Source: Phorcus lineatus (taxonomy: Eukaryota; Mollusca; Gastropoda; Trochida; Trochidae). From it: a stretch of 64,000 nucleotides of DNA. Location: positions 48,935,402-48,999,401 of the forward strand of contig OV121086.1 in NCBI GenBank assembly GCA_921293015.1. The letters are read 5' to 3'. Shown in pieces: positions 1 through 64,000 of the stretch. Both the position numbers and the translations under genes were made by a program. Below the pieces are notes generated by a model. The model had not been told where the DNA came from. It worked only from the letters and a program-made list of their open reading frames with translations, and ran no database searches. How positions within the stretch are numbered: position 1 is the stretch's first letter; every line of letters starts with the position of its first letter.

Positions 1-1718
1 CATAGTTTTGTCTTGGATATTGAATAACATGAAATAAACTTCCCTTGTCCACTGTTTAAGAATTTGGAGTGATTAAAAATTCTAGAAAAATGTATAACCA
101 AAGCAAATCTTGAAATAGAAGGTCTGCCTGAAATAGAGAGCCGATTTTAAAACTCTTGTTAAGAAAAAGACCCTTTGATATCAATATACCCAATCTGACT
201 GTCCATTGAACATCATACTCTGTCGTTCTTTCACAGAGAGAACTTTGACTTCCATGACCTGAAGTGAGTTTTAAATGTCATGCCAAATTATATTTGGTTG
301 AGTAGAACTCCAGGGTGACGAGTGCAAGTCCTTGAAATTCAAATTTTCCTTAATTATCCGAGAGTCACTTCCTTATTATCAGATACTTAAACACATTGAG
401 TGTACTTGAGCGTTCTTATATAACATCGAGGGAAAGTTATTTCTGGAATCCATCATTGTTGCATGTTACATCTGAAAGAGTGAAACTCAAGATTCGATGA
501 AGTTCTGTCTATAGAGGCGTGGTAGTGGACTCACTTAAGGAAAAAAAAAATTTGGTCTAACAATTGTTATGTTTATAGTTCTAATTGGTAAACTGAAGGA
601 GATAAAGCAAAGATTTAAACATCCTCCCATGCATGTGCTAACTTGCGCAAGACCCAATACTTGCTATGATAGGTGTTGCAGCATTTCCCTAACTTTTCTG
701 TGCTTGCCATCTTGGTTGTTGCAACGGATCTCATTAGTCCAATGACATTGTTTATTAGAACTGATACTATTCGTCAAAGGGCGCTGCACTCAAAACACAA
801 GATGTGGCGGGTTGGCAGCATGGTTTAAATTAGCCAGTGATGGAGACTAAGGCAACTGAAAACCGTGCAGGGGAGGATGTGGTTTCACCTGAAATATGGA
901 AACCAATGGGTGCAGGTTTTCCTCCAGCAGTATAACTACTCCAATGCTCCTGAGACTCTTGAAAGTCATGTCAAGCCCTGAATCAATATACCTCATATAT
1001 AGCTCCACAACCATATTTCTTTGTTTGTGTATAACATTTCTAGCAGGGTCCAAGGGAATTGTTAAATGTGATCAATCGATGTGAGTGGGCTAATCGCATT
1101 AGCGGACTAGTCATAAATTCTCCATCGGTAAGCTACTAACAGCTCGACTTGTACATACGATGAATAATTCCTCTCAATGTGGCAGTTAGAATGTCTTATA
1201 ACAGATCGGCATTGATTTATTGAGTGGAACTGTCAGCACACTGATCGCCTGGTGCCGCCAGTGGGAAATTGGTAATGTGCTTTGCTCAGAACTGTAATTA
1301 TGGATGTAGGGTTACTACCCTGGAGAATTACCTGTGGGCGGGGTGGGGATCAATATTGATATTGACTACGGATGAATTGTTAAATAATGGGGTGTTTTCC
1401 CTCCTGAAAATATTTTTTGATATATAAACTAATATGAATTGAGAACATTTTAACAAATGAATTTTTAAGAAAATATTCAACAATGTCTGTCAGATAGGCT
1501 TCCCCAGACCATTTTTTGATACACAGATAACAATTAATCTGTTTGTCTAAGATAACAAGTTAAGTTTGATTTTGTGTTTGGTGCGACCTTCAACTTCAAA
1601 TGATGAACATAATATATGTACAAGCAAACTAATGATATATATTTTGTTTCAAAGTTGAGATGGTTTTGTAACCATATAAATGCTTAATCAATCAATAGGA
1701 CTGATATAATATTTATAG
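1..1718. other. No gene recognised (upstream/intronic DNA)
   Basis: AT-rich sequence without a convincing exon. Two opposed open frames around 847-1084 overlap each other and resemble no family I know. About 1090-1370 is less AT-rich than its surroundings, but I see no coding signal there. It may be intron or 5' flank of the gene whose exons follow. Confidence 0.5.
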
Positions 1719-1783
1719 ATCACTGGGACAATAAGGAAATAGAACTATTTGTAAAGCAGTTACTTGCCGACCCTCAAGGACAG
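1719..1783 (+). CDS. Candidate internal exon of an unassigned gene
   Basis: A 65-nt block lies between a pyrimidine/AT-rich acceptor ending TTTATAG and a strong donor CAG|GTAAGT. Only one frame is open. It starts in phase 1 (two bases complete a codon) and ends in phase 0, and encodes HWDNKEIELFVKQLLADPQG plus Q. The composition (charged, helical, no stops) looks like real coding. It does not join directly in phase to the next recognised exon at 5141, which needs a phase-1 predecessor, so either one exon between them is missing or this belongs to another transcript. I do not recognise the peptide. Confidence 0.5.
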
Positions 1784-4700
1784 GTAAGTGTCACTCAGTG
1801 ACTATTAATCAATATCGTATCTAGGAGAGTCACTACACACCTCGAGAAGAGGCTCCACACAACTGTCAAAAAGTTATTGAATAACCTTTTAATCAGATAT
1901 TGAAAGATACAGTAGTATGTTACACTTGTTAGACAACAGTATAGATAGTGAGGAATCTTATTGCCTATATTTTTTTGTAAGTCAATATCTTCATTTGGCC
2001 TTTTGACAAGTTTCTATTGACTTTGTCACCAATATTTCATGAATGTTTTATGAAGATAAAGATAATCTATTCTTATAAAGTATATCATACTAGCTCTTAT
2101 AAAGTATATCACATTAGCATAATGATATTGATCGTAACTGAGAAAATAATTAGATTTAACATTAGCAATAAGTTAACTTCTTTGAATGCATAAGTGTTTA
2201 ACTATACATACCAAAGTTAATTGTTAAAATGGAAATGTCATATATAGAACTTATGTTTTAATTTTTGTTAAGTTGGCATTGGTTTTGGTTGTCATTGATG
2301 AGTGACCATTGAAAATAAATTTGTAATTTCATGAATATTTTAACTCCTTTCAAAGTCTTAAAGTAGATATTCACAATAAGTCATTAGTGACGGTTGAGTA
2401 TGTGAAATGAGTTGGCGTAAGCTAAGGAATCTGGGTGCGATGTGGGGGTTGACCTTTCTCATACGCATCTATTTGGACAGGGGTCAGATCAAATTTAGGA
2501 AAGAGAGCCTGAGCTATTATCAAACAGAGGCCATCGATTATAAGTGCCGGCATAACAGGGGCTTTGTCGGCTTGTGAAATAAAACAAACTTATGTGACTA
2601 TTAGCACAATCAATATGGCCACCAAACTGAGATCTTATTAGCTTGATGGAGATGAAACTGTTGAAAACAATGGAATCATTGTGCGCATTGACCAATTGGT
2701 AGCCAAGATAATTAAAGAATTAATTTTGTATGAATTTGTTCCAATTAATTTTCATATTTTCTAAAAAAAATTAGCAAATTTCATTTTTAATAATCCTGTG
2801 ATGTAGAGATATTGGAAATTCATAAATGGGATTTTTTTAGGACATGCATCTTTGTTTTTTTGTGAAAGTAATCCCTCAGAGAAATATCATGTACACATGT
2901 TTATAATTGACTGTTTTGTTTTTTTTGGTAAAGATTGCATAGATTGGAAGAGATCTGACTTTATAGTATAGAAATTTGACACCTAAGTAGGTAATAAAAA
3001 GGAAGATGACCTTATTTTTTAGCATTCAGAAGATATTTTGTAATGATAATTAACCAGTTCATGTTACTGATTATTTAAAATGATGAAACAAGGCCAGTGA
3101 AAGTAAACAGAATTTGAATATATCTGAACATATGTCTGATACAGCCTTTTTACTTGGATAACTGTTAATTTAATGACAATATTTAATTAGGTTGTGTTAA
3201 ATGTTTTGTATGATACGGTTTAAGAAGCCTGAAAGTATTCCAGATAAAGACTTTGTTTAGTAAATTAACCTTCTCATGAGCATTAGAAATCGTCTATGTT
3301 ATGATTTGATGAAGAATACTAATATTTGAAGAAATCCTTGTTGAGTACATATTTACGTGATATTTTCCACAAAACCATGTTGTGAGATCAAACTCTACGT
3401 GGTCAACAGTTGACCTCTAGTCAAAACACCAGTGGGATATGACAAAACATCAACATTTGATCCAGCGGTCAACAAATTAACACCCAACTGATACAAGGAA
3501 GTCAGTTGATTGACCATGACGTATCATATAAACAACATGCCAGCCAACTGCTTATTGATTGCTTTAGACACCTTGATGGTCAAAAGCATATGACCTTTTA
3601 CCTGGACCCCAGAATAATATTTCCTTGGTCAACAATTTAGGATTCCTGTACACCCAGGACTGCCAAGTAAATTAACATTTAACTCTTTACATGGGACACT
3701 AGTCCTGCTTCATGACTGTATAAAAAAGGAGCCTTTAATACAGTCTAGATTCACATTCAGCAAGTCTAGATTGACTGAATACACTGAAATTAGGAGCCCA
3801 AAAAAAAGAATATTATGGATGAAGGAACAGTAAATTATTAGAATATTTCATAGACTAAATTTTAGTCTAATGGGACACCACTAATGGCTGAAATATTGCT
3901 CAAGCAGCACTAAATGATAACAAACTCACTCATTTTATATGTGGCCTGAGAATAGAAAACCCTGGGTTGACAAATTTTGATTCCTGTAAACCTGGAACCA
4001 CCAGGTAAAGGGTTAAATTCAAATCAGTATAAATCACATTTTGAAGAACAAGTTCTTGTCCATTAGCTATACTCTTAGAATAAGTCAATCTTTAACATCA
4101 AGCACTTCTCCAGTCTGTTAAAAGCAAATCTACATAAAACTGATATGAGGCCGTTGATCATTAAGTCCAAGAAACAGAGCCTTTCCCCCCATTAATCCAC
4201 TTGATGCGGTCAATGTTTTGGTTTGACCACTCCAGTGGGTCAGTGTTTCCCTATAAACAGGATATTGGAATTTCTCAACCCTAAGTAGTCGTCAGAGTTT
4301 GTGGCGTAGATGATAGATCACCAGCAAACATGAGAGGCAAACATGCAAAAGATTCTCATTTCCGGAAAAATCTGAAATTGATCAACTGATTAAACAGTAA
4401 TCTGTGGATTATTGATTTTAATCCCTTGCCTTAATGATCAGGTATAAACATATCTGTAGGAAGTCTTCCCATGCCATCTTGTTCTGGTATCACTGTCACT
4501 GCAAGCAGTGATGACTTTTTCATCAATTTCTATTATTCATGGCCTTTTTGAAACCAAAGTCTTTGAAATATTTTTAATGTCCCTTCTGCAGAAAAAGCTG
4601 TACTGTGTTGTACTCTTATGCTATTGATAGAGGTCTGGGCTCCGCTTCATCTGTTTGACTCTTATAGGCTAACATCTCCAATTCCAGATCCACAATGGTG

Positions 4701-5140
4701 GAGACTCAAGTTCTTTACTTTTAATCATTGATTATATCTATTATTTATTTAGAAATAAGAGGGAACATCAAAACAAAGTAAGATGGCTCCATATAAGATT
4801 CAGCATTTTATTATAAGAGTTTCAAACCCTGTTAGGTTTTCATCAGTCTGATGAGCAGTTGATAGATCTTGGTATATGGTGTAATGAAATGGGACTCTGA
4901 ACCTGCACATCTATATTCCTCTTTGATCATCCCCATGTGTGCCTGTTTTATTGATAATCTGAAACCTGAAGTATTCTATTCTTTTGTTAATCTGAAATCT
5001 GAACAGGTCCAGCAATTCAATTGTCTTTGCTGAGGCAATGTATAGATGGTCATATAAATGATAAGGTCAAAGCAAGAGAGAAAGATTATCCATTACCATA
5101 TTTAATCATAATAAAATTTCTGTTTACTATCTTTTGCTAG
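1784..5140. other. Long intron or intergenic stretch
   Basis: Contains no exon I can support. About 3390-3640 is rich in GGTCAAC/GTTGACC words, including a 15-bp palindrome near 3400. Two ~60-bp imperfect direct repeats (about 3625-3685 and 3962-4020, both with a GATTCCTGTA core) are visible. A SINE 3' tail is listed separately. Confidence 0.5.
3884..3936 (+). repeat. SINE 3' tail fragment
   Basis: The block 'ggctgaaatattgctcaa...' running into 'aaactcactcatt' is the 3' tail type of tRNA-derived SINEs seen elsewhere in this window (compare 43317-43382). No tRNA-like head is attached, so this is a truncated copy. Confidence 0.55.
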
Positions 5141-8100
5141 TGTACATCTATGAAGACCATGGATTCTACTATCCACCCCCGCCAGGTAACCGTGGTAACA
5201 GTGGCATGGTGGTGAATTAGTCTAGTCAGTGTAAACCCTCCCTCACACGTGTGTTACATCACACAGTCATCACTTCCATATACATTCACCACTTGGTTAA
5301 AGCATATCACTCATCACATGTATCATACAAATGGTGTGTAAGTCAGTGATAAAAGATTTTAGTGTGTATCACCATTTTCATAGATATTATAACAGTTAGT
5401 TAGCACAAGTTTGTCATTGGGCCTTTAAGGGAAGTTATGATTTTTATCATGGAATAAAGTATCACTAATTAGACTGGTGTATTTGTTTGTTTCATTACAC
5501 TATCTTCAAATATACACACAAGGAAATAGCTTTCTTTCGTCTCTTTCTCATCATCACATGGATCTATCATCACACATCCATCACGCTTCCATCTGAATAC
5601 AAATCAACAAAGTTTTCAAAAGGTCTCACTCATTACATGTAATCACACAGCTGTCTCTTGTAGTGATCCCGCCAGGGGCTCAGCAACTTTATCTGCAGTA
5701 GAGAACTGTTTTACATGCAGTCAGGTTTTGGTGCAATGCTACACTAATCTCAGTGCAGTACCACCCATGGTTAGCTAGTTCCAACCGATGCTTGCATCTT
5801 TCACCGCAATGCATAGCCACAATGGTGTTGCAGGCTTTCTCCCTGCAATAATACTAGCAGCCGCGATATAAATGAAATACTCTTGAAAGCGACGTTAAAC
5901 CCCAAATCACCTCACCCCACCTCACCTCTTGCAGTGTCGCTCAGCACATAGGTTTACAAATAACCATCACACAAACATCACATTACATTCCTCAGGTTTT
6001 AACTTGTCTTGCTCATGTCATGCATGCCCTGTTCACAGTCATGGTGTATGATTGACAACTGTTGCATGTGACTGTGTTATCCTGTGTCAGTCATTACAGG
6101 ACGTACTCTTATTCATCACATTCATCACATACACAGCTTTAGCTCAGTTATATAAGCATATGATCATAAGTAGAGAGAACTATCACAGACCAATAGAATC
6201 AAGAATATCACACCTTCAAACCTTCGTGGTAAATAAGAATCAAGAATATCACACCTCCAGACCTTCATGGTAAATAAGAATCAAGAATATCACACCTCCA
6301 AACCTTCATGGTAAATAAGAATCAAGAATATCACACCTCCAAACCTTCATGGTAAATAAGAATCAAGAATATCACACCTCCAGACCTTCATGGTAAATAA
6401 GAATCAAGAATATCACACCTCCAGACCTTCATGGTAAATAAGAATCAAGAATATCACACCTCCAAACCTTCATGATATATAAGAATCAAGAGTATCACAC
6501 CTCCAGACCTTCATGGTAAATAAGAATCAAGAATATCACACCTCCAGACCTTCATGGTAAATAAGAATCAAGAATATCACACCTCCAAACCTTCATGGTA
6601 AATAAGAATCAAGAATATCACACCTCCAGACCTTCATGGTAAATAAGAATCAAGAATATCACACCTCCAGACCTTCATGGTAAATAAGAATCAAGAATAT
6701 CACACCTCCAGACCTTCATGGTAAATAAGAATCAAGAATATCACACCTCCAAACCTTCATGGTAAATAAGAATCAAGAATATCACACCTCCAGACCTTCA
6801 TGGTAAATAAGAATCAAGAATATCACACCTCCAGACCTTCATGGTAAATAAGAATCAAGAATATCACACCTCCAGACCTTCATGGTAAATAAGAATCAAG
6901 AATATCACACCTCCAAACCTTCATGATATATAAGAATCAAGAGTATCACACCTCCAAACCTTCATGATATATAAGAATACACATGGTAAATCATCACTTA
7001 AGAAAAATAATAAAGTAGTTTGTGGAACAGGTATTATTTAGTGATGAAGGTGTTCGTGTCTAAAGACAATGTTTGCAACTGTTAAACCGACAATTCTTCA
7101 ATGGCATGTAGAAGTTGATGAAGTGATACAAGGAGATGTTATGTATGAAGATTTGTATGTAGACAGTCAGCTGGGTTGCCAACCTCTGTATATGAAATCA
7201 TCATGTAAGAATGTATGAATTTGTTCCACATATTAACTTAGTTAACCTGTTATGATATAGTAGTACCAGGAAGCACCACAGTCTCATAATATACTCCTAA
7301 TGATGACAATGCAATTCATAGCTTTAGCGTCATTGTGAAATTCGATGCTGAGAGTGAAACCCAAGTCAGACAATAGTTACAGATTGCATTTCATTATACT
7401 ATCACTGTCAGGCTTTGTCTCTCACTGTCTCTTACTTGTTAGTGATAGGGGAAAACATTAACGTGAATTTGCAGTCTCATTTTGCCAGATATTTTATTGG
7501 AATAATGATGATAAACTACTGATATTTTATTGGAATAATGATGATAAACTACTAGATATTTTATTGGAATAATGATGATAAACTACTGATATTTTATTAG
7601 AATATTGATGACAAACTACTGTAGTAGTTTTGAGGTCACTAATTAATGGTATACTGTTACATTTCTTAGCAAAACTATGAAAGAGAGAACGGAAGTATGG
7701 GATATTGGATTCAGTTGCATTCATTGATAAAAATATCTGTCATTTAGATGATGAACACCTGTCACATTGTTTTATTTGGGATATGGGTGTATAAGTGACT
7801 ATGTTTTATTAATGGGAAAGGGAAATAAGATATATTCTTAAAGGGGAACAGAGTATGTTGTTGGGGTCAAATAAATCAAACTATATAAATGGTGCTATTT
7901 CATTGACAAGTAGTGGTCGTTTCTGAAACTTAGCATTGCATTGTTTATCAGTTAGCATAGTGACAATAAACATGTCGAGCTTTATGACCGGACAATGTAG
8001 CACGCTGATAACTCAACTTAAATTAGAAAACTTATTCATAGCATACACAAAGAGAAATATAATTTGGTATCGCTTAGTAGGTCAATTAGCTAATATACAT

Positions 8101-11100
8101 GAATTTCAACTTCTTAACATTTATCTGGCCGTTTTTTATTCACAATTGAAAACAAGAATGTCATAATTTTTGCATTTAGGAGATAAAGATGCAACTTTAG
8201 ATAAGCGATTTGAACTAAGCAACATACTCTTAACATACATTTATGAAACATACTCTGTGTCACTTTAAAGCAAAAATCTTCATGTAACTTTACCAACCAA
8301 AAAACTTTTGAGTTTACACCCTCCACCCACTTGATATCAATTGACTGAAATTGAAACACTTCAGATATTATCCACCAAATAATCGAAAAAAACAACTTCT
8401 TCTTGTGAAAAAAATTATGTTTCGCAGTAAATGTTTACTCCTTTATCAAATGGGTTCTTCAAACCAAAAATGGAAAAACATATTTGGCTATGGCTTTGAG
8501 AATTAATTTGCACCAACTATATGTTCACACAAATATATAACAAACAGCTTGTAACATTACTGAAAATTATCACCTTAGAAGTTCCTCATATTTTCACATC
8601 ATAAACCATAATCCATCCCTTGGTCATCATAATTTCTAATTCTCATTTCCTATTTGTTCCTTCACTGTTAGTGCTTAAAAGGGCAAAAATATTATTTGTG
8701 TAGACACAAACAAAATGCATGTTAAATTTGTCCAATTCGATATATTACTCGGGATAGTACTTTAAAAAGCATATATAATACTCTAGCTGAAAACTGAGTG
8801 TCAATACCCCTCTTTTAGCTCTAATTAACCAAGTTGTACCGTTCCTTTAATGTCTGTGGACACAGAAAGTAGACTTGTTCCCTGCATGGAGTCTCCTGAC
8901 CTTTTGTTGAGATTGAAATAAGATTTTAGTAGATATCTCCTGCCTTGTTTTGCATCTAGAGTTGTCTATCATATTATGGTGCCTTGCCTGGCATGATTGT
9001 AACATTCATTATGTACATGACTTTTATCTAAAACTGTATTGTCGTTATTTACCTTTACAGTTCGCGAACCTCAGATACAACCCTGAATATCTTGTTCCAT
9101 TAGCATTTTTATTCAACATTTCGGTTTTATTCGAGTTTTCGATATTGTATTTATGACAGCAAGCCTTTTTTTCACCAGGTTGCTTTTAATTCTGAAGTTC
9201 AGATGAAAGAATATGACAGTTGTCAACATTCTGTCAATTCCAAAAATGATTTCTTTATTTCTACTTTCCACTCAAAAGGCTTGTGCTGGAATTGCTGATA
9301 GTCTTTGGGAAATTTGATAGAGAGAGAATTCTTTCAAATGCAGTTAGTTTAAGTGCATTGACACTATCAAATTCAAATCCTATTTTATTCAACCGATGTT
9401 CGGCTCACAATCATCAGCCATTTCTTTTCATTTTATTTCAGCTTTGGTAAATGTGCATGTGGTATTATTGTTTCTAATCATGTTTCACATTATTGCACAG
9501 AACCAAAGCACAAATGGTCATAATATTCTCTCTTTTTTCACTTTTTTTTTTCACAATTTTTTTTGGGATTACTTTTGTTCTTTGTTCTTTGTTCTTTCTT
9601 ATACACATAACGGTCAAAGTTTTGGTTTTGAAGAATATTTGAACATTTCAACTTATTTTTAAAAATACCAACTTGAGTGAAACATGAAATGATGATCAGA
9701 GGTTCCTAATTCTTTGAACATTTGAAACACAGGATATTTTACGTTACAATATTTTTATGATGCATGCACATAAATTTTTATATGTTTAAATGGGATCAGT
9801 TGCTAATTTTGATGACAAAATGATAGAATTGATTACTAAGTGAATAGTTAGTTGGTTTTCACATCCTCATACAGTCTCAACTCGTTAAGTAAAGACTTAA
9901 GTAAAAAACCTGGATATGTAATGCCTCTTTTCTGCTCCTGTCATTGCTTATGTAACAGTATTGATGTTGAAAATGTAAAATATTGGATAAGTAAAACTCT
10001 TTCAAGGTCCTATTTAGTTTTACTTATCGAGTTGCGACTTTATTTTTTTAAGCTTAGGTAAACACTTTTATATGAATAGCATCTTGTCAATTTAATATTT
10101 ATTTATATCATGTCAGTTACTGAGAAAGCAGTTGTAGCAATGGGTGTTTTTTAGGGGTGAAACGGTTCACTACTACAGTAGATGAGCCGCGGTATTTTAC
10201 GTTCGGTTCGGTGCACCATACATTGACATGGATTTTTGGTTCGTACGGCATATTTAATTTGTGTCCAAAATATCATTTTAATAACTTAAAAAAACAATAA
10301 TATTTATTAAAAAAATCAATGATCAAAATTTGTTTTATTTATTGTCATTAAACGTCTTAAAGTTTTGAAGTGGTAATGATACGTACCTGTTGCCATTTTC
10401 CCGGAAGTAAACATTCGGAACGATTTAGTTTGATCTTTAACTCTAAACAATAGTGTTTGAATTATGTGACTTTTAGAGATCTTGTACAAAGAAATATGTC
10501 GACTATCGGTTTCATACCGAACCAAAAGTGTACCGAAGCGAGGGTCCTGTACAGCAATTTCACCCCTAGTGTATTTAAAAGTCTAACAGTCTGTATTTTG
10601 ACAGCGCAGTTTGTTTTTCTGGGCTGTTATAATATCTAAAAATGTTAAACATAGGCCGCACGATGAAATAGTGTCTTACTCCTTGGAATCATGCATATTG
10701 GTTAAAGACTTCCTTGTTGTGTGTTATTTATGTTTATTTCATGTAAACATCTGTTATTAGCTTGTTTATTGCATGTTTATTGCATGTTTATTGCAGATGA
10801 ATTCTTGGAACCTCAAACACCAGAGACGCCACTCCCCGATTACGATATAGATTCACCAAGCGACAAATCACTCCTATTTGTTAAACGATTCTCAAACGTG
10901 TTAACAAGCATAAACCTGATAGGTAGAAAACAGCAGCAACCATTATTCTTCTAATCTTCTTGTACTTAACCTAGACGATTAACTGATTTAAATCTGTTTT
11001 AAGCTGGAAATAAAACTTTTGATTTTTTTGGAATAAGTTCTTCACTTGACGTAAGGGATCTTTGGATGTTCTCCAAAAAAACACAGATATGGATATAAAT

Positions 11101-13488
11101 AATTTCAGATCATGTTTTTTCTAAAATTTTGTTTCGTATGTTATGTTTCATAATTTTTTATTAAAAAATCTCAACAAGTGATATTGTGTTTACTTTATTT
11201 CCAGCTTTTCAGAAATATATTTATGAGTGGTCCAGCTGAATATATTACTCTCAACAGCCTTTACAACATGACTTTTCACCTTTAGAAATTTAGTAACTCA
11301 CAACTTTTCACCTCTCTCTCTATTTTTAAACCCAAATATACCATGGTCTTTATATGATGTAAAATATATTAAATAGTGGAGCCTTCTGTTTCTAGCAATG
11401 TGTGAATATAACCTTTTATTATACCTTTATCTTCATGTAGTGTGTTCATATTGTATTGTTTTTGTAGTTGTTGTAGCAATTATTATATAGTTAATAATTA
11501 CTATTTCATTATTTTGTTTAGGAATAGACTGTCTCTTTGGATATAGAATGAATTTATTTGTCATTATGAGATGGAAATTAAGATATGATTTTTCATTCAC
11601 ATTTCAATTTCAGCTTTCACATATTGCTGGTTAATACTACTGTCAAATAGCACTGCTTATTAGATTATTTCTGTAGATAAATGTATTTCTATATTCTAAT
11701 CTTTTCAAGTAGAAATTAATAAATATTATATTACTAACATTTACATTATATAATTTATCTTACTAAAATTCTTGAAGAATCAATCAATATCAGCATGTTA
11801 AATATTACATAATTCATTTGTAAAGAAATATAAAATTGATATCGTAATGAAATCAAGTATAATTTCTTTCAATCATAACACAACATGAAAACTGATCTGA
11901 TCACATTGTCATGTGTACATCTTTTAGGTCAACTGCAAGGTCACAGATTTATTTAATGTTTATGTAAATGTTGAGGTCACATCTGGTTAAATTCAATCTC
12001 AAGGTCAGATATTTTTTGTTCATTGTCAAGGTTAAATGTTTCAGATGACCTCAATGCAGAAATCCCTGAACCCGACCCTGATTACCTTGATGACGATGTT
12101 GGGGACGGAACAGAGGAATCGTTCCCCCCTCCCCCTCCTCCCATTGGTCAAGATGAAGGAAACAACTCTCCCCTCAATGGCCAGTCCCTTATCACATTCC
12201 CCCGAGTGCGAGGCCCCTCACAGTCGGAGGCGGAGTCAGAGGAGGTGTTGATACGCCCCAAGAAGCTGGCAAATCCTTGTTCAGAGTCCAGAGAGAGGCA
12301 GGCACTGCATCGAGAACTCCTCATGAACTATAAACTGTGAGTACTGCTGAGAGGACACTGATAGTTTGTGTAATGACACTTATTACTGTAATGGACCCAG
12401 CACCATTTAGTGCACCTTTCCAAACATTCAAACCTTTACAGCTTTTTTTCTTACATAATATTGTGTCAAGATTTTTGTTAATTCTCAGCCAAGAGTAAGA
12501 TGTCCTCTATGAATGTTGCAGAGGAAAGAATGTGCTGCAGAAACCTGAGTTGAGCAAGAAGCTGATGGATCGGAGACAGACGCAGAAGAAGAAGGAGTGG
12601 GAGGATGCCATGAGGACCAACCACAGGACCAGCTTCGAACTCAAACTGGAGGAGAGAAAAACCAAACTGCAAGAGGTCAGTTACCTTGTCCTTCAGCTCC
12701 AAGACTCTTAGGACACAGAGGTCAAAAGTCTTGGGATCATTTTGGGATGGATTCTGGAGTTTGAATGTCCAAATTCTTGGGTGATATAAACCAAACTTCT
12801 TGATCATACAAATTCAAACTCTTTGGTTGTACAAATGCAAACTTTGGGATCTTACAAGTTCAAACCTTTGAGTCATACAAGTTCAAAGTTTGGGTTCAAA
12901 CTCTTCGGTCTTACAAGCCCAAAATCTGGAGACATACAAATTCAAACTCATTGGTCATACCAGTCAAAACTTTGGTGGGGTTCATGTTCAAACTTTGGGG
13001 TTATACAACTTCAAACTCTGGGTTCATAAAAGACCAAAATCGGTGGTCATAATAATTTAAACTCTTTGGTCATACTTGTAAGTTCAGACACTGGGTTCAT
13101 TCAAGCCCAAAATCTGTTCAAACTTTGGGGGGATTCATTTTCAAACTTTTTGGGTCATACAAGTCCAAACTCTGGGATAAGTCAAGTTCAATTACTGGAA
13201 TTATTCAAGTCCAAACCTCTGGGCTTTTACAAGTTTCATACAAGTCCAAGACTCAGTCACATTTCCATCTCCTTAAGGGACACCTTGCTTGAACTTCCTT
13301 TGTGTAAGATATTGAAATGATCATCAGTTGAACTGTTGTCAAAATTGATCGCACGTTAGGAAGATAGATCTTATTTTTGTGTCTTTCAGACTGAAGAGTC
13401 GATGAAGACGATAGCAGAAGGTTCGGAGACCAGACCAGAGCTGATGAGGATGCATGCCAAGATCACGTCCCACAAGACATCGAACTAA
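5141..13488 (+). CDS. FAM107-family (DUF1151) protein, 3' part of gene, five exons
   Basis: Exons: 5141-5185, 10797-10922, 12045-12336, 12522-12675, 13390-13488 (stop TAA). All junctions are GT-AG and in phase (1, 1, 2, 0); the donor at 10923 (GTAGAA) is the weakest. The last three exons carry the FAM107 signature: IRPKKLANP, then ALHRELLMNYKLGKN, then QKPELSKKLMDRR, a basic K/E-rich helix and RPELMRMHAKI near the C-terminus. They align in order with vertebrate FAM107A/B (xRPKKLxNPVK, LHRELLMNH, KPELQ, APEFIKV). Vertebrate FAM107A is an actin-associated stress-response protein of about 140 residues. Here an extra acidic, proline-rich N-terminal segment (YYPPPP, PEPDPDYLDDDVGDG, FPPPPPPIG) precedes the domain. 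The 126-nt exon at 10797 is phase-symmetrical and could be skipped. The true start lies upstream, possibly outside the window. Confidence 0.85.
5660..5931 (+). repeat. tRNA-derived SINE, 5'-truncated copy 1
   Basis: Shares its body ('gtgcaatgctacactaa', 'cagtaccacc', 'caccgcaatgcatagccaca', 'atactagcagccgc', 'atactcttgaaagcg') and its CACCTCACCTC end with the copies at 41478-41771 and 56068-56293. The tRNA-like head is reduced to a 'gatcccgccag' remnant. It sits in an intron of the FAM107-like gene. Confidence 0.8.
6195..6972 (+). repeat. 41-bp minisatellite, 19 copies
   Basis: The word CCTTCATGGT (or a one- or two-base variant) recurs exactly every 41 bp from 6221 to 6959, giving 19 units of 'aatcaagaatatcacacct/ccaRaccttcatggtaaataag'. 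Units alternate between an A and a G at one site. A linked double variant (GATATA then GAGT) appears at copies 7-8 and 18-19, eleven units apart, suggesting a higher-order duplication. It lies in the intron between 5185 and 10797. There are no unique spacers, so it is not a CRISPR array. Confidence 0.95.
7489..7620 (+). repeat. 33-35 bp tandem repeat, about four copies
   Basis: Four units of 'gatattttattggaataat' plus 'gatgataaactact' follow one another; the last has three substitutions. It is intronic, and no coding role is visible. Confidence 0.85.
7838..8268 (+). mobile_element. TTAA-flanked MITE, family A copy 1
   Basis: A 423-bp element (7842-8264) is flanked by TTAA on both sides. The left end AAGGGGAACAGAGTATGTTG mirrors the right end CATACTCTGTGTCACTT, giving terminal inverted repeats of about 17 bp with mismatches. 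A second copy with the same ends is at 47226-47704. The TTAA target site is typical of piggyBac- and Kolobok-type transposases. No transposase is encoded, so it is a non-autonomous element. Confidence 0.75.
10152..10568 (+). mobile_element. hAT-type MITE with 8-bp target duplication
   Basis: The ends are TAGGGGTGAAA and TTTCACCCCTA (inverted), with GGTTCGG-rich subterminal sequence on both sides, the usual look of hAT-family MITEs. The flanking octamers GTGTTTTT (10144-10151) and GTGTATTT (10569-10576) match at 7 of 8 positions, as expected for a hAT target-site duplication. The element is 417 bp, has no transposase, and lies about 230 bp upstream of the FAM107-like exon at 10797. Confidence 0.85.
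12770..13245 (+). repeat. Degenerate ~28-bp minisatellite in the last FAM107 intron
   Basis: About 15 diverged units of the form 'tacaagttcaaactctgggt/gtcat' fill most of the last intron (12676-13389). Each unit alternates TTCAAA/CCAAA with a GGTCATAC-like spacer. The open frames across it (12823-13029, 13066-13320) are products of repetition. Confidence 0.8.
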
Positions 13489-14171
13489 ACTGTGTTGAGA
13501 CAGGACTCCTTGTGATAAACTCTTTGTGGAGACTCTAACTTGTAGAGAATCTCTCTTTGTGGAAATAGTATCTTTTTAGATACTTTCTCTGAATGTGGAG
13601 ATTTATGGCTGAATGTGGATATATACTCGTACTCTCATTGAATGTGGATTTGTGGAAAGCTTGAAAAATGGTCAGCATGTAATGTTAATCAATTTGAATG
13701 ATGACAAAAGTGCAAATATGTCCGAGTTAAACATTAAGGGCATTTGTGCTGGCCGTTATTCAAAGTCTGATGTTCGTCTTCACGTCTGCTACTGGATCAT
13801 TGAGATAGAATCCTTGTGTTTGAGATGTTCAGAATGGCTTGGAATAATCTGATTGGTTGTTGTCCCATTGATCTGGAAGATATGTTGGAATACACCATAT
13901 CAAGAACTTCCATTTTGGAATTGATATGAAACTTCACTGACTCTCAAGGTCAACTCAATTTGATGAAATTCAAGTTTGGATGAAATTATGGAAAATTTAC
14001 CATGACCTTGAATACTAATTTGAATATTCATGCAAGGATATAATGAATGTCTGCGATGTTATTTTTGATGACTTGAACAACTGCTTCTCAAGGACCAAGA
14101 GCATTTACACTTCCACTTACACAGACTTCATAACTGTGAGACGCCCAGCTGGACAAGCACATGACAATAAA
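13489..14171 (+). other. Probable 3' UTR of the FAM107-like gene
   Basis: The sequence after the TAA stop at 13486-13488 contains no further exon. The first good polyadenylation hexamer, AATAAA at 14166-14171, would give a 3' UTR of about 680 nt. A few 'gaatgtgga' words repeat at 13590-13650. Confidence 0.5.
14166..14171 (+). terminator. Candidate polyadenylation signal of the FAM107-like gene
   Basis: Canonical AATAAA about 680 nt after the stop codon. Its use is inferred from position only. Confidence 0.45.
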
Positions 14172-14210
14172 CAATGTTGACAGAAGACTGGTTACCCTGC
14201 TGTGAACTGA

Positions 14211-14374
14211 CACTACTGAGAATAGACTGGGAATGGGGAGAATTTGTGGAAGTTCAGAAGATTTCCTTAAACTATTTACCGGACAAAAGTGACACTACTG
14301 AGAATAGACTGGGAATGGGGATCATTTATGAAAGTTCAGAAGATTTCCTTAAACTATTTACTGGACAACAGTGA
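14211..14374 (+). repeat. 82-bp tandem duplication
   Basis: The segment starting 'cactactgagaatagactgg' occurs at 14211 and again at 14293, exactly 82 bp later, with about eight differences. The unit also contains 'gttcagaagatttccttaaa'. It lies just downstream of the presumed FAM107 poly(A) site. Confidence 0.9.
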
Positions 14375-16065
14375 CTTATGACCAGGGCCTCCTTTCGCAA
14401 AGTGCTATGGTGATTGCAAGTCACTAAGGTAGCCTTAGTAGTTTGTTAAACAATGAGAGTTAAGGTTATTTATATATCACCAACAGTGTTACCTGACTGA
14501 TGAATATAAACTGTTATAGAAGTTAAGAAGAAGAAGTTAAGGGTAATGTTGAAACTACCTTATTGCTGAAAGTACTTGAAAAATCTACATCCATATTTGA
14601 ATGGTTATCAACACTTCTACCAAGTGTTGAAGTTTCTTATCTACAAATACAGCCTATAGTATCATCAGTTTGCATAAGCTTGATTGAAGAAGGCCCCGAA
14701 CAGAGGATTTTTTTGATAAAATGTGGTCTTTTTAACATCACTGAACCGTCAATGATATAAATGTAATTGCATATCATCTTGATCAGATTGCAGGAAAATG
14801 TGATAAAATGGAGTGGCAAGCATAACAACCATCTTGCAATATATTCATGGTGACGCATTAGATGGAATATTTATTTTTCTTAAGTTTAAGATTAATCAAA
14901 GGATGTCATGTAAAATTATTTTTTTGATGGACAATTAGTTCTAAAAGTAATAATAATCTGTGTTTTTTTATAAAAAAGAAATATCTAAACTGTATCATAA
15001 CCTATTTCTTCGTGCACTTCCAGTTTCTGTGGTCCAAGGGAGATAACTTGTGATAAATTACCTTCTTCCATTATGTATTTACAAAATGGTTTCCTGATTT
15101 ATTCGTGAATGACATAAAACATTCCTTGATTAAGTTTTATGAAAGGGAACAGATTTTTAATTAGATGAACAATCAAATCTAAACTAAAATAATTTAAACA
15201 TGCATATTTTATATAGCAATAGAGTTTTCTAACAATAAAAGTACATCCTTTAAAAATTCTTAAAAAGTATTTAGCTATTTATTGTTTTTAAAAAAACCTA
15301 AGAATTGATATTTCATGAACTAATTGATTTGAATCATCCTATTAATTGTTTATGAGGTGTAGGTAAACATAAATAATAAGTCTAACAGTTGAGGTGACAA
15401 AACATTCAAGGGAGATAACTCCACATGTCCTAAATTTCCACAGCTTGACAAATGTGTTTTCAAAACTGATTTTTTTTTCCCCCCATTTTAAAGTAATTAG
15501 AACATATGTCAAAGATCCTTGCTATCTTACCTTTAAACACCAAGTGAAGAAATGTATTTTGATTTTGATGAGATTATCTCTCATTTCCCTGTCACTTCTA
15601 GTCCTATTACTCATAAAGAACCTTATGCTGTTTGTGGCATTTATAACAGTGATAAATCAAATATCGTCATTGAAATAGACTTTAATTAATATTGGTCTAT
15701 TCACCATATATAATTATGGTAATTATTGTAATTAAAGCTTTTCATCATAATTTGCATCAAATATATACCATATATATAAGTCTTTTGGCAATTGAATCTA
15801 ATTCACAATTATTATTGCTTTGGCATTGAAAATGCAATATTTTTCTACCTATGTAATCACTAAATATTATATTTTAACACTTGACACAGATATACGATTA
15901 CAGATTGTATAAATCAGCTTTCTCTCTTTCTCACAAATTTATCTTTAAAGTATGTACTGATATCTTTATCTTGTCATCATTAGACATATCATGTTGATCA
16001 AAGGGTTTCTTCCAATAGATACGAAATCATTCGGCTTCATCAGTGTAATTGAATCCGCTATCCAC

Positions 16066-16318
16066 CTCCTTTCATATACCCTGATATCCTTTAGGCCAAA
16101 ACTCTTGTATCGCTAGATATCTAACCAGCCAATGAGACAACTCGCATCCAGCAACAGCGGCACAACCCGGAAGGAAAATTCAAAAGAGTAGCTTCAAGCT
16201 CCTTGGATAACGACATTTCATTGGCTTAAACAATAACAGTTGATCACAGCCACGAACATCATGCCGCGCCAGCCGTATGAGGGATTTGGCTCGAAAAGAT
16301 CAGGGTATATGGAAGGAG
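16066..16318 (+). mobile_element. Candidate MITE with ~38-bp imperfect TIRs
   Basis: The left end CTCCTTTCATATACCCTGAT matches the reverse complement of the right end (ATCAGGGTATATGGAAGGAG) at 19 of 20 positions. Similarity continues inward through a TTT-GCCAAA block on both sides. The interior (253 bp in all) is less AT-rich than the flanks and encodes nothing. I could not find a clear target-site duplication. Confidence 0.65.
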
Positions 16319-18056
16319 CTCGATCAACAGATTCAATTATGCTTACGCAGCAGGATGATATTTAATTTGAGGAGTTCTGAATTATCGAACAAACTTTGTT
16401 CCTCTCAGTTCTGAGCAAAGCAATACATCTTTCATGGTGTTTGTTCGGGGAAAATATTATCAGGGACCAAAGTGAAACTGATGACACGTCAACCAAATGT
16501 TCATTGCATTAAGAGTGTTGAAAAGTTTATTTTGAGAAGTTTTTCTGTTTATGCATTTAGTTACCAACAATTATTGATAAGTTAATTTGGAAATAATGTG
16601 GATTGGGAATGATAACATGTTATTTTTGTTTATACTTTGAATTTTAATCGAAGAACTAGCAATAAAAAACACTTCTAAATTTAACTTTATGCTGTGAAAA
16701 TGTTGTAATCACAGTGGCTTTTTTCAATTAATGTTGGTTAGTAAATGTATGTTTGAGTTATCTGAGAGTTGAAATATTCACAACTTGGAGATAAGTTAAT
16801 TACTTACTGTTCATGTTTACATAAATATATGGCCTGGATGTGCTTTATGACAAATGTTGTTATGGATGGTGACGACAGTATGACATCTTATATAATATGC
16901 GACTGTTATTTATTTGCAATTCAGAAGTCATTGATGTCCAAAATTCTCTGAATACTTATTTTCTTCCTGTTAAAGCTGATTGATTTGTCTACGCTGATGC
17001 TACTGTGTTTTTGTACACTTCATTTTCTTTTGACATCTTGAAAAGAAATATTTAGATCCTGTTGAAAGTTGGACAAGAATTACAACAGTGTCATATGTGT
17101 CAATATAAAACACCTTTAACTATGGAGAGAGAGAAAAATTTAACAATAATTGCCAGAATTGGATTATTTAATGTGGCTTTTTTGTTGTTGCTTTGTCCCG
17201 CTTTTTCCCCATCCAAGATTAAGCATAGTGATGTTACCCTCAGGGACCGACTACCCACAATTCTTACTTCCCCTTCCTGTATGTCTACTCTCCAAATACT
17301 GCTTCCTATTCAACTTTTAAAAGCCTTTTTATGTTGTCATCCTGTTGTCTTCAAGTTTGTCATTTTGATGAATTTCAACATTATTTTTTTCATTTTATAC
17401 CAATCCCAAATGTAAATCTTTGCCTTTCAATGTTGTTGTTTTGATGTTTTTTTCTAAAAATCCAATTCAGCAAATATGGTTTTGTAGCAGCTATTCCATA
17501 ATGTTTTCTTACTCAGTGTTGTTTGACATTAGTTTTTGACAGATAATTAAACTTTTTCTACTTGACTTGGATTAACATTAAGCTCTTGTTTCTCAATACT
17601 TCTTTTTTCTTTAAAAAGTCTTTTTCTTTAAATTTTACTCAAAACAGTCAATAGCCTTTAATAAAAAAAGTCTTATGAATAATGCAAGAATAAGTCAACA
17701 ACCATTTTCCAAGGCTTAAAAAATGAAAACAATTTGTTTTGAAAGATGTATATTATATAAAAAGGTATATTTAGCGCTAATGAGAAACAAGAACTATGAT
17801 TTTTGTGTCAAATTCATATTCTTTTCCCTTACCCAGTGATGTCTCATTGTCTTCCCATATCCTATATCTATCTATTACAAGAATTCTGTTCTGTTTTCCT
17901 CCTTCCTGGTGTCTGAGATCCGAAAGCTTATTTTCCTCTTCAGCTCTGTCCTGTATAGCAGAGGTGACATCAACCACACATGAAGTTTATATTGATCATA
18001 AGTCTAGAGCTCTCAGCCTCTCACAGTCATAATCTTATGACTGCTATATAAGTGAT

Positions 18057-18209
18057 AAGTGGCAGATCCAGGAATATTGAAAAGGGTGGGGGGAGGGGGG
18101 TTCACCTAATGAAAAGGGGACGGGAGTCACCAATTTTTTTGTCAAATTTATTAAAATTCCAACAACCTGACACTCCCTCTCTCTCCCCTCCCCCCCTTAT
18201 CTGTCACTT
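18057..18209 (+). repeat. Short GGATCC/poly-G repeat with inverted ends
   Basis: It starts AAGTGGCAGATCCAGG and runs into GGGTGGGGGGAGGGG. It ends CCCCCCTTATCTGTCACTT, whose reverse complement AAGTGACAGATAAGG mirrors the start. A related piece in the opposite orientation is at 30043-30113. Probably a small MITE; the superfamily is uncertain. Confidence 0.5.
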
Positions 18210-20424
18210 GTGACCAATTTAGTCATCTATATCAGTGGACTCTAAAAACACCATAGATAAACAACACAAGACACAAAATGAGTCTAATCAGTCACTGAAT
18301 GTGAAAGTTATCTTACTGTAAGTTTCAGGGCCTTGATTTTTAGCACTTCTTGGTGTTTGGAGGGTAAAGCTGTTGGATATTCGGTGCAAGGGATCAATGG
18401 CTCACTTTGGGCATTGGTTTAGGTTCTGAAATTGATTTGACCACTGATAAATGCAACATCAGTCTTTCGCCTCAATAAGTGCAAGAATAGGCTAATGCCG
18501 ATCATATATTATAATCAAAAATAATGTGTGAATCAACAATGACAGAATTCACTGATGTTGGAATTGGAGTTGGAATTATATGCCTCCCTTATTCAGTGTT
18601 TCTATTAGTGTTAATACTCAGTAAAAATGACCTTGTAATTGGGACAGGAATGTTGTGTAGAACAGATCCCTCTCTGAGAGGTATATGGGTAGACATGCAG
18701 ACAATTGAGCCTGATAACTTTACAATTTAATGTTGTTTTTTGTTGTGGTTTTTATCTTTAACAATCCTATTTTCATTGTCAGATGCAAATTTTTACATTC
18801 TTTCTTAAAATTAATATTCAAAACTTAAGAGAAATTTATATCATTATAATTAATTGCAATGTATTCAAAACACGATACCAATCTTTTATTTCCTTTTTCT
18901 TCTTACTTGAAAAAAGTAATGCCATAAGATTTGTCCCACTCCTTGTTCTGAAATCTAGCTTTAAAGCAAATAGCAATGCGCGGACAAACTGTCATTGATT
19001 TTTCATTTATCATCAGTTACAATAATTTTTTGTATCCAGCTCTGAATTTCTCTGTCTATAAATTCTTTACTCACTTGTGGGAAATCACAAACTATATTAG
19101 GAGAAATTCTTTTTTTTCTGTTCATCAATGTGGGTTGCTTTAATAATTGGATTCTTTCCTATTCGACAATATATTTTCTGCTCGCATTGGCTTCTGACAT
19201 GTTTTGGTTCTATATGGTAAAATACAATTCCCTTGAAAGATATTTTTTCAATCCGTCACTGTCAAATGTTGGACCATGAGGATGAAGAAACTTGAATGCA
19301 TTTACAGAGAGAAATTCTTAAAAAATGGTATTTAGGTGTTCAAGCTTGAAAGAAAGTTTTTATTCATTGACATTTTTTATGTCTTTGTTGAGAAACAGGT
19401 TCCATGTTGATTTCATTTAAATATAAGCATATAGCATGGTAAAATGAAAATATTATAATGAAAATAACATAGAGATAAATTAAGTTCAATCTCCAGTCTT
19501 TTAATTTGAGAAATTCAGTGATGTTCTACATTATTCTACATTATTCTACATACATCCAATTGCTTATTGCTGTAAACATATGGTGAGCCGAACCAGAATG
19601 TGTTTAGGTAGGGGATTTGATGCCTTAGACATTCTTGTCTTCCAGAACCAATTAGTCAGGAACCCAGAGACTTAATAGTTTCCAAATAGTCTCAATGACA
19701 TTTGATGATGCAGAAATTTGCACTAGCATTGATTTAAAATCCTTAGTTGTGTTATTCAATTACATGAAATGAATTGTTCATACATTTTGCACTTGTGCAA
19801 ATATATATGAGCACTATGTGACACTCATTATGCTATTCCTTGACCAAATTATGTTTCTTGTGCTGTGAATTGTACAAGATGTAAACATGTTATGGATGAT
19901 GATGGCCTGTAATGAGGCTAACCTTATCCTAAATTCAATTATGCTTACATTAATATAACATGGACTCAATAATCACTAGCAGCGCTAACTCATATGGCAG
20001 TCAGGGAGTAATCAAATTTAATTCCATTTATTTGATCATCCTTTATCAAATTAGGTACCAATGTCATTTGTTCATTTGGTCTGGTTGGATTATAAGTTAA
20101 GTTCAAATACTCTATGTATCCACTTTAACCTAGTATTTATTATTTGTAGCCACAAGTCCCATTATGATCCAAATCTCATTTAAATCAGGTCAATCCTTTC
20201 TCTCATATCTTGTCGTGTTTCTGATCTGAGTACTGATCAATCCAGCTCAATTATTAGATTGTGCAGATGGTTTTCTGCTCCATAGAGGTCATTTTCGGTT
20301 CCGTTATCTGTGACTTTCCACCTTCCATTGACCTTTCACCTTCTATGAATTCAAACAATTAGAGGCAAGCTAAATAATCAAATTATGTATATGGCTTCTA
20401 GCCTTGTTGATAATTGGTCAAGAG

Positions 20425-20483
20425 TTGAAATGGCACCTGACGCAACCCCCATGGAGCATTTCTTGGATCAGAAACACAGCAAG
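20425..20483 (+). pseudogene. Exon-like relic homologous to a segment in USP gene 2
   Basis: A 59-nt open block is preceded by AAGAG and followed by GTACAA. It encodes EMAPDATPMEHFLDQKHSK after a split codon. It aligns with the block at 32302-32372 (ERSSTRPPDTIPIEHYSDEK plus RSE), with about 46 of 60 bases identical over the 3' part, including the donor. Both blocks begin in phase 1 and end in phase 0, the same phases as USP exon 3. No other USP exon is visible nearby, so this may be a fossil of a fifth gene copy or an unrelated dispersed segment. Confidence 0.4.
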
Positions 20484-21849
20484 GTACAAATGATAGGTTT
20501 GATATGATTCCATTAAGATTTATACGATCCTGGCATCCTATATGTTTCTAGCTATATGTTTATGGGTTTACCCTTTGACATGTTGAGTTATTTATTGCAG
20601 GAACTTGAAAGTGTTTGTATTCTTATTGAAAAGCCTGAATTTGAATTTGAAAAGATATTGGTGGCATTTTCTTTTTAAACACTAAACAGTTTAGTTTATT
20701 GCTATGTTCAATATTTGTTTTCAATTCAAATTTCTCGCAAACTTAAGATTTTTTTAGCATTCTTTAGGCTGGATATCCAAAAGCCTTAAAAGATGTCATA
20801 AGAATTTCAGTAGCTTTTAAAAAGGGAGACAACTCTCAGATGAATGTCCTGTACGTGCTTGCTTCTCTCCCTTGTGTAGATTCTTCTGTTGCCATCCAGT
20901 ATTATCAGGCCTCAATAAACATTTGTCATACAAGTAACTTTTGTTTTGTTTTTTGTCTTAATGATCTTATTCATTTAACATATCAACAAAGTGTCATAAC
21001 TCTCAAAACACAAAGATTCACATGACAATAATTTTACATGCAGGTAATATGTTTCACCCACTTTTTAGCCAGCCAGTTTAATTATTTGAAAAGTCAATGC
21101 CCTTGTGAAATACATTGCAATCAACATGCTACAAGGAAGAAAACTTTTCAAAACAGATCCAAGCAACAAGCTGTATCTTTGAAACTGTGTATCTTTGAAA
21201 CTGTCTAGCTTTTTCTGCTTAGATAATCAATGATATTAAGTGAGACAATCCTTCAGCAAAAGAAAGCATTACTTTAATCAAGTTAAATTGTTTCCTTATC
21301 TTTATTACAGAGAAATCTGGCTTTCTATTAGCCATGGGTGAAATATAACTGCTTATCTGATGAAATAGAAGGATTGAATCAAGGAGTTTGAGTTTGTTTC
21401 TCAACTGATGATATAATATAATATAATTTGAGGTAAATTTCCATGTTATATATTAGCTCCAACTTAACAGTAAGCACCTCATTAAGAGCCTCATTTGCTC
21501 AAGCGAGCAAGCTGTAATCTTTATTTAAGTGTATAAGAGAAAACTGCTGTATCAAGCCAGCCAGAAATATGTATTCAAACTGTTACCTAAGTTGTCAATG
21601 GTAACGCACCGTGACTCAGCTCACCTGAAATTGAAAATAATCAATATTTGAGAGTATATGAAATAAAAATAATAATGTTCCCTTCCTTTTACTAATGAGC
21701 TAAATTTTTGTTACTATATTTGTATAGGGAAGAGCATATTATGAACTGTTAGATACTTGTATTGTATATCTTAAGTGTTCTGTGTATTTGCTGTATGTGC
21801 AACTAGGAGGTCAATAAAGATGCTCTACAGTTGTCAGGATTTAGTAGGT
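20484..21849. other. No gene recognised
   Basis: AT-rich sequence. It contains one AAGGGAGACAACT word near 20822 and a small tandem copy of 'ctgtgtatctttgaaa' near 21180. I see no splice-bounded open blocks. Confidence 0.5.
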
Positions 21850-22870
21850 TTTTAGCTTATCTGGCCTGAAGGGCCCTATGTGCTTATGGCCAGATATGGC
21901 ATCCTGCGTCTGTACCCCCGTCTGTTTACTTTTCGCTATTACGACTACTTCTCCAGAACCATTAACTCAAGAAATCTGACAAATTATTTACATGCTCCTT
22001 GACTAATTTGGTGACCATGTGTGCCCTATTAAGGGCCACAGGAGCCACGACCTTAAAAGCTATTTTTATCTTTTTCTCCTGAAGAAAAAGGCCCAGAAAG
22101 CTGAAACTTTGTGAACAATCTTCTTAAATGAGGCCTGTGTCCTCTAAAAAGTGTCACGACCTGAAAATCAATGTTCATCTTCCTCTCAAGAGGCATGAGG
22201 CTCAGAAAGCTGAAAGCTTGTGTACATACTCCTTACCTAATTAGAATTCTAATTAACAGATTTGGTGACCCTGTGACCCCTTTTGAAGGCAATGGGTGCC
22301 TTGCCCTAAAGACTTGTTTTCCTTTGCTTCTCCAGAGGAGAGTTCTAGAAAGCTAAGACATTGTGTACAGACTCTTTGGCTGATGAGGATAAATTTGGTG
22401 ACCCTGTGACCCCTAATAAGACCCACAGTAGCAGAGCCCTAAAAACCTATTTTCATCTTCTCCAGAAGCAAGAGGTCTAGAAAGCTGAAACCTTGTCTAC
22501 AGACTGTATCTAATGGTAATGCTAATTGATAGATTTGGTGACCCTGTAACCCCTAGTAAGGGCAATGGGTGCAACGCCCTAAAAACAGTTTTGATCATCT
22601 AAGCAAGTGGTTTAAAAAGCTGAAAACTTTAGTATAGAATCCTTAGCTCATGGGGATTCTAATTTATAAATTGGGTGACTCTGTGGCCCCTACTAAGGGC
22701 TACAGGGACACACCAAAAACAATTTATTTTCATCTTCTTCTCCAAATGCAAGAGGCCTAGAAAGCTGAAATCTTTTGTAGAGATTCCTTAGCTGCTGGTG
22801 GGCATTATGATTTATGGGTTTCCTCATATCATGGCCCCTCAAATGGTGACCCTGAGACCTTATGTTTAAT
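21850..22870 (+). repeat. Degenerate ~135-bp tandem repeat block
   Basis: It begins with a 'ttagcttatctggcctgaag' leader. The motif TTTGGTGACCCTGTGACCCC then recurs at about 22006, 22258, 22390, 22532 and 22665, spaced roughly 130-140 bp (one unit near 22140 has lost it). Between these lie 'agaaagctgaaa', 'ttgtgtacagactcctta' and 'cttctccagaa' blocks in the same order. Units differ by many substitutions and small indels, so the array is old. There is no continuous reading frame. Confidence 0.8.
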
Positions 22871-23950
22871 TAATTATAGATAGCCTAAAGAGCTACAGAG
22901 CCAATGACTCCATTTAAATGTTCATCCGGATGTGTGTCCTTGCTTTCACAGAAAGAGTCCATTAAGCATAAGGTTACCACTTCAAATACATATTGCTTAA
23001 TATAATACTAACATTTCACCCCAACAAACATAGGACCAAATGTCGTCTGTTAGTGCCGTCTGCTCATCCGGGTTATCAAAGCAAAACTCGCCCTCAGACC
23101 ACAGTTAATGCGGTTCCCTCATCAAATGGCTTTGTGATGAGCGAAGTCTCTTAAAGTAGCCCTTCTCTACAGTCTCTTTCATCCGTCTCTATTGCAAAGT
23201 AAATAATGTCCAATCCTTCAACCTCCGACAGTTGCTTAATCGCAATTCTAACTCAATGCATCTCGATTACGGATCTTATCTAAAGTCAATCTGAGGACAG
23301 AGAAATCAATTTTGGCTACTGTTTACATTACAGCCCCTCCTAAGGTCAGTCTGTCCAGAACCCCCATATCACTATTGCTGGTTGCTGATCGTCTATATAT
23401 CGTTGTACGTGTTTACGCTTAGTGTCTGTGCAAAAGTCTTCACTTCTGGTACTCACAACTATTTCATGAATGGTTTTAAAATAAATCGAAAATATATATC
23501 TTGCAACAGCAGTGACAGTAGAGGTTGACTAAACAAGCAATGTCGACTCGTGGTGGTGAATACAGGGATGTGAGGATCAACGACTGTTTCTGAACGTTGC
23601 TGTACAATGTAAAAACATTTCTTGAAATATATTGTATATGTTGTATATTGGGTTATGCGAACACATTAGGCTGTATTCGATTTCGTAGAAAAACAAGTAT
23701 TTATGATATTTGTCTTTTAGGAATAAATAATTTTGATGTTTTGAATTAAAATCACAATATAGGACATTTGATGTCGTCTCAAACCAAACAATATATCATG
23801 AAAATCACGGCATAGCTATTCATGTTAACAAATAATTTTATGTGAAAGTCTTGTTTTTAAATAACAGCCCTGTTTTTATCAGGACATTGAAGTCGGGAAG
23901 TCTGTGACCTTTCCTGAGATATAGAAGCTGTTATCTATGCATACTCGTGT
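22871..23950. other. 5' flank of the USP array
   Basis: No exon seen. About 23030-23420 is less AT-rich than its surroundings and unrelated to the neighbouring repeats. It could be regulatory DNA for the first USP gene, but I see only scattered motifs. Confidence 0.4.
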
Positions 23951-23953
23951 AGA

Positions 23954-23962
23954 TCAAGGTCA
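23954..23962 (+). promoter_or_regulatory. Candidate ERR/SF1-type extended half-site upstream of USP gene 1
   Basis: ATCAAGGTCA at 23953-23962 fits the TNAAGGTCA extended half-site and lies 59 bp before the ATG at 24021. A second GGGTCA half-site follows at about 23981. The reverse complement of 23957-23970 is TATACGTTTGACCT, also found upstream of USP gene 4 at 53212-53225. Confidence 0.35.
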
Positions 23963-24020
23963 AACGTATACTGCTCAGAGGGGTCAATGGTTGTTTATTC
24001 ACCACAATTAACTCGACGTC

Positions 24021-27000
24021 ATGACGGAATCAGGCTATAGAAAAGTGGTCATTGCCCTGGATGGGAGCAAACACGCAAACTTCGCCTTCGACTGTGAGTA
24101 TACATTCCTACCACCCTGGGGTAATCCTGAAGGTTGTTCAGTTTCACGTTTTACTAGACACTGTTGAAGTCCTTTCTTAATTTGTTCAGAGTAGACATAC
24201 ATTTTATTGTCCTCAATTGCATGACTGATTCCGACAATAGGGAAATGCGTGGTCGTTGCTATAGATAAACTATATGCGTTTCTTGTTTGTGAAATCCTTA
24301 TTTTGAGAATCATTCTGTTAAAGAGCCAGGCATGCAAAGGACCAGGAACGTTTCGAAACAAAATTGTCAGATTCTGAATTAAATTTAATCTCCAAGATTA
24401 CTTAGAATCTAACGAAACTTAACCCTTCACCCTCCGATGTTTGACACTTTTCTATGCCATTTAACGCTTGCATGATCGCATGACTATATTTCCTCATTTC
24501 AGGGTATGTGAAGAACGCGAGACAAGCACGTGACTATGTGGTGGCAGTCCATTGCCCCGAGACCAACAAACTGTGGCAATCACGTGAGTGTCAATGACTG
24601 AAAAAGGAGCTATCAAATCGTCGTATCGTATCAAATCGGATATCACTTTGTATATACATATTCAATTATCTAAACTCATCAGTAGATCATCAAATATGTC
24701 ATGTACATTATCACAAATATATCAGAAATAAGGACGTAACATGAGTAGGATATATGATTCTTGAGTATATCAGAAGCATGGTTATTAAATATGACAAAAA
24801 AACATACGTTAGATAAACGATTATATATGTCAGATTAAGATCGTCACAAACGAGGAGAAGTAAATTAGTTCATAGAAGTGAGAATTGATATACCCCTGAA
24901 GACATCATCGTTGATGTCATATTATTGAGATAGGTCATCTGACGACGGTTTAAAGACATCGTGCGGTCATCAAGTTTTCCACGAAAGAAAGGGGTGAATG
25001 CGACCGAAAAACATAAACGTATGACAAATTTGTATCGGAAAGAAGCCCCTCGATATTCTACTGTTGCAAAATGGTCACCTGAGTTTAAGCGGGGTCGCAG
25101 CTCCTTGGACTATGACCCACGGCCAGGAAGACCTGTTGAAGCCATTACAGATGATATGGTTGCACGGGTCCGATCGTAGAATATACGTGGACGAGATATC
25201 TTGAGAATGAGGCATTTCTAATGGAAGTGTTTGGTGGCAGTATCATGGCAACCGTTTTATGGGTTTCAAGGGGCGTGATACTTTGAACTATAAACCATCT
25301 ACAACAACAATAACAGAAGCCTACTATACTGACTTTATGAAGCAACAGAGAGCGGCGATCAAGAAGACGAGTATTGCTTCTTCTTGACAACGCTCCAGTG
25401 CACAAGAGTCGTATTGCACAGGCCGCACTTCAATAATGTGCCTTCGAACAACTTAAACACCCCCCCCCCCCCCAAATAATAACCGGCAAATAAATAACGG
25501 TTTTCGGCAAGACAATTGCTCTTGCGTTGCTGCTTATTGATGTGAGAAAGTGTATGATATCTCTTAGAGAGAAGATCACCAATATATCTATTTGTGAATA
25601 AGATCTTTCACAAGTTTAACTTATGTTCGCATAATATATTAATTAAAAACAACATCAAAATACGCCAGATATAATGTACATGTACTTCGAAATGGAAGAT
25701 CGACACAAAGCCAAAATCAAGTTTTGAAGTGAAGATACTTAGAACCAAGGTTTCAGACCCTTGTGGGCGATTTGCACAGGTGACGTCAATACATCTGTAT
25801 GATGATGTCTAGCAACTCGAGTCTGTAAGGATTACACAATGAATATACCGAGTTTGTAATATGGGCAGTCGTAACTTGGTGAATATTCTCAAAAAATCAA
25901 TAGCTATAAAACCTGAGCTGAAACTATTCAATATGCTATGAATAATTTATAACTTAATTATCATCTTGACCTTAGCGCTGTTAAGACACTTCAACAATTT
26001 TAAGGGACTGTTCTATTTTTGTGAACACGAAATTTGATGTACATTTCAAATTCTACACATATAATATTTGTTATTAATACATGGTTATAACACAATGTGG
26101 TTTCAACGTGGTACTAAAGGTAAGTTGTCCGCTGGTTTATGTCTCAGTGCCGATTGCACGAATTTTGACGGCGGAGTACTAGCACCTGTCAATCAAACAT
26201 TGTAATAACAGCTTGCTAGACCTTGATTCTTGTCAAGGCGAGAGAGGCGAGTTTGTTCGTTGCTGTGAGGGTCAATATTGGCGTCGCAAGGGACTCGACT
26301 AGAAAAAGTCAAAGAATTAGTATTATTGCAGATAGTGTGAACCCAAATATAACAAGGTAACATTTGTTCAGTATCAAAATTGTATGTATCTCTAAATGTC
26401 ATTTCGTCACCATGGCAGACCGACCTCTTATGCATAACTAGCGTAAGTGTTTCATACTATTAGCCAGTAGCCACACGTCAATATGATTTCAGAGACATTG
26501 GTGACCATAGAAGCTTGCACGCATTTTGACTCCGCAATAGTACACACACATGCTCTTTGAGTAAACTGTGAGCACCAGTGAGGAACTAATGAACACCAAT
26601 TTGAGTGATAATGGCTGCATAAAATCGCCAATGAATAAACCGTCTAGGTGACAATCTTCCTTCTTAAAAGAGAACGTACGCTACGTCTTTTAATTGTTGG
26701 ATAATTTAAATTTGCCGATTTTACAGTTCTGTTCACCACTTGTTATAAATAATTTCCTTTCAGCGGTCTTTGCTATGGGGCCCGCCAGCATAGCGACCTC
26801 TCTGCCGGAAGTTCTAGCTGAGGAAACAGAAAGTATCAAGAGGTTAACCCGAGGAATTGAACAAAAGATGGAATCGGCAGAGGTCTGATATTGTTTGATT
26901 ATGTATCGTTAAAATATCTATATAGTCATTAACGACGATTCAAATGTGTCTCTTATTCATACTTTAGAACCCATTTCTCCAAGAAAGTTATCATTTTTGC

Positions 27001-27451
27001 AGATTAACATTAGAAGTAGTCGTGTACGTGTCCAGTCAATCTGTATAATCGAGTGTCTCTCATTCATCTCATCAGCATATTCCGATATTTGTAAAATGTA
27101 ATATAAGGCTTATCCTTTGTAAATGTACGAAATGACTCATTTATGGTAAAAAGCATTCTCTTCCGAAGAGGTTGCCAAATCCATTTATTCCCTTGTTACT
27201 TTTGTTTTTTATGAGTTGTGAGAAAAACTTGGCCAGCCATTCCACTGACTTTGCAGGTTCACGGAAAGGTACGAAATGTTTACGGAGAACCAGGGGAGGC
27301 AATCGTGAAAGTAGCGGAAGAGGAAGGAGCGGAACTGATTATCACGGGGACCCGCGGACTTGGGACAGTACGCCGTACCCTCACAGGAAGTGTCAGCGAT
27401 TACGTACTGCATCACAGTCACGTGCCTGTCCTCGTTTGTCGTCATACATAA
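24021..27451 (+). CDS. Universal stress protein (UspA fold), USP gene 1
   Basis: Exons: 24021-24093, 24503-24583, 26764-26882, 27257-27451 (phases 1, 1, 0), giving 155 residues. Exon 1 starts [19 protein letters not shown], with beta 1 and the conserved Asp of the DGS motif; exon 2 opens [20 protein letters not shown] (beta 2). Exon 3 (VFAMG start) is a charged helix. Exon 4 holds [20 protein letters not shown] then [18 protein letters not shown]. The nucleotide-binding motif G-x2-G-x9-G-S is intact (Gly122, Gly125, Gly135, Ser136), so an ATP-binding type is expected. Animal USPs of this single-domain kind are about 150-165 residues, cytosolic and stress-responsive, of unclear partner. A decayed mariner element sits in intron 2. 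The donor after exon 3 (GAG|GTCTGA) is weaker than in the paralogues. Confidence 0.92.
24955..25470 (+). pseudogene. Decayed mariner-type transposase in USP gene 1 intron 2
   Basis: The open frame from 24961 encodes the N-terminal helix-turn-helix part ([20 protein letters not shown], then DPRPGRP), the usual mariner pattern. About 25220-25440, in shifted frames, gives [29 protein letters not shown] and [16 protein letters not shown]; the last holds the second catalytic Asp of the DD(34)D triad. The middle with the first catalytic Asp is missing, and several frameshifts and stops are present, so the copy is dead. It is in the same orientation as the host gene. I saw no terminal inverted repeats. 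Confidence 0.85.
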
Positions 27452-27922
27452 TACGTTTTTCCTTCTGTAGGTTAGTTGAAGAAATTGGATTAATGATTAT
27501 GAAGAGCGATTTAATACACTGAGAAAAAAGAGGTGCAACAACGGCTTTTTCAACGACTCTCTTGATAAAAGAGATTGCTATTCGATTGACAAGGAATTTA
27601 TTTACATTTTAAGATATTAACCAGTTTGTTTTTTTTAAAAAAGGTTATCCCTTGTTAAACAGCCAAATTTCATAATCGAATTTATTTTGGTATAAAAGCA
27701 ATGTTCGATTACCTATGCTTTTATCGACATTAAGTGACTTAGAACAATGACTGTAGACAAAAATACAAGAAAGAAAGTGAATATTTGCTTAAATGTTTCC
27801 CGCAAAACGTCCTCTAATTTACCTAACAAGACGGTGAGATGTGAGGCCATTTTGTTCCATTCAGTTTTGGCAATGCATTTGTCAGATGACTTCTGGATAT
27901 AACTGTGACACCCTAATGTGTT

Positions 27923-27928
27923 AATAAA
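27923..27928 (+). terminator. Candidate polyadenylation signal, USP gene 1
   Basis: AATAAA about 470 nt after the TAA stop at 27449-27451. It is the first canonical hexamer downstream. Use is inferred. Confidence 0.45.
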
Positions 27929-27950
27929 AATAGGAAGAAATCAAGAAAAA

Positions 27951-28433
27951 CGAACCTCGCTTACGTGGATCCCGGATAACCGGAAACCTCACCATCCGGA
28001 CGATTTTGTAGTGAAATGAATATTTTCCTACTCACTTATCCGGACCTCGTGCTCCCGAATCCGGACGATGTTTCAAATCATATATATTTATTATATGATA
28101 TTTATATATATTTGCACTGAAATCTAAATCAGATATCTGATTGTATATACATTACATTTTCTGTAAGTATACTTGATTTCATTTCATGTACATTTACAAT
28201 TGTAAAAGTATGCAAGTGTACAGTTTCCGACAGTGATAGTAGATCAAATAAGATTGTATTGTTGATCTTATTGATTTATTGACCCATTACATGTAAGACT
28301 AGTTAAATAATACTGGAATAAACAATCAGAATGTACCAACAAAGTACGTGTTTTTTAATTCAGATAACCGGAACTCGCTATCCGGACGGTTTTCACCTGT
28401 AACCAAATCGTCCGGATGAACGAGGTTCGACTG
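27951..28433 (+). mobile_element. Non-autonomous pogo/Tigger-like element
   Basis: The right end, read inward, is CAGTCGAACCTCGTTCATCC, preceded by TA. The left end reads CGAACCTCGCTTACGTGGAT, having lost the CAGT. The CAG(T)CGAACCTCG terminus and TA target are those of the pogo/Tigger branch of Tc1-mariner. Both subterminal regions carry repeated ATAACCGGAA and ATCCGGACG words. The interior is AT-rich and encodes nothing. It lies about 500 bp downstream of USP gene 1. Confidence 0.7.
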
Positions 28434-29227
28434 TATGTGTAACGAATCCTTCATTCATGATACACGTTTAGACAGACTTATATCGCATATCATGAAATAC
28501 CTTGCCCTCTATATTCCTTCACTATGTACGTAACACAAAATAGTAATACAGACATGAATTCTTCTATGAACCTCCAACTCTCGGACAGGATGGGCGTGAA
28601 GTTCGAGACGAGTGTGTGATCTATTGTAAATTTAAGAAATAAAAATCATAGGCGATTGTACCATGTATTAGTTTCAAGCTACCTAACAGGACATTTCTTC
28701 TTTTTTTAAATACGCAGCGAATAAAAATTCATTTGGTGCAAAAACACCGGAATTTTGTGTTTTGTAATCATGCCATTCATCATGCCATCCTAACGGTCAA
28801 CTTGATACATGATGCCCGGGGTTCGAACCAACTTCGACAGGGATGCCAAGTTTAACTATCCACATTGATTCATCTGTATATCGAATACCTATAGCAGGGT
28901 TGGAGTTAACATTGGTCGTGATACAAACGGTATACAGGACAAATTTTCTTTGGGTTTCTTTTATGTCCTCCTTTGATTTAGATTGGTATATTCTGTCTTT
29001 GCAGAAAATCATAAATAGGTTTCAAGAAGAACAATTTTTGGTTTTAAAAACATCTTTAGAGTTTGGATCGTTCATTTGAATACTTATCTTTATTTTATTA
29101 GTAATCATTATTCATATGGATTACTGAAGTTTGATAACAGTTTTTGGGAGAGTAATTCTCAACAATTTAAAAAGAGGCTAAGTTTCCCCTCGATAATTAT
29201 CATGTTTATTTCACCGAGTAGAGACTG

Positions 29228-29450
29228 AAAGGCACTATAGCACGCTTTTTGGATTCCAATTGACTATTTTAAGGCATATGAAGACATGGGCACTCACTTT
29301 AGCTTTCTTTCGATGAAATACTAACTATTCTGAACAACTGAACTGCAATAGAACAATTAGAAAGTTAAGACGGGCGACATATAAAACTTCTATGTCAGCT
29401 TTGCACAAAATGGAAAAAGTATGAACAGTTTTAAACGGGTGAAGTAGTAA
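29228..29450 (-). mobile_element. Partial TTAA-type MITE, family C copy 2
   Basis: The end AAAGGCACTATAGCACGC and the following 'ggcactcactttagctttct' and 'aaagttaagacgg' blocks match the reverse complement of the right part of the intact element at 44975-45469. The far end is not recognisable, so the copy is truncated or strongly diverged; the end coordinate is approximate. Confidence 0.6.
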
Positions 29451-30042
29451 TTTTTGCAGCATCTGAATCAACCGTAGCTCTACCTTGAGAACGAAAGATA
29501 TTGTCCATTACAGCAATCTTGTAATCTAACTAATTTTAAAAACTAATTTTAGCATCGTCCTTTGATTGACCAAAGCGGGCGCCGTTTTCGCTTTTCTGAT
29601 TGAATATTCCTTTCTTAAAGAATCAACTTTAAAACCTGAATCCGTACACATTTGCTTAAATTCTTGCAATGGAGATCTACCTCTTCAATGTTAAAATGAA
29701 CCGACTCTTTTGAGCCTTTTAGAAACTGCTACAAGATTGCTTATTGCTTATAGTAGCAATGTCGTTATGCCAAACCAAAGCCGAATATAAAACTTAAATT
29801 AAAAACTAAGTTTCTTCTAATATCAAATTTATCAACATGAGATGATTTGATTTCTTTCATTCGAAAACGAATGTGTCACCACACAATTTTATTGATATAG
29901 TGATATAGCACTAACATATACTGAAACAATATTTTTTAAAGAAGTGATCATAATAATCATTTCTTTCGCAGACAGACGGGCTACAAGAGAGTTGGGAAGT
30001 GTTCAATTTTGAATTTAAAAACAAATATCGACCGTAAATTGG

Positions 30043-30113
30043 GTGACCCCCGAGGGTGAACCCCCACCCCCCTGAAACCCGTATCCCCAACCCTCTCCTG
30101 GATCCGCTACTAT
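30043..30113 (-). repeat. GGATCC/poly-G repeat, second copy
   Basis: Read on the minus strand it starts ATAGTAGCGGATCCAGGAGA and runs into a G-rich tract, resembling the left part of the element at 18057-18209. Truncated. Confidence 0.5.
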
Positions 30114-30754
30114 AAGAGACACCAGTCCCAGGTTTAGTTTACTTTGACAGTATCAGAGCGGAAAGGATTTTATGAAAAACACCGGTGATGTTTTTAATTC
30201 ATTTAAATGTCTCTTCAAAGAATATGAGTTATATTTCAACCAAGTGAAGCCGCTTCCTCCATGGAGAAAATGATATCATATTTTATAAGAAGATTTCAAG
30301 ACAGTCTTACATTACATTACATTACCATTGTCTTATATCAATGTATAAACCTATAAACAGCCAGCATCGATCTCACTATCTCACTACGACGAAAGAAACG
30401 TGATGAAACCGATACGGTGAACATATACAACCATTCTCAGGAAACTGTCTCGTACAGCACGAAAATGACATTTAAGTGTATATAAACTAAATTAACTATG
30501 AAATGTGAAGTATGAAGTTTCCCTTCCACTATAAAAAGTGTGTAATAGATTCTACTATTCCGCAGTGCGATACGCTGTCATCAATTTTGCATGAAAACTA
30601 AAACCGGTTTCTAAATTTCCAGCACAGGCAAACGAAAACTCGTGGAAATGCTTGCAAAGCATTAATTTTAAATATTTAAAGGATGGAATTGTTTAGGACT
30701 CGGAAACGAGTTTCGCATTTAACTGGAATGACGTGACACTGGTTGTGCATTTCC

Positions 30755-30767
30755 TGACCTTTGACCT
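30755..30767 (+). promoter_or_regulatory. Perfect DR1 nuclear-receptor site upstream of USP gene 2
   Basis: TGACCT-T-TGACCT is two perfect half-sites separated by one base (AGGTCA-A-AGGTCA on the minus strand). DR1 sites bind RXR homodimers, HNF4 and COUP-TF type receptors. It lies 45 bp before the TATA box and 85 bp before the ATG. Confidence 0.55.
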
Positions 30768-30811
30768 ATCAATCATCGACTGAGCGTGCAACACCTGTCA
30801 GAAGAGACACG

Positions 30812-30818
30812 TATAAAA
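30812..30818 (+). promoter_or_regulatory. TATA box of USP gene 2
   Basis: TATAAAA lies 40 bp before the ATG at 30852. At normal spacing, transcription would start within about 10-15 nt of the ATG, giving a very short 5' UTR. Confidence 0.5.
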
Positions 30819-30851
30819 TTGACAATTTTGTAAACAAAGCTTCACGCGAGT

Positions 30852-33800
30852 ATGGCGGACAGAGAACGAATCGTTGTAATCGCTATGGATGGCAGTAGCC
30901 ACTCAAATTACGCCTTTGAATGTAAGTAATGATTTCTTGTATGTTTGATTAGTCGTTAAATGTCACATGACAATCTTATTAATTTTTTTTTAGAATTGAC
31001 GTTTATTAATTGAGAGCATCCAATCCGAACAGGGCTTGGAAAATACAAGAAATGAAATGATTTTTAAGTTTTTAGTAGTATTTAATCGGGAATCAATATT
31101 CCATTTAATATTTAAATACTTAGGTAATTGATAGGGATTGTTTTTCTCCAAATAACGTCACAGGTTACTATTGTTGATAAATCGGTGAAATAAAGCAGCA
31201 GTCTTTTTGGTTAGTCGATAATGTGAAATTTTAGTGTTTGCATTTCATTTGTTTACACGATTGTCGCAAAAACTTGTTTTGTATTTGAAAAGAAATTACC
31301 TATCACATTGAAGAGGTAAGCAAATACTTCCTGTATCAGAAATGTTGGTGTCATTTACAACAATTTTATTTATCCCATCAGCTTATAAGTCGGGAATAAG
31401 GTAGCGACATTTGAACGAAATAAAAGGTAATACCTTTTTGTAATTATGTTTAAATGAATAAAATTTATATCAAAATCATCAAGTCAACGCACTAAAAAAG
31501 TCAGGGTTTAGCGAAAAATCAACCTGTAATAAAAATCAAATTAATCATGCATGGTAAATATGAAATTTTGCAGTACATTGTATCAACGTATCACTTTTGT
31601 TGAAGCAGATCATGTCTTAGTTCAGCTGGTAAGACAAGGTCAGTGCTAATGTAGATTTTTAGAGAAAGAAATTTGTTTCCAACTTTTAAACTTGTGAATT
31701 CATATAAATGACAATAACCAAACTCTGTTAAACGTCAAGTTCTTTCATCTTACAATGCGCATAAGGGCTTTCTTGCACTAAAACATCCCAGCTAATCCTA
31801 AATCGAAATTCGGTACCATGCCTATGGGACCTTATAATTAGCCGAAGGTTTTCTTGGCGATCTCAGATGGCCCTATGTTCATTTCTTCATGACACAATCT
31901 TACAGGAATATCATTACGCTTGGAGAGCGTTTAAACCAATGTATTTATTACCCAATTCTATATCCAATTTACAACGTAAGTAAGTAAAGGATTATCTTTA
32001 TTCAACGTTATATACCCAGGTCGATCTTTTCGTATTGCAGGGTACTCGGAAAACACGAGAAGATCACGTGACCAGGTTGTGATCGTGCACTGTCCTGAAT
32101 TCAACAATCTCAACGCAATCTTGTTAGGACGTGAGTTGAATTATCCCCCGTTATTCCAAAATCATTGAAATCGAACCTTGTATCTTGTTGCTTACTCAAT
32201 GAGAGTCCTGTCGGGAGGTCTTTAAACTCAAACCACTAAGTGACCAGGCTAGAAAGCCATGCACGATTTGATTTTTCAGCAGGCTTCTGCTGGTTTCGAA
32301 GTTGAAAGGTCATCGACTAGGCCACCTGACACGATCCCTATTGAACACTACTCAGATGAGAAACGCAGCGAGGTACAAGTGATATATAGGTCCTATCTGA
32401 TTTTAACGCAATTGCCATTTATTTTTTTCTCTTGTTCTTCCTGATTTAACTACTCATACGATGAGCCTTTTAGCTTTGCCAATTGGTCACAATAACCAAC
32501 TATTCTAATGGACAATATACAATTAAGCAATGTAAATCAAGGAATGCAAGAATAGTTTGCTTGGTTCTATCAACAGTTTTTATGTGTTTATACTAAAGTA
32601 GAATTAAGCAAAAAATAGAGTAAAGTTTCTATTCTTCTTCTGTTCACCGCATTGTAAACTAATATTTGCGAGTATGCTCTGATTTGATGAATTTGGATCA
32701 GACGGGCAAGCGAAGAGTTTTCTGTGAGAGGCACATGTTATTCTTTATCAACTTATCGTTTAAACGTTAAACCGATATTCAAGGGCGTTGTCTCACCGGG
32801 TTCCAGATCACTGGCAGTATCTCTCAGAATCGGAAACGTTTCCATCCTCCGAGACTTGAAAATCTTATTCGAGTTCATACGGAGAGTAGCTAGAACTTTA
32901 AATACAATTTCTAGATTTAGGAACATTAATACTATTGTAAAGATTTAGAATGCGTAAGTGAATTCGGTCTTAGGGCCTGCATAATAGACTGGTTCATAAT
33001 AGTAAAATGTAATTTATTAAATTCCTATCTAATCAGGCAACGACTGGTCAGTCATTTTGTTTATATGTAACTGCTGTTAGAATTCCAACATTTTTGTTTA
33101 AAGAATATATAGTATGTTTGGACACTGCCTTTTATAACAAACTCTGTTGCACGACCAACTGATAATGTTTTCTTGTGTGACATTTGAAATCCACTTGCAA
33201 ACATCATAGTCTTAAGTATCACGAAGTAAATTAAATTTGCAACGTCAGCATTTTTCATTTGATTACTTGAAATGAATATTTGAACTTTGATATATAAGTC
33301 ATTAAATAAAAGGTGTGTCATGTTAATGTCGTGATTTTAGAATTATGAAATATGACAAATATCACTCTTGCAGGCATTTAACTATAAAGAATATGTTGTT
33401 GTCAAATTACAAAATAAAAAGAGACAGTTTTAAGTTTGATTGGTCTTATGAAGCAGTTTGTCACAATTTGATATGTAACTATTTACCATTTCTTGTTAGC
33501 CATTGTTTCAAGGTTTAATCGTAACGTTCAACCGGAAGGTTATAGCACAAGTTATTAATTAATCAACGATATACACTACTTATGAATTTTTTACGTTCAC
33601 GGGTATAAGGTTTCACTATTGGGTCAATACCAGAAAACCGAGTTAATGCAGAAAACATATTAGAATGACACACAAATGGTGAGAGACCAAATTTATCTAC
33701 GGCTGAAGGAGGTTCCTTTCCGATCTCAAGAAATTTAATTTCCTGTCTCTGAAAAGATTTGCTGAATACATTTCTGTATTTAAACAATAGGGGTATCTGC

Positions 33801-36800
33801 GCTCGTTTTAAGACTAGTAATGCACCTCATGTTGAGTGCACTGAAGCGGTACCTTTTCATATTTTCAACTTTCTGTAAATGTTTTTTTGTTTCCATATTT
33901 CCATGTCCAATTTGGATTCTGTACATGTAAGCTTTGTTTCCGATGTAAACTCATCCGGAACTGCTCATCTAATTGTTCTGAAAATCAATCCAAAGGTTTT
34001 AAATTTTAATTCTATATATAAAATGCAATTTATTTAGGTGCCACATTTCCTCAAATAATGTTGCTTTGTTTATACCATAACCTGCTATACCAAATGTATC
34101 AATGTACGGTTGAGTCGAAGCATAGTCTACAATAACCTCAGTACACGAGAGAGAAGCATTGCCAAGTAAGGTCATATTGTACATTTGTATCTGCAACACG
34201 CTTGGCAAACACACAAGTTAAATCTACTGCATCATGGAAATCAAAGATAAACATGTAATAGCTTTTATCTAATTCGTGATCGAAATTCAATACCCGCTTT
34301 TATTGAATCTTCGTGCGAAAATTTCAGGTGGTACCAAATTCAAAGGTTATCGAATTTGTATTAAAAAATCTCATAAACCAAAATCGTAAAATACTAGTGT
34401 TAACGATAAATATAGCAGTTAACAACGAGATTTGACATGATATGCAAATAAACCTGAAATATCAAATTACAAAATATGCTACAGATTATTTGATGTTTTA
34501 TAATTGTTTCATAAACATATTTGATGATTTAGATGTGATCAATTTTGTATTTGAAAAGATAACATTTTTACGACAAGAATAATAAAACTCACTTTATTCT
34601 TAAAAACTCTTAAAATCTTTTTTGTAGAAACCAAAAACAAATGATTTAATGATTTCAATCACAAATGGATCGATCTGACCCCAGCAAGAATATGATTAAA
34701 GACAATATATGTCACACATCTTGTGTCAATAATTTACTTGTTTATACCAAAGACGTATAATGTGTAAAATCCTTTGTTTATATTTTTTACAAGTGCGTAT
34801 ATAGGCATTCTGCCCTGAATGATTTGTAACCTTGGTAACCAATAAACAAAATCAACATTTCGCACAAAGAAAACAAGGCTTTCTGGATAACAACTTCTTT
34901 ATTGTTAAATCAACGACGTAGGAGTGAATGCTTACTCCTTCAGCTGGTGGGATGTAGGGAATATGGGATTGTGTACATATATACCATAGCAAGGAAACAT
35001 GAAATAAACATGGGGAATAACACTTCTAAATGCCTTTCAAAGAGATTTAGCATAACACATGGTCAAATTTGATGTGGCTTTTATTTATCATATTTGTACA
35101 AAATCACCTGTAATATGTATCGCTTTTAGCATACTTCAGTATGGATATATGCGCACTAGAAATTCCTATAATTGATTATGAAATGGTCTCTCACTCTATT
35201 AAGCAAATAGAATTTAAGGAAATTGACAATGCGATACGTTGCTTTTCTAGCATTATGTTCATAAGCAACAAACCCTACTTATTATAAATTTAGCACATGT
35301 TTCATTCGGAAACATATTTACTTGACTAGAAGACTGATTTTCTCAACTTTAGACAATGTCGTTTATCAAGCTGTCCATTGAAACCGTGTTTCGGAACCGA
35401 TTACGGCCTCAAAGTTAACAGAGTGCCTTCATTATGTTTACGGTACTATACTAAGTAAAACACACTGTTCTCACATCAGTCTCAGACCGTTAGACCACGG
35501 GCATGCTTTGGAGCATTGGTTTTGGTGCACCTTATGAATAAGCCATATTATCGTAAGGCTCAGTTTTCTTTCTCTTTATCTTTTGTTGGATATTCCCAAA
35601 GGCCTGCTTTCACAAAGCAACCTTAAGGTTAACCTTAACTTCCCGTCTCTGCACTCATCTTACCTTAAATACTTACACTCAGATTAGTGTTTGTGAAAAG
35701 AGGTTCAGGGAGGTAAGAGCTCAAAAGAGTGATATTTCAGTCTCAAACATTTCATCCTTTGGAATCTTGGTGTGTGTGCAAATTATAAAAATGATCTATG
35801 AACATTACATTGATTCCTCTTACTTTTCTCCAGCAACTTTCGCAATGGGCAACCCGAACGTGGAGGCGAACATGGTGGCGAAGATGGAGGAGAAGACGGA
35901 GAAGTTGAAACAGATGGTGCACTTCCTGCAGGAGAAGATGAGACAATCGCAGGTCAGTAGGTCACCTGGACGGAGGTATGGTCCAGATGATAATGATACA
36001 GAGTAATAAGAAATTATCTTATTATATGGACAATGTCTTTAGGATATGGTCGATGATATCATGAAATGGGCACCATAAAATGATATCGAAAATGATAAAA
36101 TGATATGGACATTTTTAAACGATATGAAAAAGATATTTAGAAAATGATATAGATATTTAGAAAATGATATAGATATTTAGAAAATGATATAGATATTTAG
36201 AACATATTTTAGACAATGCCATGATGATATGGCAATGGTTAACAGATACAGACCACTAATAGTGCCAACAATTACCTGATAAAAGTAATGATATAATCGT
36301 ATTGGAAAAGATAAATATAATTGATAATGATTGACTTAAACAGAACATTTTGATTGATTAAATTGGACAACTAGATAAATGAGAGCGCACATTCGGTAAA
36401 TATAAAACAAGAATGAGAAGTGCAGCCATTCAACGGCACCGATTATGAAAAGCATTGCTACGGCACTACCAAACATTATTCATTAGTCTTACGATAAATC
36501 ATTTGTAAAAGTGTATATATTCTGACCATACATATATTTTATCATTATAAAGAGGTAAAATTAGTCAATTTTTATGTCAATTTCCTCAAAACAAAATGGC
36601 GAACTATAAATGCCGATAGGACTGACTCTTTAATCTAATGCTGCATCATGCGGTATGATATGTTATGTCGGAACGACCAGGTGTTAAATGATATGAAGTA
36701 ACCCCTTGAAGTATTTACCTTTTGTTCTTGACAAAACTATACAATGCTAATTGTAATGCTGTAAACACGATATTGTTCTAACACATCGCCAAGCTGATTC

Positions 36801-37978
36801 CTGGAAAGGTTCACTTATGTGTTGATGACCTTGATTCCACACAGATGTCATGACGATGGTATCATCTTGCCTCGAACCTAAATAAGTAAAGAAATCAGGA
36901 TTTATCGACCCGATCATTTCATAGCCAGATGATTGGATATAAGTCATATCACCATGGGAATAATCAGCTCCTTTCATTATAGCTTTCAGTGTTCTGGCGT
37001 GTCTGGAATACTTTCTACATGTATTTCAAGTATGGTAGCTTCGACCTTTTATTAACACTCAGGTTAACCTTAGTATCATTAATATAGATTGCACATGGAC
37101 GCCTTTACAACAGGGGCATTGAAGAGGAACTCATTAAATATTAGAGATACATGTAATTTAGATAGTTATCAGCTGAATCATTAGTATGGTTTGGATATAT
37201 CTACCTTCAAGATCTAATATCTATACTCCGTAGATACGATTCCCAAGCGGGATTCGAACCCACACCCCCAGAATCGAGCCCCAATCACTTGCACTGACCC
37301 ACAGCTAACCCACTCCGCAGATACGGTCGGTGGTGTCGGTTTTGTTTGACTATGAGGGAATAAATTTTGATGTAAGTCATGACGTATATAATTGAAAAGA
37401 TAAAACACTTTGAACATAAAACACTACTTGTACTTTGTCGTTACAATTTACTCGAATGAATGCATGTAACAAACACTTTCAGACGTATATACCATGTAAT
37501 TACTTTCTTTTGCACAGGAGCCTATGAACGTCGTTGCGGGTAGTGAATTTCATCTGGTATCTCATGATCGCCAAATCGATGATGTCAACTAAAGTTTCTC
37601 AATTTCATTCACCTCACGTTTGAGGAATTATTGTTCCTAAATCAGACGTAAACGGGAACGATGATTTTTTATGATAATTTGGAATCATTTGGGCATCTGT
37701 CTTAATAACAGTTACCTCTCTTTGATTGAAAGGAATCGAATACAGTATGTTCAAAATCATCTTCCTTTCAGATTGGCGGGAAAGTGGTGAGCATCTTCGG
37801 CACACCAGGGGAGGCGATCATCCGGGTAGCGGAGGAGGAGAGGGCAGATCTGATCATTATTGGTACCAGAGGCTTGGATACCGTCCGTCGTACTCTCACC
37901 GGAAGTGTCAGCGACTACGTCCTCCATCACAGTCGCGTACCCGTACTCTTATGTCGCCAGAGTCAACACTGGGTGTGA
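30852..37978 (+). CDS. Universal stress protein (UspA fold), USP gene 2
   Basis: Exons: 30852-30921, 32041-32130, 35834-35952, 37772-37978 (phases 1, 1, 0), giving 161 residues. Exon 1 starts MADRERIVVIAMDGSSHSNY. Exon 2 is nine bases longer than in the paralogues, adding three residues after the beta-2 strand (HCPEFNNLNAILLG). Exon 3 begins TFAMGNPNVEANMVAKMEEK and continues as a charged helix. Exon 4 has [19 protein letters not shown] then DYVLHHSRVPVLLCR and a short extra tail ending WV. The nucleotide-binding motif is intact (Gly124, Gly127, Gly137, Ser138). The last exon and its acceptor are unambiguous. Intron 2 (3.7 kb) contains an alternative exon-like block at 32302-32372. A DR1 site and TATA box lie just upstream. 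Confidence 0.92.
32302..32372 (+). other. Unassigned exon-like block in USP gene 2 intron 2
   Basis: A 71-nt open block ends at a donor-like GAG|GTACAA. If it starts at 32302, after TTTCGAAG, it enters in phase 1 and leaves in phase 0, so it could replace exon 3 in frame. The stronger acceptor at 32277-32279 (TTTTTCAG|CAGGC) would instead require phase 0 and breaks the frame after exon 2. The sequence is homologous to 20425-20483. It does not resemble USP exon 3 of any paralogue here. Confidence 0.35.
32373..35833. other. Rest of USP gene 2 intron 2
   Basis: AT-rich. No exon or complete transposon recognised apart from the small hairpin-type repeat at 35594-35705. Confidence 0.5.
35594..35705 (+). 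repeat. Small hairpin-like repeat
   Basis: The left end 'cctgctttcacaaag' mirrors the right end 'gtttgtgaaaagaggtt', with a TTAAGGTTAACCTTAA palindrome between. A related start ('ggcctcctttcgcaaag') is near 14388. Probably a short MITE. Confidence 0.4.
36131..36200 (+). repeat. 20-bp tandem repeat
   Basis: AGATATTTAGAAAATGATAT repeats exactly every 20 bp, with starts at 36131, 36151, 36171 and 36191. The 80 bp before it are full of related GATAT words. It is in intron 3 of USP gene 2. Confidence 0.9.
37230..37345 (-). repeat. tRNA-derived SINE head, minus strand
   Basis: Read on the minus strand, a box A-like GGGTTAGCTGTGGGTCAGTG is followed about 45 bp later by a perfect box B-like GGTTCGAATCCC. 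The ends cannot pair as an acceptor stem, so this is a SINE or tRNA fossil rather than a functional tRNA gene. It lies in intron 3 of USP gene 2. Confidence 0.6.
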
Positions 37979-38683
37979 TTCCATCTTGGATATTAACCGC
38001 CATTTTATCTACCAGGATGATGAGTCGTACTGGATGAAAGGCTTTGGACTTCCAGGCTTGAAACGTGAAGAGTTAAAGTTTCTTTTCTCTGTGTATGAAA
38101 GGATTTATAGTGCCGAGTGCTTTATCTCACCCTAAGTGTTAGCTATTTTGATCTGACCTGAAATGGCAAATAGATAATGGACCTTAAAATTCAAGCTTAT
38201 CGCATCGTTTTACGAACGACAGTCATGAGTGATGAGTCTATCTCTGCATCAAGAGTCGATTACTTCATTTCCTGCAAGACCTAAACGTTTCGATACCTTG
38301 ATTTCAGCTAAACCTCGTCTGCTTCGACCTTCATGTGTCAGCTGTAATGTCGAACGTCAAACATAATAATACATGTTTCGTTCACAACGACACAAAGGAT
38401 GTCATCTTTGATAGCCGATGTTTTGATGGAGGATGGTGAACAAAGAAATAACCATGTTTCCTTCACAAGGATGTCAATTTTCGACCTTGTAGGGATCTCT
38501 CAGCGCCCAAGAAATATGTTAATTTGATCTGAATGTTTCATACAGTTGTTGAACACACCACGATCATTTAACGATACCGCGCCACATATCGCGAAAGCAC
38601 AAGCTCGTCAGCTTTGACAGTGACTTATACTTATAGGACGTACCGTTGTACAAAGCCAGGTATCATTTATAATTCTACACTGA

Positions 38684-38689
38684 AATAAA
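38684..38689 (+). terminator. Candidate polyadenylation signal, USP gene 2
   Basis: AATAAA about 705 nt after the TGA stop at 37976-37978. Use is inferred from position. Confidence 0.4.
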
Positions 38690-41477
38690 TGCAAGACCTT
38701 TCTCAATGATGACGTTATAGAGTGCTCTAAATGCATGTCCACCAGCCAACTAAATGCTATCTTCAAATTTGACCATTTACTAAAATGACCAGCATTCCAT
38801 CTCGTATTTACTGGTTGTGTGAACTTTGTTATTTGAATTTGAAGAGCAAGTATTAGATGCGTGTCTTATCTGAAGGACTGGTTGCTATGTTTATCACACA
38901 GTTCAACTCATTTAAAAACTAGATCAATGCCTGCTAACGAGTAGTCTGAAATGGAAATCCCTGTAAGAAACGTCCCAAACAATGATGTAAAAATGAGCTT
39001 TTGTAATATAATTTAATGTATTTGTATCAAGCTTTCTAAACTTGCTGAAACATGATACACTTGTATCTTTTGCTTTGATATTTGCTGACTGGATTGGAAT
39101 GACAGTGTAACAATAATGATCTTTGAATGTCTTGAGTCTTGGGGTGTTTTTTTGAGTTGAAATATGATGTGAAATTTTATTGTAGATATAAATTTCATCG
39201 AGGACAATCTTTGGATTTTTTTCCGCTTTTGTTCGCTGTTTGTAGACACAACCATTCGAAGGTTTTAAGTGCTTTTTCTTAAAGACAAAACGTTTTTGGT
39301 TATTTTTGTGTCACTATTGTTTCACTATTGATGTTATTTTGTGTTATTGCCAGTGAACGCCTTTGTTCTAAAATGAAAACAACCGCAGATTTTTACATTT
39401 GTATAGAAGGTGATTTTGATTCTATTGTCAGTGTATTTTTCACAGTTTATACAAAAACAAAGACAATGATGAATGAATAATGGGAGATGACTGACTTAAC
39501 AAAAGTTTATTGATGTTAATAACCAGTAACAAGAATATGTAGTATTTCTATGTAGCTGCTATGTAGTTACTCCTACAACGATCTACATTAGATAAAAAAC
39601 GTTCTACAAGGTTCCTGTCTAGCGTAATAAATAATATTATCATAAGAAGCTGCATCTTTCTACTCAAAGCTTAAGTCACAATAGTCTCGTTATCTTAGAT
39701 AGTCCGAGACTGGCACTAGTTAAGCTTTGCGTCGAGAGATGAAGGAACTGTTGATTTAAATGTCTGACTTTCACATATGTTTCATCAAATTGTATTTGCC
39801 AACTTGCCGAAAACTGTAGTTTGCTTGTATACGGGATGTACAGCAAAGAAGCAGTGTCTCGCACTTTATTTTAGGCTTTCTAATGATAATATTAACATCG
39901 TTAGGGCTTGGCTTGACAGTCTCTCCATTGCATAGTTTCATGTGATTCTTTGAGTGTAGAAATGATTTGAAATACGTTTGCAAATGATGAAGGGTCGAGT
40001 AATCTCTTTTATGTAGCATGTTGTCAATAAAATCTATATTCATATGCTCCTTTTATTTCAAAGCCAAGTTTTCTCAGCTATTCCAGTTCAAGTCATATCT
40101 AAGCAATTACATTTGTTGATAATAGGTAACTTGATATATATGTGTCTATCAAAGACGCATTAGGTTTATATTGCAGCTGACATAGCAGGCGAGCTTATGC
40201 GCAGATGCGAACATAACCTTTCAAGAATTATATGATACACATTTATTATGTCAGAAAAAATATCATATATTTTATGTACCTTTGAGGGTTATATAAATCT
40301 AATGCTATGCTGTGAATCAATCTTATTGATCTATCTCTAGCAAGGAATCAAGACGTTGTAGATTTAACGTTGCCGGTGTATCTACGTCACCAGGAGATCG
40401 TTGTGGATGCGACAACACGGCACTGATTACACCGCTCATTAATTAATGGGGGAAATAATTTCTTTTTAAAAGTCAAATTGCGTTTTAGTTGGAAATTTAC
40501 ATGATTCTCCATCATTTGAACTCAACTTGAGATTAAATGAAAAATATCTCCTTCTGAAATGTATATAATTTTGAAATAATGCTTTACACATTAGGACATT
40601 GGGATTTGAAATGGGATATAAATTGGTATAAAACCACCCGATCTGCATGTATAGCACAATGCTTGACATATCAACACTGAGCACAGAATAGCGAGAGACA
40701 GTATTTGTTTCCTGCAGTATTGTGCACGGCATGCACAAGTTGCTTGCATCTTTGACTTTGCCAAAACAACAATACGCAGGCTGCAACTTTCATTTAGGTA
40801 AACAGGTCGGGAAAATAAACCAATAAGTGGAAAAACAACGGCCATTACCATCCAAGAACAATGTCACATCGAATCATACATTTACAACAATTTCGTCTCT
40901 GCATGTGACGTTATCGGCTATATTAGCAGAATTACTGCCGCCAGGTATCTATGGGAACACGGTGTATAAAGTGATCGGTCATTCTAAATGATGACCACGA
41001 GACAACGTAAGGAGAATGACCTCCAGAGACTTCCTTTTAAATGAATAATATCATAAGCTTGGAATTTATTCTGCCTCATTACTCCAATAGCACCTACCAA
41101 GTATTCTGGATTGAATAATACGGACCGAAAAATCCACGGATCCGTGGATGAAAGTACGCGTGGATGGAAGTACACGACCTAACAGAGATGTGTTAATTGA
41201 AACATGCGTCCTGTTTACCTTGTTTAGAAAAATGTTTATTCTACAAATGGACGTTTGTTCAAAGTTCCTTTAGTATAATTATACAGTACATGGCATACTT
41301 GATTTTGTTGATTTTTTAACATGTATTTGTTTGTTACATTGATAATTTCGGAGGAATGTTGGTATATTATTCCCAACCGCCTCGGTTTATTTGAATGTAT
41401 CTGTGCTGGGTAACTAGTGGTCGACAGAGGATTCGAACTCCACCTCAGTATCAGTAGGAATCAACGTCACTTAATCT

Positions 41478-41771
41478 GGGGCGGGATAGCGCAGTGGTGA
41501 ACTCTTTCGGCTTCGGATCAAGAGGTCGAATCCCGCCGGAAATGGGCAACTTTGTCTGCAGAGAACTATTCTACACACAGTAAAATGCAGAAAGGTGAAA
41601 TGCTACACTGAATTTCAATGCAGTACCACCAATTGTTCACTAATTCGCAGGTTTCACCGCAATGCATAATCACAATGGTGTTGCGGGCTTTCTCCCTCCA
41701 ATAATACTAGCAGCCGCAAATTAAGTGAGATACTCTTGAAAGCGGCGTTCAAACCCCAATCACCTCACCTC
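41478..41771 (+). repeat. tRNA-derived SINE, full-length copy
   Basis: It begins with a tRNA-like head (GGGGCGGGATAGCGCAGTGG as box A region, GGTCGAATCCCGCC as box B). The body follows as in the copies at 5660-5931 and 56068-56293, ending in 'atactcttgaaagcggcgtt' and CACCTCACCTC. It is the most complete copy in the window and so defines the family; it was mobilised by a LINE not present here. Confidence 0.85.
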
Positions 41772-43316
41772 GCTTATCTGAGTAAGCATGTTCTTGTAAG
41801 CATTACATATAGCAATTCCGTAATCGACATGTCTGCTGTATAGACGAGATGCCACCATGCATACACTAATTAAAAGCAATCCAGCGTGTAAATATTACAT
41901 GTCGATGAGCAATTACCTTTATTTCATTGTTATTAGTGCCATACAATATCACTTCAGGACATTAGACAGAGTGACATTAACGTCAAGGAAATATTAAGAC
42001 TTGCTGTGAGGAATAACGATTCAGTGACTGCGAGAAAAGCGAATACATTAGATGAAATCCAAGACGTGAAGACGTCAAGCGTGTAATGTGCCCTTTATCC
42101 AGGACGTCTTCTACACGCGATGTTGAGAGCTTACGCTTTGTCTCAGATATTAAAATCAACATTAGGATGAAACAATTTGTCTGTTTTTACAAAATGGAAT
42201 GTTTGCTATTTTAAATATCTATCGTACTAACCCCGATATCCTTTTAGGTGATATTTATGATAAATTGGTTTTGTCTCCAAATGTAGTTATTAAGTTAGGA
42301 AAATGATAACCATTATTTCAATTTTTGAAGGGGTATTTAAACCGGTGGCACTTCTTGAAATAAGAAAAACCCCGACGGTATCTTTCCTTTTTGAACATTT
42401 ATGAAATTAATGCAAATTATTTGAAAAACTTAGAACAGCAATAATATTGTCTGGTATAGCTGGGACCATCTCCTTGCATTAAGTATCCATACTGTTATTG
42501 GTACAAAGTCTGTAGGGGTGGAATGCAGAGTGAAAGACAATTTAAACACACTGGATTATTAAAGTTGTAAACTCACAGGTAAAAAACGCATCCTGTTACA
42601 TCAGCATATCCGAAGAGCTCAGCGGATACATTTACGCTGATGTAGCAGAATGCAGAGAAAATACTTTGTCGCAGTGTTTTACTCAGATACATCTCAGGAA
42701 AAATTATTCTAGGCGCTTTCGTAGACTATTTCAGGTATTTCATGACCCAAAAGCTTTCATTGTATCATGTCAATATACAAAATTCATTTTTACTTATCTC
42801 ATTTTAAAATGAACTCTTTCAAAGGTGTCAGTACAAGGTTTCTATTAAAATTGAAAATGATCTCAATCTGTACAAGAATGACAGGTAAAGCTGCACATCC
42901 ATCATGGTATGATATCTGGTCTTTTGATCTTGTTAAATGGACCATGAACCAACCAGGAGCATTTCTCAATATAGGATGTTTACTTTTACTGAAATATTTC
43001 ATACTTGTCTTTTTAGACAACTTAGTACACAGCTTTGTAAATATCACATCCGAAAGATTACGTTTTCATCGGACTAAATTGTAGTCGTTTAAAAATTTAT
43101 TTATTAAAACTTAGCCTACATGACAAATACAGCCTTTTTCCCAAGATTCAAACTCATACAAGTGTTATATTCACGTTAAATCTTTTGATTTTTTTTAAAA
43201 GAAAAAAGTTAGAAAAGTATATAATGCTGCCTGGGGGATCCCTTCATTTTGTATAAAGCTTTGTAGTTTTATGTAGACTTGCCTTTGATTTAATCTAATA
43301 GGTTGTTATTGACAGA

Positions 43317-43382
43317 CATCACGTGTTTAATAACTGAAATATTGTTCAAAGCACATTAAACCCCAACTCACTCACTCACTAT
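43317..43382 (+). repeat. SINE 3' tail fragment
   Basis: 'taactgaaatattgttcaaa', then 'ttaaaccccaactcactcac': a CTCACTCA-ending tail of a second SINE family, without a head. Confidence 0.65.
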
Positions 43383-43490
43383 TGACAGACGTACCAGTTC
43401 ATGCTAGCCTCGTTTGACAACCATCAGATGACAACGTAGTATCTAGTACATTTCACTGTTGTCGATATCACACGCGGGGTTTTATTTACA

Positions 43491-43503
43491 TGCCCTTTGA
43501 CCC
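43491..43503 (+). promoter_or_regulatory. DR1-like nuclear-receptor site upstream of USP gene 3
   Basis: TGCCCT-T-TGACCC (minus strand GGGTCA-A-AGGGCA) is a DR1 with one deviation per half-site, close to the HNF4/RXR consensus. It lies 73 bp before the ATG at 43576, similar to the perfect DR1 of USP gene 2. Confidence 0.45.
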
Positions 43504-43575
43504 CGTGTTATCTTGCCCTCACGTAGACGACATTCGAAGCATACCTAACAATCGTTTTCCCCCAGTTTTTTAACC

Positions 43576-46500
43576 ATGGCTTCTGGAGTGCGAAAAGTGG
43601 TGATTGCAATGGATGGCAGTGAACATGCTGACTATGCCTTTGATTGTAAGTATGTTTGTACAGGTTAATTGTGATGAATTGTGTGTCAGAGGTCGTGTTC
43701 AACACCGAATACCTGTCGTTCTTACCTGACAGAGAGGATAACTATGATAGAGAAGTTTAATATAGGATTGAATTTTCTTAAAAGTTGTATTCATGTAAAA
43801 ATGTATCAATAGTTAGGAAAAAGTCAGATGATAAATTTGGTAATGTCGGAAATTGTCGGAAATCGTTATTTACCTAAAGTTAACAAAAGGTAAGTTAAAG
43901 ATAATCCATTTCTGGCTCAACAATCATTGTATAGTGTCGTGTTCGGTCTGAACCGTGAAACATAGATGATTTCAGATTTTGAGCATTGATTTGTAACTTC
44001 AACAACGGGATAATGTCAATACATTCTCATACCAGGAAATATATAGGTAATATAAGTAAATATAGCTCGATGTTTCATGAGAACAAGAAATACATTTGTT
44101 TCAACACACAAATGTATTCATCCTTCGCTCAGTGATGTGTTAGATGTATGATCTATAGTCTAGATTTCGATGTAAATTAGACCTTTATCAAAACCCAGTT
44201 TCATGATAAGGTAGCGTTAGAATTTTAGCATTCAACATATGGTACCTACAGTGACTGATATTATATAGCATTTGTCTTTTGAGTATAGACGACTTAGTTT
44301 TACGAGTTTGCAGTAAGAAGATATAACTTTTCTTTAAGAATCTGTCGTGAATGATAAAAACAAGGTTGAGAAAAGCAAAATGGCGACCCTTTGCTAACGA
44401 TGTTCCAAAACGGGTTGCAGGGTACGTGCAGCAACTACGGAAGGACGGGGATTACGTGATCCTTGTGCACAGCCCAGAATATCACTCCATAGCTCAGTCA
44501 CGTGAGTATTTACATCAAACATGACAGAGAGACTCAGAGACAGATAGATTTTTAGTGTCTTACGACATATAACCATTGAAATTTTATAAAATATTATCTT
44601 TGTAAATAAAACACATGTGCCCCTGTATACGAGTTATTAGAGATTTGTATATAAATATTTAGTACTTTTGCATAAAAAAGGGCATTAAACAAAATAATAT
44701 GTTATATATCATAAAAAAACAAGAAGGTAAAAGGTATCACTCAAAGATTTAACACGGAAGAAAAAAGGGGTGGGGAAAGAAGACCACATTTGGTGGATTA
44801 AGTAGATGTGTACAGAATATGACGGCGTATAATAGGGTTTAATGTAACAGGTCTTGGCAGTTTCGAACAAAAAGTTGCTATAACTTGATATTGCTGAGAA
44901 CCCGGCATTCTCTGGCAAAGAACTTCCTATAACGACACGGGTTCTTTAAAAATCATGAAGTAAAAATAACTTAAAGGCACTAACGCACACTTACTTTATG
45001 TAAATAAATATAGTGCACGGATACTGCGTATGTCTCAATATTATCAAGCATCAAGTAATCTACAACATAGGTGAGTTGGAAAACATGAAATTATTCAGAT
45101 AATATTTCTAACAGCAACGTTGCATTTATTCTGCATGAATAACGATATCTGCAATATTCTAATTTTGCTTACAGTTTGAAAACCCAAAAAGGGAACTGCC
45201 ATGGTGAACCCAACAACAATGGTATTATCGTGTACACGAATTTGGCAAAGTTACAGATTTTTTCTATAAGGGATTTAGATATATCCTTCTGTTTCAGTGG
45301 TTTCAATAATAGATATTTTGTCCAATAGCTACTTCTGGCCGTCTTAACTTTGTCTTTGAGTACAAGTCAACTGTAAAAAATAATGATTATTTCATTGCAT
45401 CGATAGAAAGCTAGATTGAGTGCCTATACCCTTTGCCAAATTGAGGGCAGAATGCGTGCTAAAGTGCCTTTAAATCTGGCATGTTGATTTTCAAGGTACT
45501 TGAAATCCAATCCGTAAAACGTAAATCTCTTAACATAAGTATTTATTACTGTTAAAAACTTTCAAAAGCCATTATTTTTATATAGTCATTGAAACAAAGT
45601 ATGCTATTCTAAAAAAGAAACAAACATGTTTGATATTGCGTTCTCGAGTTACCTTTAAATTTAGTTCTTTGTCCTCACCTGTAAACCTGACCAAATCCTG
45701 GAAATGTATTCATTATTTGTGAAAAATACCTTCAAAGGAATCTGACCCGCCGATGACCTCATTTATCTTCAAACTCGGCCAACTTGCATGCCCATCAGCC
45801 TTGCGTTTAGACGTTAGAGCGACAAGTTAAACTCTTGATAAAATCAAAATGTTTGATATTTAAGATAATTCCGTATAATTACTAGAGAGTGACATCCAAA
45901 TAATCTGACTTGAGTGTTAACAGAACAATTATCAATGTCATATTTATTGTCATTAATAGTCCTGCTAAAAAGTTTCTATTCTTTTTCTCATATTCATTCT
46001 TTTTACAGGAACCAGGTTTTGGTTTTCAATTCTAACCATTAATCGTAATATTGTCATTAAACCACTCTTGTTCCTTATCATACATTGCTGTACTGGAAAT
46101 GTGTTTTAGAAATACATGCGATTGGTGATAGTGCCTGACCAAATATCAGAATGGTAATAGTAAATAAAAGACGAGCCCATTGCTGGATTCGAACCTACAC
46201 CTTCAGGGAACGGGTTGTATCCAACAGTTCATGGATCATCTTACTTAATATCTCATCCCATTTGTTTCCCCTGTTTGTTAAACAACTACATTCGCACATT
46301 CATCATTCTGCAAGCCCCGTTATTTTGTAATGCAGCTACATTTGGGATGGGCGAGCTCACCGACGAGTCTGAGGTTATGCAGGAACTGGAACAGGAGTCC
46401 AGGAGAATATCGGGGCTCATCACCCGTCTCCAGGACAAACTCAAGTCTCTCCAGGTGAGTCTCTATCTGATATGTAAGTCCGGGAGAATATCAGGGCTCA

Positions 46501-47953
46501 TCACCCGTCTCCAGGACAAACTCATGTCTCTCCATGTGGGTATGTATCTGCTATATAAGTCCATGATAACATCAGGGCTCATTGACCGTCTCCAGGACAA
46601 ACTCAAGTCTCTCAAGGTGGGTCTGTATCTGATATATAAGTCCAGGAGAATATCGGGGCTCGTCACCCGTCTCCAGGACAAACTCAAGTCTTTCCAGGTG
46701 AGTTTCTAACCCTAAACCCTAAAACTCAAGTCTCTCATGGTCGGTCTATGTCTGTATAATATGGCAACATTCATTCTCCTGGTTAACTCTAGTCTCCTGG
46801 GGTCGGTTGGTGCAACCTAATTTGTAACCATTGGCCAGGAACAGTGAGGTCTTACATTGATTTGAGCAGTTATTTCGTTTAAAAATGATGATGTCCTTTC
46901 TTAGATACAATCATATTCGGTTGTAGCCAAGCGTGTATCTCATCATGTGACATTGATTAACGCTTAGATTCCAACTTGCCATGCATTTATCAGATTTCGA
47001 ATTGCAAACTAATTATCGTTTCAATTCATGTACACCATTTTGATTGATGAGAATTGCAATAGAGGCTGAAACGTTAATGACGCCATAGCAGACGTTACAC
47101 TGGGGAGGTGGTTTTGTCAATGTGAATTGTGAATTTTACAATACAGCTGCACCAATGAAATAAAACAATATATGATGAAACTGAATGTGATGTTATACAT
47201 ATGACAGTGCTACAGACACTGTTAAAGGGCCACAGAGTATGTTGTTGGAGTCAAATATGTCAAACTTCATAAAAAGTTTTATCTTATCGAGAAGAGTTGT
47301 TTTGTTCTATAAATCAGCATCTAACTGCTTAAAAATTCAGTAAAGTGTCAATAAATAGGTTAAAGTCGTGATTTGTGATCGAAAACCGGACAATGGCGAG
47401 CGTCAATGAATCAAACGTAATATGAAACTGATTTACAGAAGACACAAAGGAAAATATTGATTGGTATTGTTAAATTGGTCATTTAACTAACATATATTTA
47501 AATTGGAAGCAGAATTCGACTTCCTGACATTTAAATGGTAATTCTTTTTATAAATCTTTGAAAACAAGAAAATATCATAGTTTAGGTTTTTAAGCGATAA
47601 AAATGCAGCTTTAGAGGGGCGATTTGAACATAACTTAGCACTTATAGTTATACTGGCTCTTATTTCAGCCACAGAAAAAATCATCAAACATACTCAGTGT
47701 CACTTTAAAAACATTGAGTATAAATAAATTTTGTTGCTTCCAGCTTGCTGGTGAGGTGAGGAAGGAGGTGGGAGTACCGGGGCACTGCATCGTGAAGGTG
47801 GCGGATGAAGTGAATGCCAGTTTTATCATAGCCGGAACACGAGGCATGGGAACTCTACGTCGTACACTCCTGGGCAGCGTCAGTGACTACATCATGCATC
47901 ACAGCCACGTGCCGGTTGTTGTGTGTCGTCACAAGGAGCTTCATAGAAAATAG
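43576..47953 (+). CDS. Universal stress protein (UspA fold), USP gene 3
   Basis: Exons: 43576-43645, 44421-44501, 46336-46454, 47744-47953 (phases 1, 1, 0), giving 159 residues for the basic form. Exon 1 starts MASGVRKVVIAMDGSEHADY in a good Kozak context (AACCATGG). Exon 2 opens WYVQQLRKDGDYVILVHSPE. Exon 3 opens PTFGMGELTDES and ends in the helix RISGLITRLQDKLKSLQ. Exon 4 has SFIIAGTRGMGTLRRTLLGS then DYIMHHSHVPVVVCR. The nucleotide motif is intact (Gly121, Gly124, Gly134, Ser135). The last 18 codons of exon 3 plus 27 bases of intron are repeated four times in frame, giving four possible donors (46455, 46536, 46617, 46698), so longer isoforms (+27, +54 or +81 residues) are possible. TTAA MITEs sit in introns 2 and 3. 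Confidence 0.92.
44971..45473 (+). mobile_element. TTAA-flanked MITE, family C copy 1
   Basis: TTAA at 44971-44974 and 45470-45473 flanks a 495-bp element. The left end AAGGCACTAACGCAC and the inverted right end AAGGCACTTTAGCACGC form the TIRs. No coding sequence. It lies in intron 2 of USP gene 3; a partial inverted relative is at 29228. Confidence 0.75.
46401..46709 (+). repeat. 81-bp in-frame tandem repeat spanning a splice donor
   Basis: Four units start at 46401, 46482, 46563 and 46644, an exact 81-bp (27-codon) period. Each has 54 bases of exon 3 (RRISGLITRLQDKLKSLQ type) followed by 27 bases of intron starting GTGAGT or GTGGGT. Units differ by roughly nine to fifteen bases, yet none of the first three contains an in-frame stop; the frame closes 12 nt into the fourth donor. 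Donors 1 and 4 are CAG|GTGAGT; donors 2 and 3 are weaker (CAT|GTGGGT, AAG|GTGGGT). Confidence 0.95.
47222..47708 (+). mobile_element. TTAA-flanked MITE, family A copy 2
   Basis: TTAA at 47222-47225 and 47705-47708 flanks a 479-bp element whose ends (AAGGGCCACAGAGTATGTTG; inverted AAGTGACACTGAGTATG) match the copy at 7842-8264. Its right end lies about 35 bp before exon 4 of USP gene 3. A core at 47372-47422 is shared, inverted, with the family B element at 51299-51767. Confidence 0.8.
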
Positions 47954-48220
47954 AGACTGGTTTTCTAAGTCGTTTGCGCTTGATTTAAAATTCATAATGA
48001 TCTCTCTGGTAGAGTAAATCGTACATAGTCGATTAAGTGTTTTTCTTTAAATTTTCTATATTTTGTTTTAAATGTCTCTGTTGACCTTCCAAAATTGTGC
48101 TAGGCCTACTATATTATGTTATTTCTTATCATTTGCAGATCTTCTTCGTTCTGGGAATTTAAATTTTTTATGTTTGCTCAAACTATCAACTGATTTACGA
48201 TAAACTGGATAAACTGCATA

Positions 48221-48226
48221 ATTAAA
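48221..48226 (+). terminator. Candidate polyadenylation signal, USP gene 3
   Basis: ATTAAA, the commonest variant hexamer, about 270 nt after the TAG stop; another ATTAAA is at 48270-48275. No AATAAA is nearer. Confidence 0.35.
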
Positions 48227-48924
48227 ATATAAATGATCATTATACGTTATTTGTACTGACCAACAGAAAATTAAAAAAAATACTATTTGTATTGTCACTC
48301 AATAGTATTGATAGTTAGTATATGATTTGTCTGTCGAGAACCTGTAGCACCAGACTCTAAACACAAATGTGAGTGTATTTACATGTAGCTTTATGACTTA
48401 TGAACAAGGTAAGACAAAGTCGGGTCTACAGGAGGAGTGTAAATGATTAAACTAGTTTTCAGGCTCAATTTCGCTTTATGAACTTCGTAGAGAAATCCCA
48501 GTTTCCATTTCCGTTCGGCTTGCACAACTGTCTTTGACGTACTTTGTTTATATATCATATAGCCAGGTGTCAATTTTTAAATTTATTAGCATAAAGAACT
48601 AGGTTCGTGCTTCTAAATATGAGGTAACATATGTGACATGTACAATTTTGCATCTTCAGAGCAAAATCGTAAAATGATACATGATAACAATGTGGATATA
48701 TGGTGCTTATCCATGTACTAATACATGCTCAAACGTTACCTATATCATTACCCTAAAGGAATTGTACTTTCAAAGCTGCTTCTGAGCGCTTGGCCCGTTA
48801 GTTGGTCAATACATCCTGTTTTCAGGAACCCATTTTAATTTCTTGGAGGACTGAGTGCAATATAGGTGAAGTGCCTTTCCAAATGAAACAACATAGTATG
48901 GGACCCAGGTCACAAATATTTGGT

Positions 48925-49000
48925 GTCTTGACCGGGATTCGAACCCTGGTTTTTGGCACGAAGAAGCAGCATGCTAGTCACTACACGACTGTGCTCCACT
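48925..49000 (-). repeat. tRNA-like fossil, minus strand
   Basis: On the minus strand, GTGTAGTGACTAGCATGCTG (box A-like) and GGGTTCGAATCCCGG (box B with a paired T stem) are spaced as in a tRNA. The acceptor-stem bases do not pair, so it is not a functional tRNA gene; probably a SINE head. Confidence 0.55.
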
Positions 49001-50364
49001 GTGTACATAGACAACAGTCAATTCTACTTACAAAGACATAAAATGTCAATTTATCTCATGAGCATCTCTGTATACAGTGCGTGCAGTTCTCAACGTTAGG
49101 GACGTCAGTGTGTCTCTGAGGTCTAATGTTATAATCCATCACCAAAACAAATGGCCATTTTCGTATGTTATGCCATATCTCTGTGTGTTTTTCTCTTTCC
49201 GTGAATACATTAGCTAAAGAGTAATAAAAAAACAGGGTTAGACATATTCCTTCACGAGTTTTATAGAAACTGGACCATAGAAACCATCTATAATATGCAG
49301 AATATGCATCCATAAATGAAATATAAAATTAATTTACTAAATATGTTTTACAAATTGCCCAGAACGAAAATTCAAAATTACATTTACGATTTTTAAAGAT
49401 GTATTCGTGTCGTATGTTCTATAAGGCAGATATAATCTTATTAACACCTTTTAAAAAATTGTTTTGTACATTGTGTTTCATCGTAAGAAAATTACATTAC
49501 TTTCTAACTAATGTTATTAGAGGAAAGTTATTCATAGTTTAGATAAGTTTAACTTATTTCTAAAAGCAAATAATTTAGTTATAAAACACTTACTTTTTCT
49601 GTATAGCGCTGTGTGGATAGATATGAAATTTTGAGAATAACAAATTCTTTTAATATCAAAAGTGACATGACGTTTCACAGCATATGCTAAAAAACCTTTA
49701 AACACTAAACTGACATTCCAAATAGCGATCGGTAATGGAACTCCATGATGGCCGACTCTTTCGTACGTTGTTAATAAATTTATGTTATGAATACAGTTAT
49801 GTATATTTATAAGTGTATTTGAGTCCGTTTATGAAAAGAATGGTTTGAGTTATTATCGTCAAGATGAACTTATGGGACAGAGTTAATGTAAAGTTAAGCT
49901 TCGGAACATTTTCAATTTAACAAACACTAATCCACTTTTAGATCGGCCGACTATTAAATATCGCGAATATTGATATATTTTCGTTTGACTACTGTGCAGA
50001 CATGTCACTATAATAGATAACATTTTGCTGAAAACTATTTTTTGGTCACATATCAAAGCCAATAAACCAAATATTCTAATCAATTTCATCACAAGAACAA
50101 ACTGATTAAGAGAGTGACATAGATTGCGTTGTCATTCATAACGAGAAAATGAATTTACGATTTTCATTATGCTTATTTTCAAGCTATTATTTCATGAAAC
50201 AATGAACAGTATCGCATCATGAATCACGTTTATAAACCATTTGAAAAATAGTTGAATATACGTTATTCAAGAAGTAGACAACATTGTATTCATGACAACA
50301 TGAATGAATTATTTTTTTTGAAGTGTTGTCTAAGCTAGGGTTCTATGCAATAACCCATCTCATT

Positions 50365-50875
50365 GTCTCAATTTAATCGTCAATATATCCAGTTCTCCCA
50401 AAGTAATGAACTGGCAAATTGTTATTCGAATCACGAAATTGTTGACATTTAGTCCTTGATGAACAGGTTCCATCATTCAGAAATCTAATAAAGACTGTAT
50501 TATGAGTACTGTGTATCCACATTCCAAATCAAGTGCGAACGTCTAGATCAAGAAAGGGAATAATTGAAACATGGAGGGGAGAGGCCGAAGAAATACTTAA
50601 GTTAAAATACGGCTTAGGAGTATACCTTTTCTGTCTCCAAGCTTCGATAACCCCCGTTCTCCCAAACTAATATACTCGCGAATTGTCATTCGCTTCACAA
50701 AATTGTTGACATTACATCTAGATTTTCGATGAACAAGCGACATCACTCAAAGACCTAATTAAAGACTACGTCGTGCTGGTTATCCAGAATCTAGATCAAG
50801 AAAGTGCATCATTGAAACATGGGGAAGAGAGGCCGTAGAAATACTGCAGCTAAAATACGGCTATATCGGTATCAT
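50365..50875 (+). repeat. Diverged ~260-bp direct duplication
   Basis: The block at about 50365-50612 ('gttctcccaaa', 'aattgttgacatt', 'tctagatcaagaaag', 'attgaaacatgg', 'gagaggccg', 'aaatacggct') is repeated in order at about 50630-50875 with roughly one base in five changed. No reading frame is conserved. Confidence 0.8.
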
Positions 50876-51294
50876 GGGTATACATTTTCATGCCTTCCAC
50901 AATAAGAACAACGTCCTTGTATCATACAAGGCATTAACGAAATTGCCTTTTGAAAACATTAGCTAATTTATGTAATGTTGCTTTGTAAGATAATGCAGAA
51001 AACTATATCTAAATGGCCGCATTGCGACTATCGTATGTCGAGGTCAAACACATGCTTACTGCATGGAGTTAAGGACAAACCTTTCCTTTTCATCATAATC
51101 TTACGATATTACTTTAATCACAAACACAAGCAATCAATAGAGAAGCCCCAAAAAGGTAAGTCCGAAAATAACTGCTTTACGAGGATTTTGATATTTTGTT
51201 CAAACAGTTTATCCATGTTCTGTCTCCCGTCTCTGAGCAATAAACAAGTTCAGACGCCAAAACAAGTATATAAAGTTGGCGTGAGTACGAGTAC

Positions 51295-51771
51295 TTAAAG
51301 AGCCACTCCGTGATTTTCATAACATAATATTTACCTTTGATACGAACCTAAATGCCATATGTGGTGATATAAAATCAAAACATCTAAACTTTTCATGTCC
51401 AAAAGACATATATATGACAGATACTGGTTTTCCATGAAAATCTAAAAACAGTCTCATAAATGCACAGAGGCGTAGATATCACGTCCAATATACATGGATA
51501 CTAGTTATATAACCTAACAAACACTACCAACTCCTAACTGCCCTCCTGACTGTTTTAGATAAGTCTCCAAAATTACGTTTGACTATTTGACGCGCGCCAG
51601 TGTCCGGTTTTAGATCATAATTGATGGTCTACCTTTATTTTGTCACTGTAAAAAAACCCAATAAGCTTTAAAATGTGTCTTTTTGGTAACAGTTGATACT
51701 TCGCGATCAAATGACACCATTGCTTAAGTTTGGCATATATGACTCCAACAACTCGCGGAGTGGCTCTTTAA
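51295..51771 (+). mobile_element. TTAA-flanked MITE, family B copy 1
   Basis: TTAA at 51295-51298 and 51768-51771 flanks a 469-bp element with inverted ends AGAGCCACTCCGTG and AGAGCCACTCCGCG. A shorter copy with the same ends is at 63128-63402. The interior (51572-51624) matches the core of family A in reverse orientation. Confidence 0.85.
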
Positions 51772-52699
51772 TTCTATGTTCTCGAGCTGAACAATGGGAC
51801 TTCAACAGGAAATTTTTCATCAAACTAGAGCATAAAATATCAGAATTTAGTATCAAATCAGGCTTAAAAACCTTAATGTTCGTCAAAAAAAAAACATGTG
51901 ATCGAAAGAGTGAAAAGTAGGCATTTCTATGAACATGAATTTCGAACGAAATCGGCTACAAAAAGCCGCTTGCAAGTATAGTTTTTCCAAATATAATCAG
52001 TGGTTTACAAAAGAAGACCTTCCTGCACATTCGTTATCAAAAGAAGCAATCAAGGAAGTAGTCATATGAAGATATCGGCTCCAAAAAGACCGCCTTGCGA
52101 GTATTGAGTGTCTTAGATTTACCAAAGTCAAGCCTCCAGCGCATGATAAGGAATCAGGGACGTAATAAGAGTGGAGCCGTAGGGAGACGAGAGGTAGTGA
52201 AGTACCATCTCGCGTGTATTTTGTGCCCATGCTGGAAGGTACAGAGGATACAGAGGCAGAGACTTAATATTCTGCCACCTTGATCGATACATTCCTGTCG
52301 GGATCCGCATGCTTGCTTATAGATTCCCCTTACGTCAGGGGCGAGGTGCCAGTCGCGACCAGGTTCTGCGTTCATTGAATCGATGATGAATTAAAAAAGT
52401 CAATTATGTGGAAGAAGACAGAAAATCACTGGCGTAATTAACGCTTCGTGTCATGACCTAATCGTTTTGTCTGGAAGTCACGTGTTTCCGGTCTACTGAA
52501 AATAAAACTTTTTACTTAGTGTATCAAAGTGCCCATGGTTAGATTACATTTCGTGGATCGAGTAGTGCCATATATGACCAATGGATAAACTGATCTGTGT
52601 CCTATGGCATCATTTGAAACATTTTCCAATCAAGTGACGGAAGTGATTGTTTTTCATGGACATGGAGACGTGACCTATGGCCTATGACCTCTCACCTAA

Positions 52700-52712
52700 G
52701 GGTCAAAGCGTA
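52700..52712 (+). promoter_or_regulatory. Imperfect DR1-like site upstream of USP gene 4
   Basis: GGGTCA-A-AGCGTA keeps one perfect half-site and half of the second. It is about 920 bp before the ATG, much further than in genes 2 and 3, so the link is weak. Confidence 0.2.
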
Positions 52713-53634
52713 GTGTATGTAGGGAGACGTTAAAACACATGACGTTGAGAAACCTCCTCTCAAGCCCATTTAAAGGTGGGTCTCATTAATACAGCTCAAA
52801 ATCTCTTCGAAGTTGGCTGTGAGTTGGGGAGATTGCTGGAGACTCTGTTTATAATGAACCTGCTCTGTGCAGCAACTGACAAGAATAACAGGATATTTTG
52901 GCTCGGCATCTGTTAACCAGAAGCCTCTTACGATCTTTACAGTCTATAAACACGAGAAAACAGAATCTCTAAAATAATATCCTGTCAAGCCTGATAAGGA
53001 GATTTTATGTAACCGGGGAAAAGTTATGTATAGTTAGCGAGGTAAAGTCACAGAGGAAGGGGAAATGATGCATTTATAAATGATACTCATGAAAGGAAAA
53101 GGAAACGTTTGCAAAGGACCAAAGCCAGGAAATGCTCTATTTACTGTCGTAACCACTCGACCGCGTAGCCAAGCGACCTGCCTAAATGGAGACGTTCACT
53201 GGAGATTAGGCTATACGTTTGACCTGTTTCGATCTTTATCTGAACAAGCACAGACATTCCGAATCCGGTATACGTGTGCATTGTGCTTTACAATGCCGTG
53301 TTGTTAGGTACAACGGTATTCTAAGTGGATACGCTGTGTTTGGGGCAAAGGTGTTCTGTGAGTGATGAAATAGGCAGTGTTGATAACTCTCTAACTATTT
53401 CTGTTCGTTTTATAGACAAGGTGTTAGACAAGGATTTGATGTGATTAGTTTCAAGGCTGTTTATGTGTTGATATATGCTCTAGAAATAACAGGGTTGTTT
53501 GTGTGTCCATATGTCCTGTAAGAGACGAGGATATGCTGATATTTAATAATTGGTGTTGAATTATCTCAGGGTCTATTTCTTCTGGGTCGGATCGAGTTCA
53601 CTATCTCCTACATCAGTGATGCAATGAGCACGGG

Positions 53635-56600
53635 ATGGCGAGACGCAAGATCGTGATCGCTATGGATGGGAGCGAGTACTCTAACTTCGCCTTCAAGTGT
53701 AAGTATGTTTGAGTTACCTTTCTTGTCATATGTTTTACCTGTTGTTATATATGGCAATGTTCTTTTCATTTTAAAGTTTATTATTAATTTTAGCATTATT
53801 GTCATCATTAATAATACCTTATACATGCTTATTCAATCCAGATGACATCTGTGATACCTATAAATGTCATTTTATTCAACTCACAACATTGTTTCGGGTT
53901 TTTATTTCATGTGTATTTAAACTCAATGAGTAGTAGACTGTGTGCAAAATCCTTTGATTGTATTAAATGATTGCTAGTTAATCATTCCTTTTTAAGATGG
54001 GCCTATTATTCTATCAATATAACATCAAATATATTTCTTTCCTCTCATTATTCCTTATATCAACTATCAGAAAAAATAGAAAAATTAGATAAATATTTCT
54101 AAAAAAAAAAAAAAAGAAAAAAAAAACTATCAGAAAAAATAATAATACTGATAGATTTTCTTTCCATATTCCAAAATGAAACGAAGATATGTTACGTTGT
54201 AATATGCTTATGTTAAAAAACAATCATACAAAGGATTTGCTTTTTTGAGGCAATGGAACTTGAATACATTATTTCGTTGATCAGCTTATTCATAAGGACC
54301 AAGAGACCTCATGAATGATTTATAACTGTCAAAAGTAAATTGAATCAAAGTTGAATCAAGAATTGAAACATTTAGCAAGATAAGCATTATCTCGTATATG
54401 TTCCATCCAGCTCTTCCTGTTGCTAGGCGACAATATCAACAATGTACTGTTAACATTAAACAAAGACTCGAGATAGGAACCGCCTGTTACGTTCTAGCCT
54501 AACTTTTAGTCGTTAAAGTATTTTCTCACAGCAAACGGTATCCATTATCAATAAATGGCGATACTAGGTTATATTCTATAAAGATTCCTAAATCTGGAGG
54601 CAAACTTATATTTTCAGGACAAAAATTAAGGATATAATAACACTAAGCCATATGCATGATAGAAGGCCGTATACATATACACATGTCTTATTATATATAT
54701 TATATATGTTTATTTATGAATAGAGTGAAACTGTTTCTGAAGATTACTTCTAACTATTTGGTTAATATTTGTTATGTTTAGATCAATGGTCAACAAGATA
54801 GTATTAATTCAAGAATGCTGAAACAGTCTAGATATTGTCTAGAGAGAAACTTGACATAATTCATAGAAAAAAGGGTAAATGACAATGAGAATTCATTTAA
54901 TTCAAAATTTAGGGATAGACTTTGCATTGTTAAAGGATCTCACCGTCGAGATTATGGTTTATGAAAATAAACTTTGTTTCGATATTTGTCGCTGTATGCC
55001 ATCGTTGTATCTGAAAACTTTCAAAGCAACACGTTTCACATTCTCTCCTCACGCAGGAAAACATCAGTTCAGTTACATTAATTAGTGCAAAAAGAATGTA
55101 TGTCTCAAACGTATTGTCTTGAACACAATACAGCACACATTGAAGTATGCTGTTGAAATATCCTACGTGTATAGCCTAGTCGCACCGTGCCTTTAAAACA
55201 CAGCCCTGAGAAGGTTGACGATAGAGTAAGTCAAAATGATTAAAGAGACTATTAAACCCCTTTAGTAGGTCAAACACTGATCTCCAGATAAGAAAAGTTT
55301 TTCGCAAAACAATAAAGGGTATTCAGAAAGAGAAAAATTGAAATATCGTACGCCATATTAAACAAGAGTCATGATCGAAATGACTCAAATGTTGCATATT
55401 TTAATTGTTCAATAACCATACCTTAATACATTTCTTTATGTCTTAAGTATTTCGGAATCATATTCAGTTTAGTTTAGTTTCACACAGCGAAAAACTAGAC
55501 TGCGTTTTATAGGCTTCAGTATCTGTCTTGAAGCCGGACATGAATTGCTGGACCCAGCAATATTCCAGACTTGTTATTAAGAGGACAGACATATTGAAAC
55601 GGGCATCAAATAAATCAATAATGTAAAACTTTATGTAAGAGTTGATCAAAGTTTAGGGGTAATAAATCCAAGTGTATTCATGTCTATTTGTACTGGCATG
55701 TTGCCAATATTTACAGCAGATATTGCTCAAAGATAAACAAGTAATGCGATAGTAAACATGCGAGCTTTATTTAATGCATATAGGCAGCAAAATAAGGTCT
55801 TCGGATAAAAGATGAATTGACGAATGAAGTGACGAATGAAAAAAACATGTACATTACATGTATTTTGACAACACGTTATTATCGTTTATCAAATTTGATT
55901 GAAGTTGAAATGAACAATAAACTTCTGTGCGTCATTGTATTGTTAAATATCCTTTGACTGCTGTCCTACGGATGAATGTCTCTATCAACATCATGAAGTC
56001 TGTTTCACTTCTTGGAAATTGGAATGATGATAGTGAAGAGAAATACATGATAAATTCTTTATTCATGAGTAGAGGACTGTTCTACACGCAGTCAGGTTTG
56101 GGTGCAATGCAACACTGAATTTCAGTGCAGTACCACTCATTGTTTGCTAGTTCCAGCCGATGCTCGCAGGTTTCATCGCAATGCATAGCCACAGTGATGT
56201 TGCGGGCTTCTTCCCTCCAATAATACAAGCAGTTGCGATATAAATGAAATACTCTTGAAAGCGGCGTCAAAGCCCAAATCACCTCACCTCACCTTGGTAT
56301 CCTGTCAAAACGCAGAACTGCAAAACGCAGAATCCCAATTAGCAGAAATGAAAAGTTCATTGTCAGGCTGGTCACACCTATTCAATTAAGTAATGGACTG
56401 GTCCACTCTGACAGTGAGTAGAGCGACACAGTCAAATTAGCAGATCACTGAATCAACAGGTCAATGTTCAACAGTATGAACCTCCCGGTATATGTTTATA
56501 TGAAAATACTGAGTAGTAACACACTGTAACAATATATTCAGCACTCTATCAAAACATTGTTAAACAGTATAATCCTCCCAGGTACATGTGTTTATATGAA

Positions 56601-59395
56601 AATACTCTATCAAAACATTGTTTAGAGTATGAACCTCCCGGTATATGTTTATATGAAAATACTGAGTAGTAACACACTGTAACAATATATTCAGCACTCT
56701 ATCAAAACATTGTTAAACAGTATAATCCTCCCAGGTACATGTGTTTATATGAAAATACTCTATCAAAACATTGTTTAGAGTAAACAATTAAACTTTAATC
56801 TCATACTTCCATATATATAGGTGTTAGAAACATGGCATAGACATTCCAATTCCACAATGGCTGGGTTACGGAAAGTAGAATATGTGATGTCTCAGAAAGG
56901 TGCTCCACAAGTGTTACTTGACGGATACTTGTATGCTAAGAACAAGGATAAGGGGGACACTGTTTACTGGCGGTGTGTTAATAGGTCATGCAGTGGCAAG
57001 TGTACCACCGTCACAGACTTCGTGAAGATAACCCCAACGTCTACAGGTTCATTGAACTGATCAAGAACATTGAAAACGGAGAGAAGGCGAAGGTCATCCA
57101 GATCAACTTTGGAGCTGCTCCACCACCCAAGAAAGCAATCTACAAAGAGAAGGAGCAGCGCCTGTCTCGTCTGAAAGATCAGCTTCGCCGTGGTGAGAAG
57201 TCACCAATGCAGTTCCTGGATGCAGTCGGACCTCTCATGATGATGAAGATGTGAATGAAAGCACAGATTGAACAATGAACAATGATAAGCAATGTTGTAA
57301 ATTGTAAAATAATCAATATCCAAGATGATGAAAGAATCCAACAATGGAAACATATGATTAAAAAACATGCACAATACATGTTTACACAACAAATTGTATT
57401 TTTGTCTTCATTTCATTTCCTATCGGGCCGTTCCATTATATTATGAGGGTTCAGGTGTGTGCAACCAACCATAAATGTTGTTGTTTTAGCAGTTCTGCGT
57501 TTTGCAGTTCTGCGTTTGAAACCACATGACACTTCATTCAGGTTACCATGACGAATAGTTTTACATTGTACGTGCACACGCCGAATTCATACTTCTTATA
57601 TGTAGTAACATGATTATTGGTTACATTTCCTCTTTGTAAATATCAACATGAGTTTTCCTTTCTACCTGCTATTGACTACGTTTTACTAATTGCCCTACGC
57701 CAATTTCCTGTTTTCTAACACAAACCACATATTTCTACTTTTATATTGTCCCTTAGATATTCTTCAGATCTAGATTTGTTTTTCAAGAGGTTATGTTGTT
57801 GTCAAAAAAACATTAATCACAGCCTTGGTGTCTGTATAATTGTCAATAACTGAACCAAAAAGCATTAAATGATGTAAAGCATCTCAATAAAATAACACTA
57901 TTTGTAAAGTGTGATATATATGACGCCAACAAGACACTTAGTGTCACTTCAATCCAATAGAATAGGGCTGTGAAGTTGTTAATTTAATAGAGAGGCTGCG
58001 GTAGGTAACCCTTCTCCTCCTGGGAGACCAGGTACCAGGTGACATGCTCCTTTTAGATTTTATAATATATCGATGATAAATATGTATAAAATGCAGAATT
58101 AATCCCAATATGAGGACATTGCTATTTTTCAGGGTATCTACAGTACATACATCAAACTCACGATGACGTTGTTTTAGTTCACTGCCCGGAATACAACTCG
58201 CTGTTCCATCACGGTAGGTGAGATTAGACGCTGTGTGGAGGTTTGAAAGAACCGCAGAGGCAAAGTATGTTTCAATCTACTACAACTGGGTTCCTTTTTC
58301 TAAACTAGTTCTGCTTGTAATCAGCGATAAGTCTGTTTGCAATCATAGCTCACCTTTAAGCGGATGAGTTTGGGGTTAAAAATAGATAGAACCACTTTCT
58401 TAATTGAATTTTTAAGACATGTGACGAAACTTCATCACTTTTCCCAGCTTCGGTTGTGTCTTTACAAATTAGTTTCCGTAGGTTTAGCCAAAAATTGAAG
58501 CCACCTTTTCCTCGTTGTTACGTATACGAATATGATTATCCTGTATGAGGGTGGTAGATGATTTTCTGAAAAATGGAAACTTAATAAATATATGTCAATG
58601 TCATTATTGCATGTAAAGATAATAACTTGTTTTTGAGAAATGGTTGAGCTCAATCTCAATAAAATAAAATCTAGTATTGCTGCACTACGTTACGCAGATT
58701 ATAGGATCTACACGCGTAATGTATTGGAGCATTTAGATTTCATTCAAATGAGATTGGGTTAAGCTCTATTTCCTGACAGTAAGTCTGAGAAACACAAATA
58801 CACAAATGCGATAACTGAAATGTTTTTGATGAACATTGATATAATGACATATCTCTTATATATAAATCAATGAAATTGTATTTACCAAAATCAAAAAACG
58901 AGTTTCACCCCATGCTTTTTTCACTCGCAACATTCTTCCTTTTTACTATGAAAGAACCATTATCTATCAGTTTAACAAATACCCAGGTAACATTTCACAA
59001 ATTTTGAGTTATTGCATTTATAAAAATACTAATTTGTTTAGGGAAGTCAATATAACTTGTCGAAGCTTTAGTTATTCCACCGATACTTTCTTTATCATTC
59101 GGTTTCACGCTAAAACATATATATATATACATATACGCTCCCGCTCCACTTACAGGTAAGTAAATTTACTCTGAGACAGGATTCTTATTTATCTGTCTTT
59201 TAACAAAGCATTTGTTATAGTATTGTGAAGCTTAACACTTAAACTCTTTTAAAAAGAAAATTCAATGTGAGTGATGATGACGATGACGATGATGATGATT
59301 ATTATTATGATGATGATGTTGTTGATGATGTTGATGATGTTGATGATGATGATGATGATGATGAGTATGATGTTGTTGATGATGATGATGATGAA

Positions 59396-59427
<32 letters not shown>

Positions 59428-59449
59428 GGATGATGATGATGATGATGAA

Positions 59450-59482
<33 letters not shown>

Positions 59483-59545
59483 GAAGAAGAAGAAGAAGAA
59501 GAAGAAGAAGATGATGATGATGGTGATGATGATGATGATGATGAA

Positions 59546-59584
<39 letters not shown>

Positions 59585-62500
59585 ATCCGTTTAATTAAAC
59601 TGTGAACCCCTGAAGCACAGATGAATCTTGAGGGATGATAGCAAAATAATCCAAAGTTGATTCACAAATCATAAGCTTACAGCATTGTTAATTGTTATTG
59701 TTAAATTGATTTTGAGGTGACAATTCAATTAGTTGATAAACTATGTTTTGATTTGTGAAAGTGACTCAATAACAACATGTTGTTTTCCAGGAGCTTAATC
59801 TTACAATGTCAACAACCAGTTGACAAAATGTTTTGAATGGTGAAGGTCAGCGTGGTAACAACATGTTGTATCTGATTTCAGCGAAAGAACAATAGTTGAT
59901 ATTTTCATTTCTGAAAATGTCACTAGGAATTATAGTTTTAAGTCATAAACATCGTGAATGTCCTTTGTGTATAAATCAGTGAAAGAATCCCAATTTAACT
60001 ATCATTGCAGGGGAATGACATCGAGGATAAAAAACGACCTTCAATTTAATACTATTTTTTTTCAAAGGAGTTAACGATTACGTATGAAACGAACGAAAGA
60101 AAGTTTGATACCAAATCATTAACGAGTGAAGGAAGTTTACTACATGTATTCTGTTTATTACTTGACCTAAGTAATCAAGCATGATTGCCGAAAGTGTACT
60201 GAACAAAACATTTCCGCGACTTGGCCGCCATTTTGACGGCAGTGCCAACATTGTGACATCACAACCCACAATATTATGATGTCATACGTGCAGCGCTATT
60301 ACACTAGTTCAAAATCGCCCAATACATATTACACTACAGTATATTACACGGGCGAGTAATAAAATCGTGTGAATATGCAAACTGCATAAAATATGTTCTA
60401 ATGGCCTTTTATTAATATATGTTTATAAAATATGATCGTTAAGAGAGAAATGATCCATATAGGCAATAGTGATCTGTTGTAGATCATTACGTTATCCACT
60501 GTACAGGACAATGCACTTTATCACGCATCAGTGTTATTAGACCATGATTTAGTGATATTCAAATCCGTTATTCTGTGTTTAAAGGTAAAATCCCGTATAT
60601 TTGACAATGTGGAAAGATTGCATATATGCACCGCTTTAATTTCTTCTATTTTAGTTTTGATTAATAATTTGAAATACATGCATTTTTTAGACGCAATTCC
60701 TCATTGTTTTCCTCCCGAACTTTTGGGACCTTGTTTGACTGAAAATCAATTTTATATTTCCAGGGGAGAGATCGTATCTTTGCTTAGATATAACTTATTA
60801 AATTGTTGTTGACCCTTTGTAAAATAGATTCTAATTCGTCCTTTTGAGAAATATAGTTCGTGATTAGAGAGTAAAAATCGTCCAAGTTGCTTAAAAGGAT
60901 TTTATTAATCAAATATTCGTTGTTATGATATATCTCTAACTTCTTGATTTTTTATACACAGTAATAGCACTGCTGTTGAAATAACCATAGCGACTGCCGT
61001 TTTGGGTTTTTAGCCTGTGTACACAATTTGAGTATTGCTGGTATTATAATCATGTGTATTTAATGCAAATACTTCCGATATTAAGAATTATCTCTACAGC
61101 CTGATCACGTACATTTAAGTAAATGAAATTAAACTAGTCATTTTCCCTTTCAAAGATCTATTGCTGAAAAAGCGTTGACAAGAGGAACCTCGTCGTTTTC
61201 ACCAAATGCGTTCCAAGATATATAAGAGAAGCCCAACGGAGATGTATTTTAGACAATTGGAAAGCAATAATGTTTGTAGATAAACAGGAGACGAACAGTC
61301 ACATAATCACACCAATCAGTCTCTTGTACATGGTCTCTGTCTGATTGCTAGCCAATGGAGCCTCTTCTGAACTGACTCTATGTTATCATATTTGGACGTG
61401 TTCGTCATAATCCCTGCTGCTGTATTCTGGGCACGCTGGAGCCTGTCAAGGTGCTTTAGTTGTAGCCCATACATTAGTCTTGCTGAGATGCTGCCAGGGA
61501 ATTTTGAGGACTTCTGCGACTGGGGGCGATATTGAGTCTCATTTCGCTGATTTTTGGGTCTGAAGTAGACATGTTTGCAGACTGAAGAAACATGATGTAT
61601 GGTGTATGTGGTATCAATGATGACTCCGAGATAATAGACTTTGCTGCTTTGCGAGATCTTCTTATTGTCATTTGTCAGAATTTGAAATGACATTCTTTAA
61701 TAGACCTGTCTCTGGCTTAATAGCTAGAATCTCTGGAAGAGGTTTTTTTTTTTGCATACTGAACTTCTAAATGCTTTCTCTTCAGATTAATATGATGTAA
61801 CATGATACAGTATCAAGTAAATTGTAGTTCACTTTAGTTGTTTTCAGGGAGTTTCTCCTCAAGTAACAAACTGTAGCTTTTACACAGGCTAAGGGCTATT
61901 GATGTGAAGGTGATATCGTTACCAAATGAACAAAATCGAAAATATCGCCGTTTTGAAAATTATTTTTTTGATAGCTTATTTTTTTCTTTTAATTGATTTC
62001 CATTTATAGTAATATATGTATATATGGTTATATGTGATATTTTGACTTTGTCATTTTAATCATGTCATGCTAAAAAAAAAGAGTTTAAAAAAAAAATTCT
62101 ATTCAAGTGTTTCCAAAATACAGTCAAATTTGTAAAACAAAATCTTTTATGGAGAGTAATTTCATTTGGCTGCCTTCTCGACTACCTTACTTGATTCCCA
62201 GCACTCGTGATATCCTAGCAAGATCTTTTCATCTCTTGATTAATCCTTAAATAACAACCCTCACATCTTTCATTGATATACGTCTTCTTGTTTTTCTAAT
62301 GGCGGGCCTAATGGCAACACTTCAAGGTGATGTTTACATTTAACGAACTGTTGCCTGGCAACGGAGAGACGCCATCATTAAACACTGCTCCAGGCCACAT
62401 TGATAGGTGACCCAGTATCTTTGGGGCACAAGGGCAAAATAAAAGTCATATGTTTTTCTGATTCTGAACTTTATTCGTTCTGAATTGCACAATGTCTGCC

Positions 62501-63833
62501 GGAAGAAAACATGTGCAAAGTTTAAAAAAGAAGAAAGAAGAAAATTTTATCTCGTGTTTTTAAAAAAAATATAACCATTCATGTAAGCCAATAGAGAAGC
62601 GAAAACACAGATAGGAAGAGAAATACCTTGATGAAAGTTTTGGGAAAAAAAATCTCTATTTTCCATTTAAAACCAACCATGTGAACATTATCAATTTTTT
62701 TACAACAAAGCCGATACCAAAGACATTTAAATCAATAAACAATCATTATGAGGGCGTTCAAAGGTCTTTTTAAAATACAATATTTGATATCCAGTGTCCA
62801 AATTTTCGAAGCTTTCCAAGCGATAAGATAGTCTTAAGCTGATGTTAGTGTATGGTACTTACACCTAGCTTATCACTAAAAGTGCTTCTAGACCCAGGTT
62901 CCAAACACAAACGTTGATAATTCAAGTAACATTAATCAAAATGCTAAAGTTTGTGCAATTTGATAACAGGTCGAAATTTGATTTGATTACGAAATGGATA
63001 TAGTTCTTGACTTTTCAGCTCATATATCCTACCAAGGTCAAAAGCTGATCCTAAATTTTCTTCTTTTAATGAAATCTCACTGTCGTGCGATGAGAACATG
63101 TCATGACTAACTACGACATTTATCTTAGAGAGCCACTCCGTGTTTTTCATAACATACGTATTATTTGCCTTTGATATGAACCTAACTGTCATATGTGGTG
63201 ATAAAAAATTAAAATATCTTAACGACTGTCGGGTTTTCGATCATAATTGCGATGTTCTTCCTTCATATTGACACTGTAAAAAGCCAATAAGCTTTAAAAT
63301 GTGTCTTTTTGGTAACAGTCGATAAACTTCGCGATCAAATGACACTGGTACCTTTGATTAATTTTGGCAAAAATGACTCCAACAAGTCACGGAGTGGCTC
63401 TATAACTCCATATCTCAAGGATACACTGTCTTTAACTTTATGTCGAGTTAGTTTACGAAAACAATTTCGAAAGTGACAAGGCAATTATGCGTTTAAAAGG
63501 AAATGTCTTGTTCAATTTGTCTATCTGAAAACAATTTGGACGGCTATATTTACGTGGACCTAGGGGATAGGGCTATCCTTGCAATCAGATAGACTTCGCA
63601 GGGAAGTCATGCCCAGCTAACTCTATTATTCACAGAAACATATTTGTAAAATAATCAAATTTGGCTCTTGCTCTTTTCAAAAAACTTTCATCTAAAAGAG
63701 ATATTGCTTTCCAGCTGTATCAAGCGAGAAAACAAGCAACAACGAAGGGGAGATAACTGATGATTGCCAGAAGGAAACAGAAAAGATCGCGGAGACGGAG
63801 AAACGACTGAGAAGTATGATTGTCGAGGCCAAG
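53635..63833 (+). CDS. Universal stress protein (UspA fold), USP gene 4, cut by window end
   Basis: Exons seen: 53635-53698, 58133-58213, 63715-63833 (phases 1, 1, 0). Exon 4, with the Gly-rich nucleotide motif, must lie beyond 64000. Exon 1 starts MARRKIVIAMDGSEYSNFAF, with the conserved DGS. Exon 2 opens WYLQYIHQTHDDVVLVHCPE. Exon 3 is again 119 nt but lacks the [VT]F[AG]MG opening of its paralogues and reads AVSSEKTSNNEGEITDD before a charged helix. Introns are much longer (4.4 and 5.5 kb) and loaded with repeats: a SINE, a FLYWCH-bearing TIR element, a GAT microsatellite, a LINE fragment and a TTAA MITE. Two upstream ATGs (53619 and 53624) are out of frame with this start, which was chosen by alignment to the paralogues. 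Confidence 0.88.
53699..56060. other. First part of USP gene 4 intron 1
   Basis: AT-rich, with a poly-A tract near 54100-54125. No exon or recognisable element. Confidence 0.5.
56068..56293 (+). repeat. tRNA-derived SINE, 5'-truncated copy 3
   Basis: Same body as the SINEs at 5660 and 41478 ('ggtgcaatgcaacactgaat', 'catcgcaatgcatagccaca', 'atactcttgaaagcggcgtc') and the same CACCTCACCTCACC end. It directly abuts the TIR element at 56308. Confidence 0.85.
56474..56799 (+). repeat. 163-bp tandem duplication inside the TIR element
   Basis: The segment from 'gtatgaacctcccggtatat' to 'acattgtttagagta' occurs twice, offset by exactly 163 bp, with no difference that I can see. Each unit itself contains two related halves (CTCCCGG/CTCCCAGG blocks). 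Confidence 0.9.
56857..57254 (+). pseudogene. FLYWCH zinc-finger coding region, frame broken
   Basis: Frame 1 from ATG 56857 reads MAGLRKVEYVMSQKGAPQ, LLDGYLYAKNKDKGDTVYWR and CVNRSCSGKCTT, i.e. the F/Y-L-Y-W-C part of a FLYWCH finger. The usual closing His pair then appears in another frame (YHRHRLREDN), which continues to a basic, Lys-rich tail ending DAVGPLMMMKM at 57254. The switch near 57000-57010 looks like a small deletion or frameshift between the second Cys and the His residues. Both halves lack an intron. The in-frame product from 56857 would stop at 57060. Function unknown; FLYWCH fingers bind DNA in other proteins. Confidence 0.7.
57518..58132. other. End of USP gene 4 intron 1
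   Basis: No element recognised; AT-rich up to the acceptor TATTTTTCAG before exon 2. Confidence 0.5.
59267..59584 (+). repeat. Long GAT/GAA trinucleotide microsatellite
   Basis: About 320 bp of almost pure (GAT)n with interruptions (GTT, GAG, GAC) and an internal (GAA)10-type run near 59480-59510. The apparent poly-Asp and poly-Met proteins are artefacts of the repeat. In intron 2 of USP gene 4. Confidence 0.97.
59585..61315. other. Part of USP gene 4 intron 2
   Basis: No exon or named repeat recognised. The open frame at 60531-60812 is AT-rich and unlike any family I know. Confidence 0.5.
61316..61693 (-). pseudogene. CR1-like LINE reverse-transcriptase fragment
   Basis: The minus-strand frame keeps the C-terminal landmarks of CR1-type LINE polymerases in order: YLGVIIDTTYTIHHVSSVCK, then LMYGLQLKHLDRLQRAQNTA, then SKYDNIESVQKRLHWLAIRQ. 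The stretch between the first two blocks is shortened and scrambled, and the YADD active site and endonuclease are absent, so this is a dead 5'-truncated and internally deleted copy. It sits antisense in intron 2 of USP gene 4. Confidence 0.85.
61700..63127. other. Part of USP gene 4 intron 2
   Basis: AT-rich with poly-T/poly-A tracts (61740, 62070-62100). Nothing recognisable. Confidence 0.5.
63128..63402 (+). mobile_element. TTAA-type MITE, family B copy 2 (internally deleted)
   Basis: The ends AGAGCCACTCCGTG and CACGGAGTGGCTCT match family B at 51299. Interior blocks ('catatgtggtgat', 'ccaataagctttaaaatgtg', 'tctttttggtaacagt') are shared in order, but about 195 bp are missing. The flanking TTAA is no longer intact. 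It ends about 310 bp before USP gene 4 exon 3. Confidence 0.8.
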
Positions 63834-64000
63834 GTAACACAAGTTACACAGGAAATGTTTCTTACTGAAAATGAAAAAGGCTTTCAAGGTCTCACTTATG
63901 TTCAAACTGTTTTTATCTTCATTTGTTGCATCTGGTACATTTATAATTTTCATTTTAAGGTTTAAGTGCACGAACTCCCTTTTAAACTCGTTTAAATTAT
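63834..64000 (+). other. Start of USP gene 4 intron 3
   Basis: Begins at the donor AAG|GTAACA. The sequence continues past the window; exon 4 is not reached. Confidence 0.6.

Follow-up and report, generated by a model that had tools for sequence, protein, structure and literature searches.

The gene considered here, universal stress protein gene 3 of Phorcus lineatus, lies in a stretch of 64,000 nucleotides (the window) and belongs to a plus-strand cluster in which tblastn, run over 170,599 bases that take in the window and its neighbourhood, finds at least eight universal stress protein genes. All four exons are located in seven genes of the cluster, while exon 3 of gene 8 is not found by tblastn in the cluster region. 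The exons of gene 3 are the following.

43576..43645, plus strand: exon 1 of universal stress protein gene 3 (inferred model), with a GT donor whose phase fits exon 2; counterparts in seven other genes
44421..44501, plus strand: exon 2 of gene 3, with a CAG acceptor and a GTGAGT donor; counterparts in seven other genes
46336..46454, plus strand: exon 3 of gene 3, running up to donor 46455, which is probably the ancestral one; matches the inferred exon 3 end of six paralogs
47744..47953, plus strand: exon 4 of gene 3, stop included, with a CAG acceptor, phase 0

Scored with a matrix of local acceptors, the exon 4 acceptor ranks highest among 77 AGs, the site itself being part of the training set. 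Across the 3' end of exon 3 and into intron 3 runs an 81-bp tandem array (46396-46708), for which TRF gives 3.9 copies, 85% matches, 0% indels and a score of 472, and a repeat of this kind far exceeds chance. The array and the elements around it are laid out as follows, a slash marking the putative splice junction.

46396..46400, plus strand: AGTCC at the left edge of unit 1, read directly; second copy at 46477-46481
46401..46481, plus strand: unit 1, the last 54 exon bases and 27 intron bases, with donor 46455 (CAG/GTGAGT)
46414..46433, plus strand: acceptor-like stretch GGCTCATCACCCGTCTCCAG of unit 1; its counterparts end just before 46515, 46596 and 46677
46482..46562, plus strand: unit 2, with donor 46536 (CAT/GTGGGT)
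46563..46643, plus strand: unit 3, with donor 46617 (AAG/GTGGGT)
46644..46708, plus strand: unit 4, shortened by filler, with donor 46698 (CAG/GTGAGT), readable also as an acceptor (zero-length exon)
46710..46723, plus strand: filler CCCTAAACCCTAAA, the sole plus-strand copy of this 14-mer in the window
46722..46758, plus strand: decayed, partial fifth unit, with a donor remnant ATG/GTCGGT at 46740
46785..46807 (about), plus strand: possible sixth remnant, marginal against Markov controls

Each of units 1 to 4 opens with 54 bases that repeat the end of exon 3 exactly or closely, followed by intron-type bases that start, in order, with GTGAGT, GTGGGT, GTGGGT and GTGAGT; the junction reads AG/GT in units 1, 3 and 4 and CAT/GT in unit 2. 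Units 1 to 3 are complete, and unit 4 retains the entire exon part together with its donor. Both the TRF result, with its lack of indels, and this unit-by-unit reading bear out the original prediction of four 81-bp units spanning the end of exon 3 and its splice donor. The AGTCC found at both edges of unit 1 suggests a plausible microhomology through which the first duplication may have arisen. Behind unit 4, the filler is of the CCCTAAA type, and TTTAGGGTTTAGGG is not found in the window. The fifth unit aligns with a score of 38, which is reached by none of 1000 first-order Markov controls (highest 28), and its donor remnant at 46740 scores 5.41 with a matrix of local donors. The possible sixth remnant is matched by 7 of 1000 controls when compared with unit 5, but by 181 of 1000 when compared with the unit consensus. 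With the fifth unit decayed and the possible sixth fainter still, the array therefore appears to be eroding at its intron-side end. The fifth and possible sixth units had been overlooked earlier, as had the AGTCC edges and an acceptor-like AG in every unit.

The paralogs provide the reference against which the exon end can be placed. Their splice sites were chosen by eye from the sequence, exon 3 of gene 4 was assigned from a weak match (E 3.1) together with splice sites, and gene 5 is taken as one gene that joins exons 1-2 (near 73690-74586) to exons 3-4 (near 89258-89686). On these assignments, the inferred exon 3 end falls at the position of donor 1, in phase 0 to exon 4, in six of the six paralogs with a located exon 3, and donor 1 (46455) is therefore probably ancestral. 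No repeat across the exon 3 end is detected by TRF in any of these six; among the seven genes with a located exon 3, the array is, as far as these gene models reach, peculiar to gene 3. Repeats unrelated to the array are present at other places in exon 3 or intron 3 of genes 2 and 4. Flatworm universal stress protein genes are mostly intron-free, unlike the cluster genes here (PMC5793430).

When 43576-43645, 44421-44501, the stretch from 46336 to each alternative exon end and 47744-47953 are joined, intact frames of 159, 186, 213 and 240 residues result. Donors 46455, 46536, 46617 and 46698 are all in phase 0 with exon 4 (47744), and units 1 to 3 are free of stops, the first in-frame stop lying at 46707-46709, downstream of donor 4; translation of the spliced frames thus upholds the phases, coordinates, protein lengths and stop-free units 1 to 3 of the earlier prediction. 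The absence of stops is in itself unremarkable, as random placement of the observed changes leaves units 2 to 4 stop-free 46% of the time (P 0.46). The joint chance of a readable frame comes to about 0.075, the product of an assumed 1 in 3 for a period divisible by 3, 0.49 for nine open intron codons and 0.46 for staying stop-free after the observed changes; the readable frame, unlike the repeat itself, is not clearly beyond chance.

The predicted protein belongs to the universal stress protein family: its 159-residue form matches Pfam Usp (PF00582) at 95.9 bits (curated cut-off 24), and the six cluster paralogs of this family gene have no repeat at the corresponding place. Three of the four forms were scanned (159, 186 and 240 residues), the 186-residue form scoring 90.8 and the 240-residue form 89.7 bits, with the domain split into two stretches in the latter. 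The universal stress protein nucleotide-binding motif G-2X-G-9X-G-S/T is found by eye in the translation as GTRGMGTLRRTLLGS. In an alignment with 1mjh (MJ0577), the exon 3/4 junction falls behind the long helix and ahead of the strand that follows it, a place where an insert may be tolerated. The added residues had been expected to form an amphipathic repeat. This holds for units 1 and 4, both with a helical moment of 0.58, and fades in unit 2 (0.46) and unit 3 (0.34); the corresponding exon ends of six paralogs give 0.43 to 0.61 in five cases and 0.35 in gene 4.

The strength of the four donors can be gauged with the local donor matrix, which was built from 22 inferred cluster donors of the 24 expected in eight genes; the exon 3 donor of gene 3 was deliberately left out, that of gene 8 could not be located, and among those included the donors of exon 2 in genes 4 and 8 are uncertain. 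Units 1 to 4 score 12.45, 9.75, 10.05 and 12.45 (leave-one-out range -0.8 to 12.0), and their donors are the best four of the 89 GTs in exon 3 and intron 3. The predicted pairing with the 5' end of U1 amounts to -12.2, -6.7, -9.9 and -12.2 kcal/mol for donors 1 to 4, as compared with -6.5 to -9.6 for eight inferred cluster donors. Judged by these scores, all four donors could function as splice sites. Donor 4 is the same as donor 1 over the nine donor bases and equally strong, and leaky use of donor 4 is therefore plausible.

Pairwise differences among the units range from 5 to 20%. Unit 4 differs from unit 1 at 3 of 65 bases, and within these first 65 bases all three informative sites group units 1 and 4 against units 2 and 3, so that unit 4 looks like a later copy of unit 1, or one preserved for another reason. 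The units depart from their majority sequence by 19 distinct changes, of which 3 are synonymous and 16 nonsynonymous, a ratio that has P 0.29 at omega 1, 0.028 at 0.5 and 0.0014 at 0.3. The substitutions fit neutrality and do not fit strong constraint, and at 19 changes the test is compatible also with weak constraint or positive selection. The comparison of dN/dS between units put forward in the original prediction thus agrees with its neutral alternative; of the 'recent neutral duplication' envisaged there, the neutral part is borne out by the substitutions and the decayed downstream units, and the recent part only partly, with units 5 to 20% apart. The added residues look like drifting sequence. 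Strong coding constraint as the source of the open frame is rejected, given the 0.46 chance of staying stop-free and the omega tests.

Acceptor-like features are also repeated with the array. Every unit contains CGTCTCCAG, ending 21 nt ahead of the donor in frame 0, and in units 1 to 4 this site scores 7.59, 7.59, 7.31 and 5.29 with a matrix of 18 of the 24 local acceptors, from which six exon 3 acceptors were left out (leave-one-out range 1.6 to 12.0). The AG ahead of 46698 scores 8.13 as an acceptor and is directly followed by the strong donor. A branch-like CTCAT is present at offset 15 in units 1 to 3 and absent from unit 4. Folding of the RNA around the array gives a z of -1.0, with 16 of 100 shuffles folding equally well or better, and a structural RNA regulator is accordingly unsupported. 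No inverted repeats of at least 14 bases occur in 46300-46900, and ARAGORN and Rfam (at gathering thresholds) report nothing in the window. A DNA search of the 958-Mb genome, which passes over simple repeats and very common words, returns a single match, the array locus itself, and an origin from a dispersed repeat is not supported by this one genomic match. When exon 3 plus unit 2 is searched as protein, the array comes back as two pieces, and the one further match, a weak one (E 5.2), is a paralog exon 3.

How, then, should the array be understood? Regulated use of two or more donors, giving a length-variable switch among stress proteins of 159 to 240 residues, is suggested by four in-phase donors with credible scores, by an insertion point that, in the 1mjh alignment, separates the long helix from the strand following it, and by Pfam Usp matches that persist in the 186 and 240 forms. 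Isoforms of IFI6 likewise come from repeat donors (PMC4526556). The case for such a switch is confined to good donor scores and open frames, however; the units bear no sign of coding constraint, amphipathicity is mostly lost in unit 3, the Usp domain is in two stretches in the 240-residue form and the array is absent from six paralogs, all of which leaves regulated switching unlikely. Constitutive use of the strong, intron-proximal donor 4, with a protein that is normally 240 residues long, would draw on its nine donor bases being identical to those of donor 1 and on its position nearest to the acceptor. When U1 binds to several strong 5' splice sites, the choice reportedly tends to fall on the intron-proximal site, a preference said to go back to work by Eperon in 1993. 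SRSF1 also favours intron-proximal use, as stated in a paper on DOK7 (PMC5585400). Such a takeover would nevertheless lengthen every copy of the protein by 81 residues that show no sign of constraint, strong constraint being rejected by the substitutions, and it seems rather unlikely.

The acceptor-like sites raise the further thought that the units are nascent 21-nt, phase 0 microexons, or that they are removed stepwise by recursive splicing, with 46698 as a zero-length exon, or mark the birth of an intron. The acceptor scores of 5.29 to 7.59, and of 8.13 at 46698, lie within the leave-one-out range, all of these sites are in frame 0, a branch-like CTCAT accompanies units 1 to 3, and tandem AGGT copies giving rise to introns are documented (PMC4974935). 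Yet the same acceptor-like site is found inside the normal exon 3 at 46434, and the score is unspecific, with intron AGs outside the array reaching similar values (7.37 at 47669, 6.7 at 47216, 6.49 at 46927). Of the other zero-length sites, that of unit 3 reaches no more than 1.5 and in unit 2 the AG is missing at this position; CTCAT is absent from unit 4, and the matrix comprises 18 sites. We regard these readings as improbable. The stronger proposal that the array is a ready-made splicing module, each unit combining a donor and an in-phase acceptor with a 21-nt microexon between them, and a recursive site closing unit 4, is to be considered equally doubtful; if it were true, the number of repeat copies would determine a range of isoforms that all keep the frame, and new introns could arise from the array on the donor side of an intron already present. 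Tandem repeats can also be miscopied during assembly. An artefact of this sort is nonetheless scarcely credible for units that are 5 to 20% apart and followed by a decayed unit, at a locus that is single in a 74-contig, 958 Mb assembly.

The account we favour, and hold to be probable, is that of a near-neutral, frame-preserving minisatellite across the exon end, with units 2 to 4 as passengers and donor 1 as the ancestral and probably still the main donor. Tandem duplication between the two AGTCC stretches would have copied 81 bp across the exon 3/intron 3 junction, and the array would then have expanded to at least five units. Donor 1, ancestral by comparison with the paralogs, would probably have remained the main donor, and units 2 to 4 would be carried along in nearly neutral drift, persisting perhaps thanks to a period divisible by 3 that leaves every donor in phase. 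If a downstream donor were used now and then, donor 4 being the likeliest, the product would be a readable protein and not a frameshift, with the insert sitting before the third strand of the fold; such leaky use of donor 4 would be the most likely molecular consequence of the array. The near-neutral minisatellite is supported by the AGTCC edges, the repeat-free paralogs, the 3:16 changes, the decayed downstream units and the 46% stop-free expectation, and also by the lower moment in units 2 and 3, the equal strength of donors 4 and 1, the phase kept in all four isoform frames and the Usp matches in the scanned forms. Against it stand the continued good quality of all four donors, with donors 2 and 3 inside the leave-one-out range and the four leading the 89 GTs, the closeness of unit 4 to unit 1, for which constraint is as possible a cause as a recent copying event, the room that 19 changes leave for weak constraint or positive selection, and a joint readable-frame chance that, at about 0.075, is not large.

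A minisatellite with multiple splice donors was reportedly described in human IFI6 (6-16, G1P3) by Turri et al. in 1995. Its repeats extend the protein in frame, as the gene 3 units also keep the reading frame, and vary in copy number between individuals; they are short units of 12 bp, whereas those of gene 3 measure 81 bp, with 54 exon and 27 intron bases. In both genes the repeat takes in the 3' end of an exon (placed in gene 3 by the paralogs) with its donor, and more than one unit carries a donor. The IFI6 repeat units act as splice donors and three mRNA species result (PMC4526556), so that donor use is reported there in mRNA, whereas use of the gene 3 repeat donors is a prediction from the sequence. 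By analogy, the human IFI6 minisatellite is the closest precedent, and arrays of this kind may be counted as already known. In another study, intron gain is traced to tandem duplication of an AGGT segment, with a potato case that crosses an intron 1/exon 2 boundary and fission yeast genes that carry multiple copies of a 24-bp segment (PMC4974935). Gene 3 resembles these cases in the copying of an AGGT-holding segment and, with the potato gene, in crossing a boundary; it differs in that a new intron is reported for potato and fission yeast, on the acceptor side in potato, whereas gene 3 is affected on the donor side and offers candidate sites only. Mammalian alternative tandem 5' splice sites likewise combine several donors with one acceptor, as the gene 3 donors have a common acceptor, but those featured overlap, four bases apart, and the donors here are copies 81 bp apart (PMC2423196). 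A literature search with narrow terms turned up no case in which tandem repeats at an exon-intron boundary go with isoforms of variable length.

The general picture would be unchanged unless donor use proves to be regulated. The array nevertheless constitutes a clean natural test of how the spliceosome chooses among near-identical donors 81 nt apart that have one acceptor, and it bears on why boundary-spanning repeats survive, as every donor here is in frame. Alternative exons or new introns may also have early stages that look like this array.

The universal stress protein cluster comprises at least eight genes, all on the same strand, and runs from 24030 past the end of the window, up to C11:49065762. 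Four exons were located in seven of these at least eight genes. Gene 4 extends past the window edge, its exon 4 lying just outside. Tandem Repeats Finder revealed repeats within genes 2 and 4 and elsewhere in the window:

6195-6978, 41-bp minisatellite, 19 copies, 97% matches
35855-35901, 12-bp repeat, about 3 copies, in exon 3 of gene 2
56473-56782, 153-bp tandem duplication, 2 copies, 100% matches, gene 4 intron 1
59272-59584, TGA run, about 104 units, gene 4 intron 2

The 12-bp repeat of gene 2 sits in the same variable helix region as the array of 81-bp units in gene 3.

Two further stretches resemble a tRNA B box lying on the - strand:

46180-46200 and 48935-48950, GGATTCGAACC-type stretches

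ARAGORN found no tRNA genes in the whole window, and a search of 46140-46260 against the genome returned only the self-match, with no other copy.

Within the gene 3 array, two additional features stand out:

46474, extra donor-like TAT|GTAAGT within unit 1, scoring 5.71 on the local donor matrix
46710-46723, telomere-like filler CCCTAAACCCTAAA separating unit 4 from what is left of unit 5

The 14-mer filler has no second copy in the window, both strands counted. The donor-like site is found in unit 1 and in no other unit, and splicing there would shift the reading frame.
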